From Paludibacter sp. (GTDB lineage: Bacteria > Bacteroidota > Bacteroidia > Bacteroidales > Paludibacteraceae), in the NCBI GenBank assembly GCA_027450045.1, contig DAIDKM010000017.1:1-48719 (forward strand): a stretch of DNA of 48,719 nucleotides, in the 5' to 3' direction. Within the stretch, counting starts at the first letter, position 1; the number at the start of each line of letters is the position of its first letter. The notes under the pieces are model-generated. The model ran no database searches. It was given only the letters and a program-made list of their open reading frames with translations, and was not told where the DNA came from. Made by a program: the position numbers and the translations under genes. Shown in pieces: positions 1-48,719 of this stretch.

Positions 1-380
1 GCCACCAGCTGCTTGGAGTTGAAATACTCCAAAAACAACTTGCCGAGCCAATACAGCCACAGCATGTTGAACATGGTGGTGGGGGAGGTCACTTTGGAGA
101 GAATCTTGAGCAAGGTGCTTTTTCCTGCGCCATTCTTGCCGATGATGCCCACCACGTCGCCCTGTTCCACCTCAAAGTTGATGTCACGCAATGCCCAGAC
201 ATAGTCGCTGTCGGCTTTGGTGGAGCGGTCATTCACAGAGCCTATCGTCAGGTAGGGGTCTTCTTTGCCGCGGATGCTCGTTTGCCACCAACGATTGAGG
301 TCGTGGCTCAATGTGCGGGTGGAAACTAATCCGAGACGGTATTGCTTGGAGATATTATCAAATTTTATGGCTGTCGGCAT
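1..380 (-). CDS. Polysaccharide-export ABC transporter ATP-binding protein, partial (Wzt/TagH-like)
   Basis: The gene starts at the ATG whose complement is 378-380 and runs off the left edge, so only about 126 codons are present. The protein opens [17 protein letters not shown] and has the long N-terminal insert (residues about 20-55) typical of Wzt/TagH ATPases. Next comes a Walker A region, [12 protein letters not shown], and then [13 protein letters not shown]. The family couples ATP hydrolysis to export of O-antigen or teichoic-acid-like polymers at the inner membrane. The permease partner is at 860-1750 on the same strand. After SPTT a glycine and the Q-loop region are expected. Instead the frame continues with [12 protein letters not shown] and about 15 further residues, which do not look like an ABC domain. 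This may be an insertion, a rearrangement or an assembly edge. The ATPase identity is secure for the first 100 residues only. Confidence 0.85.
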
Positions 381-392
381 AGCGTGGGAAGT

Positions 393-872
393 GGATAGTG
401 TAAAGTTTATAGTGTATGTAAGGTGTAAATGGGTTAACCGTTTAATCGTTTTTGGTAGGCATTTTTCAATGCACTTAATTTTATTGCGACCTTATCGACT
501 GCCGATTTTTGGGATTCAAATTGTTCCTTGGTTATATATTCTAAGTCTAAAGCAAGATAAAACTGACAATAAACCTCCATAAGTGATCCATAGGCTATTT
601 CAATAAATCGTATTTTTTCTTTATCTGTTATTCTGGAAGTGCCTTCAGCAATATTTGAAGCAATTGAAACAGAGGCTCTTTGTATTTGAGAGCATAATCC
701 ATATTTTTCGTGTTCAGGCATAACTTTTGTCAACGAATAAACTTCTACTACAAAATTACGAGCGTCTTTCCATACCTCCAAATTCTCGAAACTATACTTG
801 TGTTCCATCTTGTTCTGTTTTATATGGTTTTTTACACTTTACACCATACCCTTTCAACTTTATACTGTGTCC
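393..872. repeat. Imperfect inverted repeats bracketing the four-helix-bundle gene
   Basis: The left arm lies at about 393-438 and the right arm at about 830-872. The best-matching block is 418-429 (gtaaggtgtaaa) against the complement of 838-849, identical at 11 of 12 positions. A second block, gtgtaaagt at 398-406, matches the complement of 836-844. Looser similarity (GGA, AAAGTT, GTATG) extends outward into the last codons of the permease. The arms frame the small gene at 434-808. They could let the transcript fold into a stem that isolates the small gene, as intervening sequences do in 23S rRNA. That function is inferred. Confidence 0.5.
434..808 (-). CDS. Four-helix-bundle protein (23S rRNA intervening-sequence protein family)
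   Basis: The 124-residue product opens [19 protein letters not shown] and contains the segment [18 protein letters not shown]. This is the hallmark pattern of the S23/IVP four-helix-bundle family, and the length is typical (about 115-130 residues). These proteins are encoded in intervening sequences of 23S rRNA in some bacteria and also occur as free-standing genes in Bacteroidota. A relative, Avd, serves in diversity-generating retroelements. No enzymatic role is established and no catalytic motif is visible. The gene sits between the ATPase and permease genes of one exporter, in the same orientation, so it probably shares their transcript. Inverted repeats on both sides suggest it arrived as a unit. 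No reverse transcriptase or variable repeat is seen nearby, so a retroelement role is not supported. Confidence 0.85.
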
Positions 873-1750
873 ATAAAAGAGCGTTCCACTTTATTGAAAA
901 CGATGATGCCGAGAGCAAGCATGACCAGCATAAACACAAAACTGTAGGCTAACATTCCCCAGCTAAAGACGCCGACGCCTAAAGTGCTGTATTTAAATAT
1001 TTCGATGACGGAGGTAAGGGGATTGAGCGCCATGATCCACTGCCGGTGTGGCGACATCATGCTGAGAGGATAAATGACGGGCGTGGCATACATCCACAGT
1101 TGCACCACAAAGCCGAATAACAACGTCAAGTCACGGTATTTGGTTGTCATGGAAGAGATGAGGATGCCGAAGCCCAAAGACAATCCCGCCATGATAATCA
1201 ATAGAACCGGGAAAAGCAAGAGGGTGAAGTTGGGATGAATGGCAGCTCCTTTTACCACATAAACCAAGTAAACCACCAGAAACAATCCTAACTGAATGGC
1301 TAACCGTATTAAACTTGAACTGATGGTGGCCAATGGAACCACGAGACGCGGAAAATAGACTTTTCCGAAAATGCCGGCGTTGTTGGTAAAAGTGGACGAC
1401 GTGCGGTTGAGGCATTCCGAAAAATAGTTCCAAAGCGAGATTCCGGCTAAATAGAATAACGGTTGGGGTAAGCCATCGGTGGAAATGTGAGCAATGCCTC
1501 CGAACACGATCATGAACATGACTGTCGTGATGGCAGGTTGAATGATAAACCAAAGAGGACCTAAAATGGTTTGCTTGTAGGAAGTCGTGATGTCGCGTTT
1601 CACAAACATGTACCACAAGTCGCGATAGCGCCACACGGCTTTCAGGTCGATATCCAACAGGCGTCCTTTAGGCTTAATGACGGTTGTCCATTCTGTTTCC
1701 GATTCGTTGTTAAAGCTCATAGTGAGAGAGGTGATAATCTGTTTTGACAT
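860..1750 (-). CDS. Polysaccharide-export ABC transporter permease (Wzm/TagG-like, ABC-2 type)
   Basis: The 296-residue protein carries the ABC-2 permease signature. Its N-terminal amphipathic segment WRYRDLWYMFVKRDITTSYKQTILGPLWFIIQP runs into about six membrane segments. Conserved elements include NNAGIFGKVYFPRLVVPL, MWMYATPVIYP-like (here LWMYATPVIYP) and a closing hydrophobic segment before KVERSFMDTV. It is expected to form the inner-membrane channel for a lipid-linked polysaccharide, powered by the ATPase encoded at 1-380. The first ATG is used here. A -7 promoter element, TATCTTTG on the minus strand, lies at 1752-1759, immediately before it. If that promoter is used, the transcript would start inside the first codons. 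The internal ATG at 1718-1720 (MSFNNESETEW, 286 residues) would then be the true start. Confidence 0.93.
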   Translation of the reverse strand: MSKQIITSLTMSFNNESETEWTTVIKPKGRLLDIDLKAVWRYRDLWYMFVKRDITTSYKQTILGPLWFIIQPAITTVMFMIVFGGIAHISTDGLPQPLFYLAGISLWNYFSECLNRTSSTFTNNAGIFGKVYFPRLVVPLATISSSLIRLAIQLGLFLVVYLVYVVKGAAIHPNFTLLLFPVLLIIMAGLSLGFGILISSMTTKYRDLTLLFGFVVQLWMYATPVIYPLSMMSPHRQWIMALNPLTSVIEIFKYSTLGVGVFSWGMLAYSFVFMLVMLALGIIVFNKVERSFMDTV

Positions 1751-1751
1751 A

Positions 1752-1759
1752 CAAAGATA
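1752..1759 (-). promoter_or_regulatory. Candidate -7 promoter element for the exporter operon
   Basis: The minus strand reads TATCTTTG, matching the Bacteroidota -7 consensus TAnnTTTG. No clear -33 TTTG lies 19-21 bases upstream. The element ends only two bases before the first possible ATG of the permease gene, which favours the internal start at 1720. Confidence 0.4.
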
Positions 1760-2065
1760 GGCAAAATGTAGTAAGGATTGAGAGATTGCAGGATTAGCAG
1801 ATTCTTTGTCCCATAGATATTTACCATTTATTCATTGACAATTTGCCATTAAAAAACTTCTGACAGAATTGCAAAAGGTACATTATTAGAAGACTTCATA
1901 CTGTTAAAGTTGACAGGTTTCGATTCCTTCAGTCTTAAGTTCCTATTGCCTTTGTGTTTCTCTATTCCGATTTCATTGCCCCATTGGCATATTGGCAAAT
2001 TAGGATAATGTCTCATTGGCACATTATCCGATTTGTACGCTTTCAAACTTGCCGTTCTCTATTTA
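1760..2065. other. Intergenic region with hairpin, no convincing gene
   Basis: This stretch of about 300 bases lies between the exporter promoter and the 3' end of the ABC-F gene. It is AT-rich and contains several loose copies of attggca / ttggcaaat. A dyad, ggataatg at 2003-2010 and cattatcc at 2022-2029 with an 11-base loop, could help terminate ABC-F transcription but has no long T-run. A 65-codon frame at 1849-2046 (-) has no recognisable similarity and atypical composition, so it was not called as a gene. Confidence 0.4.
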
Positions 2066-3994
2066 TTATTCTTGTGATTGAAATTTTTCTTTTTCTATCG
2101 AAAGTTGTTCCCATCGTTCCATTTCGGCAGCCAATTGTTTTTGAAGTCTTTCGTATTCTTCGAAAGCGGAGGGAATGTTTTCCTCGCTCATGGCAATTTC
2201 GAGCAGCGTGATCTCTTTTTCTAACCGATCAATGTTAGTTTCGGCTTCTTCTATTTGTCGCTCCACTTTCTTCAGTTGCCGGTTGAATTCTTTTCGTGCT
2301 GTATGCTCTTGTTTGTTTTCGCTCTCAGGCTTGTCATTGTTGGCAGCGGTTTTTGAAGTTGTTTTTCGTTCCAGCTCTTTTAATGACTCTATTTTCTTAT
2401 GTTGCAAGAAATCATAGATGCCGCCAAGATGTTCTCGTACTTTTTGCTGGCCAAATTCATACACTTTGGTTACCAAGCCGTCGAGAAATTCGCGGTCGTG
2501 TGAGACGATAATCACGGTGCCATCGAATGCTTTAATGGCTGATTTGAGTACATCCTTGGATGGAATGTCCAAGTGGTTCGTCGGTTCATCCAAAATCAGC
2601 AGATTGACCGGTTCGAGCAGAAGCCGGATCATGGCTAAACGGCTCCGCTCTCCACCGGACAATACTTTCACTTTTTTATCGGCAGCTTCGCCTCCAAACA
2701 TAAAAGCGCCAAGAATATCGCGAATCTTGGTGCGGATTTCGCCAACTGCCACATCGTCGATGGTTTGAAAAACCGTTTTGTTTTCATCTAACAAAGCAGC
2801 CTGGTTTTGGGCGAAATAACCGATTTTGACGTTGTGCCCCAAGCGTAGCAACCCGGTATGATTTGTTTCGCTCATGATACATTTTACCAGAGTGGTTTTT
2901 CCTTCGCCGTTTTTGCCGACAAAAGCCACTTTTTCGCCACGATGCAAAATCAATCCAATGTCGTGTAAGATCGTTTTTTCGCCGTAAACTTTTGTTAAAT
3001 GTTCTATTTCGAGCGGCAGTGTGCCTGAACGCGGTGCAGGTGGAAATTTCAGGTTCAAACGTGAATTATCAATTTCTTCCACTTCAATGCGTTCGAGTTT
3101 GTCAAGTTGTTTGATGCGCGATTGCACCTGCACGGCTTTGGTGGCTTTCGATCGGAAGCGGTCGATGAAATCTTCCGTGTCCTGAATGACCTTCTGTTGG
3201 TTTTCGTATGCGCGTTGTTGCTGTTCGAGTTGCTCTTTGCGCAACCCGATGTATTTGGAGTAGGAGACTCGGTAGTCGTGAATGTGCCCAAGCGATAACT
3301 CGATGGTGCGATTGGAGACGTTGTCGAGAAAGGCACGATCGTGAGATACCAACAGCACGGCATGTGCCTGAGACGACAGAAAGTTTTCCAACCATTGAAT
3401 CGACTCAATGTCTAAATGGTTAGTGGGTTCGTCCAACAACAAAAGATCAGGCTTTCGTAATAAGATTTTTGCCAATTCGATGCGCATGCGCCATCCTCCG
3501 CTAAATTCATCCACGTGGCGATCGAAATCGGTACGCATGAAGCCTAATCCCATTAAAGTTTTTTCGGCTTCTGCGAGATAGTTTCCTCCACCAATAATAT
3601 GCAGTTGTTCAGTTTCATGGGTCATTTGTTCAATGATACGATGGTATTCTGCGGTTTGGTGGTCGGTTCGGTGAGCCAGTTCGTAGGTCAGGTGATCAAT
3701 GGATTGTTGCAATTGCTGAATCTCTTTGAAAGCTGTTTCGGCCTCTTCCATAACGGTTAAATGTCCGGCAGGTAAAAGCTGTTGAGGCAGATAGCCAATG
3801 GTCACATCGGACGATTTTACAATACGTCCCGACGACGGGGTTTGTTCTCCTGCAAAGAGACTAAGCAACGTTGTTTTACCGGCGCCGTTTTTTCCTACTA
3901 AGGCAATACGGTCTTTGGGATTGATTAAAAAAGAAATGGAATCAAAGAGGGTGAATCCGCCAAATTCGACGGTAAGTTGTTCGGCTGAAATCAT
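2066..3994 (-). CDS. ABC-F family ATPase (YheS-like)
   Basis: The 642-residue soluble protein has two ATP-binding cassettes and no membrane segments. In cassette 1, Walker A GKNGAGKTT is at residues 34-42, the signature FSGGWRMRI at 164-172, and Walker B with LLLLDEPTNHLD at about 184-195. The interdomain linker carries the ABC-F hallmark DFIDRFRSKATKAVQVQSR at about 276-294. In cassette 2, Walker A is GKNGEGKTT (about 361) and the signature LSGGERSRL (about 446). A charged coiled-coil tail fills residues 540-642. ABC-F proteins act on the ribosome, in translation-factor or antibiotic-protection roles. Overall sequence and the C-terminal coiled coil resemble E. coli YheS more than known resistance proteins. 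It is transcribed divergently from dnaN from the promoter at 4106-4137. A role beyond ribosome association cannot be read from the sequence. Confidence 0.92.
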   Translation of the reverse strand: MISAEQLTVEFGGFTLFDSISFLINPKDRIALVGKNGAGKTTLLSLFAGEQTPSSGRIVKSSDVTIGYLPQQLLPAGHLTVMEEAETAFKEIQQLQQSIDHLTYELAHRTDHQTAEYHRIIEQMTHETEQLHIIGGGNYLAEAEKTLMGLGFMRTDFDRHVDEFSGGWRMRIELAKILLRKPDLLLLDEPTNHLDIESIQWLENFLSSQAHAVLLVSHDRAFLDNVSNRTIELSLGHIHDYRVSYSKYIGLRKEQLEQQQRAYENQQKVIQDTEDFIDRFRSKATKAVQVQSRIKQLDKLERIEVEEIDNSRLNLKFPPAPRSGTLPLEIEHLTKVYGEKTILHDIGLILHRGEKVAFVGKNGEGKTTLVKCIMSETNHTGLLRLGHNVKIGYFAQNQAALLDENKTVFQTIDDVAVGEIRTKIRDILGAFMFGGEAADKKVKVLSGGERSRLAMIRLLLEPVNLLILDEPTNHLDIPSKDVLKSAIKAFDGTVIIVSHDREFLDGLVTKVYEFGQQKVREHLGGIYDFLQHKKIESLKELERKTTSKTAANNDKPESENKQEHTARKEFNRQLKKVERQIEEAETNIDRLEKEITLLEIAMSEENIPSAFEEYERLQKQLAAEMERWEQLSIEKEKFQSQE

Positions 3995-4105
3995 CTGTCG
4001 GTGGAGTGCATTAAGATATGGCTTATTCAGGCAAGTTTATTTGTTGAACTGTTATAAATAGGGGTAATGGGTCTGTTTTGCTTGCGTGAATTATCGTTTT
4101 GCTGA

Positions 4106-4137
4106 CAAAGGTACGATTTTTGCAAAGAGCCGCCAAA
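4106..4137 (-). promoter_or_regulatory. Promoter of the ABC-F gene
   Basis: On the minus strand TTTG (4134-4137) is followed after 20 bases by TACCTTTG (4106-4113). This fits TTTG-N19-21-TAnnTTTG exactly. The predicted transcript begins near 4100, giving a leader of about 105 bases before the start codon at 3994. Confidence 0.7.
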
Positions 4138-4208
4138 TGAGCAAAAAGCGATACGCAGAATGAAAGATTGCCCCTTTTGTTTTGTTGATAATCTGTTCAT
4201 AAAAAGCA

Positions 4209-4240
4209 TTTGGCAGTTTCAAACTCATGGCTTAACTTTG
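4209..4240 (+). promoter_or_regulatory. Promoter of dnaN
   Basis: TTTG (4209-4212), a 20-base spacer and TAACTTTG (4233-4240) match the Bacteroidota housekeeping consensus. The transcript would start near 4246, about 75 bases upstream of the dnaN ATG at 4320. It is back to back with the ABC-F promoter, and the two -33 boxes are about 70 bases apart. Confidence 0.7.
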
Positions 4241-4319
4241 TCTTTTAGAAAATCGAACGGTGCGTTGCAACTTTCGATTTAAATGTGTTCAATGTCATTC
4301 ACATAAATATTTTTTCACT

Positions 4320-5444
4320 ATGAAATTTGTCGCTTCAAGTACGGCTTTACTAAGCCATTTACAAGCTGTTAGTCGTGTCATCAACTCGAAGAATACCATG
4401 GCTATTCTCGATAATTTTTTGTTTCAAATAGAGGGAACTACGTTGAAAATTACTGCTTCCGATTTGGAGACAACCATGATTACCTCGATGGATATTGTGG
4501 ATGTGGAAGGTGAAGGAAGTGTTGCCGTGACTGCCAAATTATTGTTAGACACGTTACGTGAATTTTCGGAACAACCCCTGACGTTTGAGATTGATGATGA
4601 AAACCTTGCAATGGTGATTTATTCCGACAACGGGCAATATAATTTTATTGGTCAAAACGGGGATGATTATCCTCGGTTGCCTATGATGCCAGAATCGACA
4701 AACTCGATGACATTGAATATTGCAACGCTTAATGACAGCATTCAATCCACTTTTTTTGCTACCGGTGATGATGAGCTTCGCCCTGTAATGAATGGCATTT
4801 TCTTCGATATAACACCCGATAAAATGACCGTTGTTGCCACCGATGCTCATAAATTGGTTCGTTTCCAGAATGAAGAAGCTCGCGGAGATAGCGCTTATTC
4901 TTTTATTTTGGCTAAAAAGGCGTCTAACATGCTGCGCAATATTTTGCCGAAAGAGAGTGGTGAGGTGTTGATTCGTTTTGATGACAAAAACATCTGCTTC
5001 ACGTTGCCAACATATACCTTGTATGCACGCCAAATCGAAGGTCGCTATCCCAATTATTCGGCGGTCATTCCTATGAATAATCCGTACAAAGTGATTGTTG
5101 ATCGTATTATGTTGCTCAATGCGGTAAAACGTGTTTCTGTTTTCTCAAACCAAGGCACGAGTTTGATCAAATTGCACATAGAGAATGATAAAATAGTGAT
5201 TTCAGCACAAGATATTGATTTCTCAATTTCTGCTGAAGAGACTATTCGCTGTCAATACGAAGGCGAACCTTTGTCGATAGGGTTCAAATCGTCATTTTTA
5301 ATCGATATCATTAACAATCTGGCTTCAGAATCCATTATCTTAGAACTTTCCGATCCGTCGCGTGCCGGTATTTTCTTGCCATTTGAACAATCGGAAGGCG
5401 AAAATATTCTGATGTTATTGATGCCTATGTTGTTAAATAATTGA
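4320..5444 (+). CDS. dnaN: DNA polymerase III subunit beta (sliding clamp)
   Basis: The 374-residue product starts MKFVASSTALLSHLQAVSRV and ends LMLLMPMLLNN, the usual Bacteroidota clamp termini. Three clamp folds are covered end to end. Landmarks include SKNTMAILDNF (domain 1), GIFFDITPDKMTVVATDAHKL (domain 2) and the C-terminal hydrophobic cleft that binds polymerase and other partners. The dimeric ring encircles DNA and gives processivity to replication. The start at 4320 was chosen over an upstream in-frame codon at 4260 because the 20 extra residues are not clamp-like and the family begins at MKF. It has its own promoter (4209-4240) and terminator (5471-5498), so it is monocistronic. dnaA and recF are not adjacent. 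Confidence 0.97.
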   Translation: MKFVASSTALLSHLQAVSRVINSKNTMAILDNFLFQIEGTTLKITASDLETTMITSMDIVDVEGEGSVAVTAKLLLDTLREFSEQPLTFEIDDENLAMVIYSDNGQYNFIGQNGDDYPRLPMMPESTNSMTLNIATLNDSIQSTFFATGDDELRPVMNGIFFDITPDKMTVVATDAHKLVRFQNEEARGDSAYSFILAKKASNMLRNILPKESGEVLIRFDDKNICFTLPTYTLYARQIEGRYPNYSAVIPMNNPYKVIVDRIMLLNAVKRVSVFSNQGTSLIKLHIENDKIVISAQDIDFSISAEETIRCQYEGEPLSIGFKSSFLIDIINNLASESIILELSDPSRAGIFLPFEQSEGENILMLLMPMLLNN

Positions 5445-5470
5445 TAGTTATCCATTCATTTTTTAATCAG

Positions 5471-5498
5471 AGGTCATTTGCATAAATGGCCTTTTTTT
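5471..5498 (+). terminator. Rho-independent terminator of dnaN
   Basis: A nine-pair stem, aggtcattt at 5471-5479 with aaatggcct at 5484-5492 (one G-U pair), has a four-base loop. It is followed by a T-run to 5498. It begins 26 bases after the dnaN stop codon. An ATG at 5486 lies inside its right arm, which argues against that codon starting the next gene. Confidence 0.8.
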
Positions 5499-5509
5499 CA
5501 ATCCCAAGT

Positions 5510-5947
5510 ATGAAAAAGCAAATTTTTTTAGCAGGTCTTTTTTTGACAATCTTTTCGTATGGTTTTTCACTATCCGCTCAAACAGGCGAAGTGAAAATGA
5601 TCAATGCTGCACAGTTCAAGCAGTTGGTGTGGAATTACGACAAAAGTTCTTCAGTGCATTTAGAATCGAAGTTACCTGTCATCGTCGATTTCTTTGCTAC
5701 ATGGTGTCCTCCTTGTAAACGGCTATCTCCATTAGTCGATCAATTACAACGTGAATTCAGAGGTAAAGTGGTGATTTATCGCGTCGATGTGGATAAGGAT
5801 GCCGCTTTGTCTCAACGTATGGGAATTCAGGCAATGCCGACGCTTATCTTCTTCAGCAAAAATAATACCAAATACGTATCGGTTGGATTTCTGGACTATC
5901 CTGCGTTAAAACAGATGGCTATTACGAAATTGTCGCTCAGAAAATAA
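5510..5947 (+). CDS. Exported thioredoxin-family protein
   Basis: The 145-residue product has a clear signal peptide: MKKQIFLAGLFLTIFSYGFSLSAQ, with cleavage expected near the AQ at residue 24. A thioredoxin fold follows with the active site FFATWCPPCKRL at about residues 62-73 and the cis-proline region MPTLIFF near 113. WCPPC is the pattern of periplasmic reducing or thiol-disulfide-handling proteins rather than cytoplasmic WCGPC thioredoxin. It probably maintains thiols or carries electrons in the periplasm. The start at 5510 is preferred over 5486 because 5486 lies inside the dnaN terminator and would put eight residues ahead of the signal peptide. It lies 19 bases before queA and may be co-transcribed with it. 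No dedicated partner such as CcdA or DsbD is nearby. Confidence 0.88.
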   Translation: MKKQIFLAGLFLTIFSYGFSLSAQTGEVKMINAAQFKQLVWNYDKSSSVHLESKLPVIVDFFATWCPPCKRLSPLVDQLQREFRGKVVIYRVDVDKDAALSQRMGIQAMPTLIFFSKNNTKYVSVGFLDYPALKQMAITKLSLRK

Positions 5948-5966
5948 AAATTCTCTATTCGGGTTC

Positions 5967-7187
5967 ATGGTAATTCGTCCGCAGCAACTTGCTATCGAAG
6001 CGTATGATTATCCGTTGCCGGATGAGCGGATTGCGAAGTTCCCGCTGCCGCAACGGGATGCTTCGCAATTGCTTTTGTATCGGGCAGGAGAAATCAGTCG
6101 AACAATTTTTCGTTCATTGCCTGATTATTTGCCTGCTCACTCGCTGTTAGTGCGCAATAATACAAGGGTGGTGCAAGCGCGTCTTATTTTTTTCAAAGGG
6201 ACGGGAGCTCGTATCGAATTATTTTGTTTGGAGCCTTTTTCCCCGTCGGATTATGCCCTGATGTTTCAGCAAACGGGTTCATGCGAGTGGATTGGATTGA
6301 TAGGCAATGCAAAAAAATGGAAAGAGGGCGTTTTGACGCGATCTTTTGAAATTGAAGGACGCCGTTTTACGCTGAAAGCTTCTCGTGTCTCCTCACAGGG
6401 AATGTCACACGTTTTACGATTTGAATGGGATGCCCCCATCACGTTTGCTACTCTTTTAGAAATAGTCGGCGAATTGCCCATTCCTCCTTATCTCAATCGT
6501 GATGCGCAACCATCTGATAAAGAAACCTATCAGACAGTTTATGCCAAAATAGAAGGTTCAGTTGCTGCTCCGACGGCAGGGTTGCATTTTACGGATTCCG
6601 TACTGGCTGATTTGCGCCAAAAAGGGATGGAATGGGTGGATGTCACATTGCATGTGGGTGCAGGAACGTTTCAACCGGTCAAATCGCAAGCTATGCTCGG
6701 TCATGAAATGCACACTGAAAGCATAGCAGTCAGCCGTGCCGTGATCCAGCGTTTGTTAACGCATGACGCTCCGATTATTGCTGTAGGAACCACATCGGTA
6801 CGCACGCTCGAAAGTCTCTATTTTCTGGGAAAGCAATTGCTTTTAGATGAGGATGCGTTTGATTTCCATGTTCATCAATGGATGCCTTACGAAGATACTC
6901 AGTTCAATCCTTCCCCCCAAGTGGCTTTGGAAGCATTGCTCGATTATATGGATCGAAACGAGTTGAATGAGCTTAATGCTGCTACACAAATTTTGATTGC
7001 CCCTGGTTATACGTTTCGGTTGGTAGATGGTTTGATTACCAATTTTCACCAACCACGCAGCACGTTATTATTGCTGATTGCAGCTTTTGTGGGAACCGAT
7101 TGGAGGCAAATTTACGACTATGCGTTGCAAAACGACTTTCGTTTTTTGAGTTACGGCGATAGTTCGTTGCTTTTGCCGAATAGTTAG
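5967..7187 (+). CDS. queA: S-adenosylmethionine:tRNA ribosyltransferase-isomerase
   Basis: The 406-residue enzyme transfers and isomerises the ribosyl group of AdoMet onto 7-aminomethyl-7-deazaguanine in tRNA, making epoxyqueuosine. Family landmarks are present: YDYPLPDERIAKFPLPQRDASQLL near the N-terminus, LLVRNNTRVVQARL, ELPIPPYLNRD, GSVAAPTAGLHFT, VTLHVGAGTFQPV and a C-terminal NFHQPRSTLLLLIAAF segment. Bacteroidota QueA proteins are longer than the 350-residue enterobacterial form, and this length fits. It lies in a run of plus-strand genes after the thioredoxin-like gene. No other queuosine gene is in the window. Identification is firm. Confidence 0.96.
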   Translation: MVIRPQQLAIEAYDYPLPDERIAKFPLPQRDASQLLLYRAGEISRTIFRSLPDYLPAHSLLVRNNTRVVQARLIFFKGTGARIELFCLEPFSPSDYALMFQQTGSCEWIGLIGNAKKWKEGVLTRSFEIEGRRFTLKASRVSSQGMSHVLRFEWDAPITFATLLEIVGELPIPPYLNRDAQPSDKETYQTVYAKIEGSVAAPTAGLHFTDSVLADLRQKGMEWVDVTLHVGAGTFQPVKSQAMLGHEMHTESIAVSRAVIQRLLTHDAPIIAVGTTSVRTLESLYFLGKQLLLDEDAFDFHVHQWMPYEDTQFNPSPQVALEALLDYMDRNELNELNAATQILIAPGYTFRLVDGLITNFHQPRSTLLLLIAAFVGTDWRQIYDYALQNDFRFLSYGDSSLLLPNS

Positions 7188-7241
7188 TGTGCAGTAAAAT
7201 AAAACAATAGTTGCCGGAAAAATCAAATAGAATATTCATCT

Positions 7242-8753
7242 ATGAACGAAAATGGATCAACTTATAGCTTGAACGGCGAAAGCAATTTGGTGGCGTCATT
7301 TGCGGCTGCTCAATCGTCATCGGACGTTTCGTCTTTGTATGACATGATGGAACATTTTGGAGTGACTTCATCCGATTTGCAGGCAGTTATAAAAGCTGCC
7401 ATGTCAACAGGCGGAGAGTTCGCGGATTTGTTTTTTGAACACACTTTCGACTCATTGCTGAATTTGCGTGATGGTGAAGTGAATACAGTTTCTGCCAATA
7501 TAGATTTCGGAGTGGGAATCAGGGTTGTTAAAGGTGATCAGACAGGTTATGCTTACACCGAAAACGTAAAGTTGGAAGAGATGCTAAAAGCAGCCCGAAC
7601 GGCCTCGCGTATTGTGCTGGAATCGAGACAAAACGAAGCGGTCGGATTGACTCCGACACCTCGGGGAACTTCTTATTACCCGCTGCTTGGTTCCTGGGAG
7701 GATGCAGGTGTGGAATTGAAACGGCCTTTCTTGCAAAAACTAAATGATCGTATTTTTAGTTTGAGCGACCGTGTTTCACGGGTTTTAGTCTCTCAAACAG
7801 ATACTTCATCCTATATTTTGTATGCTAATTCGGAAGGTTTACTGACTTTCGATTATCGCCCGATGGCCACGCTAACGGTTACATGTATCATGCAACATGA
7901 TGGGAAAACCGAGAATGGACGTGCAGCGCGCTCTTTTCGCATGGGAACGGAATTTCTCACGGATGAATTGGTTGAGACGTTAGCTCAGGAAGTGGTAAAA
8001 CAGACATTATTCCTTTTCGATGCTGTTTCGCCAAAAGGTGGCGAAATGGCTGTCGTGATGGGTGCGGGTGGTTCCGGTATTTTATTACACGAAGCCATTG
8101 GTCATGCGTTTGAGGCTGATTTCAATCGTAAAAATATTTCCATCTTTTCTGATAAACTGGGGAAGAAAGTCTGTGATACAACCATTTCAGTCGTTGATGA
8201 CGGAACGATTTCTTTCAATCGAGGCTCCGTAAATGTGGACGACGAAGGCGTGGAAGGGCAAAAAACTTATCTTGTGAAGGATGGTATGCTGACAAGTTAC
8301 ATTCACGATCGGATAAGCGCTCGATATTACGGTGTGTCGCCTACCGGTAACGGTCGCCGACAATCGTTTCGATTTGCGCCAATCCCCCGTATGCGGGCTA
8401 CTTACATGGAAAATGGGCAAGCTGCCGAACAAGACTTGATTGCAACTGTAAAGAATGGGGTCTTTGTCGATACTTTTACGAACGGTCAGGTACAAATTGG
8501 AGCGGGAGATTTTACTTTCTTTGTCAAGTCAGGATATTTAATCGAAAACGGCAAATTGACACAACCGATCAAAGATATCAACATCATTGGAAATGGGCCT
8601 AAAGCCTTGTCCGATATTATGATGGTGGCAAACAATTATGCCATGGATAACGGCACGTGGACTTGTGGGAAAGACGGCCAAAGCTGTCCGGTGACGTGCG
8701 GAATGCCTTCTGTCCTGGTGTCGAAGCTGACTGTTGGTGGTGCAAATGAGTGA
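7242..8753 (+). CDS. tldD: TldD metalloprotease subunit
   Basis: The 503-residue protein has the TldD zinc-protease motif HEAIGH at residues 283-288 inside GAGGSGILLHEAIGHAFEAD. It also has the conserved SPTGNGRRQSFRFAPIPRMRATYMENG region and a C-terminal glycine-rich fold. TldD pairs with TldE in a heterodimer that trims unfolded peptides through a narrow chamber; in E. coli it matures microcin B17 and degrades CcdA. The partner gene follows after 7 bases, so the two are co-expressed. The first 30 residues are poorly conserved serine/alanine-rich sequence. A later start at 7344 (MMEHFGVTSSDL) would give a length closer to the usual 480 residues. Confidence 0.93.
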   Translation: MNENGSTYSLNGESNLVASFAAAQSSSDVSSLYDMMEHFGVTSSDLQAVIKAAMSTGGEFADLFFEHTFDSLLNLRDGEVNTVSANIDFGVGIRVVKGDQTGYAYTENVKLEEMLKAARTASRIVLESRQNEAVGLTPTPRGTSYYPLLGSWEDAGVELKRPFLQKLNDRIFSLSDRVSRVLVSQTDTSSYILYANSEGLLTFDYRPMATLTVTCIMQHDGKTENGRAARSFRMGTEFLTDELVETLAQEVVKQTLFLFDAVSPKGGEMAVVMGAGGSGILLHEAIGHAFEADFNRKNISIFSDKLGKKVCDTTISVVDDGTISFNRGSVNVDDEGVEGQKTYLVKDGMLTSYIHDRISARYYGVSPTGNGRRQSFRFAPIPRMRATYMENGQAAEQDLIATVKNGVFVDTFTNGQVQIGAGDFTFFVKSGYLIENGKLTQPIKDINIIGNGPKALSDIMMVANNYAMDNGTWTCGKDGQSCPVTCGMPSVLVSKLTVGGANE

Positions 8754-8760
8754 TGAATGA

Positions 8761-10128
8761 ATGATCACGTTGATGACAGGTTCAAATCAAAAAAATATTT
8801 CGGATAAGATGATAACGAATGATCAAAAAGAGTTGGCGCATTGGTTGAAGAGCTATGTATTGCGTCAAGGTGCACAAGCCTGTCGTATTGGAATTTTTTC
8901 GGGTTCTGACAGCTCTTTCGAGGTGCGTGACGGACGTATTGAACAATTGCAACAAGCTGAAGAAAATCAATTAGTTGGTTATTTATTTGTGGATGGACGA
9001 TATGGTTCATTTTCAACTAATCGATTGGAAAAAAGTGAATTAGAACGTTTTTTCTCTCATGCCATAGCATCAACCCGATTATTAGCCATTGACGAAGCAC
9101 GACATTTGCCTAACGCTGGACGGTATTATAAAGGTAACGATGCGTTTTTATCGTTGTACGATCCAACGATTGCTGCGCTTGATCCTGATGCAAAACTGCA
9201 AGCAGCGTTTCGTGCGGCGGCTGAGGTTGATAGAAGTGACGAACGCATTATTTCTGTTGCATCAGCTTATGGTGATAATGAAAGTTACTCTTATTTGATT
9301 GACAGCAACGGGCTTGAAGCCGAGAGCGCTGCTTCTTCCTGTGGGCTTTCGGTGAGTGTTTCCGTACGTGGTATCGAGGATGCCCGCCCCGAGGCTTATT
9401 GGTATGATCAGTCCCTGTCGTGGAAATCTCTGCAAAAGGAAGGAATTGGAACAATGGCCTTGCAGCGTGCTTTGATGAAAATCGGGCAACGTAAAATTCA
9501 ATCGGCGACTTATCCCATGCTTGTAGACAGAAACGAGGTGCGTACGTTGCTTTCTCCCATGATGGGTGCGTTGAGTGGCGCTGCTTTGCAACAAAATAAT
9601 TCGTTTTTGATCAATAAACAAGGGCAAAAAGTGTGTTCGGATAAAATGACATTGAACGATTGTCCATTGTTGCCTCGTACCATTGGAGCCCGTTGCTTTG
9701 ATCGTGAGGGGATTGCTTTAGAGTCACGTTCTGTATTTGAAAAAGGGATTTTGAATAACTATTATATTGATACCTATATTGCTCATAAATTGGGTGTTGA
9801 ACCGACAACCGGATCGGCATCCGTGTTACAATTTGAGTTAGGAGATGCCAATCGGGAAGGACTTTTGGCGCGTATCGGAACAGGAGTACTGATAACCGGC
9901 TTTAATGGAGGTAATTGTAATAGTTCAACGGGTAACTTTTCGTATGGGATTGAAGGCTTTTGGATTGAAAGAGATGAAATTCAATATCCTATTGGAGAAA
10001 TGAATATTACTGGCAACATGCTTTCTCTTTGGGGTCAGTTGATGGAAGTAGGCAACGATCCTATCTATGCTTCAAGCTGGCAAACACCGAGCTTATTGTT
10101 TGATGCAGTTGATTTTAACGGACTATAG
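8761..10128 (+). CDS. tldE: TldE/PmbA-type partner of TldD
   Basis: The 455-residue TldD/PmbA-family protein lacks a HExxxH motif, as expected for the non-catalytic TldE half. The conserved C-terminal core is visible: GARCFDREGIALESRSVFEKGILNNYYIDTYIAHKLGVEPT, then FNGGNCNSSTGNFSYGIEGFWIE. It follows tldD after 7 bases. The first codons (MITLMTGSNQKNISDK) may be untranslated, since a second ATG at 8809 (MITNDQKELAHW) fits family length equally well. A short dyad, ggactatagtcc at 10120-10131, overlaps the stop codon and is followed by five Ts, so it may end the transcript weakly. The heterodimer should act as a cytoplasmic peptidase. Its natural substrate here is unknown, and no peptide-antibiotic locus is visible. 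Confidence 0.9.
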   Translation: MITLMTGSNQKNISDKMITNDQKELAHWLKSYVLRQGAQACRIGIFSGSDSSFEVRDGRIEQLQQAEENQLVGYLFVDGRYGSFSTNRLEKSELERFFSHAIASTRLLAIDEARHLPNAGRYYKGNDAFLSLYDPTIAALDPDAKLQAAFRAAAEVDRSDERIISVASAYGDNESYSYLIDSNGLEAESAASSCGLSVSVSVRGIEDARPEAYWYDQSLSWKSLQKEGIGTMALQRALMKIGQRKIQSATYPMLVDRNEVRTLLSPMMGALSGAALQQNNSFLINKQGQKVCSDKMTLNDCPLLPRTIGARCFDREGIALESRSVFEKGILNNYYIDTYIAHKLGVEPTTGSASVLQFELGDANREGLLARIGTGVLITGFNGGNCNSSTGNFSYGIEGFWIERDEIQYPIGEMNITGNMLSLWGQLMEVGNDPIYASSWQTPSLLFDAVDFNGL

Positions 10129-10302
10129 TCCTTTTTCTGCCGTTTTATCTCTCTTGTGTAAAGCTATATGATGCTCTTTTTCATGGGTTATGATTCACTT
10201 TTCATGAAAAAGATGTAATTTTGTCAGGTGTTTCTGTCATACATTTGGCAGTGTACGTAACCCAAGTGAGCGCTTTTCTTCCAACGTTTTTTGTTCAACG
10301 AT

Positions 10303-11571
10303 ATGAGTATGCAATTATCAGATTTACAGGCTGTGAAACAGCGGTTTGGCATTATTGGCAATTCTCCGTTGCTTAATCGTGCCATTGATATTGCAGTACA
10401 GGTGTCAGCGACCGATTTGTCAGTTTTGATTACCGGCGAGAGCGGCGTTGGCAAAGAAAATTTCCCCCAGATTATTCATCAATTCAGTCACCGGAAACAT
10501 GGCCCATACATAGCGGTCAATTGCGGCGCTATTCCCGAAGGAACCATCGACTCTGAGCTTTTCGGACATGAAAAAGGTTCGTTCACTGGTGCACTGAGTG
10601 ATCGAAAAGGCTATTTTGAAGTGGCTGACGGTGGAACTATTTTTCTGGATGAGGTGGGCGAGTTGCCTCATTCAACACAGGTTCGTTTGTTGCGTGTGCT
10701 CGAAGCAGGAGAATTTATGAAAGTCGGTTCGTCCAAAGTATTGAAAACAAATGTTCGGGTTGTTGCTGCTACAAATTTGAACATGCAAGAGGCAACGAGG
10801 CAAGGAAAATTTCGTGAGGATTTGTATTACCGACTGAATACCGTGCCGATTTCTATTCCGCCTCTCCGTGAGCGAAAAGAGGATATCTTTTTATTATTCC
10901 GAAAATTCTCTGTTGATTTTGCCGATAAATACCGAATGCCTCCCATTCGTTTGTCTGAAGGGGCGCAAAAACTTCTCTCCAACTATTATTGGAAAGGTAA
11001 TATCCGACAACTTAAGAATATCACGGAACAAATTTCGGTGATTGAACAGAATCGTGAGATAACAGAAGACGTGCTTCGTATTTATCTTCCTGACAATGAA
11101 ATGGAAACGTTGCCTTCTTTGTTGGGGCATTCAACCCATGATCAACGCATGTTCGCCAATGAACGAGAAATTCTCTATCAGGTGTTATTTGATATGCGTA
11201 AAGACATGAACGACTTAAAAGCATTGGTGCATGAATTAATGGCCGGAAAGCAAATGAAGGCGCCTTCGACGATGGAAACAGATGAACTGCAGTTGATACG
11301 TTCACAATATGTTTCAGCCCCTAAAACCAAAGATGCGTTTGTCTCTGCAGAGTTTTCTCCATTAGAAACGCCGCTATCTGAAGAAAAGCAAGATCACATA
11401 GAAGATACGCAAGAGTATGTTGAAGAGTCTCTCTCTTTGCAAACAGTAGAAAAAGAGGTGATAATAAAGGCTTTAGAAAGGAATCAAGGGAAGCGGAAAT
11501 TGGCTGCTAGTGAACTGGGTATTTCCGAACGGACTTTGTATCGCAAAATTAATGAGTACGGGTTGGAGTAA
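10303..11571 (+). CDS. Sigma-54-interacting transcriptional activator without receiver domain
   Basis: The 422-residue protein consists of an AAA+ domain directly at the N-terminus and a C-terminal Fis-type helix-turn-helix (VEKEVIIKALERNQGKRKLA to LYRKINEYGLE). Walker A GESGVGKE is at residues 45-52, the sigma-54 contact loop at 92-97 and Walker B FLDEVGE with D116-E117. The arginine-finger region REDLYYRLNTVPI is intact. The loop reads GSFTGA rather than the common GAFTGA. Without a receiver or GAF domain it may be constitutively active or controlled by partner proteins. Residues 270-370 are a charged, family-specific linker. ATG 10303 was chosen over an upstream TTG at 10291. In many Bacteroidota such a gene precedes lptE-TPR-secG; here those genes are 18 kb away. 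Confidence 0.93.
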   Translation: MSMQLSDLQAVKQRFGIIGNSPLLNRAIDIAVQVSATDLSVLITGESGVGKENFPQIIHQFSHRKHGPYIAVNCGAIPEGTIDSELFGHEKGSFTGALSDRKGYFEVADGGTIFLDEVGELPHSTQVRLLRVLEAGEFMKVGSSKVLKTNVRVVAATNLNMQEATRQGKFREDLYYRLNTVPISIPPLRERKEDIFLLFRKFSVDFADKYRMPPIRLSEGAQKLLSNYYWKGNIRQLKNITEQISVIEQNREITEDVLRIYLPDNEMETLPSLLGHSTHDQRMFANEREILYQVLFDMRKDMNDLKALVHELMAGKQMKAPSTMETDELQLIRSQYVSAPKTKDAFVSAEFSPLETPLSEEKQDHIEDTQEYVEESLSLQTVEKEVIIKALERNQGKRKLAASELGISERTLYRKINEYGLE

Positions 11572-11648
11572 TTATTGTGGGCAAAGTTGTCTCTTCTCAC
11601 ATTCCAATTCGAAATTACTATAATCGTTCTAATTAATACATTTTTCGA

Positions 11649-12227
11649 GTGAAAACGGTTTCAGTTTACTGTGCTTCCAGTAGTAAAGCGCTTCCAAGTT
11701 ATTATGAGGCTGCTGCTAAGGTGGGTGAATGTTTTGCAAGGGCGAACATTCATGTAGTTTTTGGCGGTGGTAAAGATGGCCTTATGGGAGCAATGGCTAA
11801 TCGTTTATTAGAAGAAGGTGGTTACGCAACTGGAATTATGCCTCGTTTTATGTGTGATGAAGGTTGGCACCACGGTCGGCTGACGGAGCTAAAAGTAGTA
11901 GAAACGATGCATGAACGCAAAGCATTGATGGCGTCAATGGCCGATGCAGCATTGGCTATGCCTGGTGGTATTGGCACATTCGACGAACTTTTTGAAATTA
12001 TCACATGGAAGCAATTAGGTTTGTTCAATAAACCTATTATTATTTTGAATACGAATGACTACTTCCGCTATTTTCTTCAATTGATGCAACATGCAGAAGG
12101 AGAACAATTTATTCGCAATGAACATCGTCAGATTTGGCAATTGGTAGAGACGCCTGAAGAGGTGTTGCCTGCTATTGAACATGCCGAGGCATGGCCTGAT
12201 GATGCGCGTCGTTTTGCTGCGGTTTAA
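11649..12227 (+). CDS. LOG-family nucleotide 5'-monophosphate phosphoribohydrolase
   Basis: The 192-residue protein has both LOG-family motifs: MHERK (residues 87-91) and PGGIGTFDE (105-113). The N-terminal Rossmann-like strand reads SVYCASSS, and GGGKDGLMGAMA lies at 40-50. Family members cleave the N-glycosidic bond of nucleoside monophosphates, releasing a free base and ribose 5-phosphate. The plant and some bacterial enzymes activate cytokinins this way, but in most bacteria the physiological substrate is unsettled. The start is a GTG at 11649; no in-frame ATG lies close upstream. Its stop codon is two bases from the next ATG, so it is probably translated together with the DUF4271 gene. 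Residue content gives no hint of lysine-decarboxylase activity despite frequent misnaming. Confidence 0.9.
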   Translation: MKTVSVYCASSSKALPSYYEAAAKVGECFARANIHVVFGGGKDGLMGAMANRLLEEGGYATGIMPRFMCDEGWHHGRLTELKVVETMHERKALMASMADAALAMPGGIGTFDELFEIITWKQLGLFNKPIIILNTNDYFRYFLQLMQHAEGEQFIRNEHRQIWQLVETPEEVLPAIEHAEAWPDDARRFAAV

Positions 12228-12229
12228 CC

Positions 12230-13075
12230 ATGAACACATCTATTGCTAACGATTCAATCCCTTTTCTAACCACACAGAAAATTGCTCCAATGGATACCTT
12301 ATGGGGTAAACATGGACAAAATATTTATTTGCGCACACAGTCGTTGCGGCCTGTAGTTGTGTGTCCTTCTGGGTTTGAAGGAAAGACGATACATTCTGGA
12401 TTGTTTTCGTACAATGTGTCGAGTGGCATTTTTTTAGTGATTGCGTTTTTGTATGCTTTTTTGCTGCCACGAGCTACAAAAATTTTGAGAGATGGTGTAC
12501 GTGTTGTGTTTCGTAAGAAAGAAGGCAGGAACTCATTGTTTGAGGACGAGTTGAAAGCAGTTGAGGTTCGTTACCGGATAATGCTGATTTTTTTAGGTGT
12601 TCTGGGGTTAAATGTTTTTTTGTTCCCTTTTGTTGAACAATCGATTCCCAACGAAAATACGTTTACTGCTCTTGTTGTGTTAATGTCTATCTTTCTCGGA
12701 ATCGCTCTGTTTTTAGGGCTAAAATGGTTGTTATTTAAGCTATTGGAATATGTTTTTTTCTTCTCTGACAAACAAGTAAGGCAGTTTCGAAGTGCTTATT
12801 TTTCAGTTATTTTTGGATTAGGCCTTTGTTTGCTTCCATTAGTAACCGCGCAGAGTTTTGTTTCCACTGGATTATCAAGAATGTTTGATTCTATTTCGTT
12901 GATATTATGTGTGGTATCTGTTTTTTTGATTATATACAAAATCATTCAACTTTTTTGGAATTGGCGTGATTCCATTTTCTATATTTTATTGTACCTTTGC
13001 ACACTTGAAATTTTGCCTGTTTTAGTGGGATTGCAAGTGATTAAGCAATTGAGTTTTGTCTTACAAGTAAAGTAA
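12230..13075 (+). CDS. DUF4271 integral membrane protein
   Basis: The 281-residue protein has a short hydrophilic N-terminus, then about seven hydrophobic segments: around residues 63-82, 118-136, 146-165, 170-180, 190-207, 218-240 and 250-272. It matches the Bacteroidota-specific DUF4271 family in length, topology and context, since the family commonly sits directly before a uroporphyrinogen-III-synthase-like gene, as here (7 bases). Its function is unknown. Conserved neighbourhood with a HemD-like protein suggests a link to tetrapyrrole or envelope metabolism, but this is inference. It starts two bases after the LOG gene. Confidence 0.8.
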   Translation: MNTSIANDSIPFLTTQKIAPMDTLWGKHGQNIYLRTQSLRPVVVCPSGFEGKTIHSGLFSYNVSSGIFLVIAFLYAFLLPRATKILRDGVRVVFRKKEGRNSLFEDELKAVEVRYRIMLIFLGVLGLNVFLFPFVEQSIPNENTFTALVVLMSIFLGIALFLGLKWLLFKLLEYVFFFSDKQVRQFRSAYFSVIFGLGLCLLPLVTAQSFVSTGLSRMFDSISLILCVVSVFLIIYKIIQLFWNWRDSIFYILLYLCTLEILPVLVGLQVIKQLSFVLQVK

Positions 13076-13082
13076 TTACGTT

Positions 13083-13841
13083 TTGAAAGTAAAGAAAATT
13101 CTGGTTTCACAGCCACCGCCAACGGCCGAAAAATCTCCATATTTTGACATCATTGATAAATTTGGTGTTAAGATCGATTTTCGTCCCTTCATTAAGGTTG
13201 ATGCAGTTCCGGCCAAGGAGTTTAGACAACAAAAAGTTGCCATTCTGGATCATACTGCAGTTGTATTTACATCAAAAACCGGTATAGATCATTTTTTTCG
13301 CATCTGTCAGGAAATGAGGGTCACAATACCTGAGTCTATGAAGTATTTTTGTGTTTCTGAGTCAGTGGCTCTTTATTTGCAAAAATACATTCAATACAGG
13401 AAAAGGAAGGTTTTCTACGGCGCTTCGGGAAAACTGACAGATATGTTTATAGTTATCTCAAAACACTTGGATGAGAACTATTTAGTGGTTTTATCGGATG
13501 TTCATAACGAAGAAATCTTATTATTGTTGGAAAAATACAAGGTGAAACATCATGTTGGCATCATGTATCGGACTGTAAGTAATGAATTCTCTCAGGATGA
13601 AGAGTTTAACTATGATTTGTTGATATTTTTCAGCCCTCAGGGAGTTGCTTCGTTACTGAAGAATTTCCCGAATTTTGAACAAGGGGAAGTTAATATAGGA
13701 TGTTTTGGAACTACCACAGCTCATGCTGTGCGTGAAGCAGGATTACGTCTGGATTTAGAAGCGCCTCGTCCTGAGGCACCTTCGATGACGGCAGCTTTAG
13801 AGCTTTTCTTGAAGGAAAATCATAAAAATCATAAGAAGTAA
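13083..13841 (+). CDS. Uroporphyrinogen-III synthase-like protein (HemD fold)
   Basis: The 252-residue protein resembles HemD. Its N-terminal strand reads KKILVSQPPP, followed by an alternating alpha/beta two-domain fold. Conserved patches include VVFTSKTGIDHFF and, near the C-terminus, FFSPQGVASLLKNFPNF, GCFGTTTAHAVREAGL and EAPRPEAPSMTAALELF. HemD closes hydroxymethylbilane into uroporphyrinogen III, but the family has few invariant catalytic residues and Bacteroidota copies are often outside complete haem pathways. No other hem gene is in the window. The start is a TTG at 13083; the nearby reading leaves no ATG in a suitable position. It is the last gene of its unit, followed by a strong bidirectional terminator. 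Confidence 0.8.
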   Translation: MKVKKILVSQPPPTAEKSPYFDIIDKFGVKIDFRPFIKVDAVPAKEFRQQKVAILDHTAVVFTSKTGIDHFFRICQEMRVTIPESMKYFCVSESVALYLQKYIQYRKRKVFYGASGKLTDMFIVISKHLDENYLVVLSDVHNEEILLLLEKYKVKHHVGIMYRTVSNEFSQDEEFNYDLLIFFSPQGVASLLKNFPNFEQGEVNIGCFGTTTAHAVREAGLRLDLEAPRPEAPSMTAALELFLKENHKNHKK

Positions 13842-13861
13842 GTCAGGCTTTTCCGGTCAAT

Positions 13862-13897
13862 AAAAAAAGAGAAATAGGTTGCTATTTCTCTTTTTTT
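13862..13897. terminator. Bidirectional rho-independent terminator
   Basis: A perfect 16-pair stem (13862-13877 with 13882-13897) has a four-base gttg loop. It carries an A-run on its left arm and a T-run on its right arm, so it can terminate both the plus-strand HemD-like transcript and the minus-strand mazG transcript. Confidence 0.92.
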
Positions 13898-13911
13898 ATT
13901 CATGAATATGG

Positions 13912-14700
13912 TTACAATCCTTTGCTTTTCGCTTCGTCCCAAATGTCATTCATCTCTTGCAAACTTAAGGTTTTCAGATCAATGCCTTGTTTAATGGTTT
14001 TTTCTTCAAGATAATTGAAGCGTCGGATAAACTTCGCGTTTGTTTTATCCAAAGCATTGTCAGGATTGATGTTATAGAGGCGTGCGGCGTTTATAATACT
14101 GAACAGGAAATCGCCGAATTCTTCTTCGCTTTTCACGGCATCTTCTTTGTCAATTTCCACTTTTAATTCGTCGAGTTCTTCGGTTACCTTGTCCCACACA
14201 TCTTCACGTTCTTCCCAGTCGAACCCCATTCCGCGTGCTTTGTCCTGCAATCTGTAGGCTTTGATCAACGAAGGCATCGATTTTGGAATACCACCTAAAA
14301 CGGTTTTGTTTCCCTCTTTCTCTTTTAGCTTCAGTTTTTCCCAGCTTTCTTTCACTGCCATTGATGTGTTGGCTTCTGCTTCGCCAAAAACATGTGGATG
14401 TCTGTAAATCAGTTTCTCATTCAGACTATCGATGATTTGTTCAAGCGTGAAGTCTCCTGTTTCACTACCAATTTTAGCGTAGAAGACGATATGAAGAAGT
14501 AGGTCGCCAATTTCTTTTTTGAGTTCTTGCGGGTTGTTCTTCGAAATAGCATCGGCTAATTCGTAGGTTTCCTCAATGGTAAGCGTGCGCAAACTTTCGA
14601 GTGTTTGTTCTCTGTCCCACGGACATTTTTCACGCAATTCGTCCATGATAAAAAGTAACCGTTCGAACGATTGCATTGCAGCTTTTATATTGGTATTCAT
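13912..14700 (-). CDS. mazG: Nucleoside triphosphate pyrophosphohydrolase MazG
   Basis: The 262-residue enzyme has two MazG domains in tandem, as in E. coli MazG. Landmarks are CPWDREQTLESLRTLTIEETYELADAI with the first EExxE metal site (about residues 25-52), EIGDLLLHIVFYAKI, then KARGMGFDWEEREDVWDKVTEELDELKVEI and EEEFGDFLFSIINAARL. It hydrolyses NTPs to NMP and pyrophosphate, cleaning aberrant nucleotides and, in E. coli, modulating ppGpp levels. It is the last gene of a minus-strand unit: LeuA-like synthase, mntP, mazG, with 7 bases between mntP and mazG. There is no mazEF toxin-antitoxin pair next to it. Confidence 0.95.
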   Translation of the reverse strand: MNTNIKAAMQSFERLLFIMDELREKCPWDREQTLESLRTLTIEETYELADAISKNNPQELKKEIGDLLLHIVFYAKIGSETGDFTLEQIIDSLNEKLIYRHPHVFGEAEANTSMAVKESWEKLKLKEKEGNKTVLGGIPKSMPSLIKAYRLQDKARGMGFDWEEREDVWDKVTEELDELKVEIDKEDAVKSEEEFGDFLFSIINAARLYNINPDNALDKTNAKFIRRFNYLEEKTIKQGIDLKTLSLQEMNDIWDEAKSKGL

Positions 14701-14707
14701 TTGAATA

Positions 14708-15295
14708 TTAATGATGTATTATTGTAGATAGATGTTCAATTACAATTTTTAGACCTATGCTAATGAGCAAAAGACCGCCAACGATCTCAGCATAATTTTG
14801 GAAGTGATGCCCCATTTTTTTTCCAATCAAAACGCCTAATAGAGCAAAGGTCAATGTGGTGAGTGAGATGATCAATGCTGGCAACCAAATGGTTTGATGA
14901 AGTGCGGCAAAAGTGAATCCAACTGCAAACGCATCGATGCTGGTAGCCAATCCTAATGTTAAAAGTACTTTATAGGAGGTGAATTTGAGCGATTTTTTTT
15001 TCTTGTGGTGATGGTGGTGATTATTGATAATGCCATCGTAGAGCATCTTCCCGCCTACCAAAGAGAGCAAAGCGAATGCAATCCAGTGATCAACCCGCGA
15101 AAGAAGATTGGCAATATGTTCGCCAAGAAACCATCCCATGATAGGCATTCCCCCTTGCATAAATGCCAACACGAATGCAAAGCGCAAGATTGACCCGATG
15201 TGCAAAGGGTGCTTGCTGCATCCGGCTGCAATGGATACTGAAACAGTGTCCATGCAAAGGCCGATGGCAATGATAAGGATGGTGTAAAAACTCAC
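14708..15295 (-). CDS. mntP: Manganese efflux pump of the MntP family
   Basis: The 195-residue protein has six predicted membrane helices arranged as a duplicated three-helix unit. Each half carries the conserved acidic motif: GLCMDTVSVSIAAG (residues 12-25) and GLATSIDAFAVGFTF. MntP exports Mn2+ from the cytoplasm. The central cytoplasmic loop reads GIINNHHHHHKKKKSLKF, a histidine/lysine cluster suited to metal sensing or binding. A manganese-responsive yybP-ykoY riboswitch often precedes mntP elsewhere. Here only 25 bases separate it from the upstream gene, so there is no room for one, and expression must come from the operon promoter. Confidence 0.9.
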   Translation of the reverse strand: MSFYTILIIAIGLCMDTVSVSIAAGCSKHPLHIGSILRFAFVLAFMQGGMPIMGWFLGEHIANLLSRVDHWIAFALLSLVGGKMLYDGIINNHHHHHKKKKSLKFTSYKVLLTLGLATSIDAFAVGFTFAALHQTIWLPALIISLTTLTFALLGVLIGKKMGHHFQNYAEIVGGLLLISIGLKIVIEHLSTIIHH

Positions 15296-15320
15296 GTGTT
15301 GTTCAGTAGTTGTGCTCTTG

Positions 15321-16856
15321 TTATATGGTTTCGATGAGATTCAACATCTTGATGGTTGCTTTGATAGCCGCTTCTGTTTGGTCTGGATCTAATGCTCTGG
15401 TCTTAAATGTTCTGTCGTTGAATTTCCAAGTGATCGCAGCTTGTACAAAAGCATCGGTGCTTCCTCCAGGAGGGATGGTGACTTCATAGTCGGCAAGGAT
15501 GGGGTGCGGTTTCTTCAAACTATCGTAAATTTGCCACAGCGCTTTCATAAAAGCGTCATATTGACCATCACCAACTGCTGTACGCTGATATATAGCGCCT
15601 TTGATATCTATTTTAATTGTGGCAACTGGCTTAAGGCCTTGTGCAACTGACAAAGAATAGTTGAGAACACGAATTCTTTCTTCCACCTCTTCGCTGTGCA
15701 GCAAATCAGAAATGATGTAGGGTAAATCTTCCATCGACACCAACTCTTTTTTATCGCCTAATTCTATGATGTGTTGGGTAAGCAGTTTCATGGAGTCATC
15801 GTCCAGTTCGATGCCTAGGCTTTCCAGATTCTTGCGAATACTGGCTTTCCCTGAAGTTTTGCCTAAAGCATAAGATCGTTCTCTTCCAAAGCGTTCCGGA
15901 AGCAAGTCGTTATAATAGAGGTTGTTTTTGTTGTCGCCATCGGCATGAATACCGGCACATTGCGTGAAGACATTTTCGCCAATAATTGGTTTGTTGGATG
16001 GAATTCGAATGCCGGAATAGCTTTCAACGATTTTACTAACGTGGGATATTCGGTCTTCTCTCGCGTGAAGCTGCATGTGCAAATGGTCGGTAAGCACTGC
16101 CATGACACTCGATAACGGAGGATTCCCAGCTCGTTCACCCAGCCCGTTTACTGTGGCGTGAATTCCGTGGACACCAACCATTGCAGCAGCAAACGAGTTG
16201 GCGACTGCAAAATCGTAGTCGTTGTGAGCATGAAAATCAAAATGAGCTGTAGGATAACGCTCTATCATATCTTTGCAGAAAATACCTGTTTGATAAGGAT
16301 TTAGTATCCCTAATGTATCTGGGAGCATGAACCGTTTAATGGGTAATTCGAGCAGGTGATCCATCATGAAATAAACATATTCAGGAGAATGTTGTATTCC
16401 GTTTGACCAATCTTCTAAATAGACATTTACTTGAATATTGTTGCTTTCGGCATACCGGATGACTTCAGTAATATCAGCCACGTGTTGTTCAGGTGTTCGG
16501 TGCAATTGTTCGGTAACATGTTTCAACGATCCTTTGCAAAGAAGATTTAAGACTTTGGCTCCGGTTTGTTTCATCCAATCAACGGTAATGGTGCCATCTA
16601 CAAAACCTAACACTTCAATTCGTGGTAGATAACCTCGCCCTTTTCCCCAATTGATGATACGTGTTACTGCCTCTTGTTCTCCTTTTGAAACCCGAGCAGA
16701 GGCAATTTCGATGCGATCGACTTGCACCTCTTCAAGTAAGAGGCGAGCGATACTCAACTTTTCATTGACAGCAAACGATACGCCGGAAGTCTGTTCTCCA
16801 TCGCGTAGCGTGGTGTCCATAATTTCGATGGTCGGCTGTTTATGTGTTATGTTCAT
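15321..16856 (-). CDS. Alpha-isopropylmalate/citramalate synthase family enzyme (LeuA-like)
   Basis: The 511-residue enzyme has a DRE-TIM metallolyase barrel: MDTTLRDGEQTSGVSF at residues 14-29, metal-binding HAHND near residue 213, NGLGERAGNPPL near 240. A C-terminal LeuA-type allosteric domain (about residues 375-505) is rich in GDGQYDAF and PPGGSTDAFVQA motifs. It condenses acetyl-CoA with a 2-oxoacid. Whether that is 2-oxoisovalerate (leucine pathway) or pyruvate (isoleucine pathway) cannot be settled by eye. In Bacteroides a paralogue of this type accompanies leuBCD, but none of those genes is in this window. It is first in a unit with mntP and mazG, an unusual partnership with no obvious metabolic logic. 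Confidence 0.88.
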   Translation of the reverse strand: MNITHKQPTIEIMDTTLRDGEQTSGVSFAVNEKLSIARLLLEEVQVDRIEIASARVSKGEQEAVTRIINWGKGRGYLPRIEVLGFVDGTITVDWMKQTGAKVLNLLCKGSLKHVTEQLHRTPEQHVADITEVIRYAESNNIQVNVYLEDWSNGIQHSPEYVYFMMDHLLELPIKRFMLPDTLGILNPYQTGIFCKDMIERYPTAHFDFHAHNDYDFAVANSFAAAMVGVHGIHATVNGLGERAGNPPLSSVMAVLTDHLHMQLHAREDRISHVSKIVESYSGIRIPSNKPIIGENVFTQCAGIHADGDNKNNLYYNDLLPERFGRERSYALGKTSGKASIRKNLESLGIELDDDSMKLLTQHIIELGDKKELVSMEDLPYIISDLLHSEEVEERIRVLNYSLSVAQGLKPVATIKIDIKGAIYQRTAVGDGQYDAFMKALWQIYDSLKKPHPILADYEVTIPPGGSTDAFVQAAITWKFNDRTFKTRALDPDQTEAAIKATIKMLNLIETI

Positions 16857-16964
16857 ATCGAATGAATTTTTTGAATGGATACGGAACGTATTCCCACCAA
16901 TAAATTGGTGAAGGCGTTTTATGCCAAATTACGTTGTCAATCGATTGTAATTTATGATTGAAAG

Positions 16965-17000
16965 AAACGCAGCTCGCACCGGATGGTGAGGCTGCGTTTT
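16965..17000 (-). terminator. Terminator downstream of fabG
   Basis: Arms aaacgcagc (16965-16973) and gctgcgttt (16991-16999) form a nine-pair stem. Inner bases can pair further (cacc with ggtg). On the minus strand it lies about 30 bases past the fabG stop codon and is followed by a pyrimidine-rich tract, tttcttt. It also separates fabG from the start of the LeuA-like gene. Confidence 0.65.
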
Positions 17001-17031
17001 CGATATAGATGTTTCTTAGTTTCAAGTGGAG

Positions 17032-17778
17032 TTAAGTATTCATGCCGCCGCACACGTGAATGACTTGTCCTGAAACGTACGATGAAAGATCAGATGCAAG
17101 AAAAAGTGTCACTTTGGCAACTTCATCAGGACTTCCTCCTCGTCTCAATGGAATAGCTTCCGCCCATTTTGCGCGTTGTTCGTCGGTAAGGGCGTGGGTC
17201 ATTTCTGTTTCAATAAATCCTGGAGCAATGGCATTGGCGCGAATATTACGCGAGCCAAATTCTTTGGCAACCGATTTGGCTAATCCGATCATGCCGGCTT
17301 TTGAGGCTGAGTAGTTTGCCTGGCCTGCATTGCCTGAGACACCTACAACAGAACTCATATTAATGATGCTGCCGCTTTTTTGCCGAACCATCGTTGGGAT
17401 GACTGCATGAGTAAAATTAAATGCCGATTTGAGATTGACATTGATCACCATATCCCATTGTTGTTCGGTCATACGCATCAACAACCCGTCGCGTGTAATG
17501 CCAGCGTTGTTGACGAGAATGTCAACACGACCAAATTCCTTGACAATTTCATCAACAACGTGATGTGTATCTTCGAAATTGGCGGCGTTTGAAGCAAATG
17601 CTTTGGCTTTCACGCCCAATGCCACAAGTTCATTTTCTGTGGCTTTTGCCACGTCATCATATGCTAAGTCAGTAAAAGCAATTGAAGCACCTTCTTGTGC
17701 TAAACGTAATGCAATGGCTTTCCCTATCCCGCGGGCGGCTCCTGTGATGAGCGCGACTTTTCCTGCTAAAAGTTTCAT
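17032..17778 (-). CDS. fabG: 3-oxoacyl-[acyl-carrier-protein] reductase
   Basis: The 248-residue short-chain dehydrogenase/reductase has the NADP-binding motif TGAARGIG (residues 12-19), NNAG (90-93) and the catalytic Ser-Tyr-Lys set: SS at 142-143 and YSASK at 156-160. The C-terminal VIHVCGGMNT fits FabG closely. FabG reduces 3-oxoacyl-ACP in each round of fatty-acid elongation. A -7 element (TATCTTTG on the minus strand, 17816-17823) lies about 40 bases upstream and a terminator follows, so the gene is probably transcribed on its own, although prfA precedes it by only 73 bases. Other SDR functions are possible in principle, but length and motifs favour FabG. Confidence 0.93.
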   Translation of the reverse strand: MKLLAGKVALITGAARGIGKAIALRLAQEGASIAFTDLAYDDVAKATENELVALGVKAKAFASNAANFEDTHHVVDEIVKEFGRVDILVNNAGITRDGLLMRMTEQQWDMVINVNLKSAFNFTHAVIPTMVRQKSGSIINMSSVVGVSGNAGQANYSASKAGMIGLAKSVAKEFGSRNIRANAIAPGFIETEMTHALTDEQRAKWAEAIPLRRGGSPDEVAKVTLFLASDLSSYVSGQVIHVCGGMNT

Positions 17779-17815
17779 TTTCGGTTAAGTTAGTTTTTGA
17801 TAATTAGATGAGATA

Positions 17816-17823
17816 CAAAGATA
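17816..17823 (-). promoter_or_regulatory. Candidate -7 promoter element of fabG
   Basis: The minus strand reads TATCTTTG, an exact TAnnTTTG match, in the 73-base gap between prfA and fabG. The upstream -33 box is not clear. Confidence 0.5.
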
Positions 17824-17851
17824 GTTATTTTTGTGAGCGCTTGGTTTATTG

Positions 17852-18940
17852 CTACAATTGAGCTTCTTTGATGCGTTCTGCATTTTCAGCTACAATTAAT
17901 TTATCGATGATGAGCTGTAAGTCGCCATCCATGATGGTGGGTAAATTATAGAGTGTTAAGTCAATGCGATGGTCTGTAACTCGGCTTTGAGGATAATTAT
18001 AAGTTCTTATTTTTGCCGAGCGGTCACCTGTGGAAACCATTGTTTTTCGTTTTGATGAAATTTCATCCAGATATTTTTGGTATTCCATGTTGTAGATACG
18101 GCTTCGTAGTTCGACCATCGCTTTTGCTTTGTTTTTCAATTGCGATTTCTCGTCTTGACATTGAACAGTAATTCCCGTGGGCATGTGCACTAATCGTATG
18201 GCTGAATACGTGGTATTTACGGATTGTCCTCCATGTCCTGAGGCACAAAAAATATCCACGCGAATATCGGATTCTTTAATATCGACATCAAACTCATCCG
18301 CTTCGGGTAGCACGGCAACTGTTGCGGCGGAAGTGTGCACCCTGCCTTGTGTTTCGGTAGCAGGAACACGTTGCACGCGGTGAACACCTGATTCATATTT
18401 TAGGATACCATAGACGCCTTCACCCGAAACTTCCATAACAATTTCTTTGTACCCACCGGCAGTCCCTTCGCTAAAACTGGTAACTTGCACTTTCCATCCT
18501 TTGTTTTCACAAAACTTGGTGTACATGCGCCACAAATCGCCTGCAAAAATGGAGGCTTCGTCGCCACCTGTCCCTGCTCGAATTTCCATAATGGCATTTT
18601 TTGAGTCTTGTGGATCATTGGGCACTAACATAAGTTTGATCTCTTCTTCCAACTCGGGAAGCTTTTGTTGAATTTGATCTATCTCATTTTTAGCCATGTC
18701 ACGCATCTCAGAATCTTCCTCTGAATCAAGCATTTCTTTGGCTTCTTGCAAATGATTTAATAGCTGTTGATAGGCTTTTTGTGCGTTGACGATTTTTTCT
18801 AATTCGTGGTACTCTTTGTTGAGTTTCACAAACCGTTTCATGTCAGAAATGACATTTGGGTCAGTGATTAAGGTCGATATCTCAACAAAGCGTTGGGATA
18901 ATCCTTCCAATCGTGCCAGAATCGTATTATTGTTGTCCAT
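17852..18940 (-). CDS. prfA: Peptide chain release factor 1
   Basis: The 362-residue RF1 has the catalytic GGQ at residues 237-239 (in [13 protein letters not shown]). The stop-codon-reading tripeptide PAT is at 193-195, the P-x-T form of RF1, rather than SPF of RF2. The N-terminal helical domain and the conserved [20 protein letters not shown] segment (121-140) are intact. RF1 recognises UAA and UAG and triggers hydrolysis of peptidyl-tRNA. Position 236 is histidine in SGHGGQ where many homologues have alanine; this is a tolerated variant. A candidate -7 element, TACCTTTG on the minus strand, lies at 18961-18968. Confidence 0.97.
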
Positions 18941-18960
18941 ACCGTATCTTTTTCGGAGTG

Positions 18961-18968
18961 CAAAGGTA
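18961..18968 (-). promoter_or_regulatory. Candidate -7 promoter element of prfA
   Basis: The minus strand reads TACCTTTG, matching TAnnTTTG. It lies 20 bases upstream of the prfA ATG, so the leader would be short. No -33 TTTG has the canonical 19-21-base spacing. Confidence 0.45.
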
Positions 18969-18993
18969 CGATTTTTTGGTCTGACAACCTACA

Positions 18994-20433
18994 TTAAGCC
19001 ATTCCCCGTCCTGCGAGCTTAAACCAATTCCAGCCGATGGCAGTAAAAACAATCAAAACGAGAAATGGAACATACCATTTTCGTTCTTTTTTCCCAGCCT
19101 GCGTCATACCATAAGCCGCCATAGCCAAAAGGAAAGGAACTGCCGGCAAATGAAATCGTTCAGAAACCGCAAAAGCGCTTTTTGCAATGATAAGCAAGTA
19201 GGTGCCAAAGAAGGTGATAATGAAGAGGTGTTCGCGCCATTCGTGCCGCTTTATTAGTAAGAATAATGCTAAAATGACGAAAAAGCTATAGACATTCCGA
19301 TCGAAATAGCCACCGGAGAACATCATTTGGTTTTGCTGTTCTTCGTTAGCTAAGGTAAACGTTGGGAAAGGCAAAGTGAGTATCATTGGAACAAATAGAG
19401 CCATAGTGCCGTATTTCGCATAGGGATTTCCTCCTTGCTCGCTTGCTCGCCATTTCATGCTGGTGCTTTGGTTGGTATTGCTGTATTGATACAATTCATC
19501 AATTTCATTAGCCATTCGAGCCGACAAAAAGACGCCGATGGCCGCCATAACCCACACGGCAATAATGATTCGTTTTCCCCATTTTTTTACGCTCTGACCT
19601 TTGGAAAATACCAATGCAGTGAGTAAAGCAAAGATGGCGGCAATCCCAAGTGCCGTACGAAATAAGAAAAATAGTAATAGTATGGCAATGGTGAGCACCA
19701 ACGATTTGACTTGAAGTTTGCTTCCCCTCAACAACTGATCTGCATTGTTTGCAAAAGCTACCACGAGGAAAATCATCATGGTTTCTTTGAGATGAATACC
19801 GACATAGAAATAGAAGTTGGGAAGCAACATAAACATGATACCTGCTAATCGTCCTGCTGATTCTCCAAAATTCCGCGTGGTAAGGCGATAGAGCAAAACA
19901 GCCGTCAATGCGCTAAATATGGCATGAATCAGTCGTTGTACAATAAGGGAAGGGCCAACTGTCAGGTCAAGAAATGATAACCAAAGAGGAAACCCCATGT
20001 CGGAAACATCCATGTGCTGATCTCCAAAGATCGAAAAGAATTGTCCGTTTCTGATTATGTTGGCAAATTGTAACCCGGTAGCAACATATCCATGTGAATC
20101 GGCTGCGGCAAACTCGAAAGGTTGTCCGCTCATCCAGATATAAAAGAAATAGGCAAATACAACCCAGATTGCATGAAGGATAAGGGAGGTGGTGAAAAGT
20201 CGTTTTTCAAATCGCTTGACACTGTTCCAGCGCCAACGTTTCGAAAGTTGTTGTGTGAAATAGAAAAACCCAACTGCCTCGATGATTGCAAAAACCATCC
20301 ATTGAAAAGGCAACATGGTGTGGAAAAAGACCAGGTTAGTAGCTACTAAGGCAAGGAAAAAGGCAGCAATGGCTTTTGAGCTGAAATATTTCGGCAAAAA
20401 AAGATTTTCTTGTGGGTCGAAGCTGTTTTCCAT
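18994..20433 (-). CDS. Polytopic membrane protein, GT-C glycosyltransferase-like
   Basis: The 479-residue protein has about eleven hydrophobic segments and a large loop after the second or third one carrying AAADSHGYVATGLQFANIIRNG. An acidic residue in the first extracytoplasmic loop, as in DSHGY here, is typical of GT-C/GT39-like enzymes that use lipid-linked sugars. A motif SERFHLPAVPFLLAMAAYG near the C-terminus resembles the ERYhLP stretch seen in such proteins. The acceptor and sugar are unknown. The gene lies 48 bases downstream of the flavin reductase on the same strand and upstream of prfA. No other cell-surface glycan gene is adjacent, so its pathway cannot be inferred. Confidence 0.7.
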   Translation of the reverse strand: MENSFDPQENLFLPKYFSSKAIAAFFLALVATNLVFFHTMLPFQWMVFAIIEAVGFFYFTQQLSKRWRWNSVKRFEKRLFTTSLILHAIWVVFAYFFYIWMSGQPFEFAAADSHGYVATGLQFANIIRNGQFFSIFGDQHMDVSDMGFPLWLSFLDLTVGPSLIVQRLIHAIFSALTAVLLYRLTTRNFGESAGRLAGIMFMLLPNFYFYVGIHLKETMMIFLVVAFANNADQLLRGSKLQVKSLVLTIAILLLFFLFRTALGIAAIFALLTALVFSKGQSVKKWGKRIIIAVWVMAAIGVFLSARMANEIDELYQYSNTNQSTSMKWRASEQGGNPYAKYGTMALFVPMILTLPFPTFTLANEEQQNQMMFSGGYFDRNVYSFFVILALFLLIKRHEWREHLFIITFFGTYLLIIAKSAFAVSERFHLPAVPFLLAMAAYGMTQAGKKERKWYVPFLVLIVFTAIGWNWFKLAGRGMA

Positions 20434-20481
20434 AAATGGTATTCTTCAGGCACTTATAAGTTCATAACAAATGAATTCATT

Positions 20482-21078
20482 TCATTTTTTCTTGATGACT
20501 TTACTCTTTTTTTGAACGCTCCAGCCGAATTTGCCGATCTCTTCACCCAATTTGTAATAATGCCCATGTGAATATGCTATGAGTTTGGCTTCTTGCATTT
20601 TAAATTGTCCTGTTGTTTCATCAATGAAACGTGCATCCGCTTGTATATTAATTATTTCAGCTATAAACATGTCATGTGTGCCTAACGGAATGATTTCTTT
20701 CACGCGACATTCCATGCTGAGCGGTGATTCTTGAATGATTGGCGCTTGCAACTGTTTTGATTTACCAGGCGTAAGGTGCATCTCTGCAAACTTTTGATGA
20801 TCTTTTCCCGATCGTACGCCGCACCAATCGGTAGCGAAAGCCATTTCTTCGTTTGTCAGGTTAATAACAAACTCTCGGTTTTTTGCAATAATTGGGTAAG
20901 AATGTCGTTGTGGCCGTACAGAAATGTAACACATAGGAGGATCGGTGCAAATGGTTCCAACCCAACTGACGGTCAAAATATTATATTCTTCATCTGTCGC
21001 GCCGCAACTGATTAAGACAGCGGGTAGTGGATAGATCATGGTCCCTGGTTTCCAGTCGATCTTGGTGGATGATTGCAT
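20482..21078 (-). CDS. Flavin reductase-like FMN-binding protein
   Basis: The 198-residue protein has the flavin reductase-like split-barrel pattern: an N-terminal LPAVLISCGATDEEYNILTVSWVGTICTDPPMCYISVRP segment for FMN binding, then FVINLTNEEMAFATDWCGVRSGKDHQKFAEM. This subfamily (flavoredoxin-like) binds FMN and transfers electrons from NAD(P)H or other donors; the partner is not known. A lysine-rich tail (VQKKSKVIKKK) closes the protein. It starts 20 bases after pyrI, so the two are almost certainly on one mRNA, although no functional connection with pyrimidine synthesis is obvious. Confidence 0.88.
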   Translation of the reverse strand: MQSSTKIDWKPGTMIYPLPAVLISCGATDEEYNILTVSWVGTICTDPPMCYISVRPQRHSYPIIAKNREFVINLTNEEMAFATDWCGVRSGKDHQKFAEMHLTPGKSKQLQAPIIQESPLSMECRVKEIIPLGTHDMFIAEIINIQADARFIDETTGQFKMQEAKLIAYSHGHYYKLGEEIGKFGWSVQKKSKVIKKK

Positions 21079-21098
21079 CGTGTCTTTTTGTTGAGTGA

Positions 21099-21557
21099 TT
21101 ATTTAATCTTGATTTCGTCGGCAATCATCATTCGCTCACAGTAATGGCAGCGTATCGTAAGTGGTTGGTGATTAGTCACGTAAAAACGAGTCACGATGGG
21201 TTGGTGATTGGTTACGCAATTAGGGTTTCCGCAACGGACAATATCTTCAAAACTATCCGGTATGCGTAGTTTCTTTTTTTCCTGCACCTCAAAATCGCGA
21301 ATAATATTGAGTTGGGCATCGGGAGCAAGTAAGGCTATCTTGTTAATGTCTTGATCGGTAAAGAACTTATCGGATACTTTAATAATGCCCTTTGATCCTA
21401 ATTTACTGCTGGATAAATTATTGCCAATGGTTATTTGATTGGGTAATTCATCTAAATGTAAAATCGAGACTACCTTAAATAATTTGTCCGAAGGAATGTG
21501 GTCAATTACTGTCCCATTTCTAAGCGCGGCAACCATTTTTACTTCTTTGGATTCCAT
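21099..21557 (-). CDS. pyrI: Aspartate carbamoyltransferase regulatory subunit
   Basis: The 152-residue PyrI has an N-terminal nucleotide-binding domain (VAALRNGTVIDHIPSDKLFKVV) and a C-terminal zinc domain with four cysteines, C109, C114, C137 and C140, spaced Cx4C and Cx2C. The zinc domain holds the contact to the PyrB catalytic trimer, and CTP/ATP binding in the N-terminal domain tunes activity. The segment between the cysteine pairs contains VTNHQP twice (115-120 and 127-132), backed by near-identical DNA, which looks like a small local duplication. pyrB lies upstream on the same strand but is separated by an outer-membrane protein gene, whereas the two are usually adjacent. Confidence 0.95.
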   Translation of the reverse strand: MESKEVKMVAALRNGTVIDHIPSDKLFKVVSILHLDELPNQITIGNNLSSSKLGSKGIIKVSDKFFTDQDINKIALLAPDAQLNIIRDFEVQEKKKLRIPDSFEDIVRCGNPNCVTNHQPIVTRFYVTNHQPLTIRCHYCERMMIADEIKIK

Positions 21558-21600
21558 TGAATTGTTGTTTTGATGTGAACTGATTGCGGCAATTTATTCT

Positions 21601-22236
21601 TTAGAAAACGACTACCCCGATATTGAGTATAATCGCGTTTCTGTTAAGGCCAGCCCAACGGTTGGGAGTTGGATTTGGAATTTGATCGTTGGTTGAATAA
21701 GTTTTCCAATAAGCAATATGTTTGAGTTCATATCCAATGGAAGCCGTTAAACAAGTTTTGCCAACAAAGAATTTGTAACCTACTCCTAAATTGACCCATT
21801 CACCCGGCTCAAAGGTTTTCCACCATGAAAAGCTTTCACCTAATTTTGCAAAGGCAAACGGGGTATTTTTGGCATCTTTCAAATAGCCACGAAGGTCAAT
21901 GAACATAGGCAATGAATTAGCGGCCGGTCCCATGTATCGTTCGTAGGCAATGCCTACGCCAGCTGCGTATTGTGGGGTAAAATGATAACCGGCGCTTAAT
22001 GAAAGAGTGTAAGAAGTGGGAGAATACGCGTCGTAAACTGCTTTTGTAATTTTGTTGTAACTAAAAGGCGGCAGCGGATAATTTGTGGCCAAAAAACCGT
22101 AGCCGAAGTTTATTTCAGGAATAAAGTACAAATCACTATTTTTTTTGGGATCACGATTTTGATCAAATTGGGATTGTGCTTTTAATGTTGAAATTGCAGC
22201 GATAGAAACGAGAAATAAAATCAGTTTGATTTTCAT
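21601..22236 (-). CDS. Outer-membrane beta-barrel-like protein
   Basis: The 211-residue protein starts with a signal peptide, MKIKLILFLVSIAAISTLKAQSQ, cleaved near the AQ at residue 21. Alternating strands follow (INFGYGFLATNY, YTLSLSAGYHFTPQYAAGVGIAYERY, VNLGVGYKFFVGKTCLTASIGYEL). It ends in phenylalanine (NIGVVVF), the sorting signal of outer-membrane barrels. The size fits an eight-stranded barrel. I do not recognise a specific family, and the substrate or role is unknown. The gene sits between pyrB and pyrI on the same strand, 137 bases after pyrB and 43 before pyrI, a position that interrupts a normally contiguous pair. Confidence 0.8.
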   Translation of the reverse strand: MKIKLILFLVSIAAISTLKAQSQFDQNRDPKKNSDLYFIPEINFGYGFLATNYPLPPFSYNKITKAVYDAYSPTSYTLSLSAGYHFTPQYAAGVGIAYERYMGPAANSLPMFIDLRGYLKDAKNTPFAFAKLGESFSWWKTFEPGEWVNLGVGYKFFVGKTCLTASIGYELKHIAYWKTYSTNDQIPNPTPNRWAGLNRNAIILNIGVVVF

Positions 22237-22373
22237 ACGAAATGTTTTATTTGTTTAAGAATATATGAAACTTACAAATAATCATGGTCTTGCATTCACC
22301 TTGATTTAATGCTCGTTTCATGTGATAACAATTTAAGATATTGTTTGGGGTTAATTCTTTGTTTGGATAAACA

Positions 22374-23282
22374 TTATGAAATAAATCCAAGCACATAAGC
22401 AATAACAGCTTGTCGCACAAAGACACCGTTGAGCGCTTGTTGAAAATAATAGGCTTTTTCGTTGGTATCCACGTCTTCATCGATTTCGGTGACGCGAGGC
22501 AATGGGTGTAGCACTCGTAGATTGGAACGTGTGTTTTCGAGCATTTTGTTTTTTAGCGAATAGACATTCTTTACTTTCTCGTATTCCATGAGATCGGTAA
22601 ATCGTTCGCGTTGAACGCGGGTCATGTAGAGAATGTCGGCTATGTTGATGTTTTCATTCAGCTCATTGTATTCCGTGTAGGCTATGCCGCGGTCGTCACA
22701 AAATTGCTTGTATTCGCTGGGCATTTTCAATTCGTCAGGAGAAATAAAATGAAAGTTTGGCTCAAAATGTCCCATCGCCATGAGCAACGAGTGTACCGTA
22801 CGGCCATATTTTAAGTCGCCGACCATGAAAATATTGAGATGATCCAGATGACCTTGCGTTTTCTGAATGGAATAAAGATCGAGCAGTGTTTGTGTAGGAT
22901 GTTGATTGGCGCCGTCACCGGCGTTGATAACCGGAACACTTGCAACTTCCGATGCGTAGCGTGCCGCGCCTTCCAAAGGATGACGCATCACAATGAGATC
23001 GGCATAATTGCTGACCATTTTGATAGTGTCTTTCAACGTTTCTCCTTTTGATGAGCTGGATGTGGATGCGTCAGAAAATCCAATAATTCGTCCTCCTAAA
23101 CGATTTACTGCCGTTTCGAAACTTAGTCGTGTACGGGTTGAGGGTTCAAAAAAAAGCGTAGCCACCACTTTCCCTTCCAAAAGAGGTTGATTTGGGTTTT
23201 GTTCAAACTTTTCAGCATGTTGCAGGAGTCGCAATATTTCGTCTTTCGAATAGTCGGTAATGGACACTAAACTTTTTTGCAT
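22374..23282 (-). CDS. pyrB: Aspartate carbamoyltransferase catalytic subunit
   Basis: The 302-residue enzyme condenses carbamoyl phosphate with aspartate in pyrimidine synthesis. The carbamoyl-phosphate loop [13 protein letters not shown] (residues 44-56, STRTR at 48-52) and the aspartate-side motif [10 protein letters not shown] (128-137) are intact. The 80s loop [12 protein letters not shown] (75-86) is present, as is the C-terminal [12 protein letters not shown]. It works with PyrI, encoded downstream at 21099-21557. A 340-base non-coding gap separates it from the divergent aroK gene and must hold its promoter; no exact TAnnTTTG could be assigned. Identification is certain. Confidence 0.97.
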
Positions 23283-23626
23283 AGCAGAAGTTTAAATCAA
23301 TGTGCTTGGTTATCAATTTGATATATCACCTTTCGGTTGGTTGAAAGAACGTGTGTTGCAGTGCGGATTTGAAGGTTTGTTTTTTCACCGTCGTTTACAA
23401 GGCAAAATTACTGTTTTTTGTTTAGATCATTCTTTGTCGATGGTGGAATGTCAACTTTTTTTGTTTTTTTTGCAACGAATTTCTTGATGTCTGCTTGGTT
23501 CACAACGTGGACAGCAATGAGATTCTTTTTGCAGTGTCTTCGTCTTTCTTTTCGTTAGAAATTAGTTTGTTGGATTATTTTTATATGTGACAATAAATTA
23601 GGGCTTTATCTTTATTTCTTTTTCTT
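23283..23626. other. Divergent intergenic region between pyrB and aroK
   Basis: The region should carry promoters for both flanking genes. For aroK the best -7 candidate is TATCTTTA at 23607-23614, 13 bases before the ATG, with no clear -33 box. A 61-codon frame at 23302-23487 (+) has no recognisable similarity, so it was not called. No RNA gene or strong hairpin was seen. No PyrR-type or leader-peptide attenuator could be identified ahead of pyrB. Confidence 0.35.
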
Positions 23627-24160
23627 ATGAATCCTATTTTTCTGGTTGGTTATATGGGCAGCGGGAAGTCCACCATTGGTCGCCTTCTGGCTGAGAATCT
23701 TCATTTCCAATTTATTGATTTGGATGCGTGGATCGAGAATCGATATCATAAAACCATTCGTGAACTCTTTGCTGAGTTTGGAGAAGCTAAGTTTCGCGAG
23801 ATTGAGCATAAAGGGTTGAAAGAATTGGCTGATTTCCAGGATGTAGTTGTGGCAACAGGAGGTGGCGCTGCTTGTTATCACCAAAATATGGAGTGGATGA
23901 ATGCGCATGGAATCACCATTTATCTGGTTGCTTCGGTGGAAACATTAGTTGGAAGGCTTGCTGCTGCGAAAGCGAAGCGCCCTTTGGTGAGTGACAAGTC
24001 AGATGTTGATTTAGAGGTTTTTATCACAGAAAGCCTCCATCGACGTGAGCCATTTTATCGACAAGCCCACCTGGTGGTGGATTCCACGTCGGATTCCGCG
24101 GAAGTTTTGACTGCAAGAATTGTAGATGAAATCAATCGGTTTCCAAAGATTGAGGATTGA
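23627..24160 (+). CDS. aroK: Shikimate kinase
   Basis: The 177-residue P-loop kinase has Walker A GYMGSGKST at residues 8-16. The shikimate-binding Asp-Arg elements follow: FIDLDAWIENRYHKTIRELFAEFGEAKFREIE, then the GGGAA turn in VVVATGGGAACY near 81-92. The lid arginine lies in RRPL-like KAKRPLVSD. It phosphorylates shikimate at the 3-hydroxyl in the aromatic amino-acid pathway. The partner pathway gene aroB converges from the other side, with stop codons only 15 bases apart and no terminator hairpin between them, so the two transcripts may overlap at their 3' ends. Confidence 0.95.
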   Translation: MNPIFLVGYMGSGKSTIGRLLAENLHFQFIDLDAWIENRYHKTIRELFAEFGEAKFREIEHKGLKELADFQDVVVATGGGAACYHQNMEWMNAHGITIYLVASVETLVGRLAAAKAKRPLVSDKSDVDLEVFITESLHRREPFYRQAHLVVDSTSDSAEVLTARIVDEINRFPKIED

Positions 24161-24175
24161 TACCACGAAACTATT

Positions 24176-25213
24176 CTAAAGGGATTCAGTGAGGAAAAAA
24201 TCAAACGCTTCGAAAATCTCTTTTTCAGTGGCGTGTTGATTAATAAGCACTTCGCCGACATTTTTCAGCAAGGTGAAATTGATTCCGGAGGCATCGTTTT
24301 TTTTGTCGTGTGTCATCAATTCAAGTAATGTTGGATAATCCGATGTTTCAAAACGGAATGTGCCATAAAGTTGCTTGATTTGTTGAGCGGCTTGCGCAAG
24401 CATCGTTTCGGGGAAATTGACTTTCTTGTGCGATAAGTAAAGTTCGCAGAGCAATCCAAAAGCCACAGCGAATCCGTGAAGCAGCGGGCGCTGAGTCGTG
24501 TAGGAAAAGCTTTCGAAAGCATGGCCAAACGTGTGACCCAGGTTAAGTGATTTGCGTATGTTTTGTTCGGTAGGGTCTTGTTCAACGATATTTTCTTTGA
24601 TCATAATGGAATGTTCCACCAGTCTGCCCAGCCGAGCATAATCGATATTATCCCATGAAAAGGTTAGAATCTCTTCCCACGCTTCAGTAGAAGACAACAA
24701 GGCATGTTTCATCATTTCCGCCCAACCTGACATGAGATTGTCTCGGTCTAATGTGCGAAAAAACAGGGGAAAAAGAATAACGGATTCAGCAGCACGAATT
24801 ACGCCGATTTCATTTTTTAATCCATTGAAGTTGATGCCTGTTTTTCCGCCAACTGCAGCATCGACAGCCCCTAAAAGTGTTGTAGGTACATTTATGAAGC
24901 GAATGCCTCGCTTAAAAGTCGATGCGGCAAAGCCTCCTAAATCAGTAACCATTCCACCGCCAACATTGATAAGCAGCGAATGCCGTGTAGCTTTTTGGGT
25001 AGAAAGAAATTGCCACACGAGGGCTATTGTTTCCAACGATTTATGATCATCTCCTGCCGGAATTTCTATCACGGGATATTCATCAAGTTGAGAAAGACAC
25101 AATTGACGTGTATTGCTGTCGGCCAGAACAAAAACATAATCGGGAGAAAACAAAGCAATCTGTTGTTTTAATTCCTGGCTAAGATTATGAGTGATGATAA
25201 CGGAATTGTTCAT
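24176..25213 (-). CDS. aroB: 3-dehydroquinate synthase
   Basis: The 345-residue enzyme converts DAHP to 3-dehydroquinate using NAD+ and a divalent metal. Conserved parts are the NAD-binding GGGMVTDLGGFAASTFKRGI, the PTTLLGAVDAAVGGKTGINF loop, KNEIGV, GWAEMMKHALL, and the metal-binding histidines in NLGHTFGHAFE and LLHGFAVAFG. The start at 25213 (MNNSVIITHNLSQEL) is chosen because the family begins close to this strand. An upstream ATG at 25297 would add 28 residues unlike AroB. It converges with aroK. Identification is certain; the exact start is probable. Confidence 0.95.
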   Translation of the reverse strand: MNNSVIITHNLSQELKQQIALFSPDYVFVLADSNTRQLCLSQLDEYPVIEIPAGDDHKSLETIALVWQFLSTQKATRHSLLINVGGGMVTDLGGFAASTFKRGIRFINVPTTLLGAVDAAVGGKTGINFNGLKNEIGVIRAAESVILFPLFFRTLDRDNLMSGWAEMMKHALLSSTEAWEEILTFSWDNIDYARLGRLVEHSIMIKENIVEQDPTEQNIRKSLNLGHTFGHAFESFSYTTQRPLLHGFAVAFGLLCELYLSHKKVNFPETMLAQAAQQIKQLYGTFRFETSDYPTLLELMTHDKKNDASGINFTLLKNVGEVLINQHATEKEIFEAFDFFLTESL

Positions 25214-25378
25214 GCGGATATTGTTGATCATTAAAGCACAGAATTCTGAAAATGAAATATCTGTATAGTCTATTTGACATGATGAATTGATGTGCAAATA
25301 TAGAGAAAAGATTCAATCGAAAAAGAGAGTGATTTGCGAACAAGGAGTTGTCTGAATCGAAAGATGCCAACTGCCAGT

Positions 25379-26551
25379 TTATTTTTGAATGAGCATTTTG
25401 CTCTTCAGTTCAATGGCTAAAACGAGTAACGCCCAGATTAGCATTTGCCAGGTCACCCAACTCCAGCCTCCATGTTTCCAACAAAACAACCCCACGAAAG
25501 TTCCTAATGCGCCACCAATAAAATAAGATGTCATGTAAATCGTGTTGATCCGGCTGTGTGATGCCTCGTCCAGGGTGTAAATCATGGCAACATTCGTGAC
25601 TTGTGTAGCCTGAACGCCAATATCGAGTATTAGTACGGCTACAATTAAGACGAAAACAGAAGTGGAAAAGATCTTCATTAGCAGTACGCTGAAAATGACT
25701 AAGGAAACCGCCAACAGCAATGATCTTTTTGAATGGCCTTTGTCAGCAAGTTTTCCAAAAACAGGAGCCATGAGCGCTCCGGCAATTGCTACAATGCCAA
25801 AGAGTCCGATCGTATCGGGATGAAATTGAAAGGGCGGAGCGCTCAAATGAAACGTGAGAATGGTCCAGAAAGAACAAAAGACACCAAAGAGCAATCCTCC
25901 TGTCGATGAAGCTTCCCTGAGTAATGGGAATCGTTTTATTTGAAGCAAAGCTGATTGCAACAACTTAAAATAATGTCCTTTAAATACATTGCTGACAGTT
26001 GGTAAATATATTTTCAGCAATAATGTGATGATAAGAGTCATCATGGCTGAAAATCCATAAACATAACGCCAACTCAACCATTCGGCAATAAAACCGCTCA
26101 ACACTCTTGCTGCTAAAATTCCGATCAAAATGCCCGAAAAAATAGTGCCTACTGTTTTCCCTCTGTTCTCTGAATCCAAACTGGCGGCCATTGGCAGAAT
26201 GACCTGCACCGACACGGAAAGAATCCCTATTAAAAGGCTTAATGCCCAAACAATGAATAGGCTATCAGCTACTGTCATTAGAGAAAGAGCAACAGTAAGT
26301 AAAGTTAATAGTGTAAGAATCAGATTTTTCTTGTTGATTTTATCGCCAAGTGGAATAATGAAAAAGAGTCCCAACCCATAGCCGATTTGAGAAAGCATGG
26401 AAATGGTTCCGGCTTGATTTTCGGTCACATGAAACGACGAAGCAATTTCTTTAAGAATCGGCTGGTTGTAATAGATGTTGGCCACTGAAACTCCCGCTGC
26501 AACGGCCATCAGAGCAACCTGAAATTTTGATAAGGATCTTTTCTCCGGCAT
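25379..26551 (-). CDS. Major facilitator superfamily transporter
   Basis: The 390-residue protein has twelve predicted helices in two halves of six. Family motifs include VANIYYNQPILKEIASSFHV near the N-terminus, an MFS motif A variant PLGDKINKKNLI between helices 2 and 3, and its counterpart GKLADKGHSKRSLL in the second half. The N-terminal YYNQP pattern is shared with YfcJ/YnfM-like putative efflux carriers. The substrate is unknown. It is 54 bases upstream of an aldo/keto reductase stop codon on the same strand, so the reductase gene precedes it and both may be transcribed together, perhaps as a small stress or detoxification unit. Confidence 0.9.
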   Translation of the reverse strand: MPEKRSLSKFQVALMAVAAGVSVANIYYNQPILKEIASSFHVTENQAGTISMLSQIGYGLGLFFIIPLGDKINKKNLILTLLTLLTVALSLMTVADSLFIVWALSLLIGILSVSVQVILPMAASLDSENRGKTVGTIFSGILIGILAARVLSGFIAEWLSWRYVYGFSAMMTLIITLLLKIYLPTVSNVFKGHYFKLLQSALLQIKRFPLLREASSTGGLLFGVFCSFWTILTFHLSAPPFQFHPDTIGLFGIVAIAGALMAPVFGKLADKGHSKRSLLLAVSLVIFSVLLMKIFSTSVFVLIVAVLILDIGVQATQVTNVAMIYTLDEASHSRINTIYMTSYFIGGALGTFVGLFCWKHGGWSWVTWQMLIWALLVLAIELKSKMLIQK

Positions 26552-26605
26552 TAAATCAGAAAGTTTTTTAATTCATTGAAAATCAAAATTCTTTATCCCA
26601 GTGGT

Positions 26606-27595
26606 TTAAGTTTTATCCACTAATCTGTAGTTTGACGAATTATAGCGATCGCCGGTGTTTGGATAGGTTGCCAGTAAAATTTCGATTTCCGCTAAATCCT
26701 CAGGATTTAATACAACGTCAAGTGCACCTACATTTTCAAGTAAGTACTTTCTTCTTTTTGTGCCCGGTATCGGTATTATGTTTGTTCCCTGAGCCAACAC
26801 CCACGCTAAAGCCAACTGCGCCGGAGTGCATCCTTTTCTTTGAGCAATACGGGACAATCCTGCTGTAAGCTGTGTGTTATTTTCGGCATGTTCCTGTTGA
26901 TAGCGTGGCAATGTTTTGCGAAAATCAGTGTCTTTCAGTTCGTTTATATTTAATGTATTCGTCATCAGTCCACGCGCTAACGGGCTGAAGGGAACGAACG
27001 TTATACCTAATTCTTTGCAAGTCGGGAGTATTTCTTTCTCCACATTTCGAGTCAATAAAGAATATTCGCTTTGTAAGGCGCTGATTGGATGCACAGAACA
27101 GGCCTTTCGCAGCGAAGTGGCAGAGGCTTCGGATAATCCCAAGAAGCGCACTTTCCCTTCCTGAACCAAATCAGCCATAGCGCCAACCATATCTTCAACG
27201 GGTACGTTTGGATCAATGCGATGGGCGTAGTATAAATCGATTACGTCAGTTTTCAGCCGTCTCAAACTTTGTTCAATAGCTGTTCTCATGTATTTTGGAG
27301 AGCCATCAAAGTCATTACCGGATTTTCCGTCAGGGTTGGCACGAAAGCCAAACTTGGTTGCAATAAATATGCGATTGCGATTTGGTTTGAGTACTTTTGA
27401 AATTAACTCTTCATTTTTGCCGTTTCCATAAACGTCTGCTGTATCCCAGAACGTGATTCCAATTTCGATAGCCTTCTCCAAGGTGGCAATCGATTCTTCA
27501 TCATTGGGTTCGCCATAGGCATGGCTCATTCCCATACACCCCAGTCCGATAGCCGGAAGCTGAATTGCTGTTTTACCAAAATTTCTGTATTCCAT
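26606..27595 (-). CDS. Aldo/keto reductase
   Basis: The 329-residue protein has an NADPH-dependent (alpha/beta)8 barrel with the catalytic tetrad visible: Asp in [15 protein letters not shown] (D and Y about residues 52-57), Lys in FIATKFGF and His in [10 protein letters not shown]. The C-terminal NADPH site reads [19 protein letters not shown]. It belongs to the AKR13-like group (yeast pyridoxal reductase/YakC type) that reduces aldehydes. The natural substrate is unknown. The downstream MFS gene probably shares its transcript. A strong terminator belonging to the upstream tRNA gene lies 54 bases before its start codon, so the gene needs its own promoter in a very short space. Confidence 0.93.
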
Positions 27596-27649
27596 AATAA
27601 GTTACTTTTAGAGTTCAACTATATGTCGTGACATCTTGATTTAATAATA

Positions 27650-27681
27650 AAAGCCTGTAAATCTTCCGATCCACAGGCTTT
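27650..27681 (-). terminator. Terminator of tRNA-Pro
   Basis: Nine-pair stem: 27650-27658 (aaagcctgt) with 27673-27681 (acaggcttt), loop 14 bases. On the minus strand it follows the tRNA 3' end after 6 bases and ends in tttattatt. Confidence 0.85.
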
Positions 27682-27687
27682 ATTATG

Positions 27688-27761
27688 TCGGGGTGAGAAG
27701 ACTCGAACTTCCGACCTCCACGTCCCGAACGTGGCGCGCTAGCCAACTGTGCTACACCCCG
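27688..27761 (-). tRNA. tRNA-Pro (anticodon CGG)
   Basis: The 74-base minus-strand cloverleaf has acceptor CGGGGTG with CACCCCG and discriminator A. The anticodon stem CCACG/CGTGG holds the loop TTCGGGA, so the anticodon is CGG (codon CCG). The T-arm is GGAAG TTCGAGT CTTCT. The D-stem has one A-C mismatch. CCA is not encoded. It lies 74 bases downstream of secG and has its own -7 element at 27775-27782. Confidence 0.95.
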
Positions 27762-27774
27762 ATTGTTTGTGTTA

Positions 27775-27782
27775 TAAAGATA
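27775..27782 (-). promoter_or_regulatory. Candidate -7 promoter element of tRNA-Pro
   Basis: The minus strand reads TATCTTTA, one base from TAnnTTTG, 13 bases upstream of the tRNA 5' end. Confidence 0.4.
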
Positions 27783-27835
27783 AAACGATTTTTTTAATCA
27801 CTTTATGGCTGTCTGGCTACAGCTATTTTTCATAA

Positions 27836-28204
27836 TTATTGGGCAGGAGGAGTCGGTTTTTGTGGCTGTTGTTGTTGAGGCCTTGACGTTTCGTTAAAAT
27901 TCGGAATAGCTGTTTTAGAAGCTTCTTGTTGTTGTGCCGCCGCTGCCCCTTCAGGAATTGGAGATGTTGTTTGTGATGATTGTTTTTCTACTGTTCCGGT
28001 CGAAATGATGGCAAATAAAACTATGACACCGGCAAGTGTCCATGTCGATTTTTCCAAGAAATCGGTCGTTTTGCGAACGCCCATAATTTGGTTGGATGAT
28101 GAAAATCCGGAGACTAAACCGCCTCCTTTGGAGTTTTGGACTAACACTACCAGCACTAAAAGGATTGAAGCCAAGACAATCAGAATGATTGCTAACGTGT
28201 ACAT
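27836..28204 (-). CDS. secG: Preprotein translocase subunit SecG
   Basis: The 122-residue protein has the SecG pattern: a first helix, YTLAIILIVLASILLVLVVLVQ, then the loop NSKGGGLVSGFSSSNQIMGVRKTTDFLEKSTW, then a second helix, LAGVIVLFAIIS. SecG associates with SecYE in the inner membrane and assists SecA-driven export. The C-terminal third (residues 78-122) is a hydrophilic tail rich in Gln and Pro, longer than in E. coli SecG but common in Bacteroidota. It is the last gene of the ruvX-def-lptE-TPR-secG run, starting 4 bases after the TPR-like gene. Confidence 0.95.
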   Translation of the reverse strand: MYTLAIILIVLASILLVLVVLVQNSKGGGLVSGFSSSNQIMGVRKTTDFLEKSTWTLAGVIVLFAIISTGTVEKQSSQTTSPIPEGAAAAQQQEASKTAIPNFNETSRPQQQQPQKPTPPAQ

Positions 28205-28208
28205 AGGT

Positions 28209-28853
28209 CTATGATTTATGAATAATTGCTATAATCTTTTCAAGGAAACGAATTTGGTCTGCAAAGTAAACACTTTTTTCCGGAATATTCAAACGTATGG
28301 CATGTAATATTTTCAGTGCTTCTTCGTAGCGTTTTTGTTTGATCAAGGTAATCGCCGTCTCTTCGGTGTAAAGGGTCGTTTCGATTGTCTGTGTCATCAG
28401 GTTGGCCTTTTCAAGTGAGCTGGAATTTGAACCGATTTCATCTTGTCTTGTTTCTGATTTGGCTTTTTGTCTTGTTTCGCGCAATTTTTGAGCTAAACTT
28501 TTCAACGATTCTTCGGGATGGTTACTTGAATCAAGCGATTGTAATGTGAAATAGTCGCTTCCAAAGGCATTGTAAAGTGGAGGTTGGGGCGATTGCTGAT
28601 GTTCTGTCTGAATAATTTTTTTTTCGGGGAACAACAAGTAATAAAGGTTGCGTCGATTGGCACAATAGGTTGCTGTGCGGCGCGTTTCGCGTTCAAAACG
28701 GACATCATGAGTGTTTTGAAGACTTTTGAGCCAAAGCATTCGGATGATACTAAAATAGGGATAAACATCACACATTTCGCGTAATTCGGCGACCTGCTTT
28801 TCTCGCAACGTCTCCGGATGCTTCATCCATGTAGTGAGTTCTTCTTTGGTCAT
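28209..28853 (-). CDS. TPR-like protein of the lptE-secG cluster
   Basis: The 214-residue cytoplasmic protein has no signal peptide or membrane segment. The N-terminal part (residues 1-75) is helical and basic. The middle (85-155) is low-complexity and polar. The C-terminal 45 residues carry one or two tetratricopeptide-like helices: TEETAITLIKQKRYEEALKILHAIRLNIPEKSVYFADQIRFLEKII. A gene of this type lies between lptE and secG across Bacteroidales, which is the main basis for the call. Its function is not established. It starts 11 bases after lptE and ends 4 bases before secG, so all three are translated from one mRNA. Confidence 0.75.
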   Translation of the reverse strand: MTKEELTTWMKHPETLREKQVAELREMCDVYPYFSIIRMLWLKSLQNTHDVRFERETRRTATYCANRRNLYYLLFPEKKIIQTEHQQSPQPPLYNAFGSDYFTLQSLDSSNHPEESLKSLAQKLRETRQKAKSETRQDEIGSNSSSLEKANLMTQTIETTLYTEETAITLIKQKRYEEALKILHAIRLNIPEKSVYFADQIRFLEKIIAIIHKS

Positions 28854-28864
28854 GGCCGGTCACA

Positions 28865-29413
28865 TTACCATTTTGCAACGGTTTGGTTATAAATATCTTC
28901 GGTTAATTCTTTAATCATTACCTGCAAAAGTTGATCTTGAACCTGGTTCAACATAAGGTTGCTTGCAAATGTTTGTGAAGCTGAGAAGGATGTGTCGAAA
29001 CTCGCTTTATCATCTTTCGTGTTGGTAAAATGAACCTTGACAGTTAGCGTGAGGCGAGTTTCTCCGGCTAATCCACTGGTTTGAATAGCTAGCGGTGTTA
29101 AATCATAGCCGGTTATTTCACCTTCTATTTGCAAATCACCATTTCGACTAACCGGTCGTAATTTGGTGCGTTGAGCAAAAATATTTTGAAGTGCATCGTT
29201 GAAATTTGAAGCTAAAGGTGGATATACCAACGGTGCATTGTTTGGGAAATTAGCAATGGTAATGGTTTTTATTTTTGAGTAATCGATAGATGAGCCGTTG
29301 AACTTGTACGATATCGAACAGGAAACAAACGTTAAGGCAATGAGCAGGCTTAGCAAGATGACCGGCAGCTCATGGTTGGCATTTGTAAAGAATTTTGTCA
29401 TGTTCCTTGTCAT
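28865..29413 (-). CDS. lptE: LptE-family LPS-assembly lipoprotein
   Basis: The 182-residue protein has an N-terminal hydrophobic segment ending in a lipobox-like LTFVSC (Cys near residue 32). The Bacteroidota LptE core follows: YKFNGSSIDYSKIKTITIANFPNNAPLVYPPLASNFNDALQNIF, then GEITGYDLTPLAIQ and a C-terminal helix, LLQVMIKELTEDIYNQTVAKW. LptE plugs the LptD barrel and helps insert lipopolysaccharide in the outer leaflet. The ATG at 29413 overlaps the def stop codon as ATGA, which supports this start. A second ATG four codons on (29401) is equally good for the signal peptide. lptD is not in the window. Confidence 0.88.
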   Translation of the reverse strand: MTRNMTKFFTNANHELPVILLSLLIALTFVSCSISYKFNGSSIDYSKIKTITIANFPNNAPLVYPPLASNFNDALQNIFAQRTKLRPVSRNGDLQIEGEITGYDLTPLAIQTSGLAGETRLTLTVKVHFTNTKDDKASFDTSFSASQTFASNLMLNQVQDQLLQVMIKELTEDIYNQTVAKW

Positions 29414-29964
29414 TTCACTGCTTTGATTTTATAAGCACATTTGGTGGTGCCTTTCAGAATACTGTTGAGTTTTCCCTGAATGAGTTGACGGCGAATGGGC
29501 GAAATGTGATCGATAAAGAGATGTCCTTCAATGTGATCATATTCATGCTGGATTACGCGAGCGATATAGCCATTGTGCGTTTCGGTATGCTCTACGAAAT
29601 CCGGATCCATATAGCGTATCACGATGTGATTGAAGCGAGGTACCATTTCGTGAATACCCGGTACGCTGAGGCATCCTTCTTCATCAGCTACGGTATCACC
29701 GCTTTTTTCAAGGATTTCAGGATTGATGAGGATTCGTTTGAAATCCTTCAGATCGGGTTTTACATCGATAAGTAATGATAGATCAATTATAATGAGGCGA
29801 ATCCCAAGCCCTACCTGAGGCGCTGCCAACCCGATGCCGTCGGCGTGAGCTAATGTATCAATCATATTGTCAATTACTTCTTTAAGGTTGGGGTAGGTGG
29901 TATCAATGGGAGTTGCTACTTTGCGTAAAACAGGTTGTCCGTAAGTATAAATAGGATAAATCAT
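29410..29964 (-). CDS. def: Peptide deformylase
   Basis: The 184-residue metalloenzyme removes the N-formyl group from nascent proteins. All three motifs are exact: GIGLAAPQVG (residues 43-52), EGCLSVPG with metal ligand C98, and QHEYDHIEG with H140, H144 and catalytic E141. The gene overlaps lptE by four bases. ruvX lies 52 bases upstream. A methionyl-tRNA formyltransferase gene (fmt), often adjacent elsewhere, is absent here. Identification is certain. Confidence 0.97.
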   Translation of the reverse strand: MIYPIYTYGQPVLRKVATPIDTTYPNLKEVIDNMIDTLAHADGIGLAAPQVGLGIRLIIIDLSLLIDVKPDLKDFKRILINPEILEKSGDTVADEEGCLSVPGIHEMVPRFNHIVIRYMDPDFVEHTETHNGYIARVIQHEYDHIEGHLFIDHISPIRRQLIQGKLNSILKGTTKCAYKIKAVK

Positions 29965-30016
29965 GTCACTGAATTGAGTTTATGTTCAACTTTTGATGTT
30001 TTGAAATCGTTTTTAT

Positions 30017-30430
30017 TTATCGTTTGCTTTCGAGATACGATTGAAGCAATATGGTGGCGCTTATTTGATCGACTAGGGCTTTGTTTTGGCGCTCTTTTTT
30101 CTTTAATCCGCCGTCAATCATAGCTTGATGTGCCAGCATTGAAGTGAAGCGTTCGTCGTACATTACCATGGGTTTATCAGGAAAGCGTTTCTTAAACCCG
30201 TTGACAAATGGGGTGATAAATCGCATGGAATCTGAAGGTTGGTTGTTCATTTGTTTCGGCAGTCCTATGACAACGGTATCGACAGGTTCGACAGCGAAAT
30301 AATTAGTCAAAAAGTCGAATATTTGCGCCACCGCTACAGTAGTCAATCCATTGGCCGTGATTTGCAAAATGTCCGTCACGGCAATGCCTACGCGCTTTTG
30401 CCCATAGTCGATAGCTAAAACCCTGCCCAT
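30017..30430 (-). CDS. ruvX: Putative pre-16S rRNA nuclease / Holliday junction resolvase-like protein
   Basis: The 137-residue RNase H-fold protein has the family motifs MGRVLAIDYGQKRVGIAVTD (catalytic Asp at residue 8), VVIGLPKQMN, and YDERFTSMLA with LVDQISATILLQSYL at the C-terminus. YqgF/RuvX processes the 5' end of 16S rRNA in E. coli and was first proposed as a junction resolvase. The start at 30430 was chosen for two reasons. The family begins at this strand, and a -7 element lies just upstream (30455-30462), so the longer reading from 30541 would begin before the promoter. It heads the ruvX-def-lptE-TPR-secG unit. Confidence 0.93.
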   Translation of the reverse strand: MGRVLAIDYGQKRVGIAVTDILQITANGLTTVAVAQIFDFLTNYFAVEPVDTVVIGLPKQMNNQPSDSMRFITPFVNGFKKRFPDKPMVMYDERFTSMLAHQAMIDGGLKKKERQNKALVDQISATILLQSYLESKR

Positions 30431-30454
30431 AACTTCTTGATTAAAATTAGGGTA

Positions 30455-30462
30455 CAAAGATA
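30455..30462 (-). promoter_or_regulatory. Candidate -7 element of the ruvX-def-lptE-secG operon
   Basis: The minus strand reads TATCTTTG, an exact TAnnTTTG match, 24 bases upstream of the ruvX ATG. The -33 box is unclear. It supports the short ruvX start. Confidence 0.5.
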
Positions 30463-30604
30463 CGATAATCGATGCAGAAAACCATCGGTTAAGGATTTCT
30501 CCTTCCTCGAAAAGTCGTGACGTAAAACGCTGCGTTGGCAATAAATGGATGTGATTCCTCGATTTAACGCTTTCCTTCTTTTACATTTCCCATTGTCGCA
30601 GGTG

Positions 30605-32833
30605 TTAGACGGAAGCAGCCAGTTCTTTCAACAATTTCAACAAAAGAGGTATGCTTGTGATATTATATTTAGCTAATGAAGGACTTGAGCCGATACGGAT
30701 GGCGTAGGCGTTTTCGGGCAGAATCTTGAATAACAATTCATCAGTACGGTCGTCGCCTGCTGCAAGTATAAAATCGGAATGATTAGATTTTAATAAATAT
30801 TTCGCAACCTCACCTTTGTCGTATTTGCCTCCTTTTATTTCCAGGACTTTATGCCCTTCGAGTATCTCAAAGTCTGTTTTGTGGCGAATTAATTCAGCCA
30901 ATTTGTCGCGTAATTCATGAAGCCGAACCTTGGCATTTTCAGAATTTGCATTTCGGTAATGCCACGCTAAACTGCCTGTTTTCTCTTCAATAAACGTGCC
31001 ATTGCAGCGATCGACAAATTCGGTAAGGATAGGTCTGATGGTCTCTTTCCATGTCGTGTCAGTTTTGATTGTTGATTCCCATTCTTTTCCGGCTGCTTTA
31101 ATAAAATAACCATGTTCGGCTACCAGTGTGACGTTAGTATTGACAAATTGTTGATCCAAGAACTCTTTATCTCTTCCACTAATGATGATTATTTGATTTT
31201 TTGGATCTATAGATAACTGACGAACCACTTTCAGGGTGTTCTGGTGGATAGTGGCTAATTCTGGCAATTTGGCAAAAGGCACTAATGTGCCGTCGTAATC
31301 AAGAAAAAGGGTTCTATGTTTTGCTGTTTTGTAATCAGAGACGATTTTTTTAGTAATAACTTCTTCGATGAAAGTTGTTTTCATGGCAAGTTGTTGTTTC
31401 TTGATATCGAAGGTTTGATTGAAAAAGTCGAATGCCCATGTAAACACATTATATTGCATAATCCGATGTTTCATTTTTTCGAGACGTTCGTGTTTTTCTG
31501 TCGGATTCATGGTGAGAGCTGTAGCAATAGCTTCTGCCATTTCATTATGATCGAATGGATTAATAAGAATCGCTTCGCTTAATTCGTCGGCAGCGCCGGC
31601 CATTTCACTTAATATTAGAACGCCTTCGTTTGCTACTTGACAAGCCACATATTCTTTGGCAACGAGGTTCATGCCGTCTCGCAACGGAGTGATCAGTCCG
31701 ACATCACTCAAATCGTAAAGAGCCACGAGTTCGTTGAATGAAAGTGATTTGTATTGATAAACAATGGGACGCCATGACAGCGAGCTATATTTCCCGTTGA
31801 TGCGTCCCACCATGGATTCAATTTCCTTTTTCATCTCTTTATATTTCTTGATGTGATCGCGAGATGGAACTACCACAAAGTTGAACATCACTTTGCCATG
31901 CCATTGGGGATATTTTTCAAGAAAGACTTCGTAACCTGCAAGTCTTGACAAAAGTCCTTTGGAGTAGTCGAGACGATCGACGGAGAAAATAAGTTTTTGA
32001 CCTGATAATATTTCTTTTACTTTTAGCTTTACCGTAACGGTTTTTTTGATGAGGCAAGCGCTATTGAATTTTTCGTAATCAATTCCAATAGGAAATGCTT
32101 CTGCTTTTACCAATTTGTGATGCGTGTAAATAATATTTTGGCGACATTCAAAGCTGGTTGTCCTTTTGACGCATTTGATGAAATGTTGGGCATAATCGTT
32201 TGTATGAAAGCCAAGTATATCAGCTCCTAACATGCCATTGATTATTGCCTTGCGCCATTCACGTGGTAATAATCTAAACAGTTCAAACGATGGGAAAGGA
32301 ATATGAAGAAAAAATCCAATCGTTACATCTGGCGCTTTTTGACGAAGCATTTCGGGCAGCAAGAGCAATTGGTAGTCGTGAATCCAAATAAAATCTCCGG
32401 GTTTGATAATCTTGATCAATTCGTCGCAAAATCGTGCGTTAGCTTCCTGATAGGCCTTGTAATACTCTTCATCAAAAACACAATAGGTTGGAAAATAGTG
32501 AAATAATGGCCAGAGAAGATCGTTGCAAAAACCGCCATAAAACAGCTCATTGATTCGCTGAGGTATTTCAACGGGAACAATGTCAAAATGCTCATTTTCA
32601 ATTTTGTTGGCAGAAGGAACTTCAGGTAAATTATCTCCAATTCCAGCCCATACAATCTTACTGTTAATAAACTCGTTTTTAGTTTGTTGTAGATTCTCTG
32701 ATAGTGCTAATATGGCAGAAACAAGGCCACCGGAATTTTGCACAGCTCTATACCCCTTTTTTGTTTTTGTAAACTTAAAAGGAAGCCGATATGCGGCAAT
32801 GACCAATCGTTCAAAGTGTGGGATCTTTTCCAT
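30605..32833 (-). CDS. otsAB: Bifunctional trehalose-6-phosphate synthase/phosphatase
   Basis: The 742-residue protein is a fusion. Residues 1-480 are a GT20 trehalose-phosphate synthase: NSGGLVSAIL near 35, WIHDYQLLLLPEML, IGFFLHIPFPSFELFRLLP, and the donor-site PLRDGMNLVAKEYVACQ. Residues 500-742 are a HAD-type trehalose-6-phosphate phosphatase with the nucleophile motif LDYDGTL (D512, D514) and C-terminal AAGDDRTDELLF. Together they make trehalose from UDP-glucose and glucose 6-phosphate. Such fusions are common in Bacteroidota. The GH15 gene lies 157 bases upstream on the same strand, so the pair probably forms one trehalose module. Confidence 0.96.
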   Translation of the reverse strand: MEKIPHFERLVIAAYRLPFKFTKTKKGYRAVQNSGGLVSAILALSENLQQTKNEFINSKIVWAGIGDNLPEVPSANKIENEHFDIVPVEIPQRINELFYGGFCNDLLWPLFHYFPTYCVFDEEYYKAYQEANARFCDELIKIIKPGDFIWIHDYQLLLLPEMLRQKAPDVTIGFFLHIPFPSFELFRLLPREWRKAIINGMLGADILGFHTNDYAQHFIKCVKRTTSFECRQNIIYTHHKLVKAEAFPIGIDYEKFNSACLIKKTVTVKLKVKEILSGQKLIFSVDRLDYSKGLLSRLAGYEVFLEKYPQWHGKVMFNFVVVPSRDHIKKYKEMKKEIESMVGRINGKYSSLSWRPIVYQYKSLSFNELVALYDLSDVGLITPLRDGMNLVAKEYVACQVANEGVLILSEMAGAADELSEAILINPFDHNEMAEAIATALTMNPTEKHERLEKMKHRIMQYNVFTWAFDFFNQTFDIKKQQLAMKTTFIEEVITKKIVSDYKTAKHRTLFLDYDGTLVPFAKLPELATIHQNTLKVVRQLSIDPKNQIIIISGRDKEFLDQQFVNTNVTLVAEHGYFIKAAGKEWESTIKTDTTWKETIRPILTEFVDRCNGTFIEEKTGSLAWHYRNANSENAKVRLHELRDKLAELIRHKTDFEILEGHKVLEIKGGKYDKGEVAKYLLKSNHSDFILAAGDDRTDELLFKILPENAYAIRIGSSPSLAKYNITSIPLLLKLLKELAASV

Positions 32834-32990
32834 GTCTCTATATTATGAAGTGTAAATGTTTATCTTATTTTGTGGCGATAAAGAGAACTCAAGTAAATTA
32901 ATGCCAGGAACCAGCGTGTCGATATTTACAAGTCGAAACGATGCGATGAATAGCTTGCATTGGTTGGCGTTGAAGTAAAAACGCCGGAAC

Positions 32991-34784
32991 TTAAGGCTTG
33001 ATGAACGTTGAGATAATCCGTTCTTTCGAGAAAAGTGTTGCCGTGTTGATTAAAGCTAAGTGAGAATAGGCTTGCGGAAAATTACCGAGAAGTCTTTTGG
33101 TCGTAAAATCAATATCTTCACTAAAAAGTCCTACATGATTACCAAAAGTCAGTAATTTGTCGAAAATTTCTTGAGCTTCCTCTTTTCTGCCAATGTGGTA
33201 AAGCGCTTGAACTAACCAGAAAGTGCCAATGGTAAATGATGATGTTGGTTGTCCAAAATCGTCGTGATTGACATAGCGATACATTAAATCTTGATGATAG
33301 AGCGCTTGTTTGCAAGCTAAAACGGTTTTCTGATATTTTGGATCATCGGCTTCGATAAATCCATATTCTACCATAAGTAATAACGAAGCGTCGAGGTCAG
33401 AGTTGCAATAGGTTTGCGTGAAGGTTTGCAAATCTTCTTTCCATCCGTTTGTCAGTACGTCTTCTTTAATTTCAGCGGCAATGCTACTCCATTTTTTTTC
33501 GTAGTAAGGTTTATGAAGTAATGTGGCTATTTGAGTTGCTCTGTCCATTGCCACCCAACACATGACTTTTGAAAATACGAAGTGTTTTTCCTCATTTCGT
33601 ATTTCCCAGATTCCCTGATCAGGCTTTGCCCATTGAGATGAAACGGTTCGGACAAGGTTACGTACAATTTCCCACATTTCTTCAATTTCGTCCAATGTAC
33701 CCGGAAAAAATTTGTAATATTGAAGAATCACATTCAATACATAACCAAAAACATCATTCTGTTTCTGGCTAAAAGCGTTGTTGCCGATTCTTACCGGTTT
33801 TGAGTTTTTATATCCAGCTAAATGAGAGAGACTGATTTCCATCAAATCTCTTTCACCCCGTATGCCATACATAATTTGAAAGGTATCGTGCTTCGAGCGT
33901 AGGATTCCTTTGATATATCCCAAAAAGCGACGTGCAGCTTGATTGTGTCCCATTTTCAACAAAGTGTCAATGGCCATTGAAGCGTCGCGTAACCAACAAA
34001 ACCGGTAATCCCAATTGCGAACTTCCCCGATAGTTTCGGGAATGCTGGTGGTTAATGCAGCCAACACAGCTCCTGTTGATTGAAACGACAGTATTTTTAA
34101 AACTAACAGACTGCGGATGATTTCTTCAGTGTAATTCTCAAATTTCTTAGTGCGATTAGCTAAGTTGAGCCAATAGACTTTCGTGCGTTGAAACTCTAAA
34201 TAGACTCTGTCTAAGTCGATGGAAATCAATTTCTGGTTGTAAGAAAGCAATAGGAAATGATGTTTGGTTAACGTAATTTCGCTTCCATCAATAATTGCAT
34301 CCAGGTCTAAATCAGAATATAGATAAACACAATCGGTCGGGTTTACTTGTGAATAGCTTCGAATGTAATTGTCTTCCTTAAAATGCACCACATCGTCGCT
34401 GCCATAGTTTAGTTTTGGGCGGAAGTTGATTTTAAAAGAAGGTGAACCGGATGAAAGCCGGATATATCGGTAAATTTCCGGTGGCGTAAAGTAGTCTTGA
34501 TCTGTTTTATAGCGTGGCATAAAATCGATAACATCAAAACTCCCTTTCTCTGATTTAAATTTTGTGACTAAGACATTGGTATGATACAAATAGCGTTGTG
34601 AAGTGGTGTATGAATCGTCCACTTCAATGCTGAAGTGACCTCCTCTTTCGTCGTCGAGTATTTTGGCAAAGACCGATGGCGAATCAAAATCGGGCAAGCA
34701 GCACCAATCGATGCTGCCTGTTTTTGACACAAGCGCCGCACTGCGACAGTTGCCTATTACCGCATAATCTAAATTATCCATCAT
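32991..34784 (-). CDS. Glycoside hydrolase family 15 protein (glucoamylase/trehalase-like)
   Basis: The 597-residue protein has an N-terminal beta-sandwich domain (YAVIGNCRSAALVSKTGSIDWCCLPDFDSPSVFAKILD at residues 6-43) and a C-terminal (alpha/alpha)6 barrel. Barrel landmarks are NWDYRFCWLRDA (257-268), the catalytic-acid region GIWEIR followed by HFVFSKVMCWVAMDRA, and GNFPQAYSHLALINTA near the C-terminus. There is no signal peptide, so it is cytoplasmic. Cytoplasmic GH15 proteins with this architecture include glucoamylases and, in mycobacteria, trehalases. Its place next to otsAB favours trehalose turnover, though activity on short maltodextrins is possible. It is the first gene of the pair. 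Confidence 0.92.
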   Translation of the reverse strand: MMDNLDYAVIGNCRSAALVSKTGSIDWCCLPDFDSPSVFAKILDDERGGHFSIEVDDSYTTSQRYLYHTNVLVTKFKSEKGSFDVIDFMPRYKTDQDYFTPPEIYRYIRLSSGSPSFKINFRPKLNYGSDDVVHFKEDNYIRSYSQVNPTDCVYLYSDLDLDAIIDGSEITLTKHHFLLLSYNQKLISIDLDRVYLEFQRTKVYWLNLANRTKKFENYTEEIIRSLLVLKILSFQSTGAVLAALTTSIPETIGEVRNWDYRFCWLRDASMAIDTLLKMGHNQAARRFLGYIKGILRSKHDTFQIMYGIRGERDLMEISLSHLAGYKNSKPVRIGNNAFSQKQNDVFGYVLNVILQYYKFFPGTLDEIEEMWEIVRNLVRTVSSQWAKPDQGIWEIRNEEKHFVFSKVMCWVAMDRATQIATLLHKPYYEKKWSSIAAEIKEDVLTNGWKEDLQTFTQTYCNSDLDASLLLMVEYGFIEADDPKYQKTVLACKQALYHQDLMYRYVNHDDFGQPTSSFTIGTFWLVQALYHIGRKEEAQEIFDKLLTFGNHVGLFSEDIDFTTKRLLGNFPQAYSHLALINTATLFSKERIISTFIKP

Positions 34785-34949
34785 AGCCTATCTGTATTGA
34801 TAAAAATGGGTTGTAACAACTCAATTTGTTTATGAGCGAAAGTAATGGCTAATGTACGAATAATGAATCGCTAATCTGTTTTTGATTAACGTATAAAAGG
34901 CAAATTTAAGTTTGCGAAGATGCCACACATGGTCTTTCTTCTTTTTTGT

Positions 34950-35420
34950 TCAATTACCTATTGTCCAGTTTCTTTTCTCCAGAAATTCCAATGTACAATG
35001 TATGTTTTCCACTAATTGTTGTGTCAGTTCAATTACTTCAGGTACAAGTTCACGAAGAGCTTCCGGAATATATTCATGCGCAATTTGATTTCGCATGTCA
35101 CGAATCCCGATCATTTGATCCGCTGAACGGAGAATTCCTGTTTTTTCGCAAAGATTCATTCTGTCGATGAATGGAGCAAATGGTTCATGCAGTAGTATCC
35201 ATATGGTACGCAGTATCTTTTGCGTAAATAAGTCAGAAGTTCTGTTGAATTTTGATGTCAGAGAATCGAATGATTCTTGTTCTTCAAAAGAGTATTCTGA
35301 TTTTATTCCGATGAATTTGCATTTTTCAACAGAATGCAATAGCGTTTCCACTGACGCATCTAAAAGTTGCCATTCTGTTTGTAACAGTTTTAGCAATAGT
35401 TCTTCATGTTGAGTCATCAT
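34950..35420 (-). CDS. HepT-like toxin (HEPN RNase)
   Basis: The 156-residue all-helical protein carries the HEPN active-site motif RX4HXY exactly: RNQIAHEY at residues 110-117. It follows an MntA-like nucleotidyltransferase gene, with a 4-base overlap between the start of this gene and the end of that one. In type VII HepT-MntA systems the HEPN protein is an RNase toxin and MntA inactivates it by adding AMP residues near the motif tyrosine. The protein is somewhat longer than the usual 110-145 residues and its N-terminal half has no recognisable motif. No adjacent phage or mobility gene was seen. Toxicity is inferred from family and arrangement. Confidence 0.75.
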   Translation of the reverse strand: MMTQHEELLLKLLQTEWQLLDASVETLLHSVEKCKFIGIKSEYSFEEQESFDSLTSKFNRTSDLFTQKILRTIWILLHEPFAPFIDRMNLCEKTGILRSADQMIGIRDMRNQIAHEYIPEALRELVPEVIELTQQLVENIHCTLEFLEKRNWTIGN

Positions 35421-35704
35421 AATTTAATGGCGTTAGATTGAATCAGTTGTTTGAAAACAGAAGTATCGTCATAAGTAAAATTCACGATATCTACTTTTTG
35501 CCATCCGTATTTTTTATAAAATTCAATACGTATTGTTCTGAAAATCTTTTTGTCAACAAGATTGCGTGTTAAAATCATCATGTCAATATCTCCTCCCGAA
35601 GCATCATTGACGGTGCGGGAGCCAAACAAGTAAAGGGTTGCTTCGGGAACTTTTTCACTGACAGCTTGTTTGAAGAATTGTATGATATGATGGTCTAATC
35701 TCAT
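35417..35704 (-). CDS. MntA-like minimal nucleotidyltransferase antitoxin
   Basis: The 95-residue protein is a minimal nucleotidyltransferase domain. The motif GSRTVNDASGGDID (residues 28-41) gives GS-X9-DxD with metal-binding D39 and D41, and a third acidic residue is available at D72 (KVDIVNF). Such proteins AMPylate the HEPN toxin made by the gene that overlaps its 3' end. The antitoxin gene comes first, as is usual for co-translated pairs. A candidate promoter lies at 35813-35843. Confidence 0.8.
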   Translation of the reverse strand: MRLDHHIIQFFKQAVSEKVPEATLYLFGSRTVNDASGGDIDMMILTRNLVDKKIFRTIRIEFYKKYGWQKVDIVNFTYDDTSVFKQLIQSNAIKL

Positions 35705-35812
35705 GTTGGGTAGTTTTGAGAAACAAAATGAACATCGTGATTATGGATGATTAGTTGTAATAAAGGCATCTTTATGTGCCCGTAAATGTTTCACGACCAA
35801 TATTTCAAACGA

Positions 35813-35843
35813 CAAATTTAGTCATAAAAGAGAGATAAAACAA
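35813..35843 (-). promoter_or_regulatory. Candidate promoter of the mntA-hepT pair
   Basis: On the minus strand TTG (35841-35843), a 20-base spacer and TAAATTTG (35813-35820) approximate the Bacteroidota consensus. The leader to the ATG at 35704 would be about 100 bases. The rest of the 230-base gap up to the LUD gene shows no gene. Confidence 0.45.
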
Positions 35844-35933
35844 CTGTTTACAGGAACAGCAAGACGGAAAGGAAGCATCGTAAGGGGTGAGGAATATGAA
35901 AATAAAGGATGAGCGATAAGCATCCGTAACTTT

Positions 35934-36566
35934 TCAATATCCCAAATCCTCATCGATTAGGATGATTTTAACGCGATGCTTGGGAAATGACTTTTCGGTG
36001 ATAGTCCACGTGTTGCAAATCCGTTGCGGGCTACGGCAATCCTGGCAGATGCCTGTCTTCTGGCAAGGTAGTATGAAGTTTGGGTGTCGTTTGCTATTCA
36101 TCGGTGCAGCAATGGTTTTGATACGTTGAAAGGCTTCGTCACGATCTTTTACGATCTTGTTTCTGCCGATAAACAATACCACGTATTCAGGTCCGAAAGT
36201 GAGCGCTGCCACACGGTTGCCGATCATGTCGAGATTGACCAATTGGCCTTGTTCAGTGATGGCATTTGTTCCGGTAAGAAAAAGGTCGACCGTCAATGCT
36301 TTTTTTCGTTTGATAATTCTTTCCTCCCAGCTGTCATCGGGATTGAAGGTGTCGATAAATTCAATGGAGTGTGTGCTTCTCAGCAAATCAAGCGCTCCGG
36401 TCTTTTGCATTGTAATGGAATCGGCATAAGAAGCGCTGGCAATTGGTAGCTTCTTCATAATGTCGTTCTCAAAAATAGCACGTGCCGACTGAAGATTTTC
36501 AGCATAGAATACGTCAAAATTATTCCGTTCTAATTGACGGATGACTTTTTGTAGTGTTGCATCCAT
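35934..36566 (-). CDS. LUD-domain (LutC-like, DUF162) protein
   Basis: The 210-residue protein resembles stand-alone LUD-domain proteins. Conserved patches are ASYADSITMQKTGALDLL, GTNAITEQGQLVNLDMIGNRVAALTFGPEYVVLFIGRNKIV (about residues 98-139), and a C-terminal cysteine cluster, CQKTGICQDCRSPQRICN. In LutABC the related LutC subunit supports lactate oxidation with iron-sulfur partners. Here lutA and lutB are absent, so a lactate role is not shown. The CxxCxSPxxxC arrangement is typical of the solo subfamily seen in anaerobes. A pentapeptide-repeat gene precedes it by 44 bases on the same strand and may share the transcript. Confidence 0.85.
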   Translation of the reverse strand: MDATLQKVIRQLERNNFDVFYAENLQSARAIFENDIMKKLPIASASYADSITMQKTGALDLLRSTHSIEFIDTFNPDDSWEERIIKRKKALTVDLFLTGTNAITEQGQLVNLDMIGNRVAALTFGPEYVVLFIGRNKIVKDRDEAFQRIKTIAAPMNSKRHPNFILPCQKTGICQDCRSPQRICNTWTITEKSFPKHRVKIILIDEDLGY

Positions 36567-36610
36567 ATCGATATGCAGTTCTAAATCAAATCATGTAGTC
36601 GGATAACGAA

Positions 36611-37183
36611 TTAGTCTATCTCGATATCGTATTTATCCAATAATCCGATTACGCCTGTTTGTGAGAATTTCGCTTTTTTGATGCGATTCTTTTCCGGGTC
36701 TATGGAGTAATTGTATGACGACCGAAAATCGACTTTTTCTAAATTCGTGTGATCAAACAACGTTCTTTGCAAATCGCACGTTTCAAAGATAGAACCCGAT
36801 AAGTCCGTTTCGGTAAAATCGGACTCCTGAAGATTGCATGTTTGAAACTGTGTCTGTTTGAGCTTTAACTTGTGAAAAGAAGAGAACTTCAACATGCAAT
36901 TTTCAAAATGGGCTGAGAACAAGAATTCATTGCACTCATCAAAACGGACACCCAGCAGTTTGCAATTTAGAAATTTAACGCCCCTCAATGCTGTGCTCTT
37001 CATGTTGACTAAACTGAAGTCACAACTATCAAAAATACATTCGTTGAAAACAATATGCGACAAATCGGCCTTGTGAAAAATGCAACGAGTGAAAGTGCAA
37101 TGCTCATATTCTCCTTTGGGCAGGTTATTCTCCGTGTAATCGATTTTCTCAAAAGTCTTATTGTCAATCAGTTTTGTATTCAT
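36611..37183 (-). CDS. Pentapeptide-repeat protein
   Basis: The 190-residue protein is built almost entirely of A(D/N)LXX-like five-residue repeats from about residue 25 to 155, for example CTFTRCIFHKADLSHIVF, CDFSLVNM and SDFTETDLSGSIFETCDL. Repeats of this kind fold into a square right-handed beta helix. Cysteine and phenylalanine recur at the inward positions. Qnr proteins that protect DNA gyrase from quinolones have the same fold, and their length (about 218) and central glycine are close but not identical. A gyrase-protecting role is therefore possible but unproven. No signal peptide is present. Its start codon lies 64 bases past the terminator of tRNA-Ala. Confidence 0.88.
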   Translation of the reverse strand: MNTKLIDNKTFEKIDYTENNLPKGEYEHCTFTRCIFHKADLSHIVFNECIFDSCDFSLVNMKSTALRGVKFLNCKLLGVRFDECNEFLFSAHFENCMLKFSSFHKLKLKQTQFQTCNLQESDFTETDLSGSIFETCDLQRTLFDHTNLEKVDFRSSYNYSIDPEKNRIKKAKFSQTGVIGLLDKYDIEID

Positions 37184-37246
37184 TATAAATAAAAAAAGGG
37201 AATATGCTTCAGTTGGATTGTGTAAGTTTGTTGTAATTAAAAAGAA

Positions 37247-37275
37247 ACGCGACCAAGAATATTCCTTGATCGCGT
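37247..37275 (-). terminator. Terminator of tRNA-Ala
   Basis: Eleven-pair stem (37247-37257 with 37265-37275, one G-U pair) and a seven-base loop. On the minus strand it is followed by tttcttttt. It lies 14 bases past the tRNA 3' end. Confidence 0.85.
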
Positions 37276-37288
37276 GCAGTAATTTTAG

Positions 37289-37362
37289 TGGAGTATAGCG
37301 GACTCGAACCGCTCACCTCGACACTGCCAGTGTCGCGCTCTAGCCAGATGAGCTAATACCCC
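37289..37362 (-). tRNA. tRNA-Ala (anticodon GGC)
   Basis: The 74-base minus-strand cloverleaf has acceptor GGGGTAT with ATACTCC and discriminator A. The D-arm contains TAGCTCATCTGGCTAGAGC. The anticodon stem CGACA/TGTCG holds the loop CTGGCAG, so the anticodon is GGC (codon GCC). The T-arm loop is TTCGAGT. CCA is not encoded. It is a single gene, not part of an rRNA spacer. Confidence 0.95.
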
Positions 37363-37383
37363 TTCTTGACAATTTTTGTGGCA

Positions 37384-37391
37384 CAAAGATA
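37384..37391 (-). promoter_or_regulatory. Candidate -7 promoter element of tRNA-Ala
   Basis: The minus strand reads TATCTTTG, exact consensus, 21 bases upstream of the tRNA 5' end. Confidence 0.5.
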
Positions 37392-37415
37392 ATACGATTA
37401 TCCGAAATAAAAGTG

Positions 37416-37423
37416 TACTTTTG
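37416..37423 (+). promoter_or_regulatory. Candidate -7 promoter element of DUF4286-ruvC
   Basis: TACTTTTG fits TAnnTTTG and lies 16 bases upstream of the DUF4286 ATG at 37440. It is divergent from the tRNA-Ala promoter 24 bases away. No clear -33 box. Confidence 0.4.
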
Positions 37424-37439
37424 ACGAAAAAAGTAAGCA

Positions 37440-37748
37440 ATGTATCTTTTTAATACGACGTTTTATATTGATGATGCTGTGATGAACGACTGGATAGAGT
37501 GGCTTCGGGCAACCTATCTCCCCATGATGCAGGCTGCCGGAACGTTTTCCAACCCGCTTGTTTATCAGGTGCATTCATTGAACGATGAGGAAGACTCAAG
37601 TTCCATTGCCGTGCAGTTTTCGGTGGAGACGATGGATGATATTCGTCAGTGGGAAGAAACGGTAAATCCTCGTGTTGAACAGTCGGTGTTAGGAGTGTTT
37701 GGTACAAAAGTGCTTCATTTTTGGACAGTATTAGAGCCTTTGTTATGA
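37440..37748 (+). CDS. DUF4286 family protein
   Basis: The 102-residue protein opens [36 protein letters not shown] and ends [12 protein letters not shown], matching the Bacteroidota DUF4286 family in length and in its position directly before ruvC. The predicted fold is a small ferredoxin-like alpha/beta domain, and no catalytic motif is visible. Function is unknown. Its stop codon overlaps the ruvC start as ATGA, so the two are translationally coupled. The conserved pairing suggests a link to recombination or simply stable operon inheritance. Confidence 0.85.
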
Positions 37749-38317
37749 AAGTGCCATCTACGCCACGCATTATTCTTGGCATTGATCCCGGAACTACGGT
37801 AATGGGGTATGGCCTCTTACAGATCACGAACCAAACGCCTGAAATGTTGAGCATGGGTGTCATTGACTTGAAAAAAATCAAAGATCATTATGCCAAACTG
37901 CAACGCATCTTTGAACGCACTTTGTCGCTTATCGATGAGTTTCATCCGGGTGAAGTAGCCATTGAAGCACCTTTCTATGGTAAAAACGTGCAATCGATGT
38001 TGAAGCTGGGACGTGGACAAGGTGTGGCTATGGCTGCTGCTTTGTATCGCAACTTACCCATTACGGAATATGCTCCGCTGAAAATAAAGATGGCCATTAC
38101 CGGTAGCGGATCCGCTTCAAAAGAACAAGTGGCAGATATGTTACGTCGCATGTTACATATTCCAGCCGAAAACATGATCGAACGGCTCGATGCTACGGAT
38201 GGGCTTGCCGCAGCCTTGTGCCATTTCTACCAAACCAACCGTCTTCACAATGACCAACCTATTGCCGATTGGAAAGAGTATATTGCCAAGAATAAAGAAA
38301 AAGTGATTCAAAAGTGA
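37745..38317 (+). CDS. ruvC: Crossover junction endodeoxyribonuclease RuvC
   Basis: The 190-residue resolvase has an RNase H-like fold with the acidic catalytic set: D14 in [14 protein letters not shown], Glu in [11 protein letters not shown], and the C-terminal Asp pair in [15 protein letters not shown]. The segment [16 protein letters not shown] is diagnostic. The start at 37745 overlaps the DUF4286 stop by four bases and fits family length; an upstream in-frame codon at 37721 would add eight non-family residues. RuvC cuts Holliday junctions together with RuvAB, which are not in the window. Confidence 0.96.
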
Positions 38318-38381
38318 TGCAATCCCTCAAGATAAGGTACAGTTTTCGCATACAAATGATCTAATTATTGGTTGTTTACTC

Positions 38382-38389
38382 TATCTTTG
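38382..38389 (+). promoter_or_regulatory. Candidate -7 promoter element of the 7TM-HD gene
   Basis: TATCTTTG, exact consensus, 25 bases upstream of the ATG at 38415. The -33 box is not evident. Confidence 0.5.
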
Positions 38390-38414
38390 CATCTCTTGTT
38401 CTAACAGCTTTCCG

Positions 38415-40463
38415 ATGAACCAAAATTTTGGGGATAAAAAATGGCGTACAGGGTCTAAAGTCATGCTTTTTGTAATGGCTATTGCCGTGATAGTTGCCAT
38501 TTTCCCGCGTGCAAGCAACTTCCACTATAACTTTGCGGTGGGGAAACCCTGGCATTACGGATTAATGACCGCCTCTTTTGATTTTCCTGTTTATAAAAAT
38601 GCGCAACAACTACAGAAAGAGCAAGATAGTGTTTTGCGCACATTTATTCCTTATTTCCTTTATAACGACACATTAGTCACGTCGGAGATTGCTCAATTAC
38701 GGAAGGATAATGTGACTGTGCTTTCCGCTTCGCCTGCATATCGCTTTTATTTGCAACAAGCTTTGACCAAAGTATATGGTGACGGAATCATGACAACGGA
38801 AGATTACCAAAAATTAAAGCAAGGTCAGTTTGCCAATATCAACATCGTTAAACAAAACAGGGCATCGAAGGAACTTCTCAAAGATATTTTTACGGTTACT
38901 ACGGCTTACCAATATATTACCGACCATTTACCTGCCTCATTCGATAAGGTTAACTTCGAGAATTTGAATGTCAATAATTACATTGCACCAAATCTCACCT
39001 ATGATTCAGTGGCTTCCAATCAAATTAAAGATGACTTGTTGCGTTCTGTTTCAGAGACATCAGGGCTGGTTCAAACCGGAGAGCGCATCATTGATCGTGG
39101 CGATATTGTCACCGACTCTTCATATCGGGTGTTGACTTCGTTGCGTGCCGCTACCGAACGGCAACATCAGGACACCCATCAATCGTGGTTAGTGGTGTTG
39201 GGGGAATCCTTATTAGTGACCGCGTTGATGTCTTTACTCTTTCTGTATATCTTTCTGTTTCGGCGTCGTGAGATTTTTGCCCGTTTCAAAAACGTTTTAT
39301 TCATCATTATGATGATCGTTTTCATGGTGGGGTTGGCATTTACGATTGTCTCGTTCACTGTACTCAACATTTATATCGTACCTTTTGCATTGTTGCCCAT
39401 CATTATATGCACCTTCTTTGATGCGCGCTCTGCTTTATTTGCACATATCATTACCATTCTTCTAATCTCTTTTGTGGTAACTTCGTCGCCTTTAGAGTTT
39501 GTGATTTTGCAAATCATGGCAGGTATGACGGTGATCTCAAGTTTGCAGGATTTGACCCAACGTTCCCAGTTGGTAAAAACAGCCGGATTGATCTTTGTAA
39601 CATATAGCGTGGTTTATCTCAGCATTACGTTGATTCAGGATCAAACTCTGGATAAAATCGTATGGATGAATTTTGTCTTCTTTGCCTTGAATACGTTGTT
39701 GTTGTTATTTGCTTACGCTTTTATCTATTTGATCGAAAAGTCGTTTGGCTTTTTGTCGAATGTCACGTTGATCGAATTGTCGAATGTGAACAGCGACTTG
39801 ATGGTACAGTTTTCCGAGCAAGCACCAGGCACGTTTCAACATTCGTTGCAAGTGTCGAACTTAGCCACGGAAGCGGCGCAAAAGATTCATGTCAACAGTT
39901 TGTTAGTACGTACCGGCGCTTTGTATCACGATATTGGTAAAATGGCAAACCCGTTGTATTTTATCGAAAATCAGACAAATGGTATTAATCCATTGACTGA
40001 AATGTCCGATGAGGAAGCGGCGCAAATCATTATTAACCATGTGACGGATGGCGTTCGCATTGCCAATAAATACAATTTGCCATGGCAAATCATTCAGTTT
40101 ATCAGAACCCATCATGGCCGTAGTAAGGTACGCTATTTCTATCTGCGTTGCGTTAATTGTAATCCTGATTCTAAGGTAGATGAAAAGTTGTTTACCTACC
40201 CCGGCCCGAACCCAAACTCCAAAGAAACGGCTGTTTTAATGATGGCCGATGCAGTGGAAGCAGCTTCGCGTACGTTAACCGAATATACAGAAGAAAACAT
40301 CAATGACTTAGTGGATGGCATTGTACAAACGCAAATAACGGAAGGCGCTTTTCAGGATGCTCCCATCACGTTTCGCGACATCGAAACCGTGAAAACTGTG
40401 TTTAAGGAGAAGCTGCGCAATATGTATCATCATCGCATTGTTTATCCTAAGTCAGACGCGTAA
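38415..40463 (+). CDS. 7TM-HD phosphohydrolase, PgpH-like (cyclic-di-AMP phosphodiesterase family)
   Basis: The 682-residue membrane protein has one N-terminal helix (about residues 15-33) and an extracytoplasmic domain of about 220 residues. Then come seven hydrophobic helices (about 258-455) and a cytoplasmic HD domain with the metal-binding HD at 505-506 (ALYHDIGKMANP). Other HD ligands are visible: FQHSLQVSNLATEAA, INHVTDGVRIA, IRTHHGRSKV and MMADAVEAASRTL. PgpH enzymes of Gram-positive bacteria degrade the second messenger c-di-AMP, and the same architecture occurs across Bacteroidota. The domain layout is complete, so catalytic activity is expected. It stands alone downstream of ruvC with its own promoter. 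Confidence 0.93.
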   Translation: MNQNFGDKKWRTGSKVMLFVMAIAVIVAIFPRASNFHYNFAVGKPWHYGLMTASFDFPVYKNAQQLQKEQDSVLRTFIPYFLYNDTLVTSEIAQLRKDNVTVLSASPAYRFYLQQALTKVYGDGIMTTEDYQKLKQGQFANINIVKQNRASKELLKDIFTVTTAYQYITDHLPASFDKVNFENLNVNNYIAPNLTYDSVASNQIKDDLLRSVSETSGLVQTGERIIDRGDIVTDSSYRVLTSLRAATERQHQDTHQSWLVVLGESLLVTALMSLLFLYIFLFRRREIFARFKNVLFIIMMIVFMVGLAFTIVSFTVLNIYIVPFALLPIIICTFFDARSALFAHIITILLISFVVTSSPLEFVILQIMAGMTVISSLQDLTQRSQLVKTAGLIFVTYSVVYLSITLIQDQTLDKIVWMNFVFFALNTLLLLFAYAFIYLIEKSFGFLSNVTLIELSNVNSDLMVQFSEQAPGTFQHSLQVSNLATEAAQKIHVNSLLVRTGALYHDIGKMANPLYFIENQTNGINPLTEMSDEEAAQIIINHVTDGVRIANKYNLPWQIIQFIRTHHGRSKVRYFYLRCVNCNPDSKVDEKLFTYPGPNPNSKETAVLMMADAVEAASRTLTEYTEENINDLVDGIVQTQITEGAFQDAPITFRDIETVKTVFKEKLRNMYHHRIVYPKSDA

Positions 40464-40532
40464 CCCGACACTTTGGTTGTGTTTTAGACTACGTTATGGC
40501 ATTTGCTGTGATGCTCAATGCGAAAAAATGCG

Positions 40533-40594
40533 TATCTTTGTCATTAAATAAAGCAGAAAAACATGCACTTGCATTATCTCTTTCTCTGCTTTAT
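40533..40594 (+). ncRNA. Candidate small structured RNA
   Basis: TATCTTTG at 40533-40540 matches the -7 consensus. Starting eight bases later there is a perfect ten-pair stem, ataaagcaga (40548-40557) with tctgctttat (40585-40594). Its loop contains a nested atgc/gcat hairpin (40563-40566 with 40571-40574). A transcript starting near 40546 would consist of this structure from its first bases. No -33 box has proper spacing, no coding frame is present, and no T-run directly follows. The stem is seen directly; the RNA gene is inferred. Confidence 0.3.
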
Positions 40595-40623
40595 CCCCTC
40601 CAAACATTCTGTTTCTGATTGCA

Positions 40624-40740
40624 ATGACAATAATCATTTTGTCATATAAATCGTCGTATTCCTACCAATATGTCATTTTACGCTGAGCCTGAGATGAGCA
40701 TAGGATGAGCGAACCGTAAGCGAATCTAAGCCGAATGACA
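40624..40740. repeat. Palindromic intergenic element
   Basis: A hairpin, atgacaa (40624-40630) with ttgtcat (40639-40645), is followed by a 70-base unit bounded by tgtcatt (40671-40677) and aatgaca (40734-40740). The unit contains gatgagc twice. Its general form, GTCATT...GAGCGAA...AATGAC, resembles the short palindromic intergenic repeats scattered in many Bacteroidota genomes. Only one copy is in this window. The rest of the 440-base gap (40464-40903) holds no gene. Confidence 0.45.
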
Positions 40741-40849
40741 GATAGAAAGTAAATAGAGTTTTTTGCTTTCAAAATGAAAATGAGGGCCGGGTGTGCATAG
40801 CAACGTTTGGAACTTCTTTTTATATTGTTCCTGATTGGCCGAAAAAACA

Positions 40850-40881
40850 AAAGACTCGTAGCGTCATAGCTGCGAGTCTTT
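40850..40881 (-). terminator. Terminator of sucCD
   Basis: A thirteen-position stem (40850-40862 with 40869-40881, one mismatch) has a six-base loop. On the minus strand it lies about 22 bases past the sucD stop and is followed by ttgtttttt. Confidence 0.85.
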
Positions 40882-40903
40882 ATGGCAGGAATCAGGAAGT
40901 TTC

Positions 40904-41776
40904 TTATTTGTGCATCATCTCTTTCAATAATTGTGGAACTTCAATGGGCCGGCGTGCCACGGGGACTCCTACCGATTCGAAAGCAGCTATCTTTTCATCG
41001 GCTGTTCCGCTTCCACTTGAAATAATGGCTCCGGCATGACCCATACGCTTTCCTGCAGGCGCTGTTTGTCCGGCTATAAAAGCAACCACCGGTTTAGTGA
41101 TATATTCTTTTATGAATTGGGCAGCTCTTTCTTCGGCATCGCCTCCGATTTCACCAATTAATACGATACTGTCTGTGTCAGGATCATCCTGAAATAATTG
41201 GAGTAGTTCCTGAAAATACAATCCGGCAATTGGATCACCGCCGATTCCAATACATGTGCTTTGTCCAAGGCCCTGATTGGTTAACTGATAAACCATTTCG
41301 TATGTTAAGGTACCGCTGCGACTCATCAAGCCAACATGCCCTTTGAGAAAAATGTTACCCGGCAGGATTCCTACCAACGATTCATCGGGTGAAATCAATC
41401 CAGGGCAATTGGGGCCAATCAGTTTGGTTCCTTTCTTCTTTAAATATGGGGTTACTTTTACCATGTCAAGGGTAGGCACTCCTTCCGAAATGACTACCAC
41501 CAACTCAATACCTGCTTCAGATGCTTCAAGAACAGCATCCGTTGCCAACGATGCCGGTACGAAAATAATGGAAGTGTTGCCCCCTGTTTCTTTTGCCGCA
41601 TCTTCAACGGTATTGAACACCGGAATGCCATCCACGGTTTGTCCTCCTTTGCCGGGTGATACGCCTCCAACAACGTGTGTTCCATAAGCTTTCATCTTTG
41701 CGGCATGAAAACTACCATCCCTGCCGGTAATTCCCTGAACGATTACTTTTGTGTTTTTATTTACTAATATGCTCAT
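40904..41776 (-). CDS. sucD: Succinate-CoA ligase subunit alpha
   Basis: The 290-residue protein has the CoA-binding N-terminal domain ([23 protein letters not shown]) and the ligase domain with the phosphorylated histidine H247 in [13 protein letters not shown]. The [12 protein letters not shown] motif (119-130) is intact. With SucC it interconverts succinyl-CoA and succinate with substrate-level phosphorylation in the TCA cycle. sucC precedes it by 27 bases on the same strand and a strong terminator follows. Nucleotide specificity (ATP or GTP) cannot be read here. Confidence 0.97.
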
Positions 41777-41803
41777 TGTCGTCTGTTTTTTTTGAATGAT
41801 AAA

Positions 41804-42976
41804 TTAAATGGATATTGATGAAAGATATGGTGCTTGTTTTGCACAATCTTTGCAAAGGCTAATGGCTTTCTGCGCGGCTTCCGACATGGTTTCGACAACG
41901 GTTAGATTGGACTGTTTAATGATTTCGAGTCCTTCTTTTGAATTGGTGCCTGCCAAGCGAACTACAATCGGAATGTCAATCTTTAGTTGACTGAGGGCAG
42001 AGATAAGGCCACGCGCCACATCGTCGCAGCGCGTTATGCCACCGAAAATATTGATCATTACCACTTTTACATGTTTGTCGGAAAGGAGTAAGTTCATGGC
42101 GTCAATTACCTTCTGAGGGTTTGAACTTCCTCCTATATCAAGGAAATTGGCGGGGCTTCCTCCATAATATTTTATTAAATCCATCGTTGCCATTGCCAGT
42201 CCGGCTCCGTTTACCATGCAACCGATTGATCCATCTAAACGAATATAGGTCAGTCCTTTTTCTTTTGCACTAATTTCTTTTTGTTCATCTTCAGTCGGTT
42301 CGTTCAGGGCTGCAATCTCTTTTTGGCGAAACAACGCGTTGTCGTCGAAAGTCATTTTCCCATCGAGCGCCAACAAATTTCCTTCATCGGTGAGTACCAA
42401 CGGATTTATTTCGGCCAACGAAGCGTCGGTCTCTAAAAACATCGTATAGAGTTTTTGAAACAAGGTGGTTGCTTGTTTCACCAAATTGAAATCATTGAAA
42501 AGCGCGAATGCAATTTTGCGTGCCATAAACGGCGTCATTCCCAAATCGGCGTCTATCGGAAATTTCAGAATCGCTTCGGGAGTGTTCTTTGCTACTTCTT
42601 CGATTTCAACACCTCCTTCTTTACTCGCCATGAAAATAACCGATTTTGTTTTACGATCGATGGTCAGGCCGACATAAAATTCAGCGCTAAATTTTACACC
42701 TTGAGCTACTAATACTTTCTCTACCATGTAACCTTTGATGTCCATGCCCAAAATTTGATGTGCAGCTTGTGTTGCATCGTCAATGGTACGCGCTAATTTT
42801 ACACCGCCGGCTTTTCCTCGTCCGCCGGTCAACACTTGTGCTTTGACTACTACCGGTAATCCCAAAGTTTCCGTTGCCGATGTTACTTCAGCCGGCGTGA
42901 AACATAGAATCTCGCGTGTGACCGGAATGGTATAGCGGGAAAAAATCTCTTTTGCTTGAAATTCGTGAATCTTCAT
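41804..42976 (-). CDS. sucC: Succinate-CoA ligase subunit beta
   Basis: The 390-residue subunit has an N-terminal ATP-grasp domain, beginning MKIHEFQAKEIFSRYTIPVTRE, with VVKAQVLTGGRGKAGGVKLA and EINPLVLTDEG. The C-terminal power-helix domain contains GGSPANFLDIGGSS and NIFGGITRCDDVARG. The start at 42976 is chosen because the family begins MKIHE; an upstream ATG at 43003 would add nine residues. It precedes sucD, forming a two-gene operon with a candidate promoter at 43067-43074. Confidence 0.97.
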   Translation of the reverse strand: MKIHEFQAKEIFSRYTIPVTREILCFTPAEVTSATETLGLPVVVKAQVLTGGRGKAGGVKLARTIDDATQAAHQILGMDIKGYMVEKVLVAQGVKFSAEFYVGLTIDRKTKSVIFMASKEGGVEIEEVAKNTPEAILKFPIDADLGMTPFMARKIAFALFNDFNLVKQATTLFQKLYTMFLETDASLAEINPLVLTDEGNLLALDGKMTFDDNALFRQKEIAALNEPTEDEQKEISAKEKGLTYIRLDGSIGCMVNGAGLAMATMDLIKYYGGSPANFLDIGGSSNPQKVIDAMNLLLSDKHVKVVMINIFGGITRCDDVARGLISALSQLKIDIPIVVRLAGTNSKEGLEIIKQSNLTVVETMSEAAQKAISLCKDCAKQAPYLSSISI

Positions 42977-43066
42977 GTGAGTTTGTTTTTGCATTAAAGA
43001 CAAATGTGACTCACTAAATAACTTGATCGTTTTTGATGAACGAAGGTTGTTAGTCAGTCAGGCCTC

Positions 43067-43074
43067 CAAAGATA
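43067..43074 (-). promoter_or_regulatory. Candidate -7 promoter element of sucCD
   Basis: The minus strand reads TATCTTTG, exact consensus, giving a leader of about 85 bases before the sucC ATG. No -33 box is clear. Confidence 0.5.
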
Positions 43075-43262
43075 TGAATTCTTTGAAATCTTTGATGTGC
43101 CAGTGCAAAATAATATTTTGAGGTGCGGTAGAAAGGAGGAATTGTATTGCCGATGACTGATTATTCCTGATATATCGCAGAAAAGCCAGACATTCTAAAT
43201 ACATTTTTACTCATCCGGTGAGCAAGTGTCATCGAATGAGTATGAATTACAATTATTGGAGT

Positions 43263-43376
43263 TTATTGCAATTTGAAATTGATGGGTAATGTGTATTGTA
43301 CTCTTACGGGTTGTCCTTTGTCAAGACCAGGATGCCATCGCGGCATGGTTTTAATTACCATAATAGCTATAATGTT
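43263..43376 (-). pseudogene. Remnant of a TonB energy-transducer C-terminus
   Basis: On the minus strand 37 codons end at a stop (43263-43265) and read ...IIAIMVIKTMPRWHPG, then LDKGQPVRVQYTLPINFKLQ. This is the closing segment of TonB proteins: a proline-tryptophan turn followed by PVRVQYTLPINF. The rest of a TonB gene should lie to the right but is missing. The DNA upstream does not encode a membrane anchor or proline-rich linker, and an unrelated short frame on the other strand occupies part of it. It is therefore a truncated fossil. Similar C-terminal domains are fused to M56 peptidases in Bacteroidota, so the parent could be either type. Confidence 0.75.
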
Positions 43377-43459
43377 GAAATATAAGTATATGAACTCGTT
43401 TTGCACAGTTTATTGAAAAGACCCCAATATTTGGATTTATAGAGTATTTCGCCAAAGAG

Positions 43460-43591
43460 ATGTTTTTTTGGTTCCTAACAGATAGAAGTTTGCAACGTAT
43501 ATTCAAAAACATGCGGAAGAACTCTATGGAGGAACCCTCTGTTAATCGGGGGATAAGATTGCCGGAAATTGAATTGAAAGAAGTCCTGTAA
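43460..43591 (+). other. Orphan short open frame, possible gene remnant
   Basis: 43 codons from ATG 43460 read MFFWFLTDRSLQRIFKNM, then RKNSMEEPSVNRGIRLPE and a short tail. The same frame is open further upstream to a stop near 43393, giving about 65 codons without an early ATG. I do not recognise it. The charged, regular composition looks protein-like, and its position beside the tonB fossil suggests the end of a decayed gene. The region 42977-43609 otherwise contains only the sucC leader, the tonB remnant and weak dyads. Confidence 0.25.
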
Positions 43592-43663
43592 TTTTTTTAT
43601 GGCTGTGCAATGGATTGGCATAGCTGCTCTTTACTTTTGCCGTGTAAACTTAAATACCAGCAA

Positions 43664-44152
43664 ATGATGAAAACAAAAGTGCCATTCTTATTCTTTTTCT
43701 TTGTCTTGAGTTTTTACTGCTTGTTTTCCTGTAGTTTCAAGAGCCATGATAACATACAAGAAACAAATGTTCCGAACGAAAACCAACTGAATTATTTTTA
43801 CGATACGATTCCTTCTTCTATAGTTGGAACGTTGAAAATAGAAAGCTATTATGGCCCTCCCGGCTATGGAGATGCTCCCGAAACAGATGAGAGGGAAGAT
43901 TGTTATGTTTTATGTTTGGAGAATTCTATTAACTTGTTAATAAATCCAGATAACAGCGATACAGGAGTTCTTGATGTGAACAGTCTCAATAATTACAAGA
44001 TTCAGCTTGCCGCTATGGATGATGAATCAATTAACCGGCTTCATCGATACAAATACCGAAAGGTAAGAATTACCGGTACGTTTTTTGGATCCTATTCGCC
44101 CCATCATCACACCCCTGTCTTAATGGCCGTAACACACGTTGATCTGTTATAA
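43664..44152 (+). CDS. Putative lipoprotein, DUF4431-like
   Basis: The 162-residue protein starts MMKTKVPFLFFFFVLSFYCLFSCSF, a lipoprotein signal peptide with Cys near residue 23. The mature part contains GTLKIESYYGPPGYGDAPETDE, then YVLCLENSINLLI, and ends with KVRITGTFFGSYSPHHHTPVLMAV. The GPPxYG segment and the terminal GTxFGxxxxHHHTxVLM pattern resemble the DUF4431 family, small extracytoplasmic proteins of unknown function. The ATG pair at 43664 was preferred to 43610 because it puts the signal peptide at the N-terminus. No operon partner is evident; the next gene starts 150 bases on. Confidence 0.65.
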   Translation: MMKTKVPFLFFFFVLSFYCLFSCSFKSHDNIQETNVPNENQLNYFYDTIPSSIVGTLKIESYYGPPGYGDAPETDEREDCYVLCLENSINLLINPDNSDTGVLDVNSLNNYKIQLAAMDDESINRLHRYKYRKVRITGTFFGSYSPHHHTPVLMAVTHVDLL

Positions 44153-44214
44153 TGTGAATGAGCACGCTACAACGTAATATTAAACATATAAACTTATGGT
44201 ACCAATGAAACGAA

Positions 44215-44264
44215 CATGTTGCTACAAAACATCCAAGAGTATTGTAATAATTTTCAGCAACATG
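44215..44264. repeat. Short inverted repeat upstream of the ZapA-like gene
   Basis: catgttgct (44215-44223) and agcaacatg (44256-44264) are perfect complements separated by 32 bases. They lie 39 bases ahead of the next start codon. This could be an operator-like dyad or a leader hairpin. Confidence 0.35.
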
Positions 44265-44302
44265 GAGTTCCATACTACCATTAAGAAACAAATTATTATA
44301 GT

Positions 44303-44788
44303 ATGAAATCAAATCGTGATCGACAAAATATCACAATTCGTGTTGCTGGTGAACGTTTGGCATTAAGCGTAATACGGGAAGATGAAGAGATATATCGAAA
44401 AGCCGGGAATAGGTTGAAAAAGAAAATTGAAGCACTGAATCAACGATACCCTACTCTTTGCGTGGACTCAATAGTTAATTTAGCGACTTTTCCTTTCGTG
44501 TTACAAATAACCAGGAACAAATTCAAAAATAAAAATGACGGCAGTTCATCCCTATTACTATATCCTCCAAAAACAGGCAATTGCTTCGATAAAGAACTTG
44601 AACAAATCTATGGTGATGCCAGAAAATTACAGAAAGAAAGAATCAGTCTCTATAATGAGCGTTACACAACAATATCATCTAATATCATTTCTAAGATGGT
44701 AGCTTATTGTTTTGCCTTTGAAATCGAGAGAAGCGAATACATGAAAAAGTTTCAAGCTGAGCATGGAGCAGCTTATTCAATTCTGTAA
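44303..44788 (+). CDS. ZapA-like protein with an internal duplication
   Basis: The 161-residue protein opens like the Bacteroidota cell-division factor ZapA: ITIRVAGERLALSVIREDEEIYRKAGNRL (residues 10-38), the small beta-hairpin then helix that binds FtsZ. ZapA is normally about 95-105 residues. Here a second segment repeats the helical part with no gaps at an offset of 72 residues: EIYRKA (29-34) with QIYGDA (101-106), NQRY (46-49) with NERY (118-121), and FVLQITR (65-71) with FAFEIER (137-143). The second copy lacks its own beta-hairpin. There is no signal peptide. It sits in an accessory stretch rather than near pheT or the usual zapA neighbours, so it may be a paralogue with a new role. 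Confidence 0.6.
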   Translation: MKSNRDRQNITIRVAGERLALSVIREDEEIYRKAGNRLKKKIEALNQRYPTLCVDSIVNLATFPFVLQITRNKFKNKNDGSSSLLLYPPKTGNCFDKELEQIYGDARKLQKERISLYNERYTTISSNIISKMVAYCFAFEIERSEYMKKFQAEHGAAYSIL

Positions 44789-44973
44789 TCAAGAGAATTT
44801 TGAGAACAAAGCGAAACAGGGACAAATGGGGTTTTGTAAGGGGTAATAACCTTTCTTGTTAAAAAATAATAACATATAATTATTATGAGAAAGAGTAACT
44901 ATGTTTGTAATACAAAATAGATTGAGCTGAGTTTATGTTCAAATTGAATTTATAACAACTAAATTATTGCAAC

Positions 44974-45726
44974 ATGAAAAATGAAAACTTTCAAAGTGGT
45001 CTAGAGCATCTTTATGCGTCATATTTAGAGTCAACATTAATAACTGATTTAAAGCAATGTGAGGAAAATGTTGGGTATGAGAAGAACCCTCCTGCGAATC
45101 CACTATTAATAAGTATTGATGAAATAGAATTTCGAGGTGCAGCTATTCGTATTATGTTTTTTGGACAAGAAACAAACACTTGGAATGGTAAGATTCAAGT
45201 TAAATGGTCGAATAATTTAAATTTATATCACCAATTTTTCAAGAATGCAATGCAGGGTCAATATAATGGGCCATTCTGGATCGGAATTCGATCTTTTAGG
45301 AAGAAACTACGTGATGAAATCAAAGATATTTCAGTTGAATTTGTATGGAACAATATTTATAAAATAGGGAATCAGAAACACAATACTAATCGTCCGACTG
45401 AAGAAATAAGGAAAATTGAAAATAATTTTTTTGATGTAATAAACAAAGAAATTGATATATTAAAACCAAATGTTTTGCTTTTTTTTACAGGCCCCAATTA
45501 TGATGCAAGAGTAAAAAAAGTATTCGATGATTTTAAGAGTGAACCCTTGTCCACAAACATTGAACAAAGAAAATTAGCAAGATTAAATTTGGCAAACAAT
45601 ATTCTAGCGTACAGAACATATCATCCTGGCTATCTTTATCGAGCAAAACATTTAAATGAATATATTGACCTTATCATTAAAGATATTGCAAAACACAAAG
45701 ATGAATTGCATGCTACAATCCTTTAG
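44974..45726 (+). CDS. Hypothetical protein with faint uracil-DNA-glycosylase-like pattern
   Basis: The 250-residue soluble protein is encoded by DNA visibly richer in A and T than the flanking core genes. I do not recognise a family. Two motifs stand out: IRIMFFGQETNTW at residues 58-70, a beta strand followed by a polar loop, and YRTYHPGYLYR at 213-223. Between them, LKPNVLLFFTGPNYDA looks like a core strand with a loop. A first strand ending in GQExN and a late His-Pro motif resemble the ordering of motifs in the uracil-DNA glycosylase superfamily, but key residues are not clearly present. A TATGTTTG element at 44900-44907 is a possible promoter. Horizontal acquisition is likely. Confidence 0.5.
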   Translation: MKNENFQSGLEHLYASYLESTLITDLKQCEENVGYEKNPPANPLLISIDEIEFRGAAIRIMFFGQETNTWNGKIQVKWSNNLNLYHQFFKNAMQGQYNGPFWIGIRSFRKKLRDEIKDISVEFVWNNIYKIGNQKHNTNRPTEEIRKIENNFFDVINKEIDILKPNVLLFFTGPNYDARVKKVFDDFKSEPLSTNIEQRKLARLNLANNILAYRTYHPGYLYRAKHLNEYIDLIIKDIAKHKDELHATIL

Positions 45727-45889
45727 ATAGAATAAAATATAATTGACAAGTACTTGTTGCTTCAATTATGAAGCTCCTTGATTAGCAGTTTTATTTGCGG
45801 AACTTCTATTAATCACATTTTATTGATGCTGTCAGCTAAACATGCAATGACCGATAATTGATTTTGCTTTTCAGTTAAAAAACAATCGC

Positions 45890-46795
45890 ATGGCACAAAC
45901 TCTCTTTAATCGTTATATTTGGTTGGTGGATACTATTTACCGAGCCAAAACTATTTCGTTCGAAGAAATTAACCGGAAATGGTTACGAACTAACATGTCG
46001 GAAGGCAACCCCATTCCCAAACGTACTTTTCATAATCATCGCAATGCCATTGATGAGTTATTTGGAATCAAGATCACATGCGACAGCACGTATCATTATT
46101 CCATTGAGAATATTGATGATATAAAGAATGGAGGTGTAAGGCAATGGCTGATCAATACCTTTGCGGTGAACAATTTGATCAACGAGAGCCATAAACTGAA
46201 AGAACGGATTTTGTTTGAAGAGATTCCTTCGGGACAGCGTTTTCTGACACCCATCATTGAAGCCATGCGTGACGGAGTAACACTCCAAATGACGTATCAC
46301 TCCTTTTGGAAGGAAAATCAGGCTACGTTTGAGGTTGCTCCTTACTTTGTAAAGGTATTCAAACAGAGATGGTACGTGATCGGAGAAAGTGACTGTTTAA
46401 AGGTGTATGCTTTAGACAGGATAAAGGCGCTTGAAACGACGTCTATCCCATTTGAATTGCCGAAGGAATTTGATCCACAGGCATATTTCTATTCTTGTTA
46501 CGGCATTATCAATGATGAAACGATAAAGTCGCAAACCGTGGTGATAAAAGTGGACGCCGATCAGGCGAAGTATTTCCGGGTATTGCCGTTGCATTCTTCA
46601 CAACAAGAAATTGAAGAAAACGAAGACTATTCAGTCTTTCAATACTATATCAAGCCATTATTTGATTTCAGGCAGGAGTTGCTTTCTCATGGAGAAGATG
46701 TGGAGGTGATCTCTCCCGATTGGTTTCGCGATGAAATAAAAAGCAGTGTTGCTGCCATGCAGAAGCTCTATTCAAAAAAGCCGTTCAAAAAATGA
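45890..46795 (+). CDS. WYL-domain transcriptional regulator
   Basis: The 301-residue protein has an N-terminal helical region with a winged-helix-like layout (ISFEEINRKWLRTN, then IPKRTFHNHRNAIDELFGIKITCD). The WYL domain follows, with MRDGVTLQMTYHSFWKENQATFEVAPYFVKVFKQRWYVIGES (about residues 125-166), where RWYVIGE is the WYL-equivalent motif. A C-terminal WCX-like extension follows (VVIKVDADQAKYFRVLPLHSSQQEI). WYL proteins bind nucleotide or nucleic-acid ligands and often repress phage-defence or DNA-damage genes. It is next to the AT-rich unknown gene, with a 163-base gap and no overlap. The regulated target is not known. Confidence 0.88.
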   Translation: MAQTLFNRYIWLVDTIYRAKTISFEEINRKWLRTNMSEGNPIPKRTFHNHRNAIDELFGIKITCDSTYHYSIENIDDIKNGGVRQWLINTFAVNNLINESHKLKERILFEEIPSGQRFLTPIIEAMRDGVTLQMTYHSFWKENQATFEVAPYFVKVFKQRWYVIGESDCLKVYALDRIKALETTSIPFELPKEFDPQAYFYSCYGIINDETIKSQTVVIKVDADQAKYFRVLPLHSSQQEIEENEDYSVFQYYIKPLFDFRQELLSHGEDVEVISPDWFRDEIKSSVAAMQKLYSKKPFKK

Positions 46796-46802
46796 TTCGA
46801 TC

Positions 46803-46837
46803 CGCTGAAACCGTGATGTTAAGCCACAGTTTCAGCG
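46803..46837. terminator. Inverted repeat between convergent genes, likely terminator
   Basis: cgctgaaac (46803-46811) and gtttcagcg (46829-46837) form a nine-pair stem with an additional gtg/cac pairing in the loop. It sits between the WYL gene (+) and the phosphoesterase gene (-). On the minus strand a T-run, attttttg, follows about 10 bases later; on the plus strand there is none. Confidence 0.5.
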
Positions 46838-46846
46838 AACGAGTCC

Positions 46847-47800
46847 TCATTTCTTTCGTTCGTACGAATAAAGTATTTTTCCTTTTTGATTGATAAAGTA
46901 GATGGAGAAATGGTTATGGGTGACCGAGCAAATCGTAAAGCCGGTTGCTTTTTTCCAATACTTGGTATAAAACCACGGCGTTGCAGTGCGCGATTTCCAT
47001 GCCGATCCGGTGGTAACATAATCGATTCCGCCAACCTGATTGTGTTGAAAGGTGTGGATGTGGCCTGAGAAATAAAAATCGACGTGGTATTTTTTGAGGA
47101 TAGGATCAAGCCGTTTCACAAGCTCTTCGGTATTTCCCGGAAAGAATCCTGAGTTGTAAATCGGATGATGTGCAATGACTATTTTCCATGTTTCATGCGA
47201 ATTAGCCAACACGCTGTCTGCCCAATGGAGTTGCAATGCGGTGTTTTGCTTGTCAAAACCTGAAACAGCAGGGAATTTGTGGGCGTAACTTTTCAGAAAA
47301 GGCGATGAGTCCATAATAACGACCCTTAGTGAAGTGGAGTCGTTGATTTTTTTCACAAAGGTAAAGTAACGGGCAGGCATGACCCAATTGGTATCTATCT
47401 GGTGATAGTCAATTTGTGCATCAGGGTTTCCGACATAATCATGATTGCCAAGCGCCACATACCATTTCAGGTTGGCAATGGGGCCATGATTGAAGAAAGG
47501 AACAAAATTCCATTGCCATGTCGTGTCATGCACCGTCATTGGAGCAGCGTTATGAAAATTATCGCCGCACGAAATGATGAAACGAGGATCCACCAGAGGT
47601 GCATACTTATTCATTTGAGTCGCCACTTCGGGTTTAGCTCCGGCTGTTTTCACAGAACCAAAATCGGCGATGATATAAAAGTTATAGGTGGAGGGAGTTG
47701 GTAAAGGAAGATTTTCGGAGCGATTGCAAGAGGTAAAAGCGCTGATGCCAACAAATGTCAGCATGCTTATTATGAATAATCTAAATGAATTTTTCCGCAT
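46847..47800 (-). CDS. Lipoprotein metallophosphoesterase (purple acid phosphatase-like)
   Basis: The 317-residue protein has a lipoprotein signal (lipobox AFTSC, Cys at residue 25) and a calcineurin-like phosphoesterase domain. Metal-binding motifs appear in order: FYIIADFGS (D near 46), ISCGDNFHN (GDN), ALGNHDY (GNHD), then IAHHPIYNSG and FSGHIHTFQHN. The N-terminal D, the tyrosine in GNHDYVG and the GHIHTFQH end resemble tartrate-resistant acid phosphatase (ACP5-type). It is probably anchored to the outer membrane or periplasmic face and hydrolyses phosphomonoesters; the substrate is unknown. It has its own -7 element at 47832-47839. Confidence 0.9.
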   Translation of the reverse strand: MRKNSFRLFIISMLTFVGISAFTSCNRSENLPLPTPSTYNFYIIADFGSVKTAGAKPEVATQMNKYAPLVDPRFIISCGDNFHNAAPMTVHDTTWQWNFVPFFNHGPIANLKWYVALGNHDYVGNPDAQIDYHQIDTNWVMPARYFTFVKKINDSTSLRVVIMDSSPFLKSYAHKFPAVSGFDKQNTALQLHWADSVLANSHETWKIVIAHHPIYNSGFFPGNTEELVKRLDPILKKYHVDFYFSGHIHTFQHNQVGGIDYVTTGSAWKSRTATPWFYTKYWKKATGFTICSVTHNHFSIYFINQKGKILYSYERKK

Positions 47801-47831
47801 ATTGAAAGGAAATTAAAAGGTGTATATTGGA

Positions 47832-47839
47832 CAAAGATA
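47832..47839 (-). promoter_or_regulatory. Candidate -7 promoter element of the phosphoesterase gene
   Basis: The minus strand reads TATCTTTG, exact consensus, 31 bases upstream of the ATG at 47800. No clear -33 TTTG. Confidence 0.5.
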
Positions 47840-48322
47840 CAACGCTTTTTCTTCAGTCGATTCTATGTAAAGCATAGATGCGTTGTTTTGTTGATTTTTG
47901 ATAAATAACGAAGCTGTGCACTCCGTTTAGAAATAGTTCATATTAATGTTGTCTCAGTTCTTTGTAAAATTGGAAAAGATTTTCTGGTGCAAGCGGGTTT
48001 CTTGTTTTTTGAGTCTGTTTGAGTAGCCTGTTTCATGGCATTACCGGTATTTCAGATCAAAAAACGGGGAATACAAGATGAGCCATCAAGGAAAAACGGC
48101 TGTTTTTAGGGGAGTGAGAAATAGAAGTTTTGCAAGGATTCGGTGTAGGCATGCCAAGAAAGTGTATTTTGGCGCTATGTTTATTGAAAGAAGGGGGGAT
48201 AAAAAGGGGGCAATAGGGATAAAAAGGGGTCAAATTATAAAAAAGAAGGCATAAATATAGGATTTATAAACAAGGTGTTAGGGGGAAAATCAGGGGAAAT
48301 GGGGGTTAAAAGCAAGGATAGG
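47840..48322. other. Non-coding region upstream of the rRNA operon
   Basis: About 480 bases without a convincing gene. The left half is AT-rich and contains a small dyad, ctatg/catag, near 47864-47878. The right half, from about 48190, is strongly G-biased on the plus strand with many runs of three to six Gs, including the direct repeat described separately. The location directly upstream of rRNA promoter P1 suggests an upstream activating or structural role. Confidence 0.4.
48196..48229 (+). repeat. G-rich 14-base direct repeat with 20-base period
   Basis: gggataaaaagggg occurs at 48196-48209 and 48216-48229, exactly 20 bases apart. More G-runs follow to about 48306 (agggggaaaatcaggggaaatggggg). 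The period of roughly two helical turns places the copies on one face of the DNA. Confidence 0.6.
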
Positions 48323-48355
48323 TTTGGTTATATGGGAATAAAGTGATTATCTTTG
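48323..48355 (+). promoter_or_regulatory. rRNA operon promoter P1
   Basis: TTTG (48323-48326), 21-base spacer, TATCTTTG (48348-48355). This fits the Bacteroidota consensus with a perfect -7 box. The predicted start is near 48361, about 345 bases upstream of mature 16S. Confidence 0.75.
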
Positions 48356-48439
48356 CAGCCGCTTTAAGGGGGAGTGTTGGAGAACGCTTCGAGTCTTAAG
48401 GAGAGGGAAAAAAAGAATTAAAAAAAAGGGCTGAGGGTA

Positions 48440-48470
48440 TTTGCCGGATAAGAAAAAGGGTGTATCTTTG
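48440..48470 (+). promoter_or_regulatory. rRNA operon promoter P2
   Basis: TTTG (48440-48443), 19-base spacer, TATCTTTG (48463-48470), then cagtcc, similar to cagccg after P1. The predicted start is near 48476, about 230 bases upstream of mature 16S. Same-sequence -7 boxes 115 bases apart make a tandem pair. Confidence 0.8.
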
Positions 48471-48555
48471 CAGTCCGTTTGGCTCGGGAGAGCGGGACAT
48501 CAGAAAGAGCAGCGATCTTTGGAAGAATGAACAACAAATGTAGTATACAAGGAAA

Positions 48556-48682
48556 GGTTAGTGAAGAGCTAACCGTCAAAAAACTTTGAGTTATACCAAT
48601 ACTCCGGTAGCGATACCGGGGAACGGACAAGAGCATCTTGAGAGCAACAAGGATGGTTGAGGTAGCGATACCGAGATCATCC
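48556..48682 (+). other. 16S rRNA leader with successive hairpins
   Basis: Four stems occur in the leader: ggttag/ctaacc (48556-48561, 48569-48574); ccggta-gcga-taccgg (48604-48619); caaga/tcttg (48628-48640); and a compound hairpin from ggatg/catcc (48651-48655, 48678-48682) capped by ggta-gcga-tacc (48661-48672). Two of the four end in identical GCGA tetraloops of the stable GNRA type. Leaders in this position pair with the 3' spacer for RNase III processing and may carry antitermination signals. The stems are seen; the roles are inferred. Confidence 0.55.
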
Positions 48683-48705
48683 CGTAAGGAACAGAACAAA
48701 TTTAT

Positions 48706-48719
48706 ACAATGAAGAGTTT
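48706..48719 (+). rRNA. 16S ribosomal RNA, 5' end only
   Basis: The final bases, acaatgaagagttt, match the start of bacterial 16S rRNA (GAAGAGTTTGATC...) in the form usual for Bacteroidales. The estimated first base, by alignment with the E. coli 5' end, is 48706. The rest lies beyond the window. The two upstream promoters and the structured leader support the call. Confidence 0.85.

Follow-up and report, generated by a model that had tools for sequence, protein, structure and literature searches.

Brig1 and Brig3 belong to the uracil-DNA glycosylase (UDG) superfamily and, in the accessible parts of the two reports, act on 5hmC or alpha-glucosyl-5hmC, the base-reading residue being E147 in Brig1 and D127 in Brig3 (PMC11078745, PMC13160076). 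The same extracts place N50, P51, S52, R53 and E55 in the pocket of Brig3 (PMC13160076, PMC11078745). In addition, the available text of Hossain et al. (PMC11078745) gives F55 as the stacking residue and N82 as the base-reading residue of the S. tokodaii enzyme. A UDG domain is also mentioned in a figure legend of predicted systems within the accessible portion of the DefensePredictor paper (PMC13092281), and this domain may or may not belong to the clade presented here.

We analyzed a window of 48,719 bp, this being the whole stretch of DNA under study, which carries a UDG-superfamily gene (P0001) at 44974-45726 on the + strand. The encoded protein belongs to a clade of this superfamily, here called GQETN, whose signature consists of GQETNxW, a WNN reading head and YHP and which lacks Fe-S cysteines. 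No description of this clade or of a fusion between a UDG domain and PtuA was found in a literature search mostly restricted to journals outside subscription. The explanation that we favor, and that we regard as probable with some reserve, is that the window protein is a UDG-fold glycosylase of the GQETN clade giving anti-phage base excision in the manner of Brig1 and Brig3.

The gene and its protein family

The gene starts with ATG, encodes 250 aa and contains no internal stop. Its G+C content (0.303) and its GC3 (0.231) were both the lowest among the 47 window ORFs of at least 100 aa (mean G+C 0.415, sd 0.037; whole window, 0.409), so the difference in composition from its surroundings pointed out in an earlier note on this DNA was real. 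Among 61 genomes, those of 60 relatives and its own, 4 carried the gene or a homologue free of internal stops and, because of these intact homologues and of the residues conserved in an alignment of 37 sequences, the ORF goes beyond what chance would give. It is flanked by a ZapA-like gene (44303-44788) and by a gene encoding a WYL-WCX regulator (45890-46795). The ZapA-like gene (161 aa), which immediately precedes it, also has a low G+C content (0.354), and none of the ORFs compared from other family loci was homologous to it. Further upstream, a DUF4431 gene (43610-44152), lipoprotein-like by eye, is likewise low in G+C (0.374). Scanning of 44700-45000, upstream of the UDG-like gene, revealed no inverted repeats of at least 11 nt, and one 14-nt inverted-repeat pair with a 66-nt loop was located downstream of it. 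Close to the contig end, at 48196-48233, there are two copies of an 18-nt direct repeat spaced by 20 nt. Of the 7 further genomes of the genus, 4 have the metallophosphatase of the window and none gave a match to the WYL gene, a pattern that did not establish an island boundary in the window.

Pfam and NCBIfam gave only UDG models as matches of the window protein, all of them under the cut-off: PF03167 scored 19.4 bits against a gathering cut-off of 24.3 (E 0.0012), and TIGR00758, the model for family-4 UDG, 15.8 bits against 125.3. When 29 family members were considered, PF03167 matched 15 of them at E ≤ 0.01 (best, 2.8e-7), TIGR00758 matched one at the same threshold and far under its cut-off, and three other Pfam families matched one member each, weakly. 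We read the low score as indicating that PF03167 may be too narrow a model for the GQETN clade. The window protein matched no PADLOC model at E ≤ 1, and its PHROG matches were weak and of unknown function (best, phrog_25945, E 0.0017). Searching the PDB with the single sequence yielded one chance match only, and a narrow 13-row profile (A1) yielded chance matches with no UDG among them, whereas the 29-member profile (A5) retrieved the family-4 UDG 4zbx (E 4.4e-5). Likewise, profile-profile comparison by hhalign with 14 family-4 UDGs gave a probability of 91 with the A5 profile and of only 10% with A1.

The earlier note had suggested, from the order of two motifs, that the protein recalls UDG folds, and had named structure prediction and profile-profile search as ways of checking it. 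The AlphaFold2 model of the window protein, built from the 13-row alignment, had a pLDDT of 85.2 and a pTM of 0.86, and its top three Foldseek matches in the PDB were UDGs (E 1.5e-5 to 1e-3). VIA-align superposed it on 1l9g, which we take to be a family-4 UDG, with Z 11.1 (rmsd 3.5 Å, 179 residues) and on 4zby with Z 10.7; with this program a Z under 8 may mean merely a common arrangement, and all matches cited here exceed 8. The names of 48 of the 50 matches listed identify UDG-superfamily enzymes, poxvirus D4 being included. The remaining two were 8hg1 (Z 8.9), matched through a chain of D4 length within a poxvirus polymerase complex, and 9qhs, a phage DNA polymerase (Z 9.0). Identity in the structural alignment with family-4 UDG was 13–15%. 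A second model, made for L031, a remote member sharing 18% identity with the window protein in alignment A7, matched 4zby with Z 12.4 (3.6 Å, 174 residues). In a BFVD fold search, phage UDG-like proteins appeared among the matches listed. Both models thus predict the UDG alpha/beta fold for this family and not a different one, the broader profile leads to family 4, and no confident match to an unrelated family was obtained, so the fold proposed for the gene has been upheld.

The two motifs were found in the order described, MFFGQETNTW at residues 61-70 and YHPGY at residues 216-220. Motif A, MFFGQETNTW (45154..45183, +), comprises a strand followed by the probable catalytic loop, according to conservation in 37 rows. 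By inspection, since motif A lies outside the part covered by the alignments with family 4, E66 appears to sit where Ung has the acid of GQDPYH. F101, in the FW pair at residues 101-102 (45274..45279, +), aligned with the Phe of the family-4 PFVG motif and is probably the base-stacking residue. In the WNN motif at residues 125-127 (45346..45354, +), N127 aligned with the invariant Asn through which family-4 UDG reads the base, and which precedes ILKC in the A5 alignment; the corresponding Asn of 4zbx in the A5 match is N82. TYHP at residues 215-218 (45616..45627, +) is the late His-Pro motif of the superfamily and aligned with the family-4 TYHP. Therefore, the motif set of the UDG superfamily (motif A by inspection, a reading-head Asn, Glu or Asp, and the late His-Pro) is present in the window protein.

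Across the 37 aligned sequences, G64, W125 and P165 were invariant, W70, E159, F170 and P218 were conserved in 36, H217 in 35 and F101 in 32. The two rows without H217 are L127, whose contig ends before the His, and L129, which truly lacks it. At position 66, 28 sequences have E, two have D and seven have A, S or Q; members without the motif-A acid are the GKAVN-like clade (L030, L031, L032, L090 and L091), L088 and L128. Position 127 was N in 28 sequences, E in 6 (L014, L015, L028, L127, L063 and L090), D in 2 and S in 1. In the tree, which does not include L127, the L014/L015/L028 group, L063 and L090 lie apart from one another, and consequently the change between Asn and Glu/Asp has occurred repeatedly within the family; this change may alter the choice of base. 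L129 lacks both the His of His-Pro and the reading-head Asn. The loss of the acid in several members, and of His and Asn in L129, means that not all members need be enzymes.

Distribution of the family

Homologues were searched in several overlapping samples of genomes, each count including the genome of the window. The gene was present in 4 of 61 relatives at E ≤ 1e-3 and in 2 of 8 genomes of the genus, and the wider samples gave 7 of 395 genomes for the phylum (1e-8), 9 of 395 for the class (1e-6) and 11 of 393 for the order (1e-8). A pattern scan of 84,980 species genomes recovered at least 12 loci, including one from Bacillus infantis and one from an Acidimicrobiales bin, and six plasmid records, from Arcobacter, Hymenobacter, Caballeronia and Polaromonas, also matched, so that the family spans several phyla. 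In the tree, the gene of genome G005 pairs with that of a Porphyromonas bin (support 100/99), and the window gene pairs with that of the Acidimicrobiales bin with a support of 93/91, below the firm-support mark of the tool; bins in the tree may be contaminated. The family tree departs from that of the species because tree neighbours come from different phyla. All these results evidenced a family that is rare, patchy and mobile and whose spread does not follow the species. A viral origin was also considered and rejected, as the window protein had no tblastn match among 50,697 phage records, and no relative was present among 66 pattern matches of profile A1 in viral contigs. Distant phage homologues are still compatible with these null searches.

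Neighbourhoods of the family and the WYL-WCX regulator

Thirty-six non-duplicate family loci were examined by testing selected neighbours one by one. A known or candidate defence or restriction-modification gene was found nearby in at least 11 of them, a figure which is a lower bound because only selected neighbours were tested singly. These are BrxC and BrxB of BREX (L007); a CAP12 TIR gene (L008); a PtuA fusion and PtuB, followed by a PDC-S02 (DUF1016-like) fragment and a type IIG enzyme (L009); an N6 methylase (L029); HsdM before and HsdS after the family gene, that is, a type I restriction-modification system, and then SIR2 (L030); a nucleotidyltransferase, CD-NTase-like by our own reading, with TIR-STING, the family gene starting 15 bp after the latter (L031); a YhcG nuclease, the PADLOC candidate PDC-S02 (L032); a pAgo-type SIR2 (Aga_SIR2) beside Piwi on a plasmid (L062); a type II methylase (L091); an AAA_15 ATPase, OLD-like by our own reading, whose ORF overlaps the family gene (L129); and two GmrSD_N genes (L130). 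Some of these genes (those of L029, L032 and L091) are solitary methylases or belong to candidate families. Among the neighbours tested, no defence gene was found beside the family gene in the other 25 loci; five of these (the window, L012, L063, L087 and L125) have a WYL regulator instead, and 20, including L006, L013, L025, L088 and L089, have neither. When the proteins of at least 80 aa within 3 ORFs of the gene were compared for 28 loci (143 proteins), 372 PADLOC models were matched at E ≤ 1e-8, against 28 models for 121 proteins from 12 control stretches placed at set distances on the same contigs of six genomes only; these model counts are not independent, since a single protein can match many models. 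We interpreted the control matches, of which 25 were listed, as housekeeping relatives, for example cysteine desulfurases and helicases.

The earlier note had related such folds to defence against phages with modified DNA. This suggestion finds indirect support in the neighbourhoods of the relatives, as at least 11 of the 36 loci have a known or candidate defence gene nearby; for the window itself, the WYL-WCX regulator is the only defence-type neighbour, with no known defence system adjoining, and 20 loci have neither kind of gene.

Those 20 loci would fit an accessory role in DNA repair, in which a mobile glycosylase for uracil or damaged bases works for the host or for a plasmid, either in base-excision repair or in SOS mutagenesis, its presence in islands being due to the clustering of accessory genes. 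Translesion polymerases near three members fit this role too: umuD and a Y-family polymerase lie near the L062 gene, the L064 gene has close to it, by annotation, a Y-family polymerase together with an error-prone DNA polymerase, and a DinB-like gene read by eye lies near that of L029. However, the genome of the window encodes a separate family-1 Ung (L024), so a second repair UDG would be less needed, the family occurred in just 7 of the 395 genomes sampled for the phylum and 11 of the 393 sampled for the order, and the PtuA fusion, the TIR-STING adjacency and the position between HsdM and HsdS are not repair contexts. We therefore consider a repair role unlikely.

In L009 (9172-12668), a UDG-like domain is fused to PtuA (E 1e-40) and PtuB follows (E 4e-25). 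This fusion was counted once, because the match G830:C396 (frame of 897 aa) has the same coordinates. This arrangement is a Septu variant that we have not found described, and it suggests that in some systems the UDG module reports to an ATPase-nuclease pair. It would also suit a non-catalytic sensor, in which the UDG-like domain, on binding or flipping a modified base, leaves that base uncut and sends a signal to a partner (PtuA, an AAA ATPase or a CBASS-like pair). The L129 ORF, which overlaps that of the AAA_15 ATPase and whose protein lacks the His-Pro His and the Asn, points in the same direction, and so does the L031 clade, whose motif A has lost its acid. Against this, the window protein retains E66, N127 and H217 and has no ATPase gene adjoining, and the L009 fusion itself retains all three motifs, which leaves a sensor role for the window protein rather improbable, and base excision by it remains the reading that we prefer.

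The gene for the WYL-WCX transcription regulator (45890..46795, +) lies 163 bp downstream of the UDG-like gene. It is the only WYL match in its genome, none of the remaining 7 genomes of the genus yielded it, and its product is 55% identical to the WYL protein of L125 and 49% to that of L012. A profile of six WYL proteins matched 6 of the 36 family loci and none of the 12 control stretches, none of the six genes being further than 1.5 kb or 3 ORFs from the family gene. As a background, 99 genomes from the order contain 99 WYL matches over a total of 342 Mb. At that density, the 592 kb covered by the loci, with the window entered as 20 kb, should contain 0.17, so that the observed six represent a ~35-fold excess (P for at least six, 3e-8). 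Without the plasmid and other-phylum loci, five were observed in 30 (P 5e-7), and four when the window was also dropped (P 1.4e-5). As the idea arose from the first 28 loci, the 8 fetched later constitute a separate set, and these gave two against 0.034 expected (P 6e-4). The family is thus associated with WYL regulators, and the accessible parts of two reports describe regulators of the BrxR/CapW kind alongside defence systems (PMC9122601, PMC9122588). The WYL-WCX protein probably regulates the UDG-like locus.

Control by WYL or by another partner is also what would be expected of an abortive-infection toxin, which once triggered would excise bases from the DNA or RNA of the cell itself; the regulator present in 6 of 36 loci would then parallel the control of CBASS by CapW, as given in the available text of PMC9122588. 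But 30 of the 36 loci have no WYL gene, and among the neighbours of the 28 loci compared there was no recurring small antitoxin-like partner except a protein of about 100 aa with repeats, in three loci. On these grounds such a toxin is very improbable.

Several other neighbours were recorded. The repeat proteins of about 100 aa adjoin the UDG-like gene in L012 (5914-6225), L025 (10033-10338) and L087 (8232-8534) and are 28–39% identical, those of L012 and L025 having no Pfam match; a larger WG-repeat protein is encoded immediately downstream of the family gene in L123. In two loci of the order, L026 (7190-8848) and L126 (6903-8624), a protein of 552-573 aa with a similar start, by eye, directly precedes a D-type family gene. 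Mutually similar genes lie within 6 ORFs of the family gene in L014, L026, L027 and L087, the L014 copy being a tyrosine recombinase according to Pfam. Some candidates were left uncounted as defence. One is the ShosA-like neighbour in L028, since ShosA is DprA-like and could have a housekeeping role; the others are the PLD genes in L027 and L065, with weak ZacB/DrmC matches, and a toxin-antitoxin-like pair, by eye, in L005.

Proposed role and comparison with known systems

In the anti-phage excision that we favor, the enzyme would flip a non-canonical pyrimidine out of phage DNA and cut its glycosidic bond, so that the base would be excised and an abasic site left, and such sites would block the replication of the phage; the adjoining WYL protein would control the gene at 44974-45726. 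What the data show is the predicted fold, the conserved motifs, a patchy spread departing from that of the species and the association of the family with defence genes and WYL regulators; that the window protein excises bases, and that phage DNA is its target, we infer. N127 suggests a uracil- or thymine-type base, the edge read being presumably that of U, 5hmU or their derivatives, and a cytosine reading was placed second since residue 127 is Asn. Should this be so, the clade, which has a reading-head Asn and came mostly from Bacteroidota in searches centred on that phylum, could extend base-excision immunity to phage bases derived from uracil or thymine. The natural Asn, Glu and Asp variants of the family allow a direct comparison of specificity, and the PtuA fusion offers a way to see how a UDG module is coupled to another immune system. 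A broader and more tentative idea, which we hold as doubtful, is that of a modular UDG-fold base reader serving many bacterial immune systems, in some loci by itself under a WYL switch, in others joined to the PtuA of Septu, adjoining TIR-STING or inserted into a type I restriction-modification operon from HsdM to HsdS, and whose reading head has repeatedly switched between Asn and Glu/Asp, tracking phages from uracil-type to cytosine-type modified bases.

Comparison with family-1 Ung, as encoded by L024 in the same genome, revealed by inspection a shared strand-GQ-acid motif and a late His-Pro, but the window protein has GQETNT and YHPGYL where Ung has GQDPYH and HPSPLSA. Family-4 UDG (4zby, 4zbx) is the closest solved fold, and its WNN...K and TYHP motifs align with those of the window protein, whereas the four invariant Cys of the [4Fe-4S] cluster present in 14 family-4 proteins contrast with a single Cys among the 250 aa of the window protein, and GEAPG in family 4 with GQETN. 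With Septu PtuA-PtuB the likeness resides in L009, where the UDG-like domain is fused to PtuA and PtuB comes next, but this fusion occurs in one contig of the family only and the window gene is a standalone one. According to the accessible part of PMC13096335, tRNA-Tyr is the target cleaved by one Septu of E. coli.

Finally, Brig1 and Brig3, as far as the accessible descriptions go, resemble the family in being accessory members of the UDG superfamily. The Brigs are located in defence islands; in the family, at least 11 of 36 loci have a known or candidate defence gene nearby, and the window has a WYL regulator alone. Their reading positions in the Brigs, E147 and D127, probably correspond to N127 of the window protein, a position at which 8 of the 37 family members have E or D. 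Brigs being compared by description only, the pocket N50-P51-S52-R53-E55 of Brig3 differs from the GQETNxW found here, and none of the 37 members has a Brig3-type NPSRxE at motif A. Lastly, the bases described for Brig1 and Brig3 in the available text derive from cytosine, whereas N127 would point to a uracil-type base for the window protein.
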